In this document: in pieces, positions 1 through 64,000 of the stretch
Position numbering within the stretch: position 1 is the stretch's first letter
How the letters are laid out: every line of letters starts with the position of its first letter
Assembly (NCBI RefSeq): GCF_009769755.1
Contig: NZ_SDWJ01000001.1
Span: 682,001-746,000 of the forward strand
DNA length: 64,000 bases
DNA from: Sphingorhabdus profundilacus
GTDB lineage: Bacteria > Pseudomonadota > Alphaproteobacteria > Sphingomonadales > Sphingomonadaceae
Direction: 5' to 3'
Program-made: the position numbers and the translations under genes
The notes under the pieces: generated by a model
The model's input: the letters and a program-made list of their open reading frames with translations, nothing else
Database searches by the model: none
What the model was told of the DNA's origin: nothing

Positions 1-574
1 TGCTTTCAATCTCGTCGCCAAAAAAATCGAGGCGCAGGCCAAATTCGCTGCCCGCCGGAAACAGGTCGACGATGCTGCCGCGAATGGCAAATTCGCCCGC
101 TTCGGCAACGGTATCGACGCGGAAATAACCATTGGATTGCAGAAGCGAGGCGAGCCGTTCGCGAGTGATCTCCCGTCCTGCCGTCAACCGCTCTCCCGTT
201 TGCCGGATACGGAAGGGCGTCACATATTTCTGGATGACTGCACCGATGGTGGTCAGCACCAACTGCTTTTTGGATGTCGGTTGCTGCAAGGCTTGCAGGG
301 TGGACATACGTTGCGATGTGACCGCGACGGAGGGCGAGGCGCGGTCATAGGGCAGGCAATCCCACGCCGGAAGTTGCAAGATTTCGACTTCGGGCGCAAA
401 AAAGGGAACCGCATCGGCAATGGCGCGCATCGCGCTATCGTCGGGCGCGATGTACAGGGTCCGCGCCTTTGCCGCACGTGTCAGATCGGCAAGCAGCAGC
501 GGCGCGAAGCCCGACGGCACCGACGACAGGGTAAGAGGTGACTTGGCAGTTATGATTTTTTGGATATCGGGCAT
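1..574 (-). CDS. mfd: Mfd transcription-repair coupling factor, N-terminal part (cut by window edge)
   Basis: Mfd is the ATP-driven translocase that removes stalled RNA polymerase from DNA lesions and recruits UvrA. The frame is open from ATG at 574 (complement) to base 1, so only about 191 N-terminal codons are visible; the translocase and UvrA-release parts lie outside. The visible part matches the UvrB-like module of Mfd: a WDCLPYDR motif near residues 71-78 (the usual W-x-x-LPYD signature), a TSQRMSTL stretch after it, and GEFAIRGSIVDLFPAG near residue 170, the family's 'vRGgilDvFp' signature. sdhE lies upstream on the same strand, separated by a palindromic repeat region, and the two could be co-transcribed. 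The identity is from motifs alone. Confidence 0.9.
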   Translation of the reverse strand, partial: MPDIQKIITAKSPLTLSSVPSGFAPLLLADLTRAAKARTLYIAPDDSAMRAIADAVPFFAPEVEILQLPAWDCLPYDRASPSVAVTSQRMSTLQALQQPTSKKQLVLTTIGAVIQKYVTPFRIRQTGERLTAGREITRERLASLLQSNGYFRVDTVAEAGEFAIRGSIVDLFPAGSEFGLRLDFFGDEIES

Positions 575-605
575 GAAAACCTATCGAACCGCATCAATCT
601 GCAAA

Positions 606-845
606 TCAAGCCAGTCGCACATCAGTACGTCACCCTGAACTTGTTTCAGGGTCTTAGTTTCTTGCCACGTTGCAAAATAAGATGCTGAAACAAGTTCAGC
701 ATGACAGCGTAAAGCGGAGGAAATCTCAAGCCGGTCGTTTATCACCACGTCACCCTGAACTTGTTTCAGGGTCTTAGTTTCATGCCACGTGGCAAAATAA
801 GATGCTGAAACAAGTTCAGCATGACGGCGAAAAGCGGGCGACATC
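606..845. repeat. Two tandem 120-bp units, each holding a REP-like palindrome
   Basis: Units 606-725 and 726-845 are near-identical direct repeats with an exact 120-bp period. Each holds a left arm CGTCACCCTGAACTTGTTTC (from 628 and from 748, continuing AGGGTC) and an inverted right arm GATGCTGAAACAAGTTCAGC (681-705 and 801-825, continuing ATGAC), so each unit can fold into a long hairpin. A third copy of the same palindrome lies at 23945-24034. The repeat fills the gap between sdhE and mfd; an apparent reading frame across it (complement 581-1015) is a by-product. The dispersed, hairpin-forming, intergenic nature fits REP/BIME-type elements. Confidence 0.85.
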
Positions 846-1131
846 ATTTCCCAAGCCCTTCCGGCAAGGAGATGAAATCGAGCTGTTGGAGCAGGTCCAT
901 CATCGGCCCTGCCAAGCCGGGGTCGGGTGCTGCGGTTTGCAGGGCCCAGGCCATGATGTCGACATCCTGTTCTTCCAACAACTGTTCGAACCAGGCGAAA
1001 TCCGCCTCGCTCCACTGGGCGTGGTAAGTGTCGAAAAAGCCGCCGACCATGGCGTCCGCCTCTCGCGTGCCACGGTGGTGCGCGCGAAAGTGCAATTTGC
1101 GAAGATAGGGGTCGGCGTCCATCGGGCGCAT
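844..1131 (-). CDS. sdhE: Succinate dehydrogenase flavinylation factor SdhE (DUF339/YgfY)
   Basis: This 95-residue protein has the length and signature of the SdhE/YgfY family, small helical proteins that help attach FAD covalently to SdhA and FrdA. The hallmark RGxRE motif is present (RGTRE, residues 20-24), followed by a tail of helices with the FEQLLEEQDVDIMAW stretch typical of the family. Start ATG is at 1131. It diverges from recG (39 bases between starts) and lies upstream of mfd on the same strand, with the 120-bp palindrome tandem starting at its 3' end; the last codons overlap the repeat's end by two bases. Function is by family; no succinate dehydrogenase genes lie nearby. Confidence 0.85.
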   Translation of the reverse strand: MRPMDADPYLRKLHFRAHHRGTREADAMVGGFFDTYHAQWSEADFAWFEQLLEEQDVDIMAWALQTAAPDPGLAGPMMDLLQQLDFISLPEGLGK

Positions 1132-1170
1132 CCTTTATGCTTGTGCTTTTATGAGAGTTTCCGGTTATAG

Positions 1171-3243
1171 ATGGCCCTAGCCATGCGTCCAGATATTCTC
1201 AATCCGTTATTTGCAGAAGTGCGCGCGATGAAAGGCGTTGGACCGGGGCTGGCCAAACCGCTTGAGAGACTGGCTTTGGTGCGGATCAAGGATGTGCTGT
1301 ACCATTTTCCCGCAAGCTGGACCTACCGCAAGGCTGTCCAGCGGCTCGATGTTGCGGATGTCGGGTGCAACATCATTCTCGCCGTCACGGTCATGGACCA
1401 CCGCAGCAGCGGCAGCGCACGGGCGCCGCTGCGAATCTATGCCGCGGATGCGGAGGGCAATTATATCACATTGACCTTCTTTGGCCGCAATGGAGGATGG
1501 GCGCGCAAGCAGTTGCCGGTGGGGGAGGCGCGGATCATCTCCGGCAAGCTCGACCGTTATGGCGATGAATTGCAGATGGTGCATCCCGACCATATCGTTG
1601 CCGTGGGAGAGGCTGGCGCCCCCGGCCTCGCCGAACCGGTCTATCCGCTGTCGGAAGGGTTGACGAACAGGCGGATGGGGCAGCTTGCGTCGGCGGCGCT
1701 TGAGCATTTGCCGGACCTGCCCGAATGGATCGAGCCGAGCTTGCTGACGGCGCGCAATTGGGCGGGGTGGAACGCCGCATTGCATCAGGTCCACCACAAG
1801 GATGATGCGGCAAACCGGGACCGGCTGGCCTATGATGAGCTGTTTTCCAACCAGCTCGCCATGCGGTTGGTGCGGGCGGCGATGGACCAGCGCAAGGCGG
1901 TGCCGATTTCGGGCACCGGGGCGTTGGTGGACAGGCTGCAACTGCCCTTTGCACTGACCGGCGCGCAGCAGCGGGTGATTGCAGAGATTGAGGGCGATAT
2001 TGCCCAATCGCGCCCGATGCTGCGGCTGTTGCAGGGCGATGTCGGCGCGGGCAAGACGATGGTCGCGCTGCGTGCGTTGCTGCGTGCGGTGGAAGCCGGG
2101 ATGCAGGGCGCGATGCTTGCCCCGACCGAAATATTGGCGCGGCAGCATTTTGCGGGCTTGCAGAAATTGCTGGCGGGGCTACCCGTTAATATCGCCATCC
2201 TGACCGGCCGCGAGAAGGGCAAGCTGCGTGAGGCGACGTTGATGGGGCTGGCCGATGGCAGCATCCATATTTTGGTCGGCACCCATGCGATATTCCAAGA
2301 GGCGGTGACCTATAAGGCGCTCGCCCTCGCGGTGATTGATGAACAGCACCGCTTTGGCGTGTCGCAGCGGCTGATGCTGTCGCGCAAGGGCAGGGGGGTG
2401 CCGCATCTGCTGGTGATGACCGCGACGCCGATCCCGCGCAGCCTTGCACTTGCGGCTTATGGCGAAATGGATTCCTCGCAAATTGACGAGCTGCCACCGG
2501 GGCGGACGCCGGTGGAGACACGGGTGATCTCGCAAGAGCGTCTGCCCGAGATTGTCGACGGCGTGGCGCGGCATCTTTCGGCGGGCAAGCAGGCTTTCTG
2601 GGTCTGTCCGCTGGTCGAGGAAAGCGAGAATAGCGACCTTGCCGCCGCCGAACAGCGTGCCGAAATGCTCCGGCTGCGCTTTGGCGAGCAGGTGGCGGTC
2701 GTGCATGGGCGGATGAAGGGGGCGGAAAAGGATGCTGTCATGGAACGCTTCATCCGTGGCGAAACCCGGCTGCTGGTGGCGACCACGGTAATCGAGGTCG
2801 GGGTCGATGTGCCCAATGCCAGCCTGATGATCGTCGAAGCCGCCGACCGCTTCGGCCTTGCCCAGTTGCACCAGTTGCGCGGGCGGGTCGGTCGCGGGGC
2901 CGAGAAGTCGGTCTGCCTGCTGATCCGCAGCGCCCAGATTGGCGAGACGGCGCGGGCGCGGCTGGCGTTGATGCGCGAGACAAACGACGGCTTCCGCATC
3001 GCCGAGGAGGATTTGAAACTGCGCGGGGCAGGCGAGTTGCTGGGGACGCGGCAGTCGGGCGACAGTCCGTTCCGCGTCGCAACGCCCGAACAGGTGCGCG
3101 CATTGATCAGCGTGGCGGCCGATGACGCGCGGCTTTTGCTGGACCGCGACGGCGGACTGGCGGGCCCACGCGGGGAGGCGGCGCGTCTATGTCTTTATCT
3201 GTTTGAACGGGACGCCGGTATCGCGACCCTGCGCGGCGGATAG
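1171..3243 (+). CDS. recG: ATP-dependent DNA helicase RecG
   Basis: RecG remodels stalled replication forks and branched recombination intermediates. The 690-residue length fits the family. In order: an N-terminal wedge/OB region that opens with the KGVGP motif and has YHFP near residue 47; a Walker A box GDVGAGKT (about residue 290); DEQHRFGV (about 390, the DEQH-type motif II of RecG); TATPIPRS (about 417); and the helicase C-terminal motifs with RGRVGRG (about 570). ATG 1171 is used; ATG 1183 is an alternative that loses four residues. Neither has a convincing ribosome binding site. It is transcribed divergently from sdhE. Confidence 0.95.
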   Translation: MALAMRPDILNPLFAEVRAMKGVGPGLAKPLERLALVRIKDVLYHFPASWTYRKAVQRLDVADVGCNIILAVTVMDHRSSGSARAPLRIYAADAEGNYITLTFFGRNGGWARKQLPVGEARIISGKLDRYGDELQMVHPDHIVAVGEAGAPGLAEPVYPLSEGLTNRRMGQLASAALEHLPDLPEWIEPSLLTARNWAGWNAALHQVHHKDDAANRDRLAYDELFSNQLAMRLVRAAMDQRKAVPISGTGALVDRLQLPFALTGAQQRVIAEIEGDIAQSRPMLRLLQGDVGAGKTMVALRALLRAVEAGMQGAMLAPTEILARQHFAGLQKLLAGLPVNIAILTGREKGKLREATLMGLADGSIHILVGTHAIFQEAVTYKALALAVIDEQHRFGVSQRLMLSRKGRGVPHLLVMTATPIPRSLALAAYGEMDSSQIDELPPGRTPVETRVISQERLPEIVDGVARHLSAGKQAFWVCPLVEESENSDLAAAEQRAEMLRLRFGEQVAVVHGRMKGAEKDAVMERFIRGETRLLVATTVIEVGVDVPNASLMIVEAADRFGLAQLHQLRGRVGRGAEKSVCLLIRSAQIGETARARLALMRETNDGFRIAEEDLKLRGAGELLGTRQSGDSPFRVATPEQVRALISVAADDARLLLDRDGGLAGPRGEAARLCLYLFERDAGIATLRGG

Positions 3244-3244
3244 C

Positions 3245-3568
3245 TTAGCGCAATTTGGGGCTTACATGCTCCAGCAATGCAAGGAAATCGGGCAGGCGAA
3301 CCACGCGCTCGAACTGGAATCCGGCACGGTTTTCCACGGTCCAGATCACCAACGCTTCCAACCGGCCAACGACGGGCAAGCGCAATTCCACGCGGTCACC
3401 ACGTTCGAACACCATATTGTCGTCGATCATGAAGCCATGCGCCGACACGTTGACGATGTGGATCGTCTGGTCGCCATGAAACTTGCTTTCCGCAATCACC
3501 TTGTGGTTCGCCCGATGGCGAGCCGCCCGGCGTAAATCCATTTCGGTATTCGGTGCGGGTTGCGCCAT
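3245..3568 (-). CDS. PilZ-domain protein
   Basis: A 107-residue stand-alone PilZ domain. PilZ domains bind cyclic di-GMP through an RxxxR motif and a D/NxSxxG motif. Here an arginine-rich RRAARHR stretch is at residues 13-19 and NVSAHG at 40-45, both in the right order and spacing; the rest alternates short beta strands as expected. It is convergent with recG, whose stop lies one base away from its own. No c-di-GMP synthase or phosphodiesterase is near, so the output process cannot be read from context. ATG at 3568. Confidence 0.75.
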   Translation of the reverse strand: MAQPAPNTEMDLRRAARHRANHKVIAESKFHGDQTIHIVNVSAHGFMIDDNMVFERGDRVELRLPVVGRLEALVIWTVENRAGFQFERVVRLPDFLALLEHVSPKLR

Positions 3569-3665
3569 AAATTACGACCTTTGTTTTGCCATCAATGGCT
3601 TGGTTATGGTGGTAATTTACAAATAAATGGTAAAATAATCCTTTAACGGTGTTTACCGAGAAAAC

Positions 3666-4892
3666 TTAGGAAAAGCGCAAAATTCCGTGCTTTTTCTTTC
3701 CTGCCGACAATTTGATTTCATCCGAACCGGATGGAATCATTATGTTTTCGTCCGAAACGGCCTCACCATTGATCCGCGCGCCGCCGCCCTCGATCAACCG
3801 CCGGGCTTCCTTTTTGGACGTGACAAAGTTCAATCCGACCAACGCATCAAGGATCGAGATCGCGCCTTCGGCCTCAAACACCGGCAGATTTCCGCCGGTC
3901 GCACCCTCTTCAAAGGTCTTGCGCGCCGTCTCTTCCGCCAGCTTTGCAGCATCTGCGCCACGGCACATTTCGGTCGCCGCATTGGCCAGTGCAATCTTCG
4001 CCGCGTTGATTTCCGCGCCTTCCAGTTGCTCCAGCCGTTCGATTTCATCAAGCGGCACATCGGTGAACAACCGCAGAAAGCGGCCCACATCGCGGTCATC
4101 GGTGTTGCGCCAGAATTGCCAATAATCATAGGCAGTCAACTGGTCTTCGTGCAGCCAAACGGCGCCCGACATCGTCTTACCCATCTTGCCACCGTCCGCC
4201 GTAGTAATCAGCGGGGTCGTGACACCATAAACCTCGGTACCGTCCATGCGGCGGGCAAGTTCGATGCCGTTGACGATATTGCCCCATTGATCGGACCCGC
4301 CCATTTGCAGGCGGCACGCGGCACGGCGTGACAATTCCATAAAGTCATAGGCCTGCAAAATCATATAGTTGAATTCAAGGAAAGAGAGCGACTGTTCGCG
4401 ATCCAGACGCAGCTTGACCGAATCAAAGCTGAGCATCCGATTGATCGAAAAATGCTGCCCGACTTCACGCAGGAAGGGGATATATTCGAGGGCGTCGAGC
4501 CACTCGCTGTTATCGAGCATAACCGCATCCGTCGGTCCGTTCCCGAAGGTCAGGAAGCGTTCGAAAATCCGCCTAATCGAAGCGCAATTTTCCTGAATAA
4601 CCTCATTGGTCAGCAATTTGCGGGCTTCATCCTTGAAACTGGGGTCGCCAATCTTGCCGGTGCCACCGCCCATCAGGACGATCGGTTTGTGCCCCGCCTG
4701 TTGCAGACGGCGCAGTAGCATGATCTGCACAAGACTGCCGACATGAAGCGATGGCGCAGTCGGATCGAAGCCGATATAGCCCGGTACGACTTCTTTGGTC
4801 GCCAAGGCATCAAGCCCTGCGGCATCGGTTGCCTGGTGAATGTAGCCACGCTCATCAAGCAGGCGGAGGAGGTCGGATTTGTAAGCAGTCAT
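3666..4892 (-). CDS. tyrS: Tyrosyl-tRNA synthetase
   Basis: Class I aminoacyl-tRNA synthetase that charges tRNA-Tyr. The catalytic HIGH motif is HVGS (residues 50-53, after [10 protein letters not shown]) and the KMSKS loop is KMGKT (about residues 234-238), a variant common in bacterial TyrRS. A C-terminal S4-like RNA-binding segment ([20 protein letters not shown] region) closes the protein. A longer frame opens at 4973, but ATG 4892 gives the standard N-terminus MTAYKSDLL and avoids overlap with the divergent gene at 4925. Predicted length is 408 residues. Confidence 0.93.
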
Positions 4893-4924
4893 AACGCGGC
4901 AGCGCCTAGCATGGAGTTTCGAGA

Positions 4925-5485
4925 TTGGCCAATATTTCGATAGAGGATATCGCGCTACGCTGTCACCCGGCAACCCCGCCCTTCATGGCCGACAATATCC
5001 AAGTTGCGATGACGCGGCAGGGCTCAGGTGCGCTATGGCTGCGTTATCATATCGATTGCGATCTGAATTCATTGGAAATTCCGGACACATTGGCCCCGAT
5101 GCGGACCGATGAATTATGGAAAACCACCTGTTGCGAATTGTTCGTGCGACGGGAAACCGGCGATGCGTATCTGGAGTATAATTTTTCGCCGTCCAGCCAA
5201 TGGGCGGCTTATCATTTTGGTGGATATCGTTCGGGCATGACCGAATTGATGACCTATCGTCCGCAAATTTATGGCGATGCCAGCGAAACCCATTTCGCGT
5301 TGGAGGCGGAACTCCAATTGCCGGATGAATGGCGCGAAGGGCCGTTGTGGATCGGCCTGACCGCAGTGATTGCGGAAACCGGCGATACCACATCCTATTG
5401 GGCCTTGACGCATCCCGATGGAAAGCCTGATTTTCATCATAGGGATTGCTTTGCGCTTTATCTGGAGGCACCAAGCGCGGCATGA
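4925..5485 (+). CDS. DOMON-like domain protein coupled to NamZ
   Basis: A protein of about 186 residues, soluble, without signal peptide. The sequence LWYRCELFVRR-like core (visible as [14 protein letters not shown]) followed by [17 protein letters not shown] and [10 protein letters not shown] resembles the DOMON-like family that annotators describe as MurB-associated; this is recollection of the family, not a search result. The start is uncertain: TTG 4925 gives a longer N-terminus, ATG 4985 a product shorter by 20 residues. Its stop overlaps the ATG of the NamZ gene in an ATGA arrangement, which indicates translational coupling and a shared role, possibly carbohydrate or cell-wall fragment handling. 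Confidence 0.6.
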
Positions 5486-6681
5486 AATTTGGAATAGATC
5501 GCCTGCTCACCGAGCCTTCGCTGCGTGCACCGTTACAGGGCAAGCGCATCGCGCTACTCGCCCATCCCGCCTCAGTCACATCGGACCTGACACATAGCTT
5601 CGATGCGCTTGCGGCGTTGGATGATATTAACATTACTGCCGCGTTCGGGCCGCAGCATGGTCTGCGCGGCGACAAGCAGGACAATATGATGGAATCGCCC
5701 GATTTCACCGATCCTGTACACGGCGTGCCGGTGTTCAGTCTCTACGGCGAAGTGCGCCGTCCCACCGCACAATCGATGGGCACATTCGATGTCATATTGA
5801 TCGACATGCAGGATCTGGGCTGCCGTATCTATACCTTCATCACGACGCTGCTTTATATGCTGGAAGCTGCGGCCGAGCATGGCAAATCGGTCTGGGTTCT
5901 CGACCGCCCCAATCCGGCCGGACGGCCCGTTGAAGGGCTGACGCTTTTGCCCGGATGGGAAAGTTTCGTCGGTGCGGGGCCAATCCCGATGCGCCACGGC
6001 CTGACCTTGGGCGAGCTGGGCCGATGGTTTATCGATCATTATAAAATCGATGTCGATTATCATGTCGTCCCGATGGAGGGGTATCATCCCGATGACGCCC
6101 CCGGCTTTGGCTGGCCAGCCGACAGGCTCTGGATCAACCCGAGCCCCAATGCGCCCAATATCAACATGGCGCGCGCCTATGCAGGGACCGTGATGCTGGA
6201 GGGCACGACTTTGTCGGAGGGACGCGGCACCACGCGGCCCCTGGAAATATTCGGCGCACCCGACATCGACGCCCGCGCTGTCATCGCCGAAATGCGCCGC
6301 TTTGCGCCGCAATGGCTGACCGGCTGCACGTTACGCGAAATATGGTTTGAACCGACTTTCCACAAACATGTCCACAGCCTGTGCCACGGCGTGCACATCC
6401 ATGCCGAAGGGGCGTCGTATGATCATCAGGCGTTTCAGCCTTGGCGCATACAGGCGCTGGCGTTCAAGGCGATCCGGGGGTTGTATCCCAATTATGACCT
6501 GTGGCGGGATTTTCCCTATGAATATGAATTGGGGAAGCTGGCGATTGATGTGATCAACGGCGGGACCGGTTTGCGGGAGTGGGTCGATCTTGAAGGTTCT
6601 ACTGCGGACGATCTGGATGCGGTTTGCGGGTCGGATGAGGCGGCTTGGGTTGAGGATCGGGCTGGGTGTTTGATTTACTGA
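5482..6681 (+). CDS. DUF1343 / NamZ-like exo-beta-N-acetylmuramidase
   Basis: About 399 residues with the conserved landmarks of the DUF1343 family: GPQHGLRGDKQD near residue 53, a DLQD-like MQDLGCRIYTF, LDRPNPAGRPVEG, and GTTLSEGRGTTRPLE(I)FGAP in the C-terminal half. Members characterised as NamZ remove terminal MurNAc from peptidoglycan-derived disaccharides. No signal peptide is visible ([14 protein letters not shown]), so it should act in the cytoplasm on imported muropeptide sugars, unlike the secreted Bacillus enzyme. ATG 5482 overlaps the upstream DOMON gene stop by four bases. A longer in-frame start at 5446 lies inside that gene and is less likely. Confidence 0.8.
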   Translation: MKFGIDRLLTEPSLRAPLQGKRIALLAHPASVTSDLTHSFDALAALDDINITAAFGPQHGLRGDKQDNMMESPDFTDPVHGVPVFSLYGEVRRPTAQSMGTFDVILIDMQDLGCRIYTFITTLLYMLEAAAEHGKSVWVLDRPNPAGRPVEGLTLLPGWESFVGAGPIPMRHGLTLGELGRWFIDHYKIDVDYHVVPMEGYHPDDAPGFGWPADRLWINPSPNAPNINMARAYAGTVMLEGTTLSEGRGTTRPLEIFGAPDIDARAVIAEMRRFAPQWLTGCTLREIWFEPTFHKHVHSLCHGVHIHAEGASYDHQAFQPWRIQALAFKAIRGLYPNYDLWRDFPYEYELGKLAIDVINGGTGLREWVDLEGSTADDLDAVCGSDEAAWVEDRAGCLIY

Positions 6682-6688
6682 GGTGGGA

Positions 6689-7257
6689 TTTTTTTCGCTA
6701 GAAGGAAGAAGGCGAAAAGGAAGAAGGCGGCGGCAATTGCATTATCTGCTGCTGTAAACTCGCCGTACGCCATGCCGATACATTTCAGAGCCGAAATTTA
6801 TAACAAGTCCCATGGGCTGATTTAGGAGTTTAACATATGTTTGCGTTTGGCGAATGTGAACGCCCAACAATTTCTCCAAAGCCTTTAATTCCAGGACGAG
6901 CCAGTCATTGACGAAGAGATCAACCCGATCAGCGTTGGCAAAATCCAAACCATCAATTCTAACATCAACTGGCATTTGCCGGACAACTTTCAAGCCTTGG
7001 CGTTTCAATCGCGCTGCCAAAACAGTTTCATAAACGGATTCAAGCAATCCCGGTCCGATTTCCTTATGCAGATGATAGCCCGCATCAATTACGGCTGCCA
7101 AGTGATCCTCTTGCGATTTCTTTAACAAAACAAATCTCGTGTAAAACGTCGCATGTACGGACTCGCACAAAACCGACCGCCAATCAACACAATGATTTGT
7201 AAGTATTAAACTGCCGTCTTCTTCCTTTTTGTCTTTTTCCTTCTAGCGAAAAATAAA
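6689..7257. mobile_element. GxxExxY cassette bounded by a GA-rich inverted repeat
   Basis: The left arm (about 6691-6733, TTTTTCGCTAGAAGGAAGAA, then GGCGAAAAGGAAGAAGGCGG) and the right arm (about 7212-7255, whose complement reads TTTTTCGCTAGAAGGAAAAA, then GACAAAAAGGAAGAAGACGG) form an inverted repeat with roughly 33 of 38 aligned positions identical beyond the T run. Only one gene, a GxxExxY protein, lies between the arms. A shorter, gene-less relative with the same TTTTTCG...AGAAGGA edge lies at 30748-30856. The arrangement suggests a mobile or formerly mobile cassette; I see no transposase and could not identify a target-site duplication. Confidence 0.5.
6742..7170 (-). CDS. GxxExxY protein (PDDEXK_3-type nuclease-like fold)
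   Basis: A protein of up to 142 residues carrying the defining motif GLLESVY (G41, E44, Y47), preceded by the typical HKEIGPG helix end. Further on, D84 in RVDLFV and E94-x-K96 in LVLELKAL make a D...ExK pattern, consistent with the PD-(D/E)XK nuclease-like fold to which this family has been assigned. No biochemical role is established. The longest frame opens at TTG 7170; no ATG is available before the core, so the exact start is uncertain. The stop lies only a few bases from the left GA-rich inverted-repeat arm. Codon use looks more AT-rich than in neighbours such as the NamZ gene. Confidence 0.75.
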   Translation of the reverse strand: MCESVHATFYTRFVLLKKSQEDHLAAVIDAGYHLHKEIGPGLLESVYETVLAARLKRQGLKVVRQMPVDVRIDGLDFANADRVDLFVNDWLVLELKALEKLLGVHIRQTQTYVKLLNQPMGLVINFGSEMYRHGVRRVYSSR

Positions 7258-7291
7258 AGCAGCGAAAAAAACTGTCAGCAGCAAAGCCCGC

Positions 7292-8476
7292 TCAATGCCC
7301 ATGCTTCCGGCTCAACTCCCGCATAGCATCATCCAGCCCCTCCAGCGTCAGCGGATACATCCGGTCGTTGATCACTTCCTTGATGATCTTGGTCGATTGC
7401 GAATAGCCCCACTGCTTTTCGGGCACGGGGTTCAGCCACACAGTGGCGGGGTAGGTGTTGCTGATCCGGTGGAGCCAGACCGCGCCCGATTCCTCGTTGA
7501 AATGTTCGACCGAGCCTCCCGGATGCGTGATTTCATAAGGGCTCATCGATGCATCGCCGACCAAGACGACTTTATAATCATGCGGGAATTTGTGCAGAAC
7601 GTCCCAGGTCGGTGTGCGCTCCGCGAAACGGCGCTTATTGTCTTTCCACAGTCCTTCATAGGGGCAGTTGTGGAAGTAGAAAAATTCCAAATTTTTGAAC
7701 TCGCTCGTGGCCGCACTGAATAATTCTTCACATAATTTGATGAAGGGGTCCATGGACCCGCCGACATCCAGCAACAGGAGCACCTTGATCGCATTGCGCC
7801 GTTCGGGCCGCATCTGGATATCCAGCCAGCCTTTACGTGCCGTGCCATTGATGGTGCCGTCGATATCCAGCTCTTCGGCTGCGCCATCGCGCGCAAAGCG
7901 GCGCAGGCGGCGCATGGCAATCTTGATGTTACGGGTGCCGAGTTCACGGGTGTGGTCGAGATTCTGGAATTCGCGCTTTTCCCAGACTTTGACCGCGCGT
8001 TTATGCTTTGATTCTCCACCGATGCGGACGCCTTCGGGATTGTAACCGGAATTGCCATAGGGCGATGTGCCGCCGGTACCGATCCATTTGCTGCCGCCCT
8101 GATGTCGCTTTTCCTGCTCTTCGAGCCGTTTTTTCAGCGTATCCATCAGCTCGTCCCAACTGCCCATCTTTTCGATTTTGGCCATTTCCTCGGGCGACAG
8201 ATATTTTTCGGCAATCGCCTTTAGCCAATCGGATGGGACATCAATGGGATTCTGACCATATTCGGTAAAGATGCCTTTGAACACTTTGCCGAAAACCTGG
8301 TCGAACCGGTCAAGCAGCGCCTCGTCCTTTACCAATGTGGTGCGGGCAAGATAATAGAATTCCTCGGGATTCTGGGCGATAACGTCCGCTTCAAGCGCTT
8401 CCAGCAGGGCGAGATGTTCCTTGAGCGATGCGGATATTCCCGCGGTACGCAATTCGTCCATGAATGAAAAAAACAC
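7292..8476 (-). CDS. VWA-domain (CoxE-like) protein
   Basis: A 394-residue cytoplasmic protein that ends in a von Willebrand A domain. The metal-ion-dependent adhesion site is LLDVGGSMD (about residue 237, the DxGxS motif), followed later by VVLVGDASMSPYE. The N-terminal half is charged and contains a conserved-looking DHTRELGTRNIKIAMRRLRRFAR stretch, as in proteins that partner MoxR-type AAA ATPases. Such a MoxR gene lies at 10021-10869 on the same strand, separated by a chemoreceptor gene on the other strand. GTG 8476 with upstream AGGG is preferred since it keeps the family-like N-terminus MFFSFMDELR; ATG 8461 is the alternative. Confidence 0.8.
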   Translation of the reverse strand: MFFSFMDELRTAGISASLKEHLALLEALEADVIAQNPEEFYYLARTTLVKDEALLDRFDQVFGKVFKGIFTEYGQNPIDVPSDWLKAIAEKYLSPEEMAKIEKMGSWDELMDTLKKRLEEQEKRHQGGSKWIGTGGTSPYGNSGYNPEGVRIGGESKHKRAVKVWEKREFQNLDHTRELGTRNIKIAMRRLRRFARDGAAEELDIDGTINGTARKGWLDIQMRPERRNAIKVLLLLDVGGSMDPFIKLCEELFSAATSEFKNLEFFYFHNCPYEGLWKDNKRRFAERTPTWDVLHKFPHDYKVVLVGDASMSPYEITHPGGSVEHFNEESGAVWLHRISNTYPATVWLNPVPEKQWGYSQSTKIIKEVINDRMYPLTLEGLDDAMRELSRKHGH

Positions 8477-8569
8477 CGGCTCTGCCCTTACAAATATGTG
8501 GCGTTAGCTTGTGCCGACTTGGGCGGTGTCCGTCAACCTAACAGGGTTAACTAAGCGATAACCATAAGG

Positions 8570-10009
8570 ATGTACGGTCGCGTGAACCAGTCAAAAAGGC
8601 CGCAATCTATGAAGATGGACAAAATCGAGATTCCCGAAAACCAATGGGTACGGGATACATCCAGAATGTGCGGCGACGTGACTATCGGATGCGCGGAAGC
8701 CGCCGGTGTCCTCGAAGAAGCGCTTGATTCTGCCGATTGGCTGAAGACGCGGCATTCGGAATTGACCGAACTTACGTTGCGGCTTGATTCCGACATTGCC
8801 GAAGTAACGCAGGCCACATCAGAGGCAAGCGCGCTGTCCGAAGCAGCGGTAAGTCGCTTGATGGGTGGAAATGACACGGTAAAAATGTCGCTCGCCAGCT
8901 TTTCAGGTCTGGTCGAACTCATTGGAAATCTTGGCACGCATATCACCGGTTTTGCCGCCGCGATGGATCAGGTCAAACGGGTATCCCAGTCGATTGATAC
9001 CATTGCGCGGACCACCAATATGCTGGCGCTGAATGCCGCGATAGAAGCAGAAAAGGCAGGGGATGCCGGACAAACTTTTTCGGTGGTTGCCGCTGAAGTC
9101 AAAAAGCTGGCGCTCGATTCACGCGCTGCGGCGGTTGAAATTACCGGCACGGTCAATTCGCTTTCCAATGAAGCTGCGAAATTTGTGGGGCAAATTGAAG
9201 ACGGTATTTCAACGAGCAGCGAGGCCCAGCGGCAGTTTTCCAGCCTGCAGGAACTCATCCACAATGTTAGCGATATCATCGGTCAAATGGGTGACCGCAG
9301 CCGTGAAATTGCGGCAAATACGGCCGATGTGCACCAAAGCCTGATTGAATCGCAGCGCGTGCGTGATGCCGTGGCCGAGGCCAATGGCGCGATGTACAAT
9401 GCCGTCGGCAAAGCGCATCACCAATTGGTCGAGCTGGAAAGCCTTGCCAACGGAATGTTCGATTCGATCGTCCATAGCGGGCTTTCGCTGGATGATCTGA
9501 AATATGTCGAACTGGCGACAGCGCAGGCGCGTCGGGTCGAGACGCTGACCGAGGCGGCTATCGGGCAGGGGGCTTTGACCATGAACGCACTGTTCGATAC
9601 CGATCTGCAGCAGATTGAAGGCAGCAATCCACCCCGGTTCAGAACGGGCCTGACTGACTGGGCCGAGCGGAACTGGCAACCGGTGCTGGAATCAGTCAAG
9701 GCGATGGACCCTGATGCCATCATGTCGGTGGTGTGCAGCAGTAGTAAGGGTTTTCTGCCCGTCCATCTCAGAGAATATTCGCGCCCGCCCATTGGTGATT
9801 TGGCGCATGACACCAAATATTGCCGCAACGGCCGCGTCCTGTTCGAAGGATGCGACATTACGGCGAAAGCGAGCGAGAAGGACTATATCATGGCGGTGTA
9901 CCGACATGAAGGCGATGGCAAAACCTATAAGGTCGTCCGCAATGTCTATGTTCCGCTGCGGATCAATGGCCGCCGTTGGGGCGACCTCGAAATCGCGTAT
10001 ACGATTTAA
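8570..10009 (+). CDS. Soluble methyl-accepting chemotaxis protein with C-terminal sensor region
   Basis: Up to 479 residues. The middle (about residues 110-290) is a coiled-coil chemoreceptor signalling domain with the conserved hairpin tip [20 protein letters not shown], the site that contacts CheA/CheW. No transmembrane segment or HAMP domain is visible, so it is cytoplasmic. After the signalling domain comes a globular region of about 170 residues ([17 protein letters not shown] ... [14 protein letters not shown] ... RWGDLEIAY) that looks like the PAS/Cache-like C-terminal module in other alphaproteobacterial soluble receptors; the ligand is unknown. Start is uncertain among ATG 8570, 8609 and 8615. 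No che gene is nearby. Confidence 0.82.
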
Positions 10010-10020
10010 CCGCCCAAACC

Positions 10021-10869
10021 CTAACCACCCTGACGTCGCGCCATGAAGGCAAGGCGTTCGAACAGCATCACGTCCTGCTCGTTTTTCAGCAGCGCACCGT
10101 GCAGCGGCGGGATCGCCTTGGTCGGGTCGCGCGATTGCAGAACGTCGAGCGGCATATCTTCGTGCAGAAGCAGCTTGAGCCAGTCGAGCAGTTCCGACGT
10201 CGACGGCTTTTTCTTAAGGCCCGGCACATCGCGGACTTCGTAGAAAATATCCATCGCCTTCGACACCAGGATTTTCTGGATATCGGGGAAGTGGACGTCG
10301 ATGATGGACTGCATCGTTTCTCGGTCGGGGAATTTGATATAGTGGAAGAAACAGCGGCGCAGAAACGCGTCGGGCAGTTCCTTTTCATTGTTCGAGGTGA
10401 TGATGACGATGGGACGTTCGACCGCCTTGATCGTCTCCTGCGTTTCGTAAACGAAGAACTCCATCCGGTCGAGTTCCTGCAACAGGTCGTTCGGGAATTC
10501 GATGTCGGCCTTGTCGATCTCGTCGATCAGCAGCACGGGCAGTTGCGGGCTGGTAAACGCCTCCCACAATTTGCCTTTTTTGATGTAGTTGCGGATATCA
10601 TGCACCCGCTCGTCGCCCAACTGGCTGTCGCGAAGACGGGCGACGGCGTCATATTCATACAGGCCCTGATGCGCCTTGGTTGTGGATTTGATGTTCCATT
10701 CGATCAGCGGCGCGCCAAGGGCAGTCGCAATTTCCTGGGCCAGCACGGTTTTACCGGTGCCCGGTTCACCCTTGACCAGCAACGGACGGCGCAATCTCGT
10801 CGCCGCGTTGACCGCAACCTTCAGGTCATCGGTCGCCACATATTTGTCGGTGCCTTCAAAACGCATCAT
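10021..10869 (-). CDS. MoxR-family AAA+ ATPase
   Basis: A protein of about 282 residues. Walker A is GEPGTGKT (around residues 34-41), Walker B is LLIDEID (around 113-119), and sensor 1 is in ITSNNEKELP; a LRRCFF arginine-finger region follows. MoxR ATPases usually act as chaperones with a VWA-domain partner, here most likely the product at 7292-8476. The longest frame begins at a TTG (10872), but ATG 10869 or 10866 lies behind GGGA and yields the family-like N-terminus M(M)RFEGTDKYVATDDL. It is convergent with the chemoreceptor gene, 11 bases away. Confidence 0.88.
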   Translation of the reverse strand: MMRFEGTDKYVATDDLKVAVNAATRLRRPLLVKGEPGTGKTVLAQEIATALGAPLIEWNIKSTTKAHQGLYEYDAVARLRDSQLGDERVHDIRNYIKKGKLWEAFTSPQLPVLLIDEIDKADIEFPNDLLQELDRMEFFVYETQETIKAVERPIVIITSNNEKELPDAFLRRCFFHYIKFPDRETMQSIIDVHFPDIQKILVSKAMDIFYEVRDVPGLKKKPSTSELLDWLKLLLHEDMPLDVLQSRDPTKAIPPLHGALLKNEQDVMLFERLAFMARRQGG

Positions 10870-10967
10870 CAAATCCCATCACTTAATCGAACGGTTAATT
10901 CGTTAAGTGGCGACGGCGCAGGATGCAAGCATCAACTGCGCCGTCGTTTCCACGCCGCGACTTTAGG

Positions 10968-11600
10968 CTATTTTGTTGATGGCGTGGTGTCGACTACCCT
11001 CGCAATAATTGTACCTTCATAGGAAAATGCCCGGGTGTAATTCCGGTCTACGCCATTGGTCCAGTTAGCGGCACCAAAGCCGGTATAAACACTCGTCGTA
11101 CTTGTTGATGTCTGGATACTATCAAAGAATTTACCAACTTCTTGGGGGGCCGTTGTAACGAGAACAAATTTTTCATTCTCTAGCGCCCGCATCTGAACGG
11201 AATAAACGCCGCCACGAAATGCAAACTGGTCTTTGGAAAACCGTCTGACAACATTGCCATTGCCATCCAGCGTGGCAATGTCTGGAGAAAAAACCCGCAA
11301 CGGTTCAACTGCGCTGCCGATTTCAAAAACCCGGTTTTGAGTAACTCCAGGAATTGCAAACAACTGAAATGGTGTATCGCCATTTGCAGTCGACAGGCAT
11401 TTCGATGTCTGGACAACGGGAACTGACAATTCGTTAAACTTCTTCTTTTTCTTGAACTCCAAACTTGTTGCCGTAGTCAGATCCGGCTTCGCCAGACAGT
11501 TGACGCCTGCAAATTTGGTTACTGGCGAGGAAAAACCCGGGCCAGAGGCGCAACTGGCCAACAGCGCGCAGCTTGCCGCTAAATAAACAACCTTTTTCAT
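10968..11600 (-). CDS. Predicted lipoprotein, uncharacterised
   Basis: A protein of about 210 residues with a lipoprotein signal (MKKVVYLAASCALLASC, lipobox LLAS-C). The mature part is rich in Thr, Ser and Val and has no motif I recognise. ATG 11600 is chosen, with GTGAG upstream; a GTG at 11612 would overlap the stop of the upstream gene by four bases. It follows another lipoprotein gene on the same strand at near-zero distance, so the two form an operon and are likely to act together in the envelope. Confidence 0.75.
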   Translation of the reverse strand: MKKVVYLAASCALLASCASGPGFSSPVTKFAGVNCLAKPDLTTATSLEFKKKKKFNELSVPVVQTSKCLSTANGDTPFQLFAIPGVTQNRVFEIGSAVEPLRVFSPDIATLDGNGNVVRRFSKDQFAFRGGVYSVQMRALENEKFVLVTTAPQEVGKFFDSIQTSTSTTSVYTGFGAANWTNGVDRNYTRAFSYEGTIIARVVDTTPSTK

Positions 11601-11608
11601 AATTAATC

Positions 11609-12307
11609 TCACTGAATAAGTTTTACAGATTCTACCGCAACCGCAGTCAATGCGACACGCAAACCTTCAGCCAACTTTTCAGGGTTGTTTATCATTTCTT
11701 CCCGACCGCTGAAGATATATTGCGGATCGGGATAGAGCGTTATGATACCTTGTTGTGGATTTACAACATTATAGGCGATCCGGTTTTTCAGCAATATTTG
11801 TTTGCCGTCGGCATCAACCAACTGAACATCAGCCATGACTGTTGGCCGCCAAGGTTGTCCGCTACCTGCTGAAATATATCCGTAGTTCAGCACGACGACG
11901 TCCAGCGTCGCTTGCCCATTTTCATTTTTCGGATATTTCAACAAAAACTCGCGCTTTTTACGATCTTCGCCGGATAAAATAGTCACCTGAATATTCTTGC
12001 TTTGCAAAGCTTGGCTGAGAACCGCCTGCATTTCCATTTCAGCATCAAATTTAACGCCAGACAACGCTTCGTTGACCCGGTCTTTACGGCTGTCCTGGAC
12101 ACCTGCGTCTATCAGTGCGCCGATTAAGCCAAAATTGGACCCTACCGATGCAACTTCAAATGCGCTCGCCTCAGAAGGCGTGATATCCTGTGCAAGTGAA
12201 ACGGTCTGGATAGGCTGTGCCGGTGCAAGATATGGAGTAGCTGCATAGCGCGAGGCGCAGCCTGAAAGAGAAAGACCTAATGCTGCCACAATCACAAGTT
12301 TTTTCAT
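11609..12307 (-). CDS. Predicted lipoprotein, uncharacterised
   Basis: A 232-residue protein with a lipoprotein signal MKKLVIVAALGLSLSGC (lipobox LSGC). The mature region has a helical stretch and beta-rich parts (VVVLNYGYISAGSG, MADVQLVDADGKQILLKNRIAYNV), reminiscent of periplasmic lipoproteins that report on cell-envelope components, but I cannot assign a family. ATG 12307 has a good Shine-Dalgarno (AGGGG, eight bases upstream). It is the first gene of a two-gene lipoprotein operon. Confidence 0.78.
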   Translation of the reverse strand: MKKLVIVAALGLSLSGCASRYAATPYLAPAQPIQTVSLAQDITPSEASAFEVASVGSNFGLIGALIDAGVQDSRKDRVNEALSGVKFDAEMEMQAVLSQALQSKNIQVTILSGEDRKKREFLLKYPKNENGQATLDVVVLNYGYISAGSGQPWRPTVMADVQLVDADGKQILLKNRIAYNVVNPQQGIITLYPDPQYIFSGREEMINNPEKLAEGLRVALTAVAVESVKLIQ

Positions 12308-12414
12308 TTAATCGCCCCTAGTTTAAATCACACTTGAAGCGTTTGGATATCATTAAATCTATATGCGTCAACGCCTCAGTAGATCACCGACGGCATTATT
12401 TACAAAGCTCACGT

Positions 12415-13116
12415 TTAACCTTCCAATGCCTCGATATGACGCGCTGCAATCAGCCGCCATAACCCGCGCTGCTGTGCCAATATCTGTTCAGCGCCAAAGC
12501 GCATCGCCCTGCGGTAATTATCTGTTACCCCCAGATTTTCGGCGACATCGGCGCATTCGGCGATGGCCGGCAGGGCAATAGGAGGCACATCCATGCCCAC
12601 GTGTAGCGCCACAGCTTCCAGACAAGGGCGGCTGCGGTGCCAGTCGATGACAAAGGCAAGCGCCGCGCCCGCCGGGCAACCTTTTCGGTCGGACGTAGCA
12701 AGCATTTCGAAATTGCGGGTCTGTCCGGTGATCAGCGCGGCGACGTTATTTTCACCATGGTGCCGACGTTCCGGCCCCGCCGCAACGGTCAGGGCATTCA
12801 TAAATTGGCGTTCTATTGCAAAGCCATCAATCGCCTTGATCAGCCAACTGCGCGCCGCATCATCGGCGATTTTGTGTGCGGCATGGTCGACGATGCCCGG
12901 GTGCCGTCCGTGCGATATGTTGATAAAATGCGCGATGTCGGCAACCAGCGCACCTCGCGCAAATTTGAACGGGGACCGCAAATCGGGCCGGGTCGCACCT
13001 TCGCTGATGAAATCGGCCAGGGGCTGCACAATGGAAACGCACCCGTCGGCCAATATGGCGTCGGTAAACGATAATCCAAATCCCTTCACCTTTTCCGGCC
13101 GCGCCAGATTGTCCAT
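12415..13116 (-). CDS. Uncharacterised protein, possibly DUF6975-like
   Basis: A soluble, mostly helical protein of about 233 residues. The stretch LTVAAGPERRHHGEN followed by EMLATSDRKGCPAGAALAFVIDW resembles a sphingomonad family I know as DUF6975, but this naming is from memory and tentative. ATG 13116 is preferred because GGAG lies five bases upstream and the product starts MDNLARPEKVKGF; a longer frame starts at GTG 13152. It is divergent from the TonB-dependent receptor gene. Confidence 0.6.
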   Translation of the reverse strand: MDNLARPEKVKGFGLSFTDAILADGCVSIVQPLADFISEGATRPDLRSPFKFARGALVADIAHFINISHGRHPGIVDHAAHKIADDAARSWLIKAIDGFAIERQFMNALTVAAGPERRHHGENNVAALITGQTRNFEMLATSDRKGCPAGAALAFVIDWHRSRPCLEAVALHVGMDVPPIALPAIAECADVAENLGVTDNYRRAMRFGAEQILAQQRGLWRLIAARHIEALEG

Positions 13117-13462
13117 TGCCCACTCCGCATGACGATCAAGCGGCCTTTTCACAGCACTTGATTGAGGGGGCGTAGCAAAAACTCCTAAATGACATGTTTA
13201 CGTGAGGGGAAGATTTTCTGGTGAGGGATGGATCGATGTCCCGATAAATGTGACATAAATGCTACACAGCTCATATTTATATAACTAAAGTAATATTTAT
13301 CTTTGCCTGAACCGACGATTTGAGTCAGGAATCCACGATCTTGGGTCAAACATTGCGTCGGGGAGCATGGAATCGCTCCGCCATTCTGCAGTGCCGGGAA
13401 TTTTGAACGAAATTGCGACACACAACTTTGGTGTCGCAAAAACAGAATTTAGGGGTCGTGCA
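13117..13462. other. Divergent intergenic region
   Basis: 346 bases between the uncharacterised gene (complement) and the TonB-dependent receptor. It is AT-rich around 13250-13300 (CATATTTATATAACTAAAG region), which may hold the receptor's promoter. A translatable extension in frame with the receptor (from 13367) exists, but the Shine-Dalgarno AGGGG at 13451-13455 fixes the true start at 13463. I see no tRNA, terminator or repeat here. Confidence 0.4.
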
Positions 13463-16408
13463 ATGAAATCCACATATATCAGAAAGATAAAATACGCTGC
13501 TGCGCCACTTGCGATAGGACTGGGATTGATCTCGGTACCTTCCTTCGCACAAGAGGCCGCAGACGCCGCTGAAGAAGACGGCGCCGCTATTGTCGTCACT
13601 GGATCACGTATCAGCGTGAACGGGCTGACTTCACCATCGCCTTTGCAAACATTAAGCGAAGGTTCGATCGAGCAATCGGGTGTTGTTAACCTTCAGGAAT
13701 TGTTGCTTGAAAATCCTGCCTTCGGAACGCCGGGGATCAGCCGTACCAATTCAAACTTTTCGACTGCAAGCGCAGGTGCCGCAACCGTCGATTTACGAAA
13801 TCTGGGTTCCGCGCGGACTTTGGTTTTGGTCAATGGTCGCCGGTTTGTTGCAGGTGTTCCGGGTTCCAGTTCGGTCGATCTCAACACGATTCCAACCCAA
13901 TTTATCGATCGCGTTGATATCCTGACCGGTGGCGCTTCGGCTGTTTACGGTTCTGATGCGGTCGCAGGTGTTGTAAACATCATCTATAAAACCGATTTTG
14001 AAGGTATCGAGGCAGGCGGACAGGTCGGTATTGCCGAAGAAGGCGATGATTTGCGGCGTCAGGCCGATCTCACTTTCGGTGGATCTTTCAGCGACGGCCG
14101 CGGTAAATTCATGACCCATTTGGGATATTCCAAAGAAGGTGCCGTGTTTTCACGGGATCGAGAGATTTCTGCGATAGACCAGTTCTTTACGCGCGACCCG
14201 GATAATTTTTTCAAAATCCGCCAACCATTTTTTTCCAGCTTCGCTCCACAAGGCCGGTTCTTTAATGCGCCGGGGGTAAGTGTTGGCACTTTCGACGCCA
14301 ACAATAAGTTCATTTTAGGGTTTTCGACAAATGGCGACGCAACCCGTCCTGCCGATGGATTCAATCGGTCGGCGTTCCGAACAATCGCCATTCCGACCGA
14401 AAGATATCTGCTGGCGACCAATGCCAGCTATGACGTCTCGGACGATATTGAGGTCTTTTTTGAAGGAACGTATGCCAAGACGAAAACAAAGACGGAATTA
14501 GAACCCTTTCCTTTGGACTCTGCCGATGTGTTCAAGGCCACTGGCGGCTTTTTCAATATCGAAAATCGCCAGCTGGATGCCGATGGCAAACCGACAGGTG
14601 CAATAGTGGTGAATCCCTTTGTTCCAGCGCAATTACTGGCATTGTTAAAAGACAATAATGGTGATGGGCTGCGCGACGTTGCCTTTACCCGTCGTCTTAG
14701 TGACGTCGCTCTTCGCGGAAACCGGGCAAATCGTGACACGTTCCGCATCCTGGGCGGGGCGCGCGGCGGTTTGTTTGGCGATTGGAAATGGGATGCGTTT
14801 TACAGCTATGGTGAAACCTCTGAATCGCAGGTGTCGTCGGGGCAATTCAACGTTGTAAACTTGCGTAATGCATTGAACGTAAAGCGTGATGCCGCTGGAA
14901 AACTTGTTTGTGCCGATCTTGATGCCCAGGAAGATGGCTGTGTTCCGGTCAATATTTTTGGTCGCAACACCATCAGTGCAGATGCGTTGCGCTTTATTGA
15001 CGCACCCGGTTTTTTGAGCACCATAACAACGCAAAAGCTTGCCGGAGTTAACGCTTATGGCACCTTGGGCAATCTGTTCGGCGCCGGTGACATCGGATTG
15101 GCCGTTGGTGCAGAATATCGCGATGAATTCAGCCTTTCGGAATTTGATGCACTGCAACAAGCAGGTTTGAATGGCGGCAATGCGATTCCGCGAACAGTTG
15201 GTTCGTTCGACGTGTATGAACTTTATGGCGAAGTGAACGTTCCGCTGTTGTCGGAAACATTCATACATAGTCTGTCGCTGACCGGCGCTGGACGAATCTC
15301 GGACTATTCGACCGTCGGAAAGACGTACAGCTACAATGGTGGCGTCGACTTTTCGCCTGTTGAAGACATCCGGCTTACTGCCATTTGGGCGCGTTCGACG
15401 CGTGCGCCGAACATCAATGAACTTTTTTCACCGCCAAGCCAGAATTTTCCTACTGGTCTGATCGATCCGTGCGAAGGCGTAACTGCCGCAACGGCTGGGA
15501 AATTGGGTGAGGTTTGCCGATCCTTTGCGGGTGTGAATGCGAATATCGCACAAAATGGAAAATTCACCCTTAATCAGGCTGACTTGCAAGGCATAAGCGG
15601 TTTTGATCGCGGAAATCCTTTGTTGGGCGAAGAAAAGGGCGATTCTTTCACGGCGCGTCTTATCATCAATCCTCGTTCGATTGACGCGCTGCGGAACTTC
15701 GGCTTCACCGCATCCTATTACAATATCAGGGTTAAGGATGCGATCGTATCAACGCCGCGCCAGTTCATTCTCGATCAGTGCTTCAAACAAGGCGAGCAAT
15801 CCTTTTGCGACTTTATCAAACGCCGCGCGGCACCTGAAGGATCAAACAGTGCAGGTTCACTGGATGAAATCGATTCGGCTGTTACCAATTCCGGCGGTTT
15901 GAAAGCTGAAGGCCTCGACTTCACAGCTACATATACCCAGGAAGTATTTAGCGGACGTCTCAATCTGTCACTAAGCTACACCCACCTGCTCGACGGGTTT
16001 GTCATTCCCTTACCGGGTTCTGACAAAGATTTCTTTGCAGGGGAAATCGGCGCTGCGAAGGACAAATTCTTTGTTTCTGCCAATTACAGCATAAACAAGG
16101 TGGACCTCACATTACGAGGCACATTTATTGGCGAGTCATTTCTTGACGACCAATTCCTGGCAGGCTTTGAGGTTGAACGAAACGATCCACGTGCACGAAT
16201 TCCAGCGGAATTCTATGCCGATGCCCAAATCCGCTATCGGGCCGCTGATGAGTTCGAATTCTTTGTCGGTGTGGATAATCTGTTAGGTAATGATCCGACG
16301 GTTATCCCTTCCGGACTGCCCGGAAATACAACAGGAGCCGAAACGGACGCCGGAACTTATGACGCTATTGGTCGCCGGTTCTATTTCGGAACCAAATTGC
16401 GTTTCTAA
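13463..16408 (+). CDS. TonB-dependent outer-membrane receptor
   Basis: A protein of 981 residues. N-terminal signal peptide MKSTYIRKIKYAAAPLAIGL ending at SFA-Q, then a TonB-box-like IVVTGSRI, a plug domain (DLRNLGSARTLVLVNGRRF; VDILTGGASAVYGSDAVAGVVNI), and a 22-strand-type barrel ending in the aromatic C-terminus YFGTKLRF. The plug matches the 'NGRRF / TGGASAVYGSDAVAGVVN' subclass frequent in sphingomonads. Substrate cannot be told from sequence; no transporter or degradative enzyme is adjacent. ATG 13463 is chosen for its AGGGG Shine-Dalgarno seven bases upstream. A strong intrinsic terminator follows. Confidence 0.93.
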   Translation: MKSTYIRKIKYAAAPLAIGLGLISVPSFAQEAADAAEEDGAAIVVTGSRISVNGLTSPSPLQTLSEGSIEQSGVVNLQELLLENPAFGTPGISRTNSNFSTASAGAATVDLRNLGSARTLVLVNGRRFVAGVPGSSSVDLNTIPTQFIDRVDILTGGASAVYGSDAVAGVVNIIYKTDFEGIEAGGQVGIAEEGDDLRRQADLTFGGSFSDGRGKFMTHLGYSKEGAVFSRDREISAIDQFFTRDPDNFFKIRQPFFSSFAPQGRFFNAPGVSVGTFDANNKFILGFSTNGDATRPADGFNRSAFRTIAIPTERYLLATNASYDVSDDIEVFFEGTYAKTKTKTELEPFPLDSADVFKATGGFFNIENRQLDADGKPTGAIVVNPFVPAQLLALLKDNNGDGLRDVAFTRRLSDVALRGNRANRDTFRILGGARGGLFGDWKWDAFYSYGETSESQVSSGQFNVVNLRNALNVKRDAAGKLVCADLDAQEDGCVPVNIFGRNTISADALRFIDAPGFLSTITTQKLAGVNAYGTLGNLFGAGDIGLAVGAEYRDEFSLSEFDALQQAGLNGGNAIPRTVGSFDVYELYGEVNVPLLSETFIHSLSLTGAGRISDYSTVGKTYSYNGGVDFSPVEDIRLTAIWARSTRAPNINELFSPPSQNFPTGLIDPCEGVTAATAGKLGEVCRSFAGVNANIAQNGKFTLNQADLQGISGFDRGNPLLGEEKGDSFTARLIINPRSIDALRNFGFTASYYNIRVKDAIVSTPRQFILDQCFKQGEQSFCDFIKRRAAPEGSNSAGSLDEIDSAVTNSGGLKAEGLDFTATYTQEVFSGRLNLSLSYTHLLDGFVIPLPGSDKDFFAGEIGAAKDKFFVSANYSINKVDLTLRGTFIGESFLDDQFLAGFEVERNDPRARIPAEFYADAQIRYRAADEFEFFVGVDNLLGNDPTVIPSGLPGNTTGAETDAGTYDAIGRRFYFGTKLRF

Positions 16409-16422
16409 CGTCGTAACATAGA

Positions 16423-16465
16423 CAAAAAGGGGCGGTCATCCGGTTGGATTGCCGCCCTTTTTTTT
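16423..16465 (+). terminator. Intrinsic terminator after TonB receptor
   Basis: A GC-rich stem (GGGCGG ... CCGCCC, 16429-16457) with a loop of about 16 bases sits between A5 and T8 runs, a textbook rho-independent terminator 15 bases after the receptor stop codon. The A run on the left means it could also stop transcription from the other side. Confidence 0.9.
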
Positions 16466-16763
16466 AGGCTTTTAAAAGACGGTTTCGACGAAGGAAAAAT
16501 TTGATTCTGCTTCGTCTGCATAACCCGATTCGAAACGGCTTTACGCAAATTCCCTATCAGGCGACCCGCCCGATGATTCCAATATCAAGGCTTATATAGT
16601 TGAATAATATAGGACTTAAGAAAAGCCGAAAAAATTGCATTTCCTTGCATCCATTCCTCCTGCACGGTCAGTATATTTCATGTGCAAAGCCCTGTTTTTA
16701 CATTAGCATCTGATCGCATATAAGTGGTCCTGACCCTAAGTTCGATTTGGGAGGTTTTAAATC
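16466..16763. other. AT-rich intergenic region before CHRD gene
   Basis: About 300 bases with no plausible gene. The AT-rich stretch near 16590-16640 and the region near 16700-16730 could carry the promoter of the CHRD gene. A clear Shine-Dalgarno GGGAGG (16749-16754) closes it. No repeat or RNA gene was recognised. Confidence 0.4.
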
Positions 16764-17369
16764 ATGCAAAGATTTCGCGAAATTTTGTTAATTTTAAACA
16801 TAAGGCGCATCTCGGCGATGCACGTGCATTTCAAATCTAACATTTTTCTGGCTATTTTTTGTTTGTGCATGTCGGCAGCGACGCCGGCTTATGCCGAGGT
16901 CAGAAATTATGAAGTCCTGCTTGATGGCAATTTAAGCCCTAAAGGCACGGGATCAGAAGCAACCGGGACGGCGATGCTTCAGGTCGATACCCAGACCAAA
17001 TCGGTAAATGTGCTTATCGCGGTTAAAGGACTGACGATTGCGGATTTGTGGGACCGGCTCATGGAAACGCCGATTGGGCCAATACATTTTCATAAATATG
17101 GGGCGTATGATTCCGCGACGGGCAGTTTTGTGGGAAATTCGGAACTTGCGCTACCTGTCCCTTATGGCGCGGCATATTCATCGACATCTGACGGTTTTCA
17201 AGTGAATCTCAAAGATTACCAATATGAAATTGGTGCAAAGACACTTCAATCCACGCTAAATTTTGAAGATTTTGTCAAATCATTGGATGATGGCCTGATA
17301 GTCCTCAACTTGCATACAGATGCGTTCAATGAGGGGGAAATTGCAGGCACGGTCAGGAAAATGCCGTAA
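16764..17369 (+). CDS. Secreted CHRD-domain protein
   Basis: A protein of 201 residues. After a long signal region (cleavage expected after ...SAATPAYA, residue 44) comes one CHRD domain: YEVLLDGNLSPKGTGSEATG, then GPIHFHKYG and a C-terminal LNLHTDAFNEGEIAGTV, the motif set that defines the family. CHRD domains occur in chordin and in bacterial secreted proteins of unknown function. ATG 16764 is supported by GGGAGG nine bases upstream, even though this makes the signal peptide unusually long; a second start at 16818 would give a more usual length but has no comparable ribosome binding site. Confidence 0.8.
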   Translation: MQRFREILLILNIRRISAMHVHFKSNIFLAIFCLCMSAATPAYAEVRNYEVLLDGNLSPKGTGSEATGTAMLQVDTQTKSVNVLIAVKGLTIADLWDRLMETPIGPIHFHKYGAYDSATGSFVGNSELALPVPYGAAYSSTSDGFQVNLKDYQYEIGAKTLQSTLNFEDFVKSLDDGLIVLNLHTDAFNEGEIAGTVRKMP

Positions 17370-17497
17370 CATCGCTGATTGGCGTGGTTCGGCTATTACT
17401 GGGTAATACCAATGCTTAAATGACAATCGGCACAGTCAGGCTATGCTTTGATGGCGCTTTTTCGTGCGACTATTGGCAAGGCCCGGGACATAGATCA

Positions 17498-19507
17498 ATG
17501 AATGATAGCGGCCCAAAGGCAGGTTCGGCGCTCGCGTACCGCCCTGACATCGATGGACTTCGGGCCATTGCCGTGCTTGCGGTGCTGTTTTTTCATGCCG
17601 ACCTGGGTTTTGTGCCGGGCGGTTATGTCGGCGTTGACATATTCTTCGTGATTTCGGGGTTCCTGATTTCACGGTTGATCGTTGGCGAAATTGCCGATGA
17701 TAATTTTTCGCTGCTGCGCTTTTATGAACGGCGGATCAGGCGTCTTTTCCCTGCACTTTTTGCAATGTTGTTGGTGGCGCTTGTGGCGGGGGCCATCATT
17801 CTTTTACCTCAAGACTTTACCTATATGTCGCGCAATGCCTTTGGCGCGGCAGCCTTTGTTTCGAACATCGCCTATTGGACCCAGACCGGCTATTTTGAAG
17901 GCGATGCCAAGGTCCGAGTCCTGTTGCATACATGGTCTCTCGCGGTCGAGGAGCAGGTTTATATCATCTATCCGGTGATATTGATGCTGATATTGCGAAA
18001 ATGGCCGATACATATCAAAAGCATTTTACTGGCCATGGCGACGATATCATTTGCCGCCTGTGTCTGGATGACCCATTTGGATCAGTCGACCGCATTTTAC
18101 CTGATGCCATTTAGGATGTGGGAATTTTTGGTCGGTGCCTTGCTGGCGGTGGGTCTTTTCAAACAACCCGAGCATCGATTGACCGCGACAGTTGCGGGAC
18201 TTGCCGGCCTGACCATTTTGGCCGGCACATTTATCATTTTTGATGATTTGACCGTTTTTCCGGGCGCAGTGGCGCTGGTCCCATGTTTGGGAACCGCATT
18301 GCTGATCTGGGCAGGGAAGGATGTGGCAACCGGACGATTATTGTCCATTTCCGGATTACGCTTTGTCGGACAAATTTCCTATTCGGTTTATCTGTGGCAC
18401 TGGCCTTTGTTCGTTTTCGTCAATTATATGGTTATCGGACGACTGACGTTGCTCCAAAATGTCGGGCTTTCGGCGGCGGCGATCGCGATTGGCTATCTGT
18501 CGTGGAGATTTATCGAAATGCCGTTCCGGCGGCCCTATGACGAAACGCCGCAGCGGTCTGTGTTTGCATTGGGCGGTGCATCGATATTTCTTGTCACCTG
18601 CGTTTCGGCTGCCATCTATTTCAGCGGCGGGTTGCCGGACAGGTTCAAGGACCGGACCGTCAAGCTTGCGTCCTATGAAAAATCGATGAACCCGGAATCC
18701 GATATTTGCGAAAAGGTTGAACTGCAACTTGCGGTCAATTCGCGGTGCACGATTGGAAACCCTAAAAATGCCTCCGTGTTTCTGTGGGGCGACTCCCACG
18801 CTGGCGCTTTGTTCGGTGCGCTGGATCAAGTGGCAAAGGATAGCGGATCAGGAATTGTCTATGGCGCATCGCCGCAATGTCCACCGCTTTTAGGCGCAGG
18901 GACCAGCGTTGAATGTGTCGAAGGCAATCGCAAGCGGCTCGATTATGTTTTGAAGAATGATGAAATCCGCACCGTTATCTTGGCGGCGCGCTGGTCACTC
19001 TATCTCGAAGGGCGCTTTGTTTCGACGGGCGAAGCTGAAACCAATAATGGCGCGCCAAAGTTGATCGGCCCTGATGGAGAGCCTTATCCATTATTCAGCG
19101 ATGCAGCGCGGCACCATTTCAGGGACGGCATCCGAAATCTTGTGCAGATATTGATGGCCAATGGGAAGCATGTCGTGCTGGTCTATCCGATTCCTGAAAC
19201 CGGATATAATATTCCACAAACGCTCGCCTTGATGAGTACGAGAGGCGAAAATCCGGCTGATTTTACAGTGTCGAAAAATCTTTATGTGGAACGGCAATGG
19301 CGGGCGACCCGGATTTTGGGTGAGCTTGGCCACCACCGACTGCTGACCCGCGTTTACCCAGCCCGGGTATTTTGCCCGACATCACGTTGTCTGACCTTTG
19401 CACATGGCGCGCCGTTATATTTCGACAGCCACCATTTAAGTGTGCCGGGCGCGCTGATGCTGAAAGAGCCGATTGAGGAAGCGATTGGCAGAACGCCAAC
19501 CGCTTAA
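17498..19507 (+). CDS. Membrane acyltransferase with C-terminal SGNH domain (OafA-type)
   Basis: About 669 residues. The N-terminal half is an acyltransferase-3 membrane domain with about ten helices and the typical markers YRPDIDGLRAIAV, FFVISGFLI and WSLAVEEQVYIIYP. The C-terminal half is an SGNH hydrolase-like domain with block I WGDSHAGA and the DxxHLS block YFDSHHLSVPGA, which supply the catalytic Ser and Asp-His. Such proteins O-acetylate surface polysaccharides or lipopolysaccharide. The frame extends to 17420, but ATG 17498 puts the family start MNDSGPKAG right before YRPDIDGLRA. No polysaccharide cluster is adjacent, so the target is unknown. Confidence 0.88.
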   Translation: MNDSGPKAGSALAYRPDIDGLRAIAVLAVLFFHADLGFVPGGYVGVDIFFVISGFLISRLIVGEIADDNFSLLRFYERRIRRLFPALFAMLLVALVAGAIILLPQDFTYMSRNAFGAAAFVSNIAYWTQTGYFEGDAKVRVLLHTWSLAVEEQVYIIYPVILMLILRKWPIHIKSILLAMATISFAACVWMTHLDQSTAFYLMPFRMWEFLVGALLAVGLFKQPEHRLTATVAGLAGLTILAGTFIIFDDLTVFPGAVALVPCLGTALLIWAGKDVATGRLLSISGLRFVGQISYSVYLWHWPLFVFVNYMVIGRLTLLQNVGLSAAAIAIGYLSWRFIEMPFRRPYDETPQRSVFALGGASIFLVTCVSAAIYFSGGLPDRFKDRTVKLASYEKSMNPESDICEKVELQLAVNSRCTIGNPKNASVFLWGDSHAGALFGALDQVAKDSGSGIVYGASPQCPPLLGAGTSVECVEGNRKRLDYVLKNDEIRTVILAARWSLYLEGRFVSTGEAETNNGAPKLIGPDGEPYPLFSDAARHHFRDGIRNLVQILMANGKHVVLVYPIPETGYNIPQTLALMSTRGENPADFTVSKNLYVERQWRATRILGELGHHRLLTRVYPARVFCPTSRCLTFAHGAPLYFDSHHLSVPGALMLKEPIEEAIGRTPTA

Positions 19508-19515
19508 CCCGATTA

Positions 19516-21555
19516 TTACTGGTCTAAGAACGACCGCATCTTGCGGCTCCGGCTTGGGTGTTTCAGCTTACGCAGCGCTTTTGCCTCGATCTGCCGGATA
19601 CGTTCGCGGGTCACGCTGAACTGCTGGCCGACTTCTTCCAACGTGTGGTCGGTGTTCATGCCGATACCAAAGCGCATACGCAAAACACGTTCTTCACGCG
19701 GGGTGAGGGAGGCAAGGACGCGGGTCACCGTTTCCTTGAGGTTCGCCTGAATGGCGGCATCCACAGGGATGATCGCATTCTTATCCTCGATGAAGTCACC
19801 CAGATGGCTGTCTTCCTCATCCCCGATCGGGGTTTCAAGGCTGATCGGTTCCTTGGCGATTTTCATCACCTTACGGACCTTTTCCAGCGGCATGGAAAGG
19901 CGCTCGGCCATTTCCTCCGGTGTCGGCTCGCGGCCCTGTTCATGCAGGAACTGGCGGCTCGTGCGAACCAATTTGTTGATCGTTTCGATCATGTGCACCG
20001 GAATGCGGATGGTGCGCGCCTGATCGGCGATCGAGCGGGTAATGGCCTGCCGGATCCACCAGGTTGCGTAAGTGCTGAACTTGTAGCCGCGGCGATATTC
20101 GAACTTATCGACCGCCTTCATCAGGCCGATATTGCCTTCCTGAATGAGGTCGAGGAACTGAAGTCCGCGGTTGGTGTACTTTTTGGCGATGGAAATCACG
20201 AGGCGCAGATTGGCCTCGACCATTTCCTTCTTGGCGATACGCGCCTCGCGCTCGCCTTTTTGCACCATGTTCACGATGCGGCGGAATTCGTTCAGGCTCA
20301 TGCCTGTATTCGCGGCAATGTCGGCGATTTCGGCGCGGATACGTTCTACGCCATCGGCCTCGTTGGTTGCAAAGGCGGTCCATTTCTTGTCAATATTGGC
20401 AACGTCGGTCAGCCAGTTTTCGTCAAGCTCATGGCCCATATAGCTGTCGAGAAACGCCTTGCGCGGAACTTTATGCCGTTCGGCCAAGCGCAGCATCTGG
20501 CCGCCAAGGGCAGTCAAACGACGGTTGAACGAATATAACTGGTCGACCAGATATTCGATCTTGTTCGCGTGAAACTGGACCGATTCCACCTCGGCGGTCA
20601 ATTCTTCGCGCAATTTGTGATATTTATTTTCCGAGGCGGTGGAGAAATCTTCACCGGCATTCAGCGCGCGCATACGGTCGAGCTGGATGTTGGAGAATTT
20701 CTTGAACAGCGATGCGATCTTGGCAAAACGCTCCAAAGCCGCAGGCTTCAGCGCTTCTTCCATCTGCGCGAGGCTGAGGGTGTTGTCCTCTTCCTCTTCC
20801 TCCACAGGACGCGCGCGGCGCTCGGTCATATCGTCATCGTCGTCGTCGGCCGTTTCCGGCTCGTCTTCGACTTCTTCTTCTTCTTTATAGGATGGCCCAG
20901 CGGTCTTTTCGCTGATTTCGCCATCGCCTTCTTCCTCACCATCTTCGGTCAGGCTTTCGGGCGCAGGTTCCTTGGACAACATGGCGTCCAGATCGAGGAT
21001 TTCGCGCAACTGCATATTGCCGTCGTTCAGCGCATTGGACCAGTCGATAATGGCGTGGAAGGTGATCGGGCTTTCGCACAGGCCGAGGATCATGGTGTCG
21101 CGGCCGGATTCGATGCGCTTGGCAATCGCGATTTCGCCTTCGCGACTGAGCAGCTCAACCGCGCCCATTTCGCGCAGATACATACGCACAGGGTCATCGG
21201 TGCGTTCGCCCGTCCCGGTCTTCTTGGTCGTGTTGGTCAGCGAGCGGGGGTCGTTTTCGGAGATATTGTCGATGGTTTCGACTTCTTCCTCCTGATCATC
21301 CTCGCTGTCTTCGCCCGCTTCTTCATTTTCAACAATCTGCACACCCATGTCGTTGATTGCGGACATGACATCCTCAATCTGCTCCGAAGACATCTGGTCC
21401 TGCGGCAGGGCAGCGTTCAGTTCGTCATAGGTCAGGAAACCCCGGCGCTTCGCCTTGGCAAGCAGCTTTTTGACGGTCGCATCATTCAGGTCGATCAGTG
21501 GTGCATCACCATTTTCGGACATATCTTCTTCATTTTCATTTGCGCGACTTGCCAA
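19516..21555 (-). CDS. rpoD: Primary sigma factor RpoD (sigma-70)
   Basis: A protein of 679 residues. Region 1.1 is at the N-terminus ([32 protein letters not shown]), followed by a long acidic non-conserved region (runs of E and D, residues about 90-260), region 2 ([29 protein letters not shown]), region 3 and region 4 with the -35 helix-turn-helix ending [19 protein letters not shown] 21555 (GGGGAA upstream) gives [14 protein letters not shown] 21522 is a possible shorter start. It follows dnaG with 18 bases between, in the order yqeY-dnaG-rpoD seen in many proteobacteria. Confidence 0.95.
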
Positions 21556-21573
21556 AATAATTCCCCGTAAATT

Positions 21574-23439
21574 CTATAAACCATCCGCATCGCGCCGAAA
21601 AAATGCGATAATGCGGTCGTCAAATGCCTTTTTCTCGGCGCGCAATCGTTGCTGTTCTGCAAAAGTCTCGTCGGTCATCTCTGAACTTGCCCGCAATGTG
21701 GCACGTTCCAGAGCTTCTTCCAGCGCGGGACGCTGCTTCATCAGCCTGATTGCTTCACCCAATTCCTTTGAAGCGTTGGACAACCCGCCGCTTTCCACCC
21801 CGACTTCTCCACGGTTAAAGGCAAAGACTTTGCCGTTGCTGTGGAGCAGCGATATGGCGACATTATACAACTTCTCGTCCAATATGGTAATTAACCCGTC
21901 TGTATCAAGCGATTCTTTGGCAAAACTTGCATCAAGCATCGCGCCCAGCAATTTTGCGTGATTCGGGTCGGCGGGAATGAAGTCGCTCAATGCCTCATGA
22001 TGACTTTCGATCAGGGCCGGGTTTCGTAAAAGAGCGCCCAACACGCCTTGCACCAGAAAGTCGGAATTTTTCGCGTTAAAGCTTTTGGTTTCAGCGCCCG
22101 GTGGCAGGATTTGCGGTTTACGCCAGTCTTTCCCACCACCCTTGCGCGGGGTGGCACCTGGTTGAAATGCTGGACGAGGTTTGGCGGCGAATAGAGTATC
22201 GAACCGTTCGCGAAAGGCATCGGCATAGTGACGGCGGATTTCACCATCGGCGATATTCGCCATATGCCCGCCCAACCGTTGTTTCAGGCCGGCGCGGTCT
22301 TCGGGGGTATCGAGCGGCCCGGCGGCCACTTCGTTCCGCCAGAGACGCTCGACCAGCGGTTCTGATGCATCCAGAAGTTCGGCGAGCGCCTTCGGCCCTG
22401 ATTTCTTGACCAGATCATCGGGGTCTTGCCCCTGCGGCATGGTCACAAATTGCAGGCTGTGGCCGGGTTTCAGCAAGGGCAGCGCCCGCAAGGCGGCGCG
22501 CATGGCGGCTTTCTGTCCGGCGCTGTCGCCATCGAAGCAGAGCAGGGGCTTTTCGGTCATGCGCCACAGCATCTGGATCTGTTGCTCCGTCAAAGCGGTT
22601 CCCAGCGGTGCGACAGCGTCGGCAAACCCCGCCTGTGCGATGGCGATGACGTCCATATAGCCTTCGACCACTATCACCCGGCCTGTTTTACGCGAGGCGG
22701 GGGAGCATTTGTCGAGATTGTAAAGCGTGCGCCCCTTGTCGAACAACGGCGTATCGGGGGAGTTCAGATATTTGGGCTCGCCATCCCCCAATATGCGCCC
22801 GCCAAAGGCAATGACGCGCCCGCGCGGGTCGCGGATCGGGATCATCAGACGGCCACGGAACCGGTCATAGGGTTCCTTGTCGTCCACCGCGATCAGCAGG
22901 CCCGCCTCGACCAGCATGGGGTTTCCGAATTTCTGCAAGGCGGATTTGAGCGCAGTGCGGTTGTCTGGGGCCAATCCGAAACCGAATTCCTGGATAGTCT
23001 TCGCCGAAAAACCACGTTTCTGCAGATAGGCCCGCGCGCCCGCGCCGTCGACGCCTTGCAGCTGCTGCACAAACCAGTCCTGCGCCGCCGTCATGACATC
23101 ATATAAATTATTTGCTTTTTCAGCACGTTGCGCGGCCTTCGGATCCGCCGCAGGCACCTCCATGCCTGCTTCGGCCGCGAGCTCCTTGATCGCGTCCATA
23201 AACGACAGCCCGCGCTGGTCCGTCATCCACCTTATGGCATCGCCATGCGCGGAGCAGCCGAAACAATGGTAGAAGCCCTTTTCATCGTTGATCGTGAAAC
23301 TGGGCGTCTTTTCATTATGGAAAGGACAACAGGCCTTATGCTCCCGCCCCGCCTTGGTAACCTTTACGGTACGGCCGATCAACGCGGAAAGCGTGATCCG
23401 CGAACGGAGTTCGTCTAGCCATTGCGGGGTTAGGGACAC
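21574..23439 (-). CDS. dnaG: DNA primase DnaG
   Basis: A protein of 621 residues that makes RNA primers at the replication fork. The CHC2 zinc finger is C38-x2-H41 ... C59-x2-C62. The TOPRIM core has VVEGYMDVIA and DGDSAGQKAA. The C-terminal region corresponds to the helicase-interacting domain. GTG 23439 is the start; the upstream yqeY gene ends two bases before it. The same operon continues into rpoD. Confidence 0.95.
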   Translation of the reverse strand: MSLTPQWLDELRSRITLSALIGRTVKVTKAGREHKACCPFHNEKTPSFTINDEKGFYHCFGCSAHGDAIRWMTDQRGLSFMDAIKELAAEAGMEVPAADPKAAQRAEKANNLYDVMTAAQDWFVQQLQGVDGAGARAYLQKRGFSAKTIQEFGFGLAPDNRTALKSALQKFGNPMLVEAGLLIAVDDKEPYDRFRGRLMIPIRDPRGRVIAFGGRILGDGEPKYLNSPDTPLFDKGRTLYNLDKCSPASRKTGRVIVVEGYMDVIAIAQAGFADAVAPLGTALTEQQIQMLWRMTEKPLLCFDGDSAGQKAAMRAALRALPLLKPGHSLQFVTMPQGQDPDDLVKKSGPKALAELLDASEPLVERLWRNEVAAGPLDTPEDRAGLKQRLGGHMANIADGEIRRHYADAFRERFDTLFAAKPRPAFQPGATPRKGGGKDWRKPQILPPGAETKSFNAKNSDFLVQGVLGALLRNPALIESHHEALSDFIPADPNHAKLLGAMLDASFAKESLDTDGLITILDEKLYNVAISLLHSNGKVFAFNRGEVGVESGGLSNASKELGEAIRLMKQRPALEEALERATLRASSEMTDETFAEQQRLRAEKKAFDDRIIAFFRRDADGL

Positions 23440-23440
23440 T

Positions 23441-23893
23441 TCAGGCCAAAGCCGCTTTCACCAACCCGCTGGCCTTGCTCATATCAAGCTGTGGGCCGTG
23501 GCGTTCTTTTAGGGTTGCCATCACGCGGCCCATATCCTTGACGGTGGAGGCGCCGAGTTCGGCCTTGATGCCTTCGATGGCGGCGCTGGTTTCGGCCTCG
23601 GACATTTGCGCGGGTAGGAATTCTTCGATGATGGCAAGTTCCGCCGCTTCTACAGCGGCCAACTCCGTGCGGCCGCCCTGTTCGTACAACGCAATGGATT
23701 CGCGGCGTTGCTTGATCATCTTCTGCATGACTTCGACGACCATCGCGTCATCATCCGGCAATACCGACGCGGTTCGCAATTCGATGTCGCGGTCCTTGAT
23801 CTTGGCAAGGATAAGGCGAACGGCGGCGAGGCGGTCTTTTTCGCCTGCTTTCATGGCGGTAATCTGGGCGGCTTTTATGGTGTCACGAATCAT
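23441..23893 (-). CDS. yqeY: GatB/YqeY domain protein
   Basis: A protein of 150 residues that matches the YqeY family, which shares a domain with the GatB tail that contacts tRNA. Seen here: an N-terminal helix MIRDTIKAAQITAMKAGEK, KIKDRDIEL, a central MIKQRRESIALYEQGGR and a C-terminal VMATLKERHGPQLDMSKASGLVKAAL. Its role is not well defined. It is the first gene before dnaG and rpoD, separated by only one base from dnaG, so the three are one operon. ATG 23893. Confidence 0.88.
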   Translation of the reverse strand: MIRDTIKAAQITAMKAGEKDRLAAVRLILAKIKDRDIELRTASVLPDDDAMVVEVMQKMIKQRRESIALYEQGGRTELAAVEAAELAIIEEFLPAQMSEAETSAAIEGIKAELGASTVKDMGRVMATLKERHGPQLDMSKASGLVKAALA

Positions 23894-23944
23894 GATTTTC
23901 TCTCAATGAAGGTAATCGATAACGATAGCCAATCATCCACACAC

Positions 23945-24034
23945 CGTCACCCTGAACTTGTTTCAAGGTCTATTGTGCGGCAAAGGGCAGAGATTGATCG
24001 AATAAATGGACCCTGAAACGAGTTCAGGGTGACG
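23945..24034. repeat. REP-like palindrome, third copy
   Basis: Left arm 23945-23970 begins CGTCACCCTGAACTTGTTTC and right arm 24009-24034 is its inverted copy (24 of 26 positions match), separated by 38 bases. The arm is the same sequence as the palindromes at 628-653 and 748-773. It fills much of the 272-base gap between yqeY and carA, so any carA promoter must lie near or downstream of it. Confidence 0.85.
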
Positions 24035-24165
24035 ATCAAGCCCGTAGCTTGGGAATTACTATTCCACAACTTTCTCGTTTTCCGCATTGACGCTTCGGCC
24101 CGCCATGTCTAGGCGCGGTGCCTTAGCGACATTGCTGCAATTTTCTGACCGGAGCGACCCCAATC

Positions 24166-25416
24166 ATGGCCGACCCCACCTCTACGCGCGCGCCCACCGG
24201 AGCGACAGGCGTATTGGTATTGGCGTCTGGCGAGGTCGTCTGGGGCAGGGGCTTTGGTGCCGAAGGACATGCGGTGGGCGAAGTCTGCTTCAACACCGCG
24301 ATGACCGGCTATCAAGAGGTCATGACCGACCCATCCTATGCCGGGCAAATCATCAACTTCACCTTTCCCCATATCGGCAATGTCGGCACTAACCCTGAGG
24401 ATGTGGAGGCGCTGAACCCCCATGCACTGGGCGCGATCGTGCGTCAGGATGTGACCGACCCGTCAAATTTCCGTAGCACGCAGCATTTCGATAGCTGGAT
24501 GACGGCCAATGGCCGCATCGGCATTTCCGGCGTCGATACCCGCGCGCTGACCCGCCTGATCCGCATCAATGGCGCGCCCAATGCGGTAATCGCGCATTCG
24601 GCGAATGGTAAATTTGATGTGCCAACTTTGCTCGCAAAGGCAAAGGCTTGGGCCGGGTTGGAAGGCATGGATCTCGCCAAGGATGTGACGACGTTGCAGA
24701 CCTATGGCTGGGACAAGGGTTTGTGGAAATTGGGTGAGGGTTTTGTTGTGCCGACTGGTGTCTCGACTACGCTCGACACGAACGGGAATAAATCACCGGC
24801 CTCTCTTTCACCGTTCGTATCGAGCGACGTCGAGATACCCCAAAAGCCAAAACCACGCGTCGTCGCCATCGATTATGGCATCAAGCACAATATCCTCCGC
24901 AATCTGGTCGATGTCGGTTGTGACGTCACCGTCGTTTCCGCCACCGCGAGTTTCGAGGACATCATTGCCCACGCGCCCGATGGCCTGTTCCTCTCCAACG
25001 GCCCCGGCGACCCCGCTGCGACGGGGGTATATGCCGTGCCGGTCATCCAGCAATGGCTGGAAACGAAAAAGCCGCTGTTCGGCATTTGCCTCGGCCACCA
25101 GATGCTCGCCCTCGCAGTCGGCGCGACGACGGAGAAGATGCATCAAGGCCACCGCGGCGCAAACCACCCGGTCAAGCGCCTGTCCGATGGCGCGGTCGAG
25201 ATTACGAGCATGAACCATGGCTTTGCGGTCGATGCGGAAACGCTCCCCGCCAATGCCAAAGCGACGCATACCAGCCTGTTTGACGGGTCAAATTGTGGCT
25301 TTGAACTGGTCGACCAGCCAGCCTTCAGCGTCCAATATCACCCCGAGGCCTCTCCGGGGCCGCAGGACAGCCATTATCTCTTCGAGAAATTTGCGGGGAT
25401 GATGAAGACGAAATGA
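24166..25416 (+). CDS. carA: Carbamoyl-phosphate synthase, small subunit (glutaminase), with palindrome-derived linker
   Basis: CarA hydrolyses glutamine and passes ammonia to CarB. The N-terminal structural domain is followed by the class I glutaminase domain: GLFLSNGPGDP, the nucleophile in FGICLGHQML, HRGANHPV and the catalytic HPE in VQYHPEASPGP. The 416-residue length exceeds the common 380-390. The excess sits at residues about 198-225, where a palindromic element (24758-24838) has been translated as a Ser/Thr-rich linker between the two domains. The gene overlaps gene X (25413) by four bases. Activity is probably kept as the linker lies outside both catalytic domains, but this is an inference. 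Confidence 0.95.
   Translation: MADPTSTRAPTGATGVLVLASGEVVWGRGFGAEGHAVGEVCFNTAMTGYQEVMTDPSYAGQIINFTFPHIGNVGTNPEDVEALNPHALGAIVRQDVTDPSNFRSTQHFDSWMTANGRIGISGVDTRALTRLIRINGAPNAVIAHSANGKFDVPTLLAKAKAWAGLEGMDLAKDVTTLQTYGWDKGLWKLGEGFVVPTGVSTTLDTNGNKSPASLSPFVSSDVEIPQKPKPRVVAIDYGIKHNILRNLVDVGCDVTVVSATASFEDIIAHAPDGLFLSNGPGDPAATGVYAVPVIQQWLETKKPLFGICLGHQMLALAVGATTEKMHQGHRGANHPVKRLSDGAVEITSMNHGFAVDAETLPANAKATHTSLFDGSNCGFELVDQPAFSVQYHPEASPGPQDSHYLFEKFAGMMKTK
24758..24838. repeat. Palindromic element inside the carA reading frame
   Basis: Left arm 24758-24785 starts GTGTCTCGACTACGCTCGAC and right arm 24811-24838 starts CCGTTCGTATCGAGCGACGT; they are inverted copies with 24 of 28 positions matching and a 25-base spacer. 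The 81-base element is a multiple of three and contains no stop codon in the carA frame. It looks like a second class of sphingomonad palindromic repeat, unlike the GTCACCCTGAA type; I found no other copy in this window. Confidence 0.75.
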
Positions 25417-26132
25417 CTATGATGCTGACAGACTACGTGGAGGCAGCTTTCATTAGTGAAGCTGTAAAACAAACAAAGTATTTGGAGCAAACATTCGTCG
25501 ATAAAGCTTCGATACTAGCCAACATACGTTGGCTCGTAGGAATAGACATATCAACCGATGTGTTAGAACACGTCCTAGCGCGCGCACTAGAAGGTGGTGC
25601 CGCTGAACTCATCCACGACGAAATGGCGGGCGAATTTTACAGATTCACATACCCGAAATTGTCTCAGCTAAACCAATTGGGCTCAGAAAACACTAATTCA
25701 CTAATTTACAAATATAACGTTATTGGCAGAAAGTTTTTAGAAAATGCGGCGTCGAAGTTCGGTGAAAGCGAAATTAATCTTGGGCGGCCTATCCTTGAAC
25801 AACCTTCGGTTCAAATTCCCGCGTCTGACCGAATTGTAAGGTTAGATGATAACTCAGACCTTCGCGATGAAATTATCGGGAAGATAGATGAAATTGCGAA
25901 CGTTATCCGCGGACATAATGACGACGACGGAAAACTGACAGAAAGAGAACGGATTTTAGCCGAATTGCGCGCGAGCGAAGAGCTTCTAAAAGGTCCTTCA
26001 GTCCGTGTGGTTGCGTTGAGCGCCGTGTTGGGAACAGCCCTTGCATGGCTAGCTAAAGAATTTGCTGGAGGAATTATCGGGCAGCTTGCTGTTATCTTGA
26101 TTGAACTACTTGGCCCGCTACTAGGATTATAA
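25413..26132 (+). CDS. Unidentified protein encoded between carA and carB (gene X)
   Basis: Up to 239 residues, no recognised family. N-terminal part: helical, [20 protein letters not shown], then ...[20 protein letters not shown]. Middle: an acidic and polar linker (residues about 120-190, with [21 protein letters not shown]). C-terminal 40 residues: two hydrophobic segments ([18 protein letters not shown] and [18 protein letters not shown]) that could form a membrane hairpin. The start ATG 25413 overlaps the carA stop by four bases (ATGA); ATG 25419 and 25422 are alternatives. Its TAA overlaps the first base of carB's ATG. Base composition looks clearly more AT-rich than in carA and carB, a sign of acquisition. 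Function unknown. Confidence 0.7.
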
Positions 26133-29100
26133 TGCCCAAAAGAACCGACATCTCCTCCATCCTGATCATCGGTGCAGGCCCGATCATTATCGGGCAAGCG
26201 TGCGAATTTGACTATTCGGGGACGCAAGCGTGCAAGGCGCTGCGTGAGGAGGGGTATCGCATCATCCTCGTCAACTCCAATCCGGCGACGATTATGACCG
26301 ATCCGGACATGGCCGATGCTACCTATGTCGAGCCGATTGCGCCTGAAATCGTGGCCAAGATCATCGAAAAAGAGCGCCCCGACGCGGTGCTCCCTACGAT
26401 GGGTGGGCAGACGGCGCTGAACGTCGCGCTGGCGCTGTTCAACGACGGCACACTGGCGAAATATGGTGTCGAGATGATCGGCGCGGATGCCGAGGCGATC
26501 GACAAGGCCGAGGACCGGATCAAATTCCGCGATGCGATGACCAAGATCGGGCTGGAATCGGCGCGCTCGGGCATCGCGCATTCGCTGGACGAGGCGCTGG
26601 AAGTGCTGGAACGCACCGGCTTGCCTGCGATTATCCGTCCAAGCTTCACCATGGGCGGCACCGGCGGCGGGATCGCCTATAATCGCGACGAGTTCATCCA
26701 GATCGTGACCGGTGGCTTGGATGCCTCGCCCACGACCGAGGTTCTGATCGAGGAATCACTGCTCGGCTGGAAAGAATATGAGATGGAGGTCGTGCGCGAC
26801 CGCAACGACAACGCCATCATCATTTGCTCCATCGAGAACATCGACCCGATGGGCGTGCATACCGGCGACTCGATCACGGTCGCCCCTGCGCTGACGCTGA
26901 CCGATAAGGAATATCAGATCATGCGTAACGCCAGCATCGCCTGCTTGCGTGAAATCGGTGTAGAAACAGGCGGTTCGAACGTACAGTTCGCAGTCAATCC
27001 TGCTGACGGCCGCCTGATCGTTATCGAGATGAACCCGCGCGTGTCGCGGTCGTCGGCGTTGGCGTCCAAGGCCACCGGCTTCCCCATTGCCAAGGTCGCG
27101 GCGAAGCTGGCGGTGGGCTATACGCTCGACGAGATCACCAACGACATTACCGGCGCGACGCCAGCATCGTTCGAACCGACGATTGACTATGTCGTCACCA
27201 AAATCCCGCGCTTCGCCTTTGAAAAGTTCAAGGGTGCCGAACCGTTGCTGCACACCGCCATGAAGTCGGTGGGTGAGGTGATGGCGATTGGCCGCAACAT
27301 CCACGAAAGCATGCAGAAGGCCTTGCGCGGTCTGGAAACCGGGCTTTCGGGCTTCAACTATATCGATGCGCTGCGCGGCGCGTCGAAAGATGCACTATCC
27401 GCCGAACTGTCGCGGGCCACGCCGGACCGCTTGCTGGTCGCGGCCCAGGCGCTGCGTGAGGGCATGAGCGTTGCGGAAATTCACGCCATCGCCAAGTTCG
27501 ATCCATGGTTTCTGGAGCGGCTCGAAGAAATCATTGCCGAAGAAAATGCCATCAAGGCCAACGGCCTGCCCAATGGCCCCGAGGCGCTGCGTCGTCTGAA
27601 GGCGATGGGTTTTTCGGATAAACGTCTTGCCTATCTGGCGGTGGAATCGCTCAATATCCGGCCCGGCATGGAAACGGCTGTGCGCCACGGCTCCGGCATT
27701 GCGATGCAGGCTGCACGCGCCATGGCCGGTGCGGTGACCGAGGAAGAAGTCCGCACGCTGCGCCACAAACTGGGCGTCCGTCCCGTGTTCAAGCGCATCG
27801 ACACCTGCGCCGCCGAATTCGAGGCGAAGACGCCTTATATGTATTCGACCTATGAAGCGCCCAGCTTTGGTGCGCCCGAATGCGAGAGCCAGCCGTCGGA
27901 TCGCGAGAAGATCGTGATCTTGGGCGGCGGTCCGAACCGCATCGGGCAGGGGATTGAGTTCGACTATTGCTGCGTCCATGCCTGCTTTGCACTGGCGGAT
28001 GCGGGCTATGAGACGATCATGGTCAACTGCAATCCCGAAACGGTGTCCACCGACTATGACACATCCGACCGGCTTTATTTCGAACCGTTAACCGCCGAAG
28101 ATGTGCTCGAAATCCTGCATGTCGAGCAGCAAAAGGGCACGCTGAAGGGTGTGATCGTGCAATTTGGCGGGCAAACCCCGCTGAATTTGGCCAAGTCGCT
28201 GGAAGCGGCCGGTATTCCTATCCTTGGTACGTCGCCTGACGCGATTGATCTTGCCGAAGACCGAGAGCGTTTTGCCGCGCTGATCAACAAGCTCAAGCTA
28301 CGGCAGCCCGAAAACGGTATCGCGCGCAGCCGCGAAGAGGCCATCGCGGTGGCCGATAAGATTGGCTATCCCGTGTTGATGCGTCCTTCCTATGTGCTCG
28401 GTGGCCGGGCCATGGAAATTGTCGACACGCAGGCGCAGCTCGAAAACTATATCCAGACCGCCGTGATCGTTTCCGGCGACTCGCCGGTCTTGATCGACAG
28501 CTATCTGCGTGACGCCATCGAAGTCGATGTCGACGCGATTTGCGACGGTGACGATGTGGTTGTGGCCGGAATCCTCCAGCATATTGAGGAAGCCGGGGTG
28601 CACAGCGGCGATTCCGCCTGCACCATACCGCCTTACAGTCTGCCCGTCGACATCATCGCGGAAATACGGCGTCAGGCCGAATTGCTGGCGTTCAACCTGC
28701 GCGTCCGCGGGCTGATGAATGTCCAGTTCGCGGTCAAGGATGGCAAGGTCTATCTGATCGAGGTCAATCCACGGGCAAGCCGGACGGTGCCCTTCGTTGC
28801 CAAAGCCATTGGCGCGCCGATTGCCAAGATTGCTGCGCGGGTCATGGCGGGCGAAAAGCTCAAGGACTTGCCGCCGATCAATCTCGATATCGATTATATT
28901 GCGGTCAAGGAGGCGGTGTTCCCGTTTGACCGTTTTCCGGGCGTCGACCCTGTGCTTTCGCCCGAAATGAAGTCGACCGGCGAAGTCATGGGTATCGACA
29001 AGGATTTCGCGACAGCCTTTGCGAAATCGCAGATCGGCGCGCGGATGCCGCCGCCGATGGGCGGTAAACTTTTTGTGTCGGTGAAGGACAGCGACAAGCC

Positions 29101-29452
29101 GGTCATCGTTCCTGCGGTCAGGCAGGCCATCGAATGCGGCTTTACCGTGTGTGCAACCGGTGGCACCGCAGACTATCTGTTGGCGCAGGGAATCGAAGTC
29201 GAGCGGGTGAACAAGGTCGCACAGGGCCGCCCGCATATCGTCGACAAGATCAAGGATGGCGAAATCCACCTGATTTTCAACACGACGGAAGGGTGGCAGA
29301 GCCTGAAAGACAGCGAAGAAATCCGCCGTTCCGCGCTGGTTGGCAAGGTTTCGCAATATACGACAGCCGCTGGAAGTGTCGCTGTGGCACAGGCGATTGC
29401 GTCCTTGCAGCAACGGCAACTTGAAGTTCGACCACTTCAGGACTATTATTAG
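26132..29452 (+). CDS. carB: Carbamoyl-phosphate synthase, large subunit
   Basis: A protein of 1106 residues that makes carbamoyl phosphate from bicarbonate, ammonia and 2 ATP, feeding pyrimidine and arginine synthesis. It has two homologous ATP-grasp halves, each with the GGGPxRIGQG-type start ([20 protein letters not shown] and [20 protein letters not shown]), [18 protein letters not shown] and [18 protein letters not shown], and a C-terminal MGS-like regulatory domain ([14 protein letters not shown]). ATG 26132 overlaps the stop of gene X by one base, so its translation may depend on gene X. Confidence 0.96.
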
Positions 29453-29564
29453 GCCAAGCAGTATTCCTCCCATATATTTGAAACTGCATATCGGATGGGT
29501 TTGACCGCTCCTCCGGTGGGGAAGATTTTGTGACGAAGACGTCAGAATGAAGGGTTAGGCCACA

Positions 29565-30041
29565 ATGGCGAGTTTTGAAAAATATCCGATGTTGGCCGAA
29601 GGCTATGAAAAGCTGACGACCGACCTGAAGCGCTTTCGTGACGAGCGTCCGTTGATTGTCGAAGCAATCGAGGAAGCGCGCGCGCATGGCGACTTGTCGG
29701 AAAACGCCGAATATCACGCCGCGAAAGAGCGTCAGGGCCAAGTCGAAGCCGCAATTAACGAGATTGAAGACAAAATCGGCCGCGCACAGATAATCGACCC
29801 GTCGACCCTGTCGGGCGACAAGATTGTATTTGGCGCAACCGTTACGTTGATGGATGAAGACGACAAGCCCGTTCGATACCAGCTGGTTGGTGAAACCGAA
29901 GCGGATGCCAAGGCGGGCCGTATTTCCTATAATTCACCCTTGGGCCGCGCCCTGATCGGCCGTGTGGTCGAGGACGAAGTCGAAGTTACGGTGCCTTCGG
30001 GCGACAAATATTATCTCGTATCGAAAATCGAGTTTATTTGA
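29565..30041 (+). CDS. greA: Transcription elongation factor GreA
   Basis: A protein of 158 residues that stimulates RNA cleavage in backtracked RNA polymerase. The N-terminal coiled coil starts [21 protein letters not shown] and holds the conserved tip acids in [20 protein letters not shown]; the C-terminal FKBP-like domain ends [20 protein letters not shown]. It follows carB by 112 bases and precedes the rhomboid gene. ATG 29565. Confidence 0.95.
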
Positions 30042-30064
30042 ACCATGACGCAGTTGGTGGCACC

Positions 30065-30727
30065 ATGAATATGGTTCGCGGCCCTGTTACCAATGCGCTT
30101 GTTATCGTCAATCTGGCGATTGCCGTTGTCTTGCTGGTTCCGATATGGTGGCAATATGCAGTGGTTGCAGGCGGGTTGTTTCCGATCCGGTTAAGCGGCG
30201 ACAGTTCCGCATTTGCAGGGATGGGTTTTCTGGTTCCCGCCATGCTTACACCGTTAAGCGCTGCGTTTCTGCACGGCGGTATCATGCATGTGGTGATGAA
30301 CATGTTGATGCTGTTGTTGATCGGTAAAATGGTCGAACGGGTTTTGGGTGGCAACCTGTATCTTGGACTTTATCTGGTCGGGGCATATGCGGCTGCCGGA
30401 ACCGAGTGGCTTGCCGCTGTCATGCAATGGCCGATGTCTGCCGGTATGATGGCCCCTGCCATAGGTGCGAGTGGCGCTATTTCTTCGATCATCGGTGCCT
30501 ATGTATTGTTGTTTCCCAACCAACAACCCAAGGCATGGGGACCGGTCCCCGCCCACATCGCCCGGCCCCTGCATCTTACACTTGCATGGGTGGGGCTGAA
30601 CCTGGCTTTAGGTTTTGTCGGACCGGATTTGGGCATAAGCATTGCGATCTGGTCGCATATTGGCGGCTTTGTTGCCGGCCTGTTTCTGGCCAGGCCGTTG
30701 CTTTTATGGCGATACCGCAAGGCGTGA
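30065..30727 (+). CDS. Rhomboid-family intramembrane serine protease
   Basis: A protein of about 220 residues with six likely transmembrane segments. Catalytic Ser is S136 in the GASG motif (APAIGASGAISS) and His is H198 in IWSHIGGFVAGL; a HGGIMHVVMNM motif sits at residues 70-80 as in active rhomboids. Substrates are unknown. The frame extends back to TTG 30038 inside the end of greA; ATG 30065 is preferred, with GGTGG just upstream. The 3' end is followed by a GA-rich inverted repeat related to the GxxExxY cassette arms. Confidence 0.88.
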   Translation: MNMVRGPVTNALVIVNLAIAVVLLVPIWWQYAVVAGGLFPIRLSGDSSAFAGMGFLVPAMLTPLSAAFLHGGIMHVVMNMLMLLLIGKMVERVLGGNLYLGLYLVGAYAAAGTEWLAAVMQWPMSAGMMAPAIGASGAISSIIGAYVLLFPNQQPKAWGPVPAHIARPLHLTLAWVGLNLALGFVGPDLGISIAIWSHIGGFVAGLFLARPLLLWRYRKA

Positions 30728-30747
30728 ACCATGCCGGAGCAGGGGAA

Positions 30748-30856
30748 TTTTCGTCGAAAGGAATAAGATAAAGAAGAAAAAAGGCGCTGCCTTGCAGCAC
30801 ACAATTTTCCCTTATTCTTCCTTATTGCCTTTTTCCTTCTGACGAAAAAACAAGGC
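30748..30856. repeat. Gene-less relative of the GxxExxY cassette inverted repeat
   Basis: The left edge starts TTTTCGTCGAAAGGAATAAG and the right edge, read on the complement, starts TTTTTTCGTCAGAAGGAAAA. Both have a TTTTCG(T/C) start followed by purine-rich AGAAGGA-type repeats, as in the arms at 6691 and 7212. Only about 20-30 bases separate the arms. It lies between the rhomboid gene and the DUF4170 gene, so it could also act as a bidirectional hairpin; a T run follows neither side in textbook form. Confidence 0.5.
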
Positions 30857-30896
30857 CTAAACGATTGGGGAGCAAGTAGCCCCGCCTAAACACAAA

Positions 30897-31115
30897 TCAA
30901 TCCTGCGGTTGCAGCAATTTATGCAGATGCACCACGACATATTTCATTTCGGCATCATCGACCGTCTTTTGCGCGGCGGCCCGCCATGCTTCTTCGGCGG
31001 TGGCATAATCGGCGAACATCCCGACAATGTCGAGTTTGTCCAGATCGGTAAATTCCAAAGTCTGGGGGTCTCTCACCCGGCCCCCGAACACCATATGCAA
31101 TTTTGCTTCAGTCAA
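30897..31115 (-). CDS. Small DUF4170-type protein
   Basis: A protein of 72 residues: MTEAKLHMVFGGRVRDPQTL, then FADYATAEEAWRAAAQKTVDDAEMKYVVVHLHKLL. The length, the GG(R/x)V start and the YATAEEAWRA helix match the DUF4170 family, small alphaproteobacterial proteins of unknown role. TTG 31115 is the start (AGGGG upstream). It lies at the 3' end of a row of small envelope genes on the same strand. Confidence 0.7.
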   Translation of the reverse strand: MTEAKLHMVFGGRVRDPQTLEFTDLDKLDIVGMFADYATAEEAWRAAAQKTVDDAEMKYVVVHLHKLLQPQD

Positions 31116-31126
31116 ATTCCTGCCCC

Positions 31127-31633
31127 TTAATCTTTCTTTTTCGCAGCCTCGGTTGCGGCTTGCCCCGCTGCCTTTACCGCTTCAGCCGCTTTGCTGACCA
31201 GATCCCGAAACTGGTCGCGGACCGCATCGCCATTGAGGCCGAGGCTGTCCACCTTGTCTTTGCCCGCAGATTTTGCGGCCTTTGCCATTTCCTTGGCCTT
31301 TTTGTTCAGCTTCTTGCCGGTCTTGCCCATCAAACGGGTTTCACGTTCTGTACGCGGCAACAGCGCACCGACAATCGCGCCGATGGCGATGCCGCCCAGG
31401 ACGATGGCCAGTGGATTTTTGTCTATACCGCTGCTGGTTTTCTCGGCGGCTTTATGTGCATATTCACGCGACTGCTGCACGCTCCTTGTGGCTGCTTCCC
31501 GTCCTTTTTCATAGGCCTCAGCGGCTTTTTCACGGGCCGCTGCACTGGTCTTGCCGGTCCGGGCCTTGGCAGATGCCAGGCCTTCTTTTGCACTCTCAGT
31601 TGCGGTTTTGATGCTTTCGCCGATCTTGCTCAT
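31127..31633 (-). CDS. YqjD/ElaB-like membrane-anchored protein
   Basis: A protein of 168 residues, rich in Ala, Lys and Glu, with a long amphipathic helix (residues 1-65), a hydrophobic anchor (NPLAIVLGGIAIGAIVGALL, residues about 72-91) and a second charged helix. This pattern fits the DUF883/ElaB/YqjD group of stationary-phase membrane proteins. It precedes the DUF4170 gene by 11 bases and follows the next protein by 15 bases, so these genes are probably co-transcribed. ATG 31633. Confidence 0.65.
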   Translation of the reverse strand: MSKIGESIKTATESAKEGLASAKARTGKTSAAAREKAAEAYEKGREAATRSVQQSREYAHKAAEKTSSGIDKNPLAIVLGGIAIGAIVGALLPRTERETRLMGKTGKKLNKKAKEMAKAAKSAGKDKVDSLGLNGDAVRDQFRDLVSKAAEAVKAAGQAATEAAKKKD

Positions 31634-31648
31634 ATCAAAGTTCCTGTG

Positions 31649-31978
31649 TCATTCGCCTACTGGCGGTTTGCTTCTACCCTGTCGCCGCGTTGAAATCCAT
31701 TTCGAAATAGGACGGCGCGCGGCAAATAATAATGCGCCTAATCCAACCGCACCAATGATAGGGGCGTTTTTTCTGGCCAATCGGGTGGCCGAACCGGCGA
31801 TCCGCGTCGCCTCGGCCTTGCCTTTGTCTACCAGCAATTTCATCTGGTTTCGCGGGTGCAGGACATCTTGCGCTATTCCAACCGTCTCGCGCAGTTTCCG
31901 GCGCAGGTTCCTGCGCTCGGCATCTGACAGAATTACGGATTTTCGGTCGGTACCCCCCGGCTCTTTAAATTCTGTCAT
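31649..31978 (-). CDS. Small basic membrane-associated protein
   Basis: A protein of about 109 residues with a charged N-terminus, a hydrophobic stretch (PIIGAVGLGALLFAARRPI, residues about 75-93) and a basic tail rich in Arg and Lys. It resembles YqjK-like members that accompany YqjD and YqjE. The frame extends to ATG 31987 and 31984, but ATG 31978 lies nine bases after GAGA and overlaps the upstream gene by only 14 bases. No family is assigned with confidence. Confidence 0.6.
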   Translation of the reverse strand: MTEFKEPGGTDRKSVILSDAERRNLRRKLRETVGIAQDVLHPRNQMKLLVDKGKAEATRIAGSATRLARKNAPIIGAVGLGALLFAARRPISKWISTRRQGRSKPPVGE

Positions 31979-32360
31979 GATCATCATTCTCTATGTCGGT
32001 GAAATGGACTTTTTTCATCCAATGTCTCGCGGCCAAAGCGGATGTCAGGCCGATGACCAGAAACCCGGCGACCGTAACCAATGTTGCGCTGCCGGGCCCG
32101 ATATGCGGTGCCAAAGTTAACAAGGTGCCTAAAATAAGGGCAATGGCTGCGCCGCTTAGGGTGATGATAGCGATCACACCAAAAAGCAGCGACCATTTCA
32201 TAACATAACGGCTATAGTCGAGCCGGGTTTGAAAATAGCGCAGTTCGGCCTTCACCAAAGCACGCACATCATCGAGCACCAGTGTTATCTGTTCAACGGG
32301 CGACGCGGCGGATTTTTCATCCGACCGGTCTATGGTCTTGGGGTCATGGTCGTCCGTCAT
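31965..32360 (-). CDS. YqjE/phage-holin-like membrane protein
   Basis: A protein of 131 residues. A charged N-terminus with VLDDVRALVKAELRYFQTRL is followed by two adjacent transmembrane helices (WSLLFGVIAIITLSGAAIAL and ATLVTVAGFLVIGLTSALAA). This is the layout of the holin-X/YqjE family that accompanies YqjD. It overlaps the next gene downstream by 14-23 bases. ATG 32360. Confidence 0.7.
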   Translation of the reverse strand: MTDDHDPKTIDRSDEKSAASPVEQITLVLDDVRALVKAELRYFQTRLDYSRYVMKWSLLFGVIAIITLSGAAIALILGTLLTLAPHIGPGSATLVTVAGFLVIGLTSALAARHWMKKVHFTDIENDDHDRI

Positions 32361-32412
32361 TCCACCTGCTTAACGACCAGAGGCCGTAAATGGCAATGCT
32401 GCCGTTCGTAAT

Positions 32413-32937
32413 TCAGGAATCTTTCCCGCCTGAACGGAACAAACGCGCCAGAACAAAGCCGACCGCAGCCGCCGCGCCAATGGCAATTGCCGGGCTTTTG
32501 CGAACAAATTGCCGTGCGTCTTCGGCGAGTGCGTCAACATCTTTTGCGTCCAGCTTGGTCGCAAAACCGTCAACGGCATCCGCTGCGCCCCGGGCATAAT
32601 CGCCATATTGTTTGCCGACATTTTCATCGATGGTCGCTGCGCTATCGCGGATCAGCTTGCCAATGCTGCCAACGGCTTCAGTGGCACGTTCCTTGCCTTT
32701 TTCAGCGGCGGCTTTGGCGCTATCGGTGGCTTTTGCCTTGAAATCATTCATATCTGACTTGACCTTTGCGGTAACATTTTCGGTTTTGCCCTTGGCCGGA
32801 GCAGCCTTTACCATCGCCTTGGATACAGGCGCTTTTTTGGCCGTCGCCGCAGGTTTTTTCGGGACAGACGCTTTCGGCGCAGCTTTCGGCTTCGCAGCAG
32901 TCTTTGCGGCTGTTTTCGGTTTCGCGGTTTCGGCCAT
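32413..32937 (-). CDS. Lys/Ala/Pro-rich protein with DUF883-like C-terminal anchor
   Basis: A protein of 174 residues in two parts. The first 55 residues are a low-complexity Lys-Ala-Pro-Thr region (KPKTAAKTAAKPKAAPKAS type), like the basic tails of histone H1-like or ribosome-binding proteins. The second part has a coiled-coil helix and ends in a hydrophobic anchor (SPAIAIGAAAAVGFVLARLFRSG). Together this resembles a membrane-anchored nucleic-acid or ribosome-binding YqjD-type protein; this is inference. ATG 32937. Confidence 0.65.
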   Translation of the reverse strand: MAETAKPKTAAKTAAKPKAAPKASVPKKPAATAKKAPVSKAMVKAAPAKGKTENVTAKVKSDMNDFKAKATDSAKAAAEKGKERATEAVGSIGKLIRDSAATIDENVGKQYGDYARGAADAVDGFATKLDAKDVDALAEDARQFVRKSPAIAIGAAAAVGFVLARLFRSGGKDS

Positions 32938-33036
32938 TTCGGAACTCCTTAAGGTTGGATAGGGTGCGTCATTACACTTAGATATTTGTATTCAAGGTGC
33001 CTTAGTCAACTATATCACCGCTATTATCGAATATAA

Positions 33037-34398
<1,362 letters not shown>

Positions 34399-34442
34399 TC
34401 CACATTCTTGCCTTGGCGCTGAAAATGGTGTTCTAATTCGGC

Positions 34443-34754
34443 ATGGTCCAAGGCAAGAAGAATTCGCAATATATGAAGACGGTCGTTGGACCGGGGCTGG
34501 CGCTTGTCGCGTTGCTAGGTATCGCGTCTTATGCCTTGCTGGGGCCAACGGGGATTATCGCGTGGACCGATTACCGCGCCGCGCTGAGCGAACGCAAAAT
34601 AGAGCTGGCCGAGTTAAAAAAAGAGCGGGATTCGCTTCGCAACCGGCAACTTTTGCTGGATCGTGATAATGTTGACCCCGACCTTGCCGGGGAGTTGATG
34701 CGTAAGGAACTCAATGTCGTTGCCCCTGATGAGGTCGTTGTTCCGCTAAAGTAA
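34443..34754 (+). CDS. FtsB/DivIC-type septum formation initiator
   Basis: A protein of 103 residues with a short cytoplasmic start, one transmembrane helix (VGPGLALVALLGIASYALLG), and a coiled coil (ALSERKIELAELKKERDSLRNR). This layout and the linkage eno-ftsB-pdhA is the usual one for FtsB in alphaproteobacteria, which joins the FtsQLB complex in cell division. Position and fold support the call more than sequence identity. ATG 34443. Confidence 0.82.
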   Translation: MVQGKKNSQYMKTVVGPGLALVALLGIASYALLGPTGIIAWTDYRAALSERKIELAELKKERDSLRNRQLLLDRDNVDPDLAGELMRKELNVVAPDEVVVPLK

Positions 34755-34785
34755 GGGCGGTTGCAAATAATGAATAGCTATGCAC

Positions 34786-34813
34786 CGCTTTTCGTAACGG
34801 AAAAGCGCTTTTC
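34786..34813 (+). terminator. Hairpin between ftsB and pdhA
   Basis: A perfect 8-bp inverted repeat (CGCTTTTC ... GAAAAGCG, loop GTAACG) is followed by CTTTTC. It may be a weak intrinsic terminator of the eno-ftsB unit or a structure in the pdhA leader; the T run is short and interrupted, so I cannot say which. Confidence 0.4.
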
Positions 34814-34879
34814 ACGGGCATTGAATTTGACTAGGCGGAAATTCAAGACCGCCCGAAATTATCAGCAGAGGATTACGCT

Positions 34880-35950
34880 TTGGCCAAGACCCCCGCGAAG
34901 AAAGCCGCCTCAAAGATTGCGACCGTCAGCGAAGACGCGGCGCGCGCCAACAGGGAAAGGCCGACTGAGCCGGTTCCCTATAAAGCCAGCAAAGAAGAAT
35001 TGCTGAAATTCTATCGGGACATGTTGCTGATCCGCCGTTTTGAGGAAAAGGCGGGGCAGCTATACGGGCTGGGGCTGATCGGCGGGTTTTGCCATTTATA
35101 TATCGGGCAAGAGGCGGTCGCCATCGGCCTGCAATCGGCGCTGACGCCCGGTAAGGACAGCGTCATTACCGGCTATCGCGACCACGGCCATATGTTAGCC
35201 TATGGCATTGATCCCAATCTGATTATGGCTGAATTGACGGGTCGTGCCGCGGGTATTTCGCGCGGCAAGGGCGGTTCGATGCATATGTTTTCGACAACCC
35301 ATAAATTTTACGGCGGCCACGGCATTGTCGGCGCGCAGGTCTCGCTGGGGGCAGGTTTGGCATTTGGGCATAAATATTCTGGTGATGGCGGCGTCTGCCT
35401 GGCCTATTTCGGCGACGGGGCATCGAACCAGGGGCAGGTCTATGAAAGCTTCAACATGGCCGAATTGTGGAAGCTGCCGATCATTTTCGTGATCGAAAAT
35501 AACCAATATGCGATGGGAACCAGTGTCAATCGCGCTTCTTCCGAAGACCAGCTTTACCGTCGGGGCGAAAGTTTCCGCATTCCTGGAATACAGGTTGACG
35601 GCATGGATGTCCTTGCCGTGCGCGGCGCAGCGGAAGTCGCGCTGGATTGGGTGCGGAGCGGCAAGGGGCCTGTTTTGTTGGAGATGAAAACCTATCGCTA
35701 TCGCGGGCATTCCATGTCCGACCCAGCCAAATATCGCAGCCGCGACGAAGTGCAGTCGGTTCGCGATAACAGCGACCCTATCGAAGGTTGCAAAGCCTAT
35801 CTTGCCGAAATGGGCGTCAGCGAGGATGAATTGAAAGCGCTCGAAAAGGAAATCCGTACCATCGTAAATGAATCCGCCGACTTTGCCGAAAGTTCTTCAG
35901 AACCGGAATTGGGCGAACTTTATACTGACGTTCTGGTGGAGCAATATTGA
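34880..35950 (+). CDS. pdhA: Pyruvate dehydrogenase E1 component, alpha subunit
   Basis: A protein of 356 residues that, with PdhB, decarboxylates pyruvate on thiamine diphosphate. Markers: [47 protein letters not shown], the ThDP-binding [16 protein letters not shown] ... [12 protein letters not shown], and the phosphorylation-loop-like [15 protein letters not shown]. The N-terminus has a Lys/Ala-rich extension of about 25 residues. The start is TTG 34880, supported by AGAGGA seven bases upstream. The stop overlaps the pdhB ATG in a TGATG arrangement. Confidence 0.95.
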
Positions 35951-37338
35951 TGGCAATCGAACTTAAAATGCCTGCGCTTTCGCCAACAATGGAAGAAGGT
36001 ACGCTGGCCAAATGGCTGGTGAAGGAAGGCGACAGCGTCAAATCGGGCGATATTCTTGCAGAAATCGAGACTGATAAGGCGACGATGGAATTTGAAGCCG
36101 TTGATGAAGGCGTGATTTCCTCGATTACTGTCCCTGAAGGAACAGATGGCGTGAAAGTCGGCACCGTGATCGCGTTGATTGCAGGGGAAGATGAAGCCGC
36201 TACTCCCCCACCTGCACCTGCACCTGCACCTGCACCTGCACCTGCACCTGCGCCTATGCCTGTTGCGGCTGCACCTGTTGAAGCGCCTGTGGTTACGGCT
36301 CCGGCGTCGCTGCCAAGCGTTGCCAAATCCGATCCGGCGGTTCCGGCGGGGACTGCTATGGTATCGCTCACGCTGCGTGAGGCGTTGCGCGACGCAATGG
36401 CGGAAGAAATGCGGCGCGATGATCGCGTGTTCGTCATGGGCGAGGAAGTCGCTGAGTATCAAGGCGCCTATAAGGTAACGCAAGGCTTGCTGGCCGAATT
36501 TGGTGCGCGCCGGGTGATCGACACGCCGATTACCGAATATGGATTTGCCGGAATCGGCACCGGTGCCGCGATGGGCGGATTGCGGCCGGTGATTGAATTC
36601 ATGACCTTCAACTTCGCGATGCAGGCGATCGATCACATCATCAATTCTGCGGCGAAAACCAACTATATGTCCGGCGGACAAATGCGATGCCCCATCGTAT
36701 TTCGCGGCCCCAATGGCGCTGCGGCGCGTGTTGGCGCTCAACATAGCCAGAATTATGCGCCTTGGTATGCCAGCGTGCCCGGTCTCATCGTCATCTGCCC
36801 CTATGATGCGGCCGATGCAAAAGGATTGCTGAAAGCTGCGATCCGGTGCGAAGATCCGGTGGTTTTCCTGGAAAATGAGCTGCTGTACGGGCGCACATTT
36901 GAAATTCCCGACCTTGCCGATCACGTGCTTCCGATTGGAAAAGCGCGGGTGATGCGCGAAGGGACCGACGTTACCATTGTCAGCTATTCCATCGGTGTGG
37001 GCATGTCGCTCGAGGCGGCGGACAAGCTTGCAAATGAAGGGGTCAGTGCCGAGGTCATCGACTTGCGGACAATCCGCCCGCTCGACAAAGCGACCATTTT
37101 GGCAAGCCTTGCAAAAACGAACAGGCTGGTCTTTGCCGAAGAAGGCTGGCCGGTATGTTCAATAGGCAGCGAAATCATCGCGATCTGCATGGAAGACGGT
37201 TTTGATGATCTCGACGCACCCGTCATTCGGGTGACGAATGAAGACGTGCCAATGCCCTATGCCGCAAATCTGGAAAAAGCGGCGTTAGTCAATGCCGACA
37301 AAATTGTGGCCGGTGTACGAAAGGTGTTGGGCCGTTAA
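35950..37338 (+). CDS. pdhB: Pyruvate dehydrogenase E1 component, beta subunit, with N-terminal lipoyl domain
   Basis: A protein of 462 residues: an N-terminal lipoyl domain with the lipoylated Lys in TDKATMEFE (K43), a long Ala-Pro linker (about residues 85-120, coded by hexamer repeats at about 36211-36251), and the E1-beta core ([23 protein letters not shown]-like [17 protein letters not shown]). In alphaproteobacteria such as Sinorhizobium and Zymomonas, E1-beta also carries a lipoyl domain. No E2 or E3 gene lies downstream; a tad gene is convergent with a four-base stop overlap (37335-37338). ATG 35950 overlaps the pdhA stop by one base. Confidence 0.95.
36211..36251 (+). repeat. Hexamer tandem repeat in pdhB linker
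   Basis: About six to seven copies of CCTGCA encode the alternating Pro-Ala linker between the lipoyl and E1-beta domains. Such repeats can change length by slippage without shifting the frame. Confidence 0.85.
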
Positions 37339-38039
37339 GTGCAAGAGGCGGCGACGGCACCTTCTGTATTGAACACCGTAGTCAGATCGCGCGCATCACG
37401 GACCATCATTGCCGCGACGGCATTGATGTTTTCATAATCCTTGATGGCAAAGCCATTCAGAAAAAGCGGTTGATAGCGGTACCGAACCTCAGCGAACATC
37501 ACGGGCGTTCCTGCAATAGCAGTTACTTGACGACCCACAGGTCCCATGCCGCTCATATTCGTACCGCTTGGTTCGCCAGCAACGCCATATTGCGGGGTAA
37601 ATGTCGTCGCCAACCCCCGGCACCGCTGCCAGGCAATCTTGAATTTCCCGGTCGGATTGGGGTTGGCCATGGTTTCAAGGCTGGACAATATGATGCGGCC
37701 ATTGGGCACGGCGTTGCCATCTTCGACATGCGACCCGTAGATATCGAGATCGCCGGCATGAATTTCCGCACCGGTGAATAAGTCGTTGATCTGCGTTTCG
37801 GTGATCTTTTTGTTGGCCAAAGGATCACCTTCGCCAATGCGGGCTGCGTTGTCCGCCACCTGAAGCGCCAATTGCGACACTTGCGTTGACTCGGTCGCAT
37901 AATTGGCAAGCTCTGCCCCCGAAGCGACAAAGACCATAAACACAGGCGCAATGAATGCGAACTCGATCAAGGCGAGGCCGCTTTCGTTTGTGACGAGCGA
38001 GTTTGGCCCGCCCAAAATTCGTTTCGGTTTTCTAAGCAT
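37335..38039 (-). CDS. TadE/TadG-like pilus assembly protein
   Basis: A protein of about 234 residues with one N-terminal membrane helix preceded by [20 protein letters not shown], the TadE-type motif with the conserved Glu after the cleaved-prepilin-like segment. It is the last gene of three in a Tad (Flp pilus) set on this strand. ATG 38039 is chosen; it overlaps the upstream TadE gene by eight bases, and GTGAAG lies just upstream. The longer frame starts at 38165. The C-terminal part is periplasmic. Confidence 0.75.
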
Positions 38040-38658
38040 CTTCACACTTTCGCGTAATGGCTGCTGCCTTTTGACCATAAGGCTGGTTCGCGATAACGGT
38101 CGACGCGGTAAGTTCGACACGGTTGCTGATACCCAGCAGGCCTGCCAACGGGAAAAGGCGATCATATCTGACGGTCGCCGAATATTTCACCGCGTCGCGG
38201 GTATAACCCTGACCGTCCGCAATACCATCAGCGTCAAAAGTACTGTTGTTGTTTTCGTCGATGTAATTTTCGTCATTATTACATTCGCCATCGCTGTTTG
38301 TATCATCCCACACTTCGCTTTCGGGAAATGCCGCGTCGGTAAAGGTGCGGAAATAGGATCGACTGAAACTGTCAGTGTCAAATTCGGCTGTGCGATGCAC
38401 GGCGGTGACCTGATCGATCACCTTTTGATCGACCGCAGCCTGCACTTCGGCAACCGTCCCTGTTTCCAATGCGGAATCGCGGGCGGCTTTGTTGATGGCG
38501 CCCTGCAATACCGACTTCATATATAATGTGTGGCCGAAATCGAAGCCGCCGAAAAGCAGTGTGAACATCACAGGTGAAATGACCGCGAATTCCACAATAG
38601 ACGTGCCTTCGCAGTCCTTCACAACTTTTACAAATGGCCGGCGAAATTTGGTAAGCAT
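38032..38658 (-). CDS. TadE-like pilus assembly protein
   Basis: A protein of about 208 residues. The N-terminus carries KDCEGTSIVEFAVISPVMFTLLFGGFDFGHTLY, a TadE-type transmembrane motif. The middle is acidic and Asn-rich (SDGECNNDENYIDENNNSTFD), which could bind calcium. ATG 38658 starts right after the stop of the TadG gene and the gene overlaps the next TadE-like gene by eight bases, so the three are one operon. Partner Tad genes (secretin, ATPase, TadB/C) are not in this window. Confidence 0.78.
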   Translation of the reverse strand: MLTKFRRPFVKVVKDCEGTSIVEFAVISPVMFTLLFGGFDFGHTLYMKSVLQGAINKAARDSALETGTVAEVQAAVDQKVIDQVTAVHRTAEFDTDSFSRSYFRTFTDAAFPESEVWDDTNSDGECNNDENYIDENNNSTFDADGIADGQGYTRDAVKYSATVRYDRLFPLAGLLGISNRVELTASTVIANQPYGQKAAAITRKCEDA

Positions 38659-38663
38659 AGTGA

Positions 38664-41015
38664 TCACCCCGTCAATTTGAGTTCGGAAATGGATTCAGCA
38701 ATTTTATTGAATGACTCGATTAACAACTGCGTGTTCGATGCCTCAAAGAAATGGTTATTTCTTGTTGTCGCACAGTTTTTCATGCGCTCGGTTGTGGCGA
38801 AATCTGTCGTGCCATAATAGACCACCCAAACAGTTACGCCGTTATTGCCGAGATTTTTGATCGCGCTGCATAATGCTATGGTCCGCGCGTCGGTATCAGC
38901 GTTCAATATGTTTCGTGTTGGATTTGTTCCGGTTGCAGTCCGTCGCCTGTCCCAACCTTCAATCCCATAGGGCGTGTAGTTGTTACCTGATGTTGCGGTT
39001 TCACCATCGGTCATGAAAATCATGTGTCGCTGAATTTCCTGACCATCGGGGGTCGTTGCATTTTCACTTGCAAACAAACCTGTAGGCGACAAAAGTCGTG
39101 CACCCCACAACAGGCCAATATCATGGTAGGTGTTGCCACCAGGTGATAGGGAATTCACATAGTTTTTATAACTGGTCGCACCACTCGCATCCCGATAGGT
39201 CGCCATTTTTCGTGCGGCAACTGACGGGCATCCGGGGCTGGTATTTCGGGACATTCCAGAAGGGTTGGACGAGCTTGTCGTGGCACGCCAGACATCCGCC
39301 AAGACAGGTTCAAAATAATCGGCGGAACCGTTCCCGTCGGAATCGAACCCGACATTGTTGTGACGGCCCCAAACGGCATTCGCCAATTGGAAGCCCCAGC
39401 GCGTGGCTTCATCGCTCGTATCGGGTATCATGTCGATGTCGAGGTCAAAGGCATCGTCCGGAATTGGATTGAAATCATCCGTCGGATCGCCGTCGTCATC
39501 TCTGACTGTCTGGCGTTCCTCAATACATCCACTCCAGGAAACACTCGCGTTCGAAACGATTCTGAGTGATGATGAAGTCGCTTGTCCCGAGAGGTTTACG
39601 GTGGTTGTCGTCTCGTTCAGGGGTAGATTGATCGAGCTGTTATAACTCGTACTGGTGTCATCACCGCCACCTGCCTGCAGGGACGACACGTTGAACGCGA
39701 CGGGTTTATAGATCCAACCGATGACACGTTGGCGTTGCAGCCATGTAATGGGTTTCGTGGACGTTCCGCCTGTTTGGGTTTTGGTATAATTTGTTGTGTG
39801 GGTGCGGCGTTCCAGAAAGCACGAAGTTGTGCCACTGCGACTTTCCCAGACATACCGGTATTGCGTCACTGTGAAAGGTCGCGTCTGATTGTGGGTCAAT
39901 ACTTGTTGGGAATCCGGATATACCGGCGTGGATGTTGTCAACGTGTTCGTTGTCGTGGAACCACCCGTTTCAGTAAGCGCCGTGAGCTGATTTGAGCTGC
40001 TCGGCAAGTTGTTGTAGGTGGAACCGGTGCAGCTCGAGCTACTGGTGGCCCCGGTTTGACGGAAGGGTTTTGTACCTTGCAAGGTAACGACATCCGAGGT
40101 GACATCAGACCAGCCGCTTGTACTTTGCCTGGTATTATAAGGATTTGTAGGCGGACTTGCCGGCGTCCAGTCGTTTAACCAGCCGGTAATACCACTCGCG
40201 CCGCCGACCGTCCATGTCCAAACATTTTCCAGGTCGGCCTGCCGCGACTGGAATGTTTGCGTGTCTTTATAATAGCCGTTTTGAAGGACCGAGCCGATAT
40301 TTACCTGCTCGTCAAACGGGACAAAGCCAAAGCGTAACTGCGTCAGGGTCGACAAATCGCCGATCGGGTTTGCCGACTTGTAGCAGTCCGCAGGTGTTAC
40401 ATCGTCAACATTTTGCCTTGCCAATGCTTCATAAAAACATTTGGTCGCCCGTTTCAGACCATTGATCTTGGTCAATCCGGTACTGTCACCCGGAATGGTG
40501 CTCGACATCGATCCTGTAACGTCCAGCACGAACATCACGTCAGTGTGCGGAATTTTCATCTGGCTGGTGCAGGTTACACTGACCGTGCGTTCGTCTTCAC
40601 CCAGAATTCGCATCAATGTCATTGGCACATCCGCCTGTGCAGTGCCATTTACCGTTCCGTTTGATTCGACAAAATTGCGGGTACGGTTTTCCGAACCGAG
40701 ATAGCCGTTCTCAAAGTTGAAATCGAACATCTGCAACCCGGACAAATAGGTTAAATCATTCACGCGGTTGCCGTCATTGTTGATGTCCCAGCGGCCGTTG
40801 CCCATAACCTTACGCGCAGCCAATGATCCAGCATCGCAGCCCGCCTGCAGGCGGTTTTTTACAGAATATAGCCGCGCCATGTCGACCGCACCGCCGACCA
40901 GACCGGCCATCGGAAATAGTGCAGCCGCGAAGATCGCAATAGTGTTGCCAGACTGGTCATTCCGCAATCGAGCGAGAAATCCGGTCCGCTTTCCAGCGTC
41001 GGTCTTTGCAGACAT
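38664..41015 (-). CDS. TadG-like pilus protein with VWA domain
   Basis: A protein of about 783 residues: an N-terminal TadG-type anchor (RNDQSGNTIAIFAAALFPMAGLVGGAVDMARLYSVKNRLQ), a VWA domain with MIDAS LDVTGSMS (Asp near residue 165), and a long Ser/Thr-rich insert (about residues 270-500) before the domain's second half (HMIFMTDGETATSGN ... NGVTVWVVYYGT). ATG 41015 is supported by GGGGAA eight bases upstream. It is first in an operon with two TadE-like genes and would sit in the periplasm as a pilus-assembly or surface-contact protein. Confidence 0.82.
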   Translation of the reverse strand: MSAKTDAGKRTGFLARLRNDQSGNTIAIFAAALFPMAGLVGGAVDMARLYSVKNRLQAGCDAGSLAARKVMGNGRWDINNDGNRVNDLTYLSGLQMFDFNFENGYLGSENRTRNFVESNGTVNGTAQADVPMTLMRILGEDERTVSVTCTSQMKIPHTDVMFVLDVTGSMSSTIPGDSTGLTKINGLKRATKCFYEALARQNVDDVTPADCYKSANPIGDLSTLTQLRFGFVPFDEQVNIGSVLQNGYYKDTQTFQSRQADLENVWTWTVGGASGITGWLNDWTPASPPTNPYNTRQSTSGWSDVTSDVVTLQGTKPFRQTGATSSSSCTGSTYNNLPSSSNQLTALTETGGSTTTNTLTTSTPVYPDSQQVLTHNQTRPFTVTQYRYVWESRSGTTSCFLERRTHTTNYTKTQTGGTSTKPITWLQRQRVIGWIYKPVAFNVSSLQAGGGDDTSTSYNSSINLPLNETTTTVNLSGQATSSSLRIVSNASVSWSGCIEERQTVRDDDGDPTDDFNPIPDDAFDLDIDMIPDTSDEATRWGFQLANAVWGRHNNVGFDSDGNGSADYFEPVLADVWRATTSSSNPSGMSRNTSPGCPSVAARKMATYRDASGATSYKNYVNSLSPGGNTYHDIGLLWGARLLSPTGLFASENATTPDGQEIQRHMIFMTDGETATSGNNYTPYGIEGWDRRRTATGTNPTRNILNADTDARTIALCSAIKNLGNNGVTVWVVYYGTTDFATTERMKNCATTRNNHFFEASNTQLLIESFNKIAESISELKLTG

Positions 41016-41148
41016 CGTGGCGTTCCCCTGTTCCACAGATTAAAATTCAATGTTAGCGATTATCAAATCAGCGTAAGCGCTTCTTAAATTTAAATGGTTA
41101 GTGGCCCGTTAACTGTGATTTGCCGCACAAACCGGTTGGGTTGTTGGA

Positions 41149-41745
41149 ATGATAGAGATAGTTGAACAGCTTCCACCGCCGCTGCGACTCGCGGTTGCTT
41201 ACGCGCCAAAGTCGACGCGGGTGCCATTTGCACTGTTGCTTTTGCTTGATGAACGTCTGGCCCAGATTATCCAACGGGCCACCGAACCGATGATCGCGCA
41301 GTTAAAGCTGGCGTGGTGGCGCGACGCTTTTGGAGCGCAAGCCGCCGAGCGACCCACAGGGGAGCCTTTGCTATCAGCTTTGTTCGATCAGGGCAGGCCT
41401 GAATTGCTGGCCATTGCGGGCGAGTTGGTCGATGCCTGGGAAATATTGCCATGTGATGGTGAATGGACCGCCGCCGAATTGGATGCCTTTGCCCAAAAGC
41501 GGGGTGATGCAGTTTTTAACGGGTATTGCCGTCTGATCGGACTGGGTCAAAGCGCCGCTGCAGCAGGAGAAGAATGGGCGAGAGGCGATGTTGCTTCCCG
41601 CTATGGTGGTGAGATGTCAGGTCAGGATGCACCCAATATTCCGATGCTAAAGGGTCGCATATTCCGGCCACTGACGATTTTGACACTGCTGTCTCGCGGT
41701 GTTTCCGGCCCCCGATTGATCTTGCATAGCTTGACGGGCCTTTAA
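41149..41745 (+). CDS. Squalene/phytoene-synthase-like protein
   Basis: A protein of 198 residues with a helical core and LKLAWWRDAF, the motif typical of the squalene/phytoene synthase-like group also found in the NDUFAF6 assembly-factor family; the Asp-rich catalytic motifs of true synthases are not evident, so enzymatic activity is doubtful. ATG 41149 has only a weak ribosome binding site. No carotenoid gene is adjacent. Confidence 0.65.
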   Translation: MIEIVEQLPPPLRLAVAYAPKSTRVPFALLLLLDERLAQIIQRATEPMIAQLKLAWWRDAFGAQAAERPTGEPLLSALFDQGRPELLAIAGELVDAWEILPCDGEWTAAELDAFAQKRGDAVFNGYCRLIGLGQSAAAAGEEWARGDVASRYGGEMSGQDAPNIPMLKGRIFRPLTILTLLSRGVSGPRLILHSLTGL

Positions 41746-41787
41746 ATTTCTGGCCACAACGGCATGACGTCAATTTGTGCTAGGGTT

Positions 41788-42258
41788 ATGGAATTGCAGA
41801 GAATATTGTTAGGTGGTATAGGTGCGCTGATGCTGGCGGCCGGGGGGCTGTGGCTTTGGCAGACACAGGCCGCATCGGAAAATCCGATTCCTGTGGCCCC
41901 TCCGGTGGAGGCTGTATCGGATGCATTGCCTAAAGCAGGCGTGAATGCGCCTGCCTTTGGTCCGCCGCCGCCATCGCCCCCCGAAGCGCCCAAGACCAGC
42001 CGAGAGGAAGTGCGGTTCAACCGTTATGACCGAAACCGTGACGAACTGATATCGCGTGTCGAAATGATGGGAAGCCGGACGAAAGCCTTTAAGCTGCTCG
42101 ATCGCGACGGTAATAATTTGCTGACGTTCGAAGAGTGGGCCGTTGCAACAGGAGATCGCTTTGCCGCCGCCGACAAGGATGCGGATAATTTGTTGACCCG
42201 TAAGGAATTTGCACGAACCCGGCCCAAACAAGCCGCTAAACCCGCTTGTCGATGTTAA
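41788..42258 (+). CDS. Membrane-anchored EF-hand protein
   Basis: A protein of about 156 residues. An N-terminal transmembrane anchor or signal (LLGGIGALMLAAGGLWLW) is followed by a Pro-rich linker and three EF-hand-like loops: DRNRDELISRVE (81-92), DRDGNNLLTFEE (105-116) and DKDADNLLTRKE (129-140). Loops two and three keep the main calcium ligands. It likely binds calcium in the periplasm. ATG 41788 is preferred over 41764 as it starts right before the hydrophobic segment; the ribosome binding site is weak for both. Confidence 0.75.
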   Translation: MELQRILLGGIGALMLAAGGLWLWQTQAASENPIPVAPPVEAVSDALPKAGVNAPAFGPPPPSPPEAPKTSREEVRFNRYDRNRDELISRVEMMGSRTKAFKLLDRDGNNLLTFEEWAVATGDRFAAADKDADNLLTRKEFARTRPKQAAKPACRC

Positions 42259-42276
42259 AATATATATAACAGTTGG

Positions 42277-43614
42277 TTAGGCCGCAATTTTATGAGCCTT
42301 TATCCACTGCGCCAGATCCGTGCGGGCGCGGGCGGTGATGGCAGCTTTGCGTTGTTTTTTATGGCAATTTTCTTCTAACGGAGCAAACAGGCCGAAGTTG
42401 ACATTCATCGGTTGATAGTCATCGGCATGTGCATCGCCCGTTATGTGTCCCAGCAAAGCGCCCAATGCCGTGGTTGCGGGGGGCTGGGGCACTTCGGAAC
42501 CGGTAAATTCGGCCGCCAGCATGATACCGGCCATCAACCCGATTGCGCTGCTTTCGACATATCCTTCGCATCCGGTAATTTGACCGGCAAAGCGAATATG
42601 GGGGGCGGTTTTCAGGCGCAATTGGCGATCCAGCAATATTGGTGAACGGATGAAAGTGTTGCGATGCAGGCCACCTAAACGGGCAAATTCAGCCCTTTCC
42701 AATCCAGGGATTGTGCGGAACAACTCCACTTGTGCGGCATGTTTCATCTTGGTCTGGAAACCCACCATATTCCAAAGGCTACCCAGCTTGTTGTCCTGCC
42801 GCAATTGCACGACTGCATGCATCCATCGGCCGGTTTTGGGGTTATCGAGACCCACCGGTTTCATCGGACCAAATCGCAAGGTATCCAGTCCGCGTGAAGC
42901 CATAACTTCTATGGGCATACAGCCTTCAAAATAAGGCGTATTCGCTTCCCATTCTTTGAACTCGGTTTTTTCGGAATCCATCAATCCTTGGTGAAAGGCG
43001 CGATATTGGGCTTCGTCCATGGGGCAGTTGATATAATCCTTGCCCTCGCCCTTATCCCAACGCGATGCGTACCAAGCGACATCCATGTCGATGCTGTCAT
43101 GATAGACGATTGGCGCAATGGCGTCGAAAAAGGCCAGCCGATCTTCACCGGTTTTCGCCATGATATTATGCGCCAAATTGGTTGCGGTTAGCGGGCCGGT
43201 TGCGATTATGGTCGGAACGTCGGACGAAATTTCATCAATCCGCTCGCGCACAATTTCTATATTGCTTATGTTTTTCAGTTTATTGGTTACTATTTCTGAG
43301 AATAAATCCCGGTCCACGGCCAGAGCCGACCCCGCCGGAACCTTTGCAACCTCTGCCGCTGACATGATGAGAGAGCCAAGTTCGCGCATTTCCTGATGGA
43401 GCAGGCCGACCGCATTGCTTTGTGCGTCATCTGAACGAAAGCTGTTTGAACAGACCAGTTCTGCAAGACCATCGGTTTGATGGGCCGGTGTCATTTCACC
43501 TGATCCACGCATTTCCGACAATCTGACACGATAGCCGCGCCGGGCCAACTGCCATGCGGCTTCGCTGCCGGCCAATCCTCCGCCGATGATATGTACGTCA
43601 TGTTTTTTGTCCAT
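42277..43614 (-). CDS. trmFO: tRNA m5U54 methyltransferase TrmFO (folate/FAD-dependent)
   Basis: A protein of about 445 residues. FAD-binding [15 protein letters not shown] at the N-terminus, a [20 protein letters not shown] stretch and the Cys-containing motif [17 protein letters not shown] are the typical TrmFO features; the enzyme methylates U54 in tRNA using methylenetetrahydrofolate. ATG 43614 ([13 protein letters not shown]) is chosen over the longer frame from 43665, which would overlap the divergent neighbour. Convergent with the EF-hand gene. Confidence 0.92.
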
Positions 43615-43674
43615 GGCGATGGCGGCTATCAAAATTTCGTGGGAAAGCACAGGCAAAAGCGTCATGATGTCTCT

Positions 43675-44508
43675 ATGACATTCACCCTAAAAACATCCCG
43701 CGAAATGCTGATTACGCAGCCCCGATTGACGCTGCCAGCGCCAGACACCCATAAATATCTGCGCGGCCATGCAATGGTGATAAGCGGACCTGTGCTAAAG
43801 ACCGGCGCATCGCGGCTATGCGCCCAGGCGGCGTTGGCGGTAGGGGCGGGACTGGTGACGATATTGGGGGATCGCCCGGCGCTTTGTGAACAGGCGGCAC
43901 ATGTCACGGCGATCATGCTCAGGGAAAAGGACGCGACGCTCAGCGCCATTGATGATCGGGTGCGGGCCATCGCCGTAGGGCCGGGGGCAGGGGCCGACGA
44001 TAGCCTGCGCCTTTTGGTACTCCAATTGCTTGCCTTGAAGAAACCGGTCTTGCTGGACGCGGATGCTCTCACCGTTTTTTCAGACGGAAATATACAATTA
44101 TTCAATGCTATATCGGAAGATGTCGTCATGACGCCACATCTTGGCGAATTTGCGCGCCTGTTCCCCGATATTGCAACCGCAGATCCTGTTGCGGCGGCGG
44201 TGGAGGCGGCGCGACGGTCGGGCTCGGTCGTCCTTTTAAAGGGAACACACAGCGTGATTGCGGCGCCAACTGGGCGCTTTGCCATCAACCGGCATTCTTC
44301 CCCTTGGCTTGCGACAGCAGGGTCGGGCGATATCTTGTCCGGCATGGTCTGCGGATTGTTGGCCCAAGGTGTGCCGGCGTTCGACGCGGCGGCAATTGCG
44401 GCTTGGTTGCACGGCGATATCGGCATTCGCGCAGGTGCCGGGCTGACGGCGGACCGGATGGCAGAATATATTCCCCTTGTCTTGCAAGGATGTTTACAAG
44501 AAGGCTGA
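43675..44508 (+). CDS. ADP/ATP-dependent NAD(P)H-hydrate dehydratase (NnrD-type), stand-alone
   Basis: A protein of about 277 residues made of the C-terminal (dehydratase, ribokinase-like) domain of Nnr only: [29 protein letters not shown] and [14 protein letters not shown]. The N-terminal epimerase domain of bifunctional Nnr is absent, so an epimerase may be encoded elsewhere. The start is uncertain (ATG 43591, 43675 or 43705); 43675 is a compromise that spares the trmFO start region. The next gene starts 19 bases downstream. Confidence 0.82.
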
Positions 44509-44527
44509 GTTAAAGGGGAAAATGCCT

Positions 44528-45211
44528 ATGGCGCAGGATTTGGCGCACAAACGACCTTGGTTATTGGCCAGTCTGCTAGCCGGATTAAGCTTTCCGGCGA
44601 CATGGCTATGGTTGCCGATTGAGGGCGGGATATTTGCCATCATCTGGAAAATGGCAGCGGTGGGCTTGCTGGTTCCCTTCGCCTTGCGCCGCCATCATGT
44701 CGGCGAATTTATTTTGTTGGCTGTCATGTTGGCGCTGTACGCGCTGGGCGATGGGCTGATTGAGCTGAATATGACGGCCGGGGCCATTGCATTTGCCGCA
44801 GGGCATCTGGCGGCAATCGCAATTTATGCCCGCCACCGCAGGGTGGGTGCTGTTTTTAGCCAGAAGCTATTTGCGGTGATGCTGTTTCTTTTGACGCCGG
44901 TCATCGCCTATTTTGCGCCTGGAAATCCGGAACAAGGTGTTCAGGTCGCCGCCTATAGCGTCGTTTTGGCAGCCATGGCGGCCATGGCATGGAGCAGCAA
45001 TTTTCCAAGGTATCGCGTCGGTATGGGCGCCGTGCTGTTTGTTGTGTCAGACCTGTTGATCTTCGCCCGTCTTGGCCCCTTGGCGCAATCCGAAATGACC
45101 AGTGTGGCGATATGGTATCTTTATTATTTCGGCGTGCTGATGATTGCCGTCGGCGTCGCCCAAACATTGGTCAAGCGCGGCCATTATGCACAAGGGGAAG
45201 AGCGGGATTGA
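44528..45211 (+). CDS. YhhN/TMEM86-family membrane protein (lysoplasmalogenase-like)
   Basis: A protein of about 227 residues with seven or eight membrane helices. The family pattern is visible: ALYALGDGLIE in the third helix, FAAGHLAAIAIY, and FVVSDLLIFA in the seventh. Human TMEM86B of this family cleaves lysoplasmalogen; the bacterial role is unknown. ATG 44528 is chosen as AGGGGA lies eight bases upstream; ATG 44522 is too close to it. The upstream dehydratase gene is in the same operon. Confidence 0.72.
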   Translation: MAQDLAHKRPWLLASLLAGLSFPATWLWLPIEGGIFAIIWKMAAVGLLVPFALRRHHVGEFILLAVMLALYALGDGLIELNMTAGAIAFAAGHLAAIAIYARHRRVGAVFSQKLFAVMLFLLTPVIAYFAPGNPEQGVQVAAYSVVLAAMAAMAWSSNFPRYRVGMGAVLFVVSDLLIFARLGPLAQSEMTSVAIWYLYYFGVLMIAVGVAQTLVKRGHYAQGEERD

Positions 45212-45277
45212 ATTCCGGTCAATCGGACCGCAATTAAAAAACCCGCCCCCTGTTGCATGGGACATTTAGATCACGGC

Positions 45278-47986
45278 CTAGCCTTCATTCTCCGGCTCTT
45301 GCGTTGATGGTGTTTCGATTGCGTCATCGGTATCATCATCGCTTTCCTCAATTTTGGCGGCGCTGACAACATGTTCGTTCTCACCGACATTGAACAGGCG
45401 GACACCGGCCGTGCCGCGGCCCAGAACGCGTAAGCTGTCCAATGGCATGCGGATCAACTTGGCCTGATCGGTGACCAGCATCAACTGGTCGCCCTTGGTG
45501 GCCGGAAAGCTGGCGACGACGGGGCCGTTGCGTTCGACATTGTCGATATTGGTAATGCCCTGACCCCCGCGACCGGTGCGGCGATAGCCATAGGCCGATG
45601 AAAGCTTGCCATAGCCGTTGGCGCACACGGTCAGGATGAATTGTTCGCATTCGGCCATTTCCGAAATCCGCTCTGTGGAAAGTGTCGGCTCCCCTTCTTT
45701 TTCAGGCTTCCAGGGCGCAAAGCGCAGATAATCTTCCCGTTCCTCAGCCGTGGTTCCGACCCTTTGCAGGATCGACAGCGACATCACCTGATCATCCTTA
45801 CCCAATTTCATGGCACGTACACCCGTCGATGCGCGGCTTTGGAATTCGCGAATGTCATCGGCGGCAAAGCGGATCGCCTTCCCGTTGCGGCTGGCGAGCA
45901 ATATGTCGTCATCGACGCTCAGCAATTCGACTCCGATCAAACGATCGTCGGCATCTTCGCCTTCAAATTTCATGGCGATCTTGCCGTTGGATGGCACATT
46001 GGCAAAAGCGTCCATGCTATTGCGCCGTGCATAGCCTTTGGCCGTCGCAAAAACGACGCTCAAGCCGCCCCATTCGGCCTCATCCTCGGGCAAAGTCAAC
46101 ACGTTGGATATGACTTCGCCTTCGCCAAGCGGAAGCAGATTGACCATTGGGCGACCGCGTGTCTGCGGCCCACCCTCGGGCAGTTTCCATACTTTCAAGC
46201 GATACACTTTACCGATGTTGGAAAAGAACAGGACCGGCGTATGCGTGCTGGTGACGAACAATTCGGTAATCGCGTCCTCATCCTTCGTCGCCATACCGGC
46301 GCGACCCTTACCACCACGGGCCTGCGCGCGGAATGTGGCGAGTGGGGTGCGCTTGATATAGCCGCCATGGGTAACGGTCACGACCATTTCTTCGCGTTCC
46401 ATCAGATCTTCGTCGTCAAGACCGTCCCAGCTTGCGGTGATTTCGCACAGACGTGGTGTCGAAAATTCTGCGTCTATCGCCACCAGTTCATCGCGCAAGA
46501 CCGCATATAGTTTTACGCGGTCGCCCAATATTGCCAGAAACTCTGTAATACTGACGGCAAGTCCCGATAATTCCTTGCCAATTTCGTCACGACCAAGCGC
46601 TGTTAGGCGATGCAAACGCAGTTCGAGAATGGCACGGACCTGCAGTTCGGATAGCTGATAGCTGTCCCCCGTAACATCAGCCTCAACCGCCTCGACCAAT
46701 TTGATATAGGGGGCAATTTCGGCGATCGGCCATTGGCGGGCAATCAATGCAGCCCGGGCTTCGGCAGGGCTTGCCGACCCCCGGATAATGCGGACAACCT
46801 CATCCAGATTGGTGACCGCAACCACCAGCCCAAGCAAAAGATGGGCGCGTTCACGGGCCTTGTTCAGTTCGAACTTCGTGCGGCGGGTAATGACCTCTTC
46901 ACGGAACCGGACGAAACTTTCGATAATATCGCGCAGGTTAAGCACTTCGGGCCGTCCGCCACGAATGGCGAGCATATTGGCAGGGAAGCTCGATTGCGCC
47001 TGTGTATGCCGCCACAACTGGTTAAGCACGACATCCGTCGTCGCATCGCGCTTCAGATCAATGACGATCCGCACGCCCTTGCGGCTTGATTCATCACGGA
47101 TATCCGAAACGCCTTCAATCCGTTTGTCTTTCGCAGCTTCGGCAATTTTTTCGACGAGACCGGACTTGCCGACCTGAAACGGTATGCTGGTGAGAACGAT
47201 TGAACGCCGGTCGCCCCGGCCTTCTTCAATCTCATGCCGGGCGCGCATCATGATCGAGCCCTTGCCTTCACGATAGGCCGATCGTGCACCGCCTTGTCCC
47301 AAAATCAGCGGCGCGGTCGGAAAATCGGGCGCGGGTATGATCTCAATCAGCTCGTCAACCGAAATTGCCGGATTATCGATGTAAGCCAGACAGGCCCTGA
47401 TAACTTCCCCCAGATTGTGCGGCGGAATATTGGTCGCCATGCCGACCGCAATGCCGCCTGCACCATTGACCAGCAAATTGGGAAAGCGCGCGGGCAGAAC
47501 CTGCGGTTCCTGCCGGCTGCCGTCATAATTGGGTTGAAAATCGACCGTGTCCTTGTCGAGGTCATCGAGCAGGGCATTGGCAACCTTGTTCAACCGCGCC
47601 TCGGTATACCGCATCGACGCGGGGGGGTCGGGGTCCATCGAACCGAAATTGCCCTGACCGTCGATCAACGGCACGCGCAAGGACCAATCCTGTGTCATGC
47701 GTGCCAGGGCATCATAAATGGCGCTATCGCCATGCGGGTGATAATTGCCCATGACGTCGCCGACGATTTTTGCGGATTTGCGATAGGGCCGCCCGGCGAC
47801 AAAGCCGCCTTCCTGGCTGGCGAACAATATACGGCGGTGCACAGGCTTTAGTCCGTCGCGTACATCGGGAAGCGCCCGTGCCACGATGACCGACATGGCA
47901 TAGTCAAGATAGCTCGACTTCATTTCATCGACAATGTCGACCGGGGAAATATCTGAGGGGTCTAGAGTGGCATTATCATCGCTCAC
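45278..47986 (-). CDS. gyrA: DNA gyrase subunit A
   Basis: A protein of 902 residues that breaks and rejoins DNA in type II topoisomerase action. Catalytic Tyr127 in MRYTEA, the quinolone-determining stretch [15 protein letters not shown] (Ser88 and Asp92, wild-type-like), and the GyrA C-terminal beta-pinwheel with GyrA-box-like repeats ([29 protein letters not shown]). GTG 47986 is the start, with AAGGA about ten bases upstream. A DnaA-box-like site lies about 100 bases upstream. Confidence 0.96.
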
Positions 47987-48084
47987 GCCGCGAAAATCCT
48001 TATATTTTTAGAATATTAGCATAGTAGCCGAGGCGGCCAAACAAAGCCACCCGAAGCCGCATGAAAAACGCCTTTTTCGACAAC

Positions 48085-48093
48085 TTATCCACA
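48085..48093 (+). promoter_or_regulatory. DnaA-box-like 9-mer upstream of gyrA
   Basis: TTATCCACA matches the DnaA box consensus TTAT(C/A)CACA. It lies 99 bases upstream of the gyrA start (complement) inside an imperfect palindrome CTTATC CACA GATAAG. A single match proves little. Confidence 0.35.
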
Positions 48094-48112
48094 GATAAGG
48101 CCCGAATTCGGC

Positions 48113-48808
48113 CTAAGGTGCAATCACTGCGCCATCATAAGCCAATAGTTGCCCTGAATCGGCTGGCGTCAGATTTTGAAGAACATCAAGCAATTGACCG
48201 GCCGCCGTTTCCGCCGAAAACCGTTCATGGACAGGGTTGCCTTTAAAGGGTGCGCTCAACGCGGTTTCCACCGTTCCGGGGTGAAGCCCCACGACGATAC
48301 TCTCCGGATTTTTACGTTGCCATTCTATCGCAAGGTTGCGGATCAACATGTTCAGTGCGGCTTTTGATGCACGGTAACTATGCCAGCCGCCGAGGCGATT
48401 GTCCGAAATGCTGCCTACGCGCGCAGACAGGATCGCAAGGCAAATGCGCCCGGATTTTGGCATGATCGGAAGGAAATGTTTGGCCACCAATGCCGGACCG
48501 ACCGCGTTCAGGCGGTAATTTTCAAGCATCCATTCAGGGTCTAGTTCCCGCAAGCTTTTTTCCGGACCCTTTCCATCGCGATGCAATATACCCGTAGTCA
48601 CGCATATCAAGGTCGGTGCAACTTCGGATTGCGACAGAATTTGTGCTGCAACTTTGATGCTGTTTTCATCACATAAATCTATCGCCGGGCTGCTGTGTCG
48701 GGACAGGCGCACAACGGTTTCAAAGGCACCCTGCTGTTCGACCAAATCGGCCATCGCGGCACCAATGCCACCACTTGCCCCTATGATGAGTGCTGATGTT
48801 TTCGCCAT
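48113..48808 (-). CDS. Short-chain dehydrogenase/reductase
   Basis: A protein of about 231 residues of the SDR fold. The NAD(P)-binding GASGGIG is at residues 10-16; catalytic Ser128, Tyr145 and Lys149 are in place (YRASK). The C-terminus ends LLAYDGAVIAP. Substrate is unknown. ATG 48808 (MAKTSALIIGAS) is preferred to the longer frame from 48886. It diverges from the TPR gene. Confidence 0.82.
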   Translation of the reverse strand: MAKTSALIIGASGGIGAAMADLVEQQGAFETVVRLSRHSSPAIDLCDENSIKVAAQILSQSEVAPTLICVTTGILHRDGKGPEKSLRELDPEWMLENYRLNAVGPALVAKHFLPIMPKSGRICLAILSARVGSISDNRLGGWHSYRASKAALNMLIRNLAIEWQRKNPESIVVGLHPGTVETALSAPFKGNPVHERFSAETAAGQLLDVLQNLTPADSGQLLAYDGAVIAP

Positions 48809-48942
48809 AAACTGCCTGTATTCTCCGCCGTTCAACCGCAATTCATGCACCATCACTATGATATTTGCGCTATACCGGGCGAACATCTATAGTAGAATGT
48901 AGTGCAGATAATATGCCTAACACCTTAATCGCGGAGAGTAGA

Positions 48943-50280
48943 ATGAAGTCTGTTTCCAAATTTGCCCTGATCCTGTCGCTTGTCGCACTGCCCAACATGG
49001 CTACATCGGCCTTTGCACAGGATAAACCCGTCAAGGAAAAGAAGGGTAAGGATAAAAAGGAAGCCGCACCCGCAGCACCCAAGCGCAACTATTCGAAGCC
49101 GTTTATCGCGGCTTTTTCCGCAGTAGTTGATATTTTGAACAAGCAGAAAAACCCCGAAGGCGCGAAAGCCGAATTCCCGAAGGTCGTGGCCGCAATTGCC
49201 AATGATGACGACCGCTATGAGGCGGGCATTCTTGCCATCAATATCGGGGCAGGGGTCAAGGATATGGCGTTGCAGGAACAGGGCATAGATCTGTTGCTGG
49301 CATCGGCAACGACACCTGCAAACATCAAGACCGAATATACATTTCGCAAGGCGGCTATCGCCTATGACAGCAAAAATTTCGCGAGCGCGGAAAAGCTGAT
49401 GATCGATGCCTATAATATGGGGCATCGCGGCAATACGATTGAGTTTTTAATCTCCAACGCAATGTCGCAACAGAATAAGGACGCCGAAGCGATCACCTGG
49501 CTTGCAAAGGCAATTGAAGCTGACAAGGCAGCGGGCAAGGTGAATAAGGCCTATTTTGTCCGCGCGGCGATATTGTCGTCGAAGGCCAAAAATTATGTGG
49601 GCGCCGCCAATTGGTACAAGCAATTGCTCGCCACCGAAAACAACCCTGATTACTGGCACGATGCTCTGGCATTTTTTGACCGGTCGTTGACCTTGAATCC
49701 GGAAGAAGAACTGGATGTTTTGCGTTTGATGCGGGTCACCAACGGACTGCGTTTCCAACAGGAATATGCCCAATATCTTGATAGTTTGAGCTATATTGGC
49801 GTTCGTTATCCGGCCGAAGCCGTTGCGGTTTTGGAAGAGGGTTTTGCAAAGGGTGTCATTTCCCGCAACAATGTGACGTTCAGCGAAAAATTCACCGAAG
49901 CAAAATCCCGCCTGGCCGAAGATACTGCGACTTTGGCTGGCACGATTGCACCGGCAAAGGCCAGCCCGAAAGGCATGCTTGCATCGCTGACCGCAGATTC
50001 ATTCTTTTCACATAAGAAATATGACACGGCGAAAGAATTGTATGAATCGGCCCTCACCAAAGCGCCGATATTGGACAAGGATGGAAAAGACCAGACCGAC
50101 CGCACACGTTTCCGCCTCGCCATGTCGAAAGTGATGCTTGCCGACTATGCCGGTGCGAAAGCCGATTTTGCCATGATAACCGGTGCGAACCGCAAGGCGA
50201 TTGGCGAATATTGGGTAATGTACATCGACCATATGGTAAAAGCATCGGCTGCTGCCACACCGGCACCAACCGCGACTTGA
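48943..50280 (+). CDS. Secreted TPR-like protein, uncharacterised
   Basis: A protein of about 445 residues with a signal peptide (MKSVSKFALILSLVALPNMATSAFA, cleaved before Q), a short Lys/Ala-rich region, and helical repeats spread over the rest (e.g. AEKLMIDAYNMGHRGNTIEF; AITWLAKAIEADKAAGKVNK; AKELYESALTKAP). This looks like TPR repeats and suggests a periplasmic scaffold. ATG 48943 has GGAGAG five bases upstream and is chosen over 48865. A strong terminator follows. Confidence 0.7.
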   Translation: MKSVSKFALILSLVALPNMATSAFAQDKPVKEKKGKDKKEAAPAAPKRNYSKPFIAAFSAVVDILNKQKNPEGAKAEFPKVVAAIANDDDRYEAGILAINIGAGVKDMALQEQGIDLLLASATTPANIKTEYTFRKAAIAYDSKNFASAEKLMIDAYNMGHRGNTIEFLISNAMSQQNKDAEAITWLAKAIEADKAAGKVNKAYFVRAAILSSKAKNYVGAANWYKQLLATENNPDYWHDALAFFDRSLTLNPEEELDVLRLMRVTNGLRFQQEYAQYLDSLSYIGVRYPAEAVAVLEEGFAKGVISRNNVTFSEKFTEAKSRLAEDTATLAGTIAPAKASPKGMLASLTADSFFSHKKYDTAKELYESALTKAPILDKDGKDQTDRTRFRLAMSKVMLADYAGAKADFAMITGANRKAIGEYWVMYIDHMVKASAAATPAPTAT

Positions 50281-50307
50281 TTTTCCGGAATATTCTGATC
50301 TAGCGCG

Positions 50308-50337
50308 AAAAAAGGGGGGCAGACTGCCTCCCTTTTT
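50308..50337. terminator. Bidirectional intrinsic terminator
   Basis: A hairpin GGGGGGCAG ... CTGCCTCCC flanked by A6 on the left and T5 on the right lies between the convergent TPR gene and Lrp-type gene. It can terminate both. Confidence 0.85.
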
Positions 50338-50812
50338 ATATGGCGGGAATTGGTACCCCGGGCTCATCCTTGGCCGTGCGAATCGTTAATGATGTTTTGA
50401 CGCTGCTCACATTGGCCGCCGAAGTCAGTTTTGAAGTGAGAAACTCCTGAAAGGATTGCAGGTCGCGTGCGACAATTTTCAGGATGAAATCTATTTCCCC
50501 GTTCAGCATATGGCATTCCCTGACGTCGGGTAAGGCGCGGACATGATGTTCAAATGCCTTGAGATCGTCCTCTGCCTGGCTTTTCAAGCTCACCATTGCA
50601 AAAACGGTGATTGTATATCCCAGCGAAGCCGCATCGATATCGGCGTGATAGGATTTGATCGTTCCAGATTGTTCCAGCGCCCGCATTCTACGCAAACAAG
50701 GCGGCGCCGTTAGCCCGACTTTGGTGGCCAGTTCTACATTGGTAATCCGGCCATCGGCTTGTAACTCGGCAAGAAGCTTCAAATCTATCGAATCCAGGTT
50801 CATCGTGGCCAT
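50336..50812 (-). CDS. Lrp/AsnC-family transcriptional regulator
   Basis: A protein of about 158 residues. An N-terminal helix-turn-helix with LLAELQADGRITNVELATKVGLTAPPCLRRMRALE, then the RAM (ligand-binding) domain with ECHMLNGEIDFILKIVARDL. Lrp regulators control amino-acid metabolism genes. ATG 50812 is used; ATG 50803 is as plausible. The divergent gene is a histidine-kinase-like protein, and no amino-acid gene is nearby. Confidence 0.85.
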   Translation of the reverse strand: MATMNLDSIDLKLLAELQADGRITNVELATKVGLTAPPCLRRMRALEQSGTIKSYHADIDAASLGYTITVFAMVSLKSQAEDDLKAFEHHVRALPDVRECHMLNGEIDFILKIVARDLQSFQEFLTSKLTSAANVSSVKTSLTIRTAKDEPGVPIPAI

Positions 50813-50978
50813 GATTATGTTATTTCCCATTTCCAATTGTACTCGAACTTATAATATTATTATAGCGGATTGCAATTGTCCCATAGTGTGACGCGTTTAT
50901 TTTGCCGCTTTCGAATAGCTTTAAGCGGGTATATCGGTCATAGGGACAGGGATAATTTCGAATTAGGAATGTTTGTAA

Positions 50979-52610
50979 TTGCGCTTTGACGATCGTCTAG
51001 AAACTGCCTTGCGTCAGGCAAATGACAGCGATTTGGGTGCGGCCGCAAAATGGCAGCAACTCGTTGATATACTTGCTCAAAATCCCTCGGAATTTGACAT
51101 GGAATATGTCGCGAACGGCCTGCAGAAAATACGCGACTTTCTCCCATTGGTGACGCCCAAAGTCCGCGAACAATGCGTCAGATCGTTGCATGGCAGAATA
51201 TCGTCCGCGCCACTCGTCCTTCTATTGTCAGGGGACGTTCCCAAAGTCGCCTCGGCGGTCGTTTCCGGCGCGTGCCTGACGGACGATGAATGGTCCGGTA
51301 TCATCCCGGCAATGCCGGTACGGGCTCGCGGATTCCTGCGTAACCGGAAAGATCTCGGGCCTAAGAGTGAACGAGCGCTAACACTTTGCGCGGCTGCGGA
51401 TTATGTATTGCCGGTTCCAGATGGCTGGGCCGAAAGCAGCGGCATAAATGGCGTCCGGATTCGTGATATCGTCGAGCGAATCGAAAAGCTGCGGTCCGAG
51501 CGCCAGTCGGCAATGGTTCCCCATATCCCGATGGATAGCGGGCCATTTACCGAATTTCCGCAAATCATTGACGAGATTCGATTCGAAACCGATGAAAACG
51601 GAACAGTCAGCTGGATCGAAGGGGCACCGCCCGGCGCGGTTGTAGGTGTCGATATTGCCGAGCCTGCATTTGATGACGGCCCCGGACCAGATGCATATGG
51701 CGCGGCTGCTTTCCGGCAGCGTATGCCCTTGGAAAATGCGCGTATGCGCCTTTGCGGCGCACCGGCAGTCGCGGGGGATTGGCGGATAAATGCGGCACCA
51801 TTTTTCGACCATATCAGCGGCCGGTTCAACGGATATCGCGGCATATTTCGCCGCCCGACAATCGCCGAAAGCGCCTTGTTATCGCAGGAAGGCCGCCAAA
51901 GTTCCGACCATATCCAGCAATTGGTGCATGAACTGCGGACTCCGCTTGGCGCGATCATTGGCTTTTCGGAAATCATTGAACAGCAATTATTTGGTCCGGT
52001 CACTGAAGATTACCGTGTTCTCGCCCGCAATATCCTGAATGATGCCGAACGTCTTCTTTCCGGATTTGATGATCTGACCACAGCCGCGAAGATTGAGGCC
52101 GGCAGTTTTTTTGCAGAACCTGGGTCAACGGATTGTGACTGGTTGACCAGCAAGCTTGCCGAACGCCTGCGCGGTTTGAGCGATCTGTTGATGGTCACGC
52201 TCAACCTTGTGCACGCACATCCTGTCCGGCCATTTGCACTGGACAAAGAACTGGCGGAGCGGATTTTTTCGCGTCTGCTATCTGCGGTCATTATCGGGTG
52301 CGAGCCAGATGAGGTGCTGGACGGCCGCTTCCGTACCGAACCGGGCGTGAATGCAACCAACCGTTTCGTACTCAGCTTGCCAAGAAAATTGTTGGAACTG
52401 GACGAGGCAGAATTATTCGGTTCCGGACCGGCAACTTTGGATGAATCGAGTGAAGCGCCGCTTTTGGGCCTTGGCTTTTCGCTGCGGCTTGTCCGTAGCC
52501 TGGCCAAAAATGTGGGTGGCGATTTACGTTTCTACAATGAAGCCCTGATATTATCTCTTCCCGCGACCAGTGAAAGTCGCACCGGTTTCAGAGACGAAGA
52601 GCGAGAATGA
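50979..52610 (+). CDS. Histidine-kinase-like protein with degenerate ATPase domain
   Basis: A protein of about 543 residues. The N-terminal half (about 290 residues) has helices and no motif I recognise. The phosphoacceptor H-box is present (LVHELRTPLGAIIGFSEI, H317). The C-terminal region has a G-box-like GLGFSLRLVRSLAKNVGG but no clear N-box (NLxxNAxKF) or D-box (DxGxG), so the ATPase domain looks degenerate; it may be a sensor that cannot phosphorylate itself. TTG 50979 with AGGAA about ten bases upstream. The deacetylase gene overlaps its end by 41 bases. Confidence 0.75.
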   Translation: MRFDDRLETALRQANDSDLGAAAKWQQLVDILAQNPSEFDMEYVANGLQKIRDFLPLVTPKVREQCVRSLHGRISSAPLVLLLSGDVPKVASAVVSGACLTDDEWSGIIPAMPVRARGFLRNRKDLGPKSERALTLCAAADYVLPVPDGWAESSGINGVRIRDIVERIEKLRSERQSAMVPHIPMDSGPFTEFPQIIDEIRFETDENGTVSWIEGAPPGAVVGVDIAEPAFDDGPGPDAYGAAAFRQRMPLENARMRLCGAPAVAGDWRINAAPFFDHISGRFNGYRGIFRRPTIAESALLSQEGRQSSDHIQQLVHELRTPLGAIIGFSEIIEQQLFGPVTEDYRVLARNILNDAERLLSGFDDLTTAAKIEAGSFFAEPGSTDCDWLTSKLAERLRGLSDLLMVTLNLVHAHPVRPFALDKELAERIFSRLLSAVIIGCEPDEVLDGRFRTEPGVNATNRFVLSLPRKLLELDEAELFGSGPATLDESSEAPLLGLGFSLRLVRSLAKNVGGDLRFYNEALILSLPATSESRTGFRDEERE

Positions 52611-53646
52611 AGTGCAGGCGCAGAATCGATATGTGAAGATGCCCTTTCTCAACCATCATTCTGCCCCCTTGTTCGATTTTGCAGACATGTCAGCCTTGGG
52701 AAGCCCGCGTTTCATTCTAACGGTTGATACCGAGGAAGAATTTGATTGGAATGGCCCGTTTTCGCGGCAAGGATATGGCACTGAACATTTGAAAGCCGTC
52801 CCGAAATTTCAGGATTTGTGCGACCGTTTCGGCATCAAGCCTTGCTATATGGTGGACTACCCGATCATGGAAGATGCCTTTGGCGTCGATATGTTAAGCG
52901 GATTTGTCCATGCAGGCCGGGCGGAAATAGGGGTGCAATTGCATCCATGGGTCAATCCGCCATTTGATGAAATGTTAAGCCCGGCGAACAGCTATGCCTG
53001 CAACCTGCCGCCTGATCTGGAGCGGGCGAAACTGACGAATCTTTATAACAGGATTGTCGGACGCACAGGTATCAAGCCGGATTCGTACAGGGCCGGGCGG
53101 TATGGCGCAGGGGCTGCCACGGCGGACATCCTCGTCGACCTCGGCATATCAATTGACAGTTCGGTCCGCGCGCGTTTCGATTATTCGGAACAAGGCGGCC
53201 CGAATTACACCCATCATCCGGTCCACCCCTATTGGATCCAAAAGGGCGCATTGCTGGAATTGCCGCTCACCACGATATTTGCAGGGGCCATGCGGTCGGC
53301 CGGAAATGTGGTCTATGGTGAGTGGTTCGGATCGCATGCTGCGCGGTCGGTTCTTGCCCGGTCAAGCATGATTGAACGCATTGCATTAACGCCTGAGGGA
53401 ATTCCGCTGGAAAAGGCAATCGAAGGCATTGATCTTGCCCTGCAAGAAGGTGTCTCGATCATAAACCTGTCCTTTCATTCCCCATCTCTTGCCGCTGGTT
53501 GCACACCTTATGTCCGCACGCAGGAACATCTGGATGACTTGTACGACTGGTTCATTCATGTGTTCCAGCACTTGCTGGAAAACGGGGTGCGGCCTGCGAA
53601 TATGGCTGAAATCCGGACTGCCAGCCAGTTAAATTGCCCGACATAA
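52570..53646 (+). CDS. Polysaccharide deacetylase (NodB-fold) family protein
   Basis: Up to 358 residues. A NodB-like core opens with FILTVDTEEEFDW (metal Asp motif), then CYMVDYPI, HPWVNPPF (a His-containing second motif), SYRAGRYGAG and a C-terminal INLSFHSPS with a likely catalytic His. Members remove acetyl groups from sugars. The start is not certain: GTG 52570 (41 bases inside the kinase gene), GTG 52612 (just after the kinase stop) or ATG 52639 are all possible. The overlap means the kinase-like protein and the deacetylase share an operon. Confidence 0.75.
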   Translation: MKVAPVSETKSENEVQAQNRYVKMPFLNHHSAPLFDFADMSALGSPRFILTVDTEEEFDWNGPFSRQGYGTEHLKAVPKFQDLCDRFGIKPCYMVDYPIMEDAFGVDMLSGFVHAGRAEIGVQLHPWVNPPFDEMLSPANSYACNLPPDLERAKLTNLYNRIVGRTGIKPDSYRAGRYGAGAATADILVDLGISIDSSVRARFDYSEQGGPNYTHHPVHPYWIQKGALLELPLTTIFAGAMRSAGNVVYGEWFGSHAARSVLARSSMIERIALTPEGIPLEKAIEGIDLALQEGVSIINLSFHSPSLAAGCTPYVRTQEHLDDLYDWFIHVFQHLLENGVRPANMAEIRTASQLNCPT

Positions 53647-53711
53647 GATAAACACTTGCCAGCGGTCCCATTGTTCCGCTATCGGCCCGCTTGCGATTGG
53701 CTAGCCGGTCG

Positions 53712-53788
53712 GGGCCTGTAGCTCAGTTGGTTAGAGCTGGCCGCTCATAACGGCTAGGTCGGGGGTTCGAGTCCCTCCGGGCCCACCA
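53712..53788 (+). tRNA. tRNA-Ile2 (anticodon CAT, lysidine-modified)
   Basis: A 77-base cloverleaf from GGGCCTG to CGGGCCCACCA with encoded CCA. The anticodon loop CTCATAA gives anticodon CAT, shared by elongator tRNA-Met and tRNA-Ile2. C4-G69 and C5-G68 pairs are present, which are known TilS (lysidine synthase) recognition elements in E. coli tRNA-Ile2 and absent in its tRNA-Met. That favours tRNA-Ile2 reading AUA. Confidence 0.8.
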
Positions 53789-53809
53789 GCCACCGCATTG
53801 GCGTTGGCC

Positions 53810-53841
53810 GGCAAGGGCAAGGGCAAGGGCAAGGGCAAGGG
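53810..53841 (+). repeat. Hexamer tandem repeat GGCAAG
   Basis: About five copies of GGCAAG between the two tRNA genes, followed by GGTGGATCG. No coding role is visible. Confidence 0.8.
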
Positions 53842-53911
53842 TGGATCGTCGATCTGCCAAGGTCTAATGGCCAAAAAGGACCGGCAACGGTCGATACATT
53901 GTTATACCAGT

Positions 53912-53988
<77 letters not shown>

Positions 53989-54145
53989 CTTCTTGGAAGT
54001 GACGGTTTTCTGCGGTTTCCGTTATTGATATCGCAGCATTTTTTGCAACAATATTAGCTGTTTCCACTTCTGCTATCCCGTCATTCATAAGGCCACTTTC
54101 GACGATAAGCATGTACTGGCAAACGAAGGGACGCTTGCATTCCAG
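53989..54145. other. Gap between tRNA-Pro and the S9 peptidase gene
   Basis: 157 bases with no gene or clear terminator. I looked for a duplicated tRNA 3' end (attachment site) in the rest of the window and saw none. Confidence 0.4.
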
Positions 54146-56257
54146 CTATTTGAGCCGAGCTGAATACCAGTCCAGATACCGCTGCATTCGGTCGCGGATG
54201 AAGCTCGGCCGGTCAAGACCATGAAATTGACCAGGATAAATAACAAGCTGCGTGTCAATACCTTGGCTTTGTAGTGCCTGATACATCTGCTCGCTGTTTA
54301 AAAGCGGTACGTTGAAATCTTTGTCTCCGGCAAGAAACAAGGTGGGCGTCACGATCCGGTTGGCTTGATAGAAAGGATAGGAGACTTTCATCCATGTTTC
54401 CAGTTTCTCCCAAGGTTTGCCGAGTTCCATTTCATAATCACGAATGTACTGATCGGTGCCATAGCCTGCGAGGATGTTGGAAATGCTGGCACCGCTGGTC
54501 GCTGCCTTGAAGCGCCGATCGCTGGCGATGGTGTAGTTGGTCAACATGCCGCCATAGCTCCACCCGCCAACGCCGAGACGGTTAGGATCGGCAACACCGC
54601 GACTGACCGCGTCATCGACGGCAGCTAGAACATCTTGAACATCAACAGAGCCCCACGCTGCATAGATCGCCTTAGCAAAGTCCTGGCCGCGGCCGGTGCT
54701 GCCGCGCGGATTGGCGGCAACTACTGCATAGCCATTAGCAGCAAAGATTTGCCATTCCGGGCTGAACGATGCGCTGAACTGGGACTGCGGACCGCCGTGG
54801 ATACGAAGCAAGGTCGGTACCTTGCCCAGCGCAGCAGCAGGTGGTCGCACCAGGAAACCGTGGATTTCAGTGCCATCTGAGCTTTTGAAGCGAGTCTCCT
54901 CCACAGGCGCCAGCTTAAGCTGTTCAAGCAGAGTGTCATTTGCCTTGGATAGCGGCCGAAGGTTTTGCCCTTCCAATGCGAACACTTCGGGCGGAGACAC
55001 TGCGTTAGAGGACAAAATAGCAGTCTTGTCGCCCTGCTGGAATATTGAAAGGACATCACGCCTTTCGGTCAGGATCGGTTGTATGGAGCCACCGTTTACG
55101 GAGACTCGGCTGAGCCGCTCTGCGCCATCGTCTTCCACTAAAAATCGAAGGGACTTGCCATCGCGTGACCAAACCGGCTGCGATACATTTCGATCAAGAC
55201 CTGCCGTTAGTATTTTGGGCGTGCCTCCGGTTGCGGCAATCACTGCAAGTTTTCGGACGCCATATGCGAAGAGCTCGATTGGCCCACCTTGCAAATATGC
55301 GATACTCCTCCCGTCAGGGCTCCAAACCGGGTAGCTCTCAAACGAAGGGTCGTTATCTGCCCCTTTGAAACTCGTCAGCGCTATTGGCGCTGTGGGGGCG
55401 CCCATGGCAGGCACAACGAACAGATCGGAGTTATATGTGCGGTCCGGATCCTGGTCGCGATTGCTTACGAAGGCGATCTGCTTTCCATCCGGAGACCATG
55501 AAGGAAGATATTCATCAAAATCGCCTGTGGTCAGCCGACGGGTATTGCCACTGGAAAGATCAAGAACGACAAGACGCTGGCGTTGTTTGCCCAGATAACC
55601 ATCCATGTCCCGTTTGAACTGATACCGGTCTACTACTATCGGTTTGAGCTTCTTCTCTTCCTTCTTTCCATTAGCCAATAATGCAGAGTCCGCAGCCTTG
55701 GGCTGTTTAGGCGAAATTGTATCCGTATTCGGCTTGCCCGGCGTTTGTGGTGGATGGATCGTTGCCTGTCCTGCTACATTGCCCGCTTCATTAGGATCAG
55801 CATCAAGAACGATCAAGGCGATCTGCTTGCCGTTCGGCGACCAGGCATAATCAATGACTGATCCATCAATCTGAGCCGGCGGTTTAGCCTCCCCACCGCT
55901 GCGATCCAAAAGCCAAAGCTGATCACGTTCTTTTTCGTCATCCCGCGCCGAAATAAATGCCAGATAGCGACCATCCAAACTCCACCGCGGCGAAGACTCA
56001 CTCTCGCCTTTACGGCTGGTGAGCTGCACCGTGCGGGTGCCATCCCAGCTGGTCATCCAGATATGGCTGAATGTCTTATCGCCGTCGACATCGACCTCAC
56101 CGACGCTGTAGGCTACCCATTCTCCGTCAGGATCAATCGCCGGTGCGCTGACCGTTTTCAGACGGGAGAGATCGTCGACAGTCATGAGGCGTTTGTCTGC
56201 TGCTGATACGGGTACGATTACTGCTGCTGCTAAAATACCAGTTATAATGAAACGCAT
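54146..56257 (-). CDS. S9 family prolyl oligopeptidase-like serine peptidase
   Basis: A protein of about 703 residues with a signal peptide (MRFIITGILAAAVIVPVSAA). A WD40/TolB-like beta-propeller (DGEWVAYSVGEVD; SPRWSLDGRYLAFISARDD; LPSWSPDGKQIAFVSNRDQ and others) precedes an alpha/beta-hydrolase domain with the nucleophile in GGWSYGGML, the Asp in LAGDKDFNVPL and the His in PGQFHGLDRP. This is the dipeptidyl/acylaminoacyl peptidase pattern. ATG 56257 has a strong GGAGG eight bases upstream. The upstream frame extension (to 56371) is excluded by this site. Confidence 0.9.
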   Translation of the reverse strand: MRFIITGILAAAVIVPVSAADKRLMTVDDLSRLKTVSAPAIDPDGEWVAYSVGEVDVDGDKTFSHIWMTSWDGTRTVQLTSRKGESESSPRWSLDGRYLAFISARDDEKERDQLWLLDRSGGEAKPPAQIDGSVIDYAWSPNGKQIALIVLDADPNEAGNVAGQATIHPPQTPGKPNTDTISPKQPKAADSALLANGKKEEKKLKPIVVDRYQFKRDMDGYLGKQRQRLVVLDLSSGNTRRLTTGDFDEYLPSWSPDGKQIAFVSNRDQDPDRTYNSDLFVVPAMGAPTAPIALTSFKGADNDPSFESYPVWSPDGRSIAYLQGGPIELFAYGVRKLAVIAATGGTPKILTAGLDRNVSQPVWSRDGKSLRFLVEDDGAERLSRVSVNGGSIQPILTERRDVLSIFQQGDKTAILSSNAVSPPEVFALEGQNLRPLSKANDTLLEQLKLAPVEETRFKSSDGTEIHGFLVRPPAAALGKVPTLLRIHGGPQSQFSASFSPEWQIFAANGYAVVAANPRGSTGRGQDFAKAIYAAWGSVDVQDVLAAVDDAVSRGVADPNRLGVGGWSYGGMLTNYTIASDRRFKAATSGASISNILAGYGTDQYIRDYEMELGKPWEKLETWMKVSYPFYQANRIVTPTLFLAGDKDFNVPLLNSEQMYQALQSQGIDTQLVIYPGQFHGLDRPSFIRDRMQRYLDWYSARLK

Positions 56258-56670
56258 GTGTATCGCCTCCGCTTGGCTGGAGAGTGGCGCACCGCGCGGT
56301 AGATTGCAAGGGCCGGTCAGGCGGCAGGGAAAGCTAGGTCCCGATCCTAAGTGGACCCCAGTGGTCCCCATCCTAAGTGAACAAGATGATCGGTAAAGTC
56401 AGTCAACTGAGATTTGGCCATCAATTGTCCTCACCAATCTCGTTCTGACCTAGTCAAAGATGCGCCTGATCGACTGTCATGGGTCTGCATTGACCATTTA
56501 CCGACTTTCAAGGGTTGCCGTCAGCTACACCCTCTTTTGGAACCGGTGCCAGGCTGAAAAGCGTTTTATGGGCATCAAACAGAAAGGCGACAAACGGACC
56601 TAAAGGAGACTGGTATCTTATACCCGCACATCTGTGTAACTTCACAAACTGTGCGGCGAGCAAAATTAGC
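56258..56670. other. Intergenic region with a duplicated 17-mer
   Basis: 413 bases between the peptidase and the MFS gene. A 17-base motif GGTCC(C/G)... type (CCGATCCTAAGTGGACC and CCCATCCTAAGTGAACA) occurs twice, at about 56339-56355 and 56365-56381, each containing ATCCTAAGTG; an inverted GGACC/GGTCC pair lies between. It may be the footprint of an insertion element, but I found no transposase. Short frames here (for instance 56515-56733) lack support. Confidence 0.45.
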
Positions 56671-57921
56671 TTAGGGTCTGGCGCGAGCTGGTGCCGTCTC
56701 AGGCATATGCCAAAATATCATGATCACACATAATGCAACAAGGGCGATCATTGCGCCGGGTGCTGCGGCCCATCCACTGTTCGTCACCAAAAGATGTGCA
56801 ACCAAAGGCGTGAGACCACCGAATATGGCAGTTGCAGTTGTAGCGCCTAATGCGAGGCCGCTGAGTCTACCCTCGCCTGGGAATTGCTCCGCAGTCGTGA
56901 CGGCGCCGACGGCGCTAACGGCCCCTCCAAGCGCCGCCATGACAATTGCGCCAGCCCAGGCCGCAGCTCCACCACCAGCCATGACCGCAAACATCCCCGT
57001 TGGCAGCATTATGCCGCCAAGTGCCAGAACGAGCAGCACGGGACGACGACCAAAACGGTCCGACGCAAGTCCTATCAGGGGCGTAACCAGGATAACCGTC
57101 AGTGCTGCAAGAACAGAGATCGACAGCGCGCGCGTCTCCGGCATGGTACCAGTGGCATCAAGGAACACCGGTACATAGGTAATACCGACATAGTAGGTGA
57201 TTGAACCCAATGCAGAAATCGCAAAACCGCGTGCAATAGCGCTACGGTGTCGCGTTAGTGTCTGCCGGATGGGTTTTTTCGGTACTGTGCCGGCATCACG
57301 CTGCCGCAGGAATTCCGGAGTTTCTTCGAGCGTTGCGCGGGTAATCAGCACCAAGCCGGCGAGCGCTGCGCCAAACAGGAAGGGCAGGCGCCATCCCCAT
57401 GATACAAGTGACTCTTCGGGCAATGCCCAAACGGTCAGTGCCGCCGCACCGGCCGCCAACAGCGCGCCGATTTCGCTTGCCGCCGATGCACAGCTGGTGA
57501 TCAATCCGCGCCGATTGTCCTTTGCACCTTCCATCAAATAAGCGACGACGCCGGTATATTCACCGCCAACCGAAAACGACATCAAACAGCGCAGCCCGAT
57601 CAGCAGCAAGCCGGCAAGCGGGCCAATTTGAGCAAAAGTTGGCAGCATTGCGGTTGCGAGCATTGCGATGGTCATCAAAGCCATCGAACCCAGCATCGTC
57701 ACTCGCCGGCCCATCCGGTCACCAAAATGACCAAAAACCAGCGCTCCGACTGGTCGCATAAGATATGCGATTGCAAAGCCGCCGAGCGTTTCGGTCATCG
57801 ACTGCGGGCTATTTCCGAAGAACACGCGCGCCAACACGGTTGAAAAATAGAGGTACAAGGTGAAATCATACCATTCGACAACGGTCGAAAGTCCAGCAAC
57901 AATCATCGATCGCCGCGACAT
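56671..57921 (-). CDS. MFS transporter, metabolite:H+ symporter (MHS) type
   Basis: A protein of about 416 residues with 12 likely membrane helices. The opening VVEWYDFTLYLYFSTVLARVFF, the loop motif FGHFGDRMGRRVTM (between helices 2 and 3) and LASDRFGRRPVLL in the second half mark the MHS branch (ProP, KgtP, ShiA). Substrate is an unknown small organic acid or osmolyte. ATG 57921 gives MSRRSMIVAGL; a GTG at 58002 would add 27 residues. It lies downstream of the TonB receptor gene on the same strand, 245 bases apart. Confidence 0.85.
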   Translation of the reverse strand: MSRRSMIVAGLSTVVEWYDFTLYLYFSTVLARVFFGNSPQSMTETLGGFAIAYLMRPVGALVFGHFGDRMGRRVTMLGSMALMTIAMLATAMLPTFAQIGPLAGLLLIGLRCLMSFSVGGEYTGVVAYLMEGAKDNRRGLITSCASAASEIGALLAAGAAALTVWALPEESLVSWGWRLPFLFGAALAGLVLITRATLEETPEFLRQRDAGTVPKKPIRQTLTRHRSAIARGFAISALGSITYYVGITYVPVFLDATGTMPETRALSISVLAALTVILVTPLIGLASDRFGRRPVLLVLALGGIMLPTGMFAVMAGGGAAAWAGAIVMAALGGAVSAVGAVTTAEQFPGEGRLSGLALGATTATAIFGGLTPLVAHLLVTNSGWAAAPGAMIALVALCVIMIFWHMPETAPARARP

Positions 57922-58166
57922 CGGCAAGCGCGAAGAGGGCGGGGCGCTGTGCACAGTTGTGTTCGCGATTTCAACCACGAGACAAGTTGGCGAATTTCGC
58001 ACCCGGTGACAAGGCCCTTTGGCCTTTCGCCGGGGTCATTGACACACGCTGCGAGTTTCCGTGGTCGGCTCGCCTTTGGGTTTACAACCATGCGATCTCA
58101 TTGGACGGGCACTGCTGTCAGTTTATGAATCGGAAATCTTATCCTATTCCTTTGAAAGTCGGTCAG

Positions 58167-60602
58167 CTAAAACTTGACGGTCACGTCGCCACCCCAAAAT
58201 ACAGGCTCAGAAATGGATACAAACGGAGTGCCAAGCGTGTCCTTTGTAAGGTTATTGACGCTGACATAGCGGTTGTTGAACACGTTGTTCCCATAAAGGC
58301 CAAATTCAAATCGCTCATCCTTGCTAGTCCAACTCAACCGAAGGTCGGTTCTGTTTTGAATGCTGCCCGTTTTGAAAGCTGTCGTTGCAGACAAAGCCCC
58401 CTGAGCTATCGAATCGTCGTTCTGACGGGTTCTGCCGCGATAGGAATGGGCCGCTTGAAAAGCCAAACGACTACCGCCTTCAAATATATGTTCATAACGC
58501 GCGCCAAAAGCGGTCGATAATTTCGGTTCGCCTGTGGGCTGTCCAGACAGATCCAAATTATTGGCTAAAACCCGTTTTTTGAAAGTGGAGTCAATATATT
58601 GCGTGTTGGCAAACAGCCTCAATGGTTTAACTGGATTCCAATTCAGTTCAAAATCGGCGCCCCATGCCTGATCGTCGCTGGTTTCCACAAGATATTGAGG
58701 TATCGAACTTCCCGCTGGCAAACCCAGACGGATGGATTGCTTGTTTTTATAGACATATCTGAAGCCCGACAAATTCAAGATAAGGTGAGCCTCGCGAAAT
58801 TGGCTTTTGACGCCGAATTCAAAATTGGTGACATCTTCATTTTTGAATTCCGAAGCGATTTGAACGCTATTAAAACCGCCAGCCTTGTAGCCTTTGGTAA
58901 ATGAAGCATATAGCAATATGTCGTCAGCTACTTTGTAATCGACCACCACCCGTGGGCTGAAATTGCTGTATGAGCGTTTTAAAACACACGGTGCACCTTC
59001 TGTAACTGTTCCGCCATTGTCGCACCCGATACCAGCCAGCGGGCTTTGATCGAAAACAAGGTCAAATTGAAAGTCCGCCGGGGTGACGCCAGCCAGACCC
59101 AGAATGCCTTGAGCCGCAAGAGACTGCAATGTGGCATCCAGAGTTGGAGCTTCGCGCGGACCGTTGAGCCACTGAAATCTCTTCTTGTCCTTGGTATAGC
59201 GGCCACCCACCGTTAGTTTCAGGCGATCACTGACGGCCCAAATAACGTCAGCATAGGCCGCAAAGGCCTTAAACTTGCCTTCATTGAACATGGCTTCGCG
59301 CCACCCATGCCCCAATAGTGTGGCGGGAACACCAAGTGGTATAAGCAGACCATTTTCCAGGTCGGTAAACGGTGTGCCTAAGCCAACATTTCCCAGCGTC
59401 GTATTGACCGTGTCCGTGAATGTAAATGTGTCGCTAACCTGCTGCGCTTTTTCGTTAAAGTAGCTAGTTCCCACGATCCAGTTGAACGCACCTGTTTCGC
59501 CCGCAAGACGCAGTTCTTGATACCAGCTTTCGTTTCTTTCCCGGTTATTGGTGTCGAAATACAGGTCGACGCGGTTTGTGCCGTCCTCATCCTCACGATT
59601 TTCAGTGCGAAATTTCCGCCACGAAGAAATCGAGCTGAACGCAATATCGCCAAAATCATGATTAATGGTCAAGCTGGTTTCATCAAGATTCCGTGTCTCG
59701 TGATTGTCAATCACATCATTGAAAATTGGGACTTTAAAGGGATTCAAATAGTCTGCCGGCACGGATGGCACAGGCGGCTGACCTGGCGCGGGTGGGATAG
59801 ATACAATACCGATGGCTGGTCGGGCATCCTGATCGAGATTGTCGTGCGTCCAGGTAAGGGTCGCATCGGTGTCGCTGGAAATCTCCCAGCGAAGGGCGGC
59901 ACGTGCTGCCCAGTTGTTTTCGCGGTTTAGTCTTTCGCCTGTTGCTGCGTCCCGGAACAGTCCATTGCGCTTGTTGTACAATCCGTTGACCCGCAGGGCC
60001 AGATTGTCTCCGATGGGGACATTCAACAGTCCCTCAATGCGCTTTTTCGCATAATTGCCCAGCCGCGCCTGTAGCTTGCCTTCGAAACGGTCGACGGGCT
60101 TTTTTGTAATGATGGATACCGCTCCGGCCGCTGAATTTCGTCCGAAAAGCGTTCCTTGAGGTCCTTTAAGAACTTCGATCCGTTCAATATCCCCAAATGA
60201 CAAAACGGCGGCGCCTGATCGCGCCGAATATATGCCGTCGACATAAACGCCAACTGCGGGATCAGTGCCAACGCCAAAGTCCGATGTCTGTACACCCCTG
60301 ATTTTGTAGCTGGGCTGGGTTGGGCTTCCAGCACTGACCTCCAGGCCGGGAATGAATCTGCTGATATCGCTGATATTGTCAGCGGCGAGATCATTAATGA
60401 ATTCGTCACTGACAACTTGAATAGGAATCGGGACGTCTTGCAGGTTCTGTTCGCGCTTTTGCGCGGTCACGACAATTTCAAAGTCCGTATTTTCGTCTTC
60501 AGCTGTCTGCGCCGACGCCATCGGTGCGATAACAATTGTAGCAGTTGAAGCAGACAGAATCAAAAATGTCTTCATACGGCAATTTGTTTTAAACGCTTTC
60601 AT
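58167..60602 (-). CDS. TonB-dependent outer-membrane receptor
   Basis: A protein of about 811 residues. The signal peptide (FLILSASTATIVIAPMASA) is preceded by a charged MKAFKTNCRMK; then EIVVTAQKREQNLQDVPI, the TonB-box/plug opening of the sphingomonad TonB subclass, VDGIYSARSGAAVLSFGDIERIEVLKGPQGTLFGRNSAAGAVSI, and a barrel that ends GGDVTVKF. ATG 60602 has GGGAGG eight bases upstream. It diverges from the TetR gene; this pairing suggests that the regulator controls uptake of the same compound. Substrate unknown. Confidence 0.93.
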   Translation of the reverse strand: MKAFKTNCRMKTFLILSASTATIVIAPMASAQTAEDENTDFEIVVTAQKREQNLQDVPIPIQVVSDEFINDLAADNISDISRFIPGLEVSAGSPTQPSYKIRGVQTSDFGVGTDPAVGVYVDGIYSARSGAAVLSFGDIERIEVLKGPQGTLFGRNSAAGAVSIITKKPVDRFEGKLQARLGNYAKKRIEGLLNVPIGDNLALRVNGLYNKRNGLFRDAATGERLNRENNWAARAALRWEISSDTDATLTWTHDNLDQDARPAIGIVSIPPAPGQPPVPSVPADYLNPFKVPIFNDVIDNHETRNLDETSLTINHDFGDIAFSSISSWRKFRTENREDEDGTNRVDLYFDTNNRERNESWYQELRLAGETGAFNWIVGTSYFNEKAQQVSDTFTFTDTVNTTLGNVGLGTPFTDLENGLLIPLGVPATLLGHGWREAMFNEGKFKAFAAYADVIWAVSDRLKLTVGGRYTKDKKRFQWLNGPREAPTLDATLQSLAAQGILGLAGVTPADFQFDLVFDQSPLAGIGCDNGGTVTEGAPCVLKRSYSNFSPRVVVDYKVADDILLYASFTKGYKAGGFNSVQIASEFKNEDVTNFEFGVKSQFREAHLILNLSGFRYVYKNKQSIRLGLPAGSSIPQYLVETSDDQAWGADFELNWNPVKPLRLFANTQYIDSTFKKRVLANNLDLSGQPTGEPKLSTAFGARYEHIFEGGSRLAFQAAHSYRGRTRQNDDSIAQGALSATTAFKTGSIQNRTDLRLSWTSKDERFEFGLYGNNVFNNRYVSVNNLTKDTLGTPFVSISEPVFWGGDVTVKF

Positions 60603-60748
60603 TGTCTCATCCTCCCAAACAGCTATCCTGAGCGTTCTGTTCATGTTACCGGACGGATTTTCCGCCTCGTGTCTAATGGTATCAAGCTGCGTCACGATCA
60701 TTAAAACAGAAATTTTTTCACTTTCCTAGCGTTATTTCATTTGTTAAC

Positions 60749-60761
60749 AGCCGTCGCGGCT
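60749..60761. promoter_or_regulatory. Candidate TetR operator palindrome
   Basis: AGCCG TCG CGGCT is a perfect 5-3-5 palindrome 14 bases upstream of the TetR start, next to TGTTAACA (60742-60749), another perfect 8-mer palindrome. Both lie in the divergent region with the TonB receptor, as expected for an autoregulator's site. This is inference. Confidence 0.35.
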
Positions 60762-60775
60762 ATCGAGAGCAGATT

Positions 60776-61396
60776 TTGAGCGAAACATTGTTACTGGACA
60801 CACGAATTGAGCCAAGGCAGGCTCGAGCACAGCGGCGCATTGCCGATATTCTGCGCGCAACTGAAACTTTGCTGGCGGCGGGTGAGAAGGTGACGACCAG
60901 CGCGATTGCCGTTCAAGCTAGGATCCCTGTTGGGTCCGTTTATCGTTACTTCCCGAACGTGTTCAGCATTTACCGCACCTTGTTCGAAAAATTGAACGGT
61001 GAATTGCGCGCACGGATTTTCGCAGTCATGCAAAATGCGGATGACGAAAAAACATGGGAAATGCTCTCAGAAGAGATATTGGCGCAGGCCATCGATCTGT
61101 ACCGTCAGCATCCAGCCTACGGAAACTTGCTGCAGATGATGGCAGATCCCATGTTGCAAAAGGTCCGGCAAGAATGTGTCGACGAGACATCAAAGATTTT
61201 TGCCGCGAGATGGCGCGCGGGTAAAGATGGCTTCCACAACGGTGACATTGACCTTGTCGCTCAGACCGCCTCCAAGCTGTTTACCTTTGTCGAGCAAGCC
61301 TATTTTGAACAGCTGCGTATTGGTGGCAACGCCTCGCCATTTCTTGAAATGGTCAAAACACTCAGGGCCTATTTGTCATTATATCTTTCTACCTGA
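60776..61396 (+). CDS. TetR-family transcriptional regulator
   Basis: A protein of about 206 residues. The N-terminal helix-turn-helix is visible (RRIADILRATETLLAAGEKVTTSAIAVQARIPVGSVYRYFPN, residues about 20-60), followed by an all-helical ligand domain. TTG 60776 is the start (GAGAG upstream). It diverges from the TonB receptor (60602) and is convergent with the cytochrome gene (three bases between stops). Confidence 0.88.
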   Translation: MSETLLLDTRIEPRQARAQRRIADILRATETLLAAGEKVTTSAIAVQARIPVGSVYRYFPNVFSIYRTLFEKLNGELRARIFAVMQNADDEKTWEMLSEEILAQAIDLYRQHPAYGNLLQMMADPMLQKVRQECVDETSKIFAARWRAGKDGFHNGDIDLVAQTASKLFTFVEQAYFEQLRIGGNASPFLEMVKTLRAYLSLYLST

Positions 61397-61398
61397 TA

Positions 61399-62547
61399 TC
61401 AAGGGCAGGCCCCGCGCATCTCCGCAATCCATTGCCGAATAAGCGCGACGCCCTCATCGTGGGAAACAGATCTACCGAGTTCCGGCATCATCTCTTCCGG
61501 ATTGGTCGATGCAATTCTGTATGTGAAGATTGATTCGTCGGGCTTGCCCGGAACTATCCCGAACTTTCTATCGCCCGTGCCAGTTCCTGCAGCGATTGGT
61601 AATTTGCACACGCCAAGACTTAAACCATTGGGAGAGTCAAGTTCGAGCAGCAGGCCCGATGTGCTTGCCGCCCCATTGCGATTGTGACAGTGCGAACAGT
61701 TGATATCGAGATAGGATCGCGCTCTCTGGTCCAGAGCGACATTGGTATCATTCCACAGCGCATTTCGTGGTACGCGCGAACTTTCTGGAACGCCGTGTAG
61801 AAAACCGCTGGCCTGCCACCTGACGAGCTGATTTTCTGCTCGGTCTTTATATGTATATATCTTGTTGAGATGCCGGGCCTTCAAACCGATTGGCTGGATC
61901 TTGCGCGTAACGGAGTTCGTTGCATGGCATCCTGCACATTGATTAGTGTTGGGAACAACATAAGAAAAGAGCTTCTTTTGGTTCTTTTCATCTACCAGTT
62001 TGAGATTTTTGATATCACCTGTGCGTTTTAGCACTGCATCGGTCTGCTCCTCATTCCACACATAAGGCAGTGCAACCCAGCCAGTCGCCCGGTTAACGAG
62101 AATGCGCGTTTCGACGAGCCTTACCGAGGGCAATTCAAATCCAGCGTTGAGTAATTGGCTGGTGTTGTCTGCGTTTCGCAGCACAGAACCATCCTTTGCG
62201 GATGACCCCACCGGAACTTGATAATAGAATGTTTTGGTTATTACGGTTCCCACCGGGAAATCGAAAGCATCGTTCGCATCATAATTGGCGGCTTTACCTT
62301 CAGGCATCCAGATCGTGCGCAACTTGTGCGCGTAGTCGGAAAAAAGCGGCGTGTTGAGATCATACGGTGTGACCCTTTCGCCCAATTGAAGCGTTTTGTC
62401 CTTAACGGACAACATATGCCATTCGCTGAGTAGCTCGGGATTAGTTTCGGAATGGAAGACAGGTGATTGGTCTGCGCTGCCACCACAGGACGCGAGCAAT
62501 GCCGAAACGATGGCCAATCCAATCAGGTTCCTCAATTTCTGTATCAT
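61399..62547 (-). CDS. SO2930-type dihaem c cytochrome lipoprotein
   Basis: A protein of 382 residues with a lipoprotein signal (lipobox LLAS-C21). Two haem-binding motifs are present: CAGCH (204-208) and CSHCH (284-288). The middle has TPLFSDYAHKLRTIWMPEGK and GTVITKTFYY, as in the family known as SO2930/HNE_0200. This family is reported to occur next to a beta-helix protein, as here: the beta-helix gene stops on this gene's start codon (62544-62547, ATGA). The cell location is likely the periplasmic face of the outer or inner membrane. Its electron-transfer role is unknown. Confidence 0.8.
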   Translation of the reverse strand: MIQKLRNLIGLAIVSALLASCGGSADQSPVFHSETNPELLSEWHMLSVKDKTLQLGERVTPYDLNTPLFSDYAHKLRTIWMPEGKAANYDANDAFDFPVGTVITKTFYYQVPVGSSAKDGSVLRNADNTSQLLNAGFELPSVRLVETRILVNRATGWVALPYVWNEEQTDAVLKRTGDIKNLKLVDEKNQKKLFSYVVPNTNQCAGCHATNSVTRKIQPIGLKARHLNKIYTYKDRAENQLVRWQASGFLHGVPESSRVPRNALWNDTNVALDQRARSYLDINCSHCHNRNGAASTSGLLLELDSPNGLSLGVCKLPIAAGTGTGDRKFGIVPGKPDESIFTYRIASTNPEEMMPELGRSVSHDEGVALIRQWIAEMRGACP

Positions 62548-63779
62548 CGCGCGGCTGATTCAAGCTTTACTGGTGGCAGTTTTGGAAGGTCGCACTTGTG
62601 CGGAGTAATATCGGTGCTGGGATTCTTATAGCCGCCTGGTCCGTCCGCATTGGCGATGCCGGACGCGCCATTATTGATACAAATACGCATCGCCATTGGC
62701 AATTGTCCGTTTACGAGCAATGCCTTGTTAAAATAGCCATCCCATAAAATGTCCGGGAACCTGCCGTTGATACCAAAAAGAGAAACCTTTAGGGCCTTAA
62801 GGTCCATACCGTCAGGCGATCCGCCGCCGCCGGAAAATTTATTGCCATAGATATAAATCGATTCAGGGTAGGGATCGTAATTAGGTGCCTTCTTGTCATT
62901 GGAATAGTTGGTCGAAAACAAGCTAGATACGATAATATTTGCCGTGTTGTTTTCAACCACTTCATTTCCAAAAATCTCAACATGATCGTTCGAGTTTATT
63001 GAGATACCAGTGCCTGCCGGGATACTAGCAACGGGCGTGCCTTTATGGCCGAAATTCTCCGTGTTGTTCTTGATCACCTTGTTGTTGAAAACCCGGGTGT
63101 TCTTGCCTTCCTGCGGCAGGTTTGGCATGTTAAAAACCAATATGCCGCCGGTGTTGTTGGCAGCAAGATTCTCGTAGACATCGGCATCGATCGTGTTTTC
63201 GATTTCGATCCCTGCAACGTTGAATTCAGCGCGGTTGCGCCTGACGACCACATTCTTTGACTGGCCCACATAGATACCCGCGTCCGATGCACCTATTGCA
63301 ACATTGTCTTCCATCAAGACATTAGTCGTTTGAACTGGATAGATTCCATAGGCACCATTTCTAGTCGAATAGCCGCCGGTCCATTCAGTCCGGACGCTGC
63401 GGATGACAATGTTGTTGCCCTTGGTTATTTTCAGCGCATCGCCCTTAGTGTCTTCAATCGCAAGATTCTCAATTGTAAAATCGCTGGCCGTCACCAACAA
63501 CCCTTCGGCTCCTGCCACTTGGCCTTTGAAAGACAATATGGACTTATCCATGCCAGCGCCTCGGATTGTCACACCGTCTACTGAGAGACTTAGGCCGCGC
63601 GTGAATGAAAATTTGCCTTCGGGGATGAGGATTACGTCCCCAGGTTTTGCATCTAGCAATTTGGTTTGTAATTCGTCGGCGAACTTTGAATCGCCAGGAA
63701 CACTGCCACCTTCTGTTTCTGATGAACATCCCGACAACGCCAGCAGCACCGCAATGCAAACAATCAAACGTTTATTCAT
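62544..63779 (-). CDS. Parallel beta-helix repeat lipoprotein, partner of the SO2930-type cytochrome
   Basis: A protein of about 411 residues with a lipoprotein signal (LLALSGC18). The body consists of repeated short beta strands typical of a right-handed parallel beta-helix, e.g. NIVIRSVRTEWTGGY; NVLMEDNVAIGASDAGIYVG; NVVVRRNRAEFNVAGIEIEN; VEIFGNEVVENNTANIIVS. The C-terminal 60 residues differ in style. The pair with a dihaem cytochrome matches a known two-gene pattern of unknown function. ATG 63779 has AGGGG seven bases upstream and is chosen over the longer frame (63848). Overlaps the cytochrome gene by four bases. Confidence 0.8.
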   Translation of the reverse strand: MNKRLIVCIAVLLALSGCSSETEGGSVPGDSKFADELQTKLLDAKPGDVILIPEGKFSFTRGLSLSVDGVTIRGAGMDKSILSFKGQVAGAEGLLVTASDFTIENLAIEDTKGDALKITKGNNIVIRSVRTEWTGGYSTRNGAYGIYPVQTTNVLMEDNVAIGASDAGIYVGQSKNVVVRRNRAEFNVAGIEIENTIDADVYENLAANNTGGILVFNMPNLPQEGKNTRVFNNKVIKNNTENFGHKGTPVASIPAGTGISINSNDHVEIFGNEVVENNTANIIVSSLFSTNYSNDKKAPNYDPYPESIYIYGNKFSGGGGSPDGMDLKALKVSLFGINGRFPDILWDGYFNKALLVNGQLPMAMRICINNGASGIANADGPGGYKNPSTDITPHKCDLPKLPPVKLESAAR

Positions 63780-63903
63780 CTTAAGCCCCTCTCTCAATCC
63801 AATCACATCACGAAGTCTCACCCAAATCAAAATATGAATGATTTTCACCTTCTAGGCAACCTCATAATTGTGTAGGCAGCGGGGCATGCACTTTTCGATA
63901 TAG

Positions 63904-64000
63904 GGATGCATCCTGCGCCACACCGGCGCGGTCTGGGCTGCCGAACTCGGGATCCCGATGAGCCTGCTTGCGCGGTACATGGGACACGACGACAGTCGCA
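63904..64000 (+). pseudogene. Tyrosine-recombinase (integrase) C-terminal remnant, cut by window end
   Basis: Reading + strand from 63904, the frame gives ILRHTGAVWAAELGIPMSLL followed by ARYMGHDDSR. This matches the integrase boxes HxLRHT (catalytic Arg) and LGHxS (GHDDSR, catalytic His), with Cys in place of the first His. A TAG stop (63901-63903) lies just before, so no N-terminal part is in this frame: a remnant of an integrase whose rest, including Tyr, may lie beyond the window. Supports a mobile-element history for the right end. Confidence 0.6.

Follow-up and report, generated by a model that had tools for sequence, protein, structure and literature searches.

HUH, DDE and Cas1 enzymes are known routes of DNA movement with which other candidates can be compared. 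RAYT proteins are HUH tyrosine transposases, and this enzyme defines their family; Rpn (YhgA-like) proteins are of PD-(D/E)XK nature. In the parts of PMC8049555 considered here, the RAYT gene is portrayed as a mostly vertically inherited chromosomal gene with repeats of its own, the REPINs being commoner where the gene is present, and the system as not seen on plasmids. The Coxiella S23 intervening sequence (IVS), as described in the relevant section of PMC4990558, is 428 nt long, has a 28-bp stem and tandem heptamers, and is excised by RNase III. Cas4 nucleases are defined in the section used of PMC5704561 by four conserved cysteines for an Fe-S cluster, and an excerpt of PMC3466216 gives the D99A mutant of Cas4 SSO0001 as inactive. 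Rpn proteins have been studied for RecA-independent transfer (PMC5350276, available sections), and in the main text of that paper no mention of an "inverted repeat" was found.

The locus considered here lies in a 64,000-nucleotide stretch of Sphingorhabdus profundilacus DNA (contig NZ_SDWJ01000001.1, positions 682,001 to 746,000), hereafter the window, and consists of a GxxExxY gene between two inverted arms (Table 1). A search of the open-access literature, with subscription literature outside its scope, found no prior description of a GxxExxY cassette and nothing relevant for the arm repeat strings; the name GxxExxY occurs in two open-access papers and PF13366 in one.

The window cassette and its predicted nuclease

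Table 1. Features of the cassette, its neighbours and the gene-less arm pair, in window coordinates
Feature	Position	Strand	Remarks
Flanking gene	5446..6681	+	presumably DUF1343-like; convergent with right-hand neighbour; both abut in relatives without the cassette
Left inverted arm	6691..6731	+	GA-rich; T-run from 6689; internal 15-nt direct repeat; 37/41 identical to the right arm's reverse complement
GxxExxY / PDDEXK_3 gene	6742..7170	-	142 aa; G41-E44-Y47, D84, E94-x-K96, Q108-x3-Y112; genus relatives under purifying selection
Right inverted arm	7213..7253	-	pairs with left arm
Flanking gene	7292..8476	-	open reading frame, taken to be VWA-domain; abuts the 5446..6681 gene in cassette-free relatives
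Gene-less inverted arm pair, window arm type	about 30747..30850	.	about 103 bp

The cassette occupies positions 6691-7253 (563 bp) and has a G+C content of 44%, versus 59% and 54% in the neighbouring genes. Its arms, 41 nt each, align in inverted orientation with a score of 31; when the same geometry was placed at random 3000 times in the window, two placements reached 15, and the one reaching 31 is presumably the element itself. Between the arms there is no open reading frame of 80 codons or more apart from the GxxExxY gene, which has a TTG start. An Rfam scan of window positions 6000-8000 returned only a sub-threshold match, to CyVA-1, which lies on the right arm and scores 21.5 bits against a gathering threshold of 41.4. 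A preliminary description of this DNA had claimed inverted repeats of about 40 bases, a single gene between them and a GxxExxY identity for its product, and all three were borne out. The notion of a single odd cassette had to be corrected, since three further GxxExxY genes were found in this genome, and all four lie between inverted arms whose sequence differs from gene to gene. The window gene and its arms are almost certainly one unit.

The window protein matches PF13366 (E 3.5e-31) and TIGR04256 (GxxExxY; E 2e-30), with scores of 108.4 bits against a cut-off of 22 and 105.5 bits against one of 35 that place it in the GxxExxY/PDDEXK_3 family, and no Pfam family besides PF13366 is matched at E <= 1. 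Its AlphaFold model has a pLDDT of 94.6. In a fold search of the PDB, all four matches at E <= 0.001 are Cas4 chains (best E 3e-4), with LHK-Exo (6e-3) and lambda exonuclease (0.1) further down; the query TM among the Cas4 matches is at most 0.5, and the resemblance of the modelled protein to PDB folds is distant. Its aspartate, ExK and QxxxY residues align with the RecB-type set of Cas4 SSO0001 in a weak sequence match (E 0.26), and the predicted fold together with these motifs places it among RecB-type PD-(D/E)XK proteins. Modelling thus gives, with confidence, a RecB/Cas4-like nuclease for the window protein. An identity as Cas4 itself was rejected for want of the conserved cysteine set: in an alignment of 60 sequences, none of the columns that are invariant or nearly so is a cysteine. 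GxxExxY proteins are like Cas4 and other RecB-type nucleases in a distant fold likeness and in the D, ExK and QxxxY motifs, and unlike them in lacking that cysteine set and in having inverted arms of their own. They resemble Rpn proteins in being nuclease-type, although the two belong to separate Pfam families (PF13366 versus PF04754).

Occurrence and structure of the arms

The preliminary description treated gene and repeats as a unit, and arm scores supported this in two samples of loci. In the genus and phylum sample, made up of the best-scoring loci (best 30 per search, fewer than all match places), 61 loci were taken, six with short flanks were dropped, and 46 of the 55 scored, the four genes of this genome included, had an arm score of at least 18, versus 0/220 shifted controls. 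A search of genome contigs with the single window protein as query gave no matches; an alignment query gave at least 567 relatives, and from the best 80 of these four were dropped, leaving 76 testable named loci. Arm scores of at least 18 were reached at 58 of the 76, versus 0/282 shifted controls, and with the bar lowered to 14 at 68, versus 2/282. The shifted control was used because a control of mismatched flanks (51/956 at 18 or more) was unclean, relatives sharing arms. Sphingomonads, Verrucomicrobiota, Planctomycetota, deltaproteobacteria and Bacteroidota are among the named loci that pass 18; one Acidobacteria and one cyanobacterial locus score exactly 18, and the two testable Chloroflexi loci fall below the bar at 17 and 16. 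The arms are not universal, since 9/55 and 18/76 loci in the two samples miss a score of 18. The median cassette length is 474 bp (112 elements), and the arms of a named locus of Sphingorhabdus rigui (L250) match those of two genus loci (L039 and L040).

The commonest arm consists of about three tandem 8-bp units, CRCNNAGR, and reads about TTCACGCnnAGrCGCnnAGrCGCnnAG. The window arm is a GA-rich variant that was missed by the strict unit pattern, and the arms of the window and of several clades fit CRCNNAG inexactly. Units are similar inside one element and different across elements: agreement in the nn dinucleotide is 0.60 within an element versus 0.18 between elements or after shuffling (83/112 elements, 478 units). 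The two arms of an element are likewise more alike (identity 0.90) than same-side arms of orthologous elements (0.81), in 28/32 pairs and at 9/11 sites, in a comparison for which arms were located by maximising left-right similarity, which favours high left-right identity, and which left out L030 (arm score 12.5), L117 (no arms), L120 (a different gene clade at the site) and two near-duplicates, L051 (of L024) and L039 (of L040).

A constraint acting on an RNA stem predicts mismatches that favour G-U and are evenly spread. Wobble-type mismatches between arms numbered 92 versus 114 (p 0.14), and the mismatch rate followed the unit column, being 2-3% at C, C and G, 5-6% at R, N2 and A, 16% at N1 and 23% at the last R, with a mild bias from a motif search that fixed the conserved columns of one arm. 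Recognition of DNA by a protein fits better because the mismatches are neither G-U-biased nor evenly spread, and the arms as an RNA stem were rejected on the same two observations. One alternative is that the element acts at the level of RNA, as in the S23 intervening sequences of 23S rRNA, with the arms forming a transcript stem cut by RNase III. Its layout and size do resemble the Coxiella S23 IVS (PMC4990558, in the parts considered), and in the phylum sample S23-family genes, too, are bordered by tandem-unit inverted repeats (14/28 versus 0/56 controls). The mismatch pattern weighs against this reading, as does the location of four genus sites (A, B, C and D) and of the window site, which, where flanks were compared, are gene junctions and not rRNA, and we regard it as improbable. 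The nuclease bound to its own repeat that had been proposed beforehand is the best reading of how the arms evolve, as judged from matched arms, unit agreement and mismatch columns, and the arms are quite probably DNA sites for the GxxExxY protein. A search for covariation between residues and units gave matches confounded by ancestry, with no residue tied to arm sequence independently of it.

Sites, inheritance and gene-less arm pairs

Across the genus, in a collection of one genome per species, 19/45 genomes carry a GxxExxY gene (PF13366), with up to six matches per genome. At the window site, flanking matches lie at most 130 bp apart in 28/44 genus relatives; in the others the flanks are further apart, on different contigs or not both found, and two such gaps were read. 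In the three relatives closest at the window locus (L114-L116; window 6682-7291) another gene, which we take to be DUF418-like and which has 445 codons in G003, replaces the cassette. From these states of the relatives' flanks there is therefore no clean pre-insertion junction at this site, and no movement between strains was seen. None of the PF13366 match places listed for the genus lies there, so that no GxxExxY gene of a genus relative shares this position, in keeping with the mobile cassette proposed earlier. The window gene groups inside a clade whose other members (in G003, G018, G021 and G022) occupy site D, a site that in G000 holds gene-less arms only. Its clade membership and off-site position suggest a relocation, as read from the gene tree, although a tree in which the site-D genes group to the exclusion of the window gene is not rejected (p_AU 0.073; when L121 is included, p_AU is 0.021).

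Other sites vary in occupancy. At site A the neighbouring genes have an overlapping stop and start in G003, G004 and G019 and are separated by a cassette in G000, G018, G024 and G030; site B likewise holds a cassette in some species, its junction being tightly closed in others, and at site C, depending on the species, there is a gene facing one way or the other, a gene-less pair of 49 bp, or no arm at all. A tree that keeps the site-B genes together to the exclusion of site A was not rejected (p_AU 0.146). Descent is mainly vertical because genes at one site form near-perfect clades, with 12 site-label changes for 12 sites (minimum 11). The genus cassettes, being mostly vertical at fixed sites, are therefore low-mobility elements, not active jumpers. 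Vertical inheritance at a conserved site had been named beforehand as the outcome that would speak against a mobile cassette; it is largely true of the other genus cassettes, but the window copy sits off its clade's usual site. The target duplications that the preliminary description had suggested looking for did not appear, the 112 elements doing no better than shuffled pairs, and a DDE insertion sequence or MITE was rejected for lack of them. Two loci (L169, at G016:C34, and G022:C76) have split GxxExxY matches, apparently broken genes that show signs of in-place decay.

These patterns of inheritance bear on the possibility that the GxxExxY gene is domesticated and autoregulated, the arms being operators for a protein that the host retains for some task of its own, for example defence or repair, while the cassette hardly ever moves. 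Mostly vertical descent at fixed sites, two arms that stay matched and purifying selection on the gene (dN/dS 0.03-0.28 in 5/16 gene pairs, these five being the pairs of genus relatives that are not saturated) are all in keeping with such a role, as is rarity on plasmids and phages, where a search with one query found 8/72,556 plasmids and 0/50,697 phages; two loci with a GxxExxY gene are on viral contigs. In addition, Rpn, a nuclease family once linked to mobility, has been described as toxin-antitoxin phage defence (PMC10327210, in the sections consulted). Domestication is at odds with the patchy presence of the gene in the genus, with its occurrence at 12 or more sites there and with arm pairs that lie away from any gene, and an operator pair would have no need to be inverted around an entire gene; we consider it unlikely, if worth keeping in mind.

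Gene-less arm pairs were found, so that arms occur both with and without the gene. The gene-less element that had been reported 23.5 kb away does exist (Table 1) and is the weaker of the two, its score of 17 being reached by 9/3000 random placements, and an ungapped repeat finder did not detect it. Its right arm carries the exact arm consensus given in the preliminary description, and in three close relatives the corresponding position is without such a pair, though it offers no clean junction. Within the window, the 16-nt consensus with 3 mismatches has 7 matches versus 3.35 expected, a mild enrichment. The 21-nt window-arm pattern with at most 3 mismatches has 22 matches in the 2.9-Mb genome versus 0 for a backward control. 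In the genus this pattern has 10-22 matches in all five genomes that carry the window gene clade, 19 in G004 and 8 in G019, two genomes in which site D retains arms without a gene, and 0-5 in each of the remaining 38; the backward control has 0-5, with 5 in G003. Arm-rich genomes are 5/5 with a clade gene versus 2/40 of the others (p 1.7e-5), in counts that include the cassette's own arms and for a clade that was defined after the tree. The expected pattern of an autonomous unit with gene and a miniature without fits the window clade, and it failed elsewhere: gene-less copies of the L121 arm, predicted beforehand for that lineage, were not found (G030, whose site-D gene L121 lies just outside the window clade, has 2 window-arm matches), nor were those of the L036/L054 arms, a second prediction. 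Distinct gene-less arms best match the cassette of their own genome in only 14.2/48 cases, although taken as a whole the match comes first among 120, the G018 arm register being approximate.

It may also be asked whether the arms are a foreign MITE or REP family, moved by some other transposase, with the GxxExxY genes as mere passengers. The exact unit pattern does occur in 16/168 genomes that have no PF13366 match, and the same junctions are crowded with palindromic repeats of other kinds. The same survey of 200 genomes nevertheless finds it in 18/32 gene-bearing genomes, and outside family f21 in 3/6 versus 6/147 (p 0.003); within f21, where arms and gene are both most abundant, the two are not associated (15/26 versus 10/21, p 0.35). 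This co-occurrence of arms and gene, arms of gene-specific sequence on both sides of the gene in different phyla, and the lack of a second open reading frame of 80 codons between the window arms make a foreign origin very improbable. Among the genomes surveyed, G200 is without a PF13366 match and has 111 exact arm-unit matches, and G196 has a tandem array of a CACAAAGG unit. Palindromes of the GTCACCCTGAACTTGTTTCAGGGTC and GTCGCCCCAGCG types occupy the same junctions as the cassettes (L170-L180, L021, L133) and sit even inside gene-less arm pairs.

A proposed mechanism and comparison with known systems

How might a single nuclease-like protein account for these arrangements? The RecB/Cas4-like PD-(D/E)XK protein quite probably binds the units of both arms as DNA, and the bound protein would draw the cassette ends together and cut or nick there. 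Rarely, such cutting could move or copy the cassette into intergenic gaps, and in some lineages a gene-less arm pair may be moved or copied in trans to such places; repair would then close the insertion site without a target duplication. Otherwise the cassette would be inherited vertically at fixed gene junctions and sometimes lost or shrunk to its arms. We give about even chances to the reading of a compact one-gene cassette that has its own DNA recognition sites and is RAYT/REPIN-like, driven by an unrelated nuclease. That the GxxExxY protein itself causes the movement is put forward tentatively, at slightly short of even chances. More doubtful again, though a serious possibility, is the general proposal that GxxExxY proteins are enzymes of a widespread class of mobile cassettes. 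Each cassette would depend on one RecB/Cas4-like nuclease, which would recognise the inverted arms with their tandem 8-bp units, change its specificity along with the drifting units, and spread both its own gene and arm pairs without a gene, leaving no target duplication.

If this proposal is true, a nuclease-like family of several phyla to which no function is assigned gains a testable job, and the CACGAAG/CGCAGAG-type repeats dispersed in some genomes are accounted for. A PD-(D/E)XK route of low-rate DNA movement would join those of the HUH, DDE and Cas1 enzymes, and the drift of unit sequence across elements would be a natural series for how a nuclease shifts its DNA target.

The cassette has the layout of the S23 IVS (PF05635), which in the available account has about 430 nt, inverted tandem-unit ends, one small gene and suspected mobility (PMC4990558). 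The two differ in that their proteins are unrelated, the S23 units are about 7 bp and the classic S23 cases are located in rRNA. An S23 IVS element was rejected for the window, where the protein is PF13366 and the site lies between two protein genes, with no PF05635 match in the genome. In the sample of 30 S23 / four-helix-bundle loci (L264-L293), of which two were dropped and 28 were testable, the repeat units found at half were often of 7 bp, read from the arms as GGCAGTA, GTGAGTA, GGCAATA and GGCGAAT. Two unrelated small genes, GxxExxY and S23, are thus found in one common cassette layout.

In its way of working the cassette is like RAYT/REPIN, with which it has in common a chromosomal gene that mostly descends vertically and has repeats of its own, inverted pairs that lack the gene, and repeats that are commoner where the gene is present. 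Dispersed gene-less pairs, as in RAYT/REPIN, were found for the window arm type and not for two other arm types. Unlike RAYT/REPIN, GxxExxY combines a PD-(D/E)XK nuclease fold with arms of tandem units, and has up to six gene copies per genome and far fewer repeats. The HUH enzyme is absent from the window protein, whose only match at E <= 1 is PF13366 and whose top folds are Cas4. The cassette is filed as a new kind, with the reservation that it works like RAYT/REPIN and has an S23-type layout.
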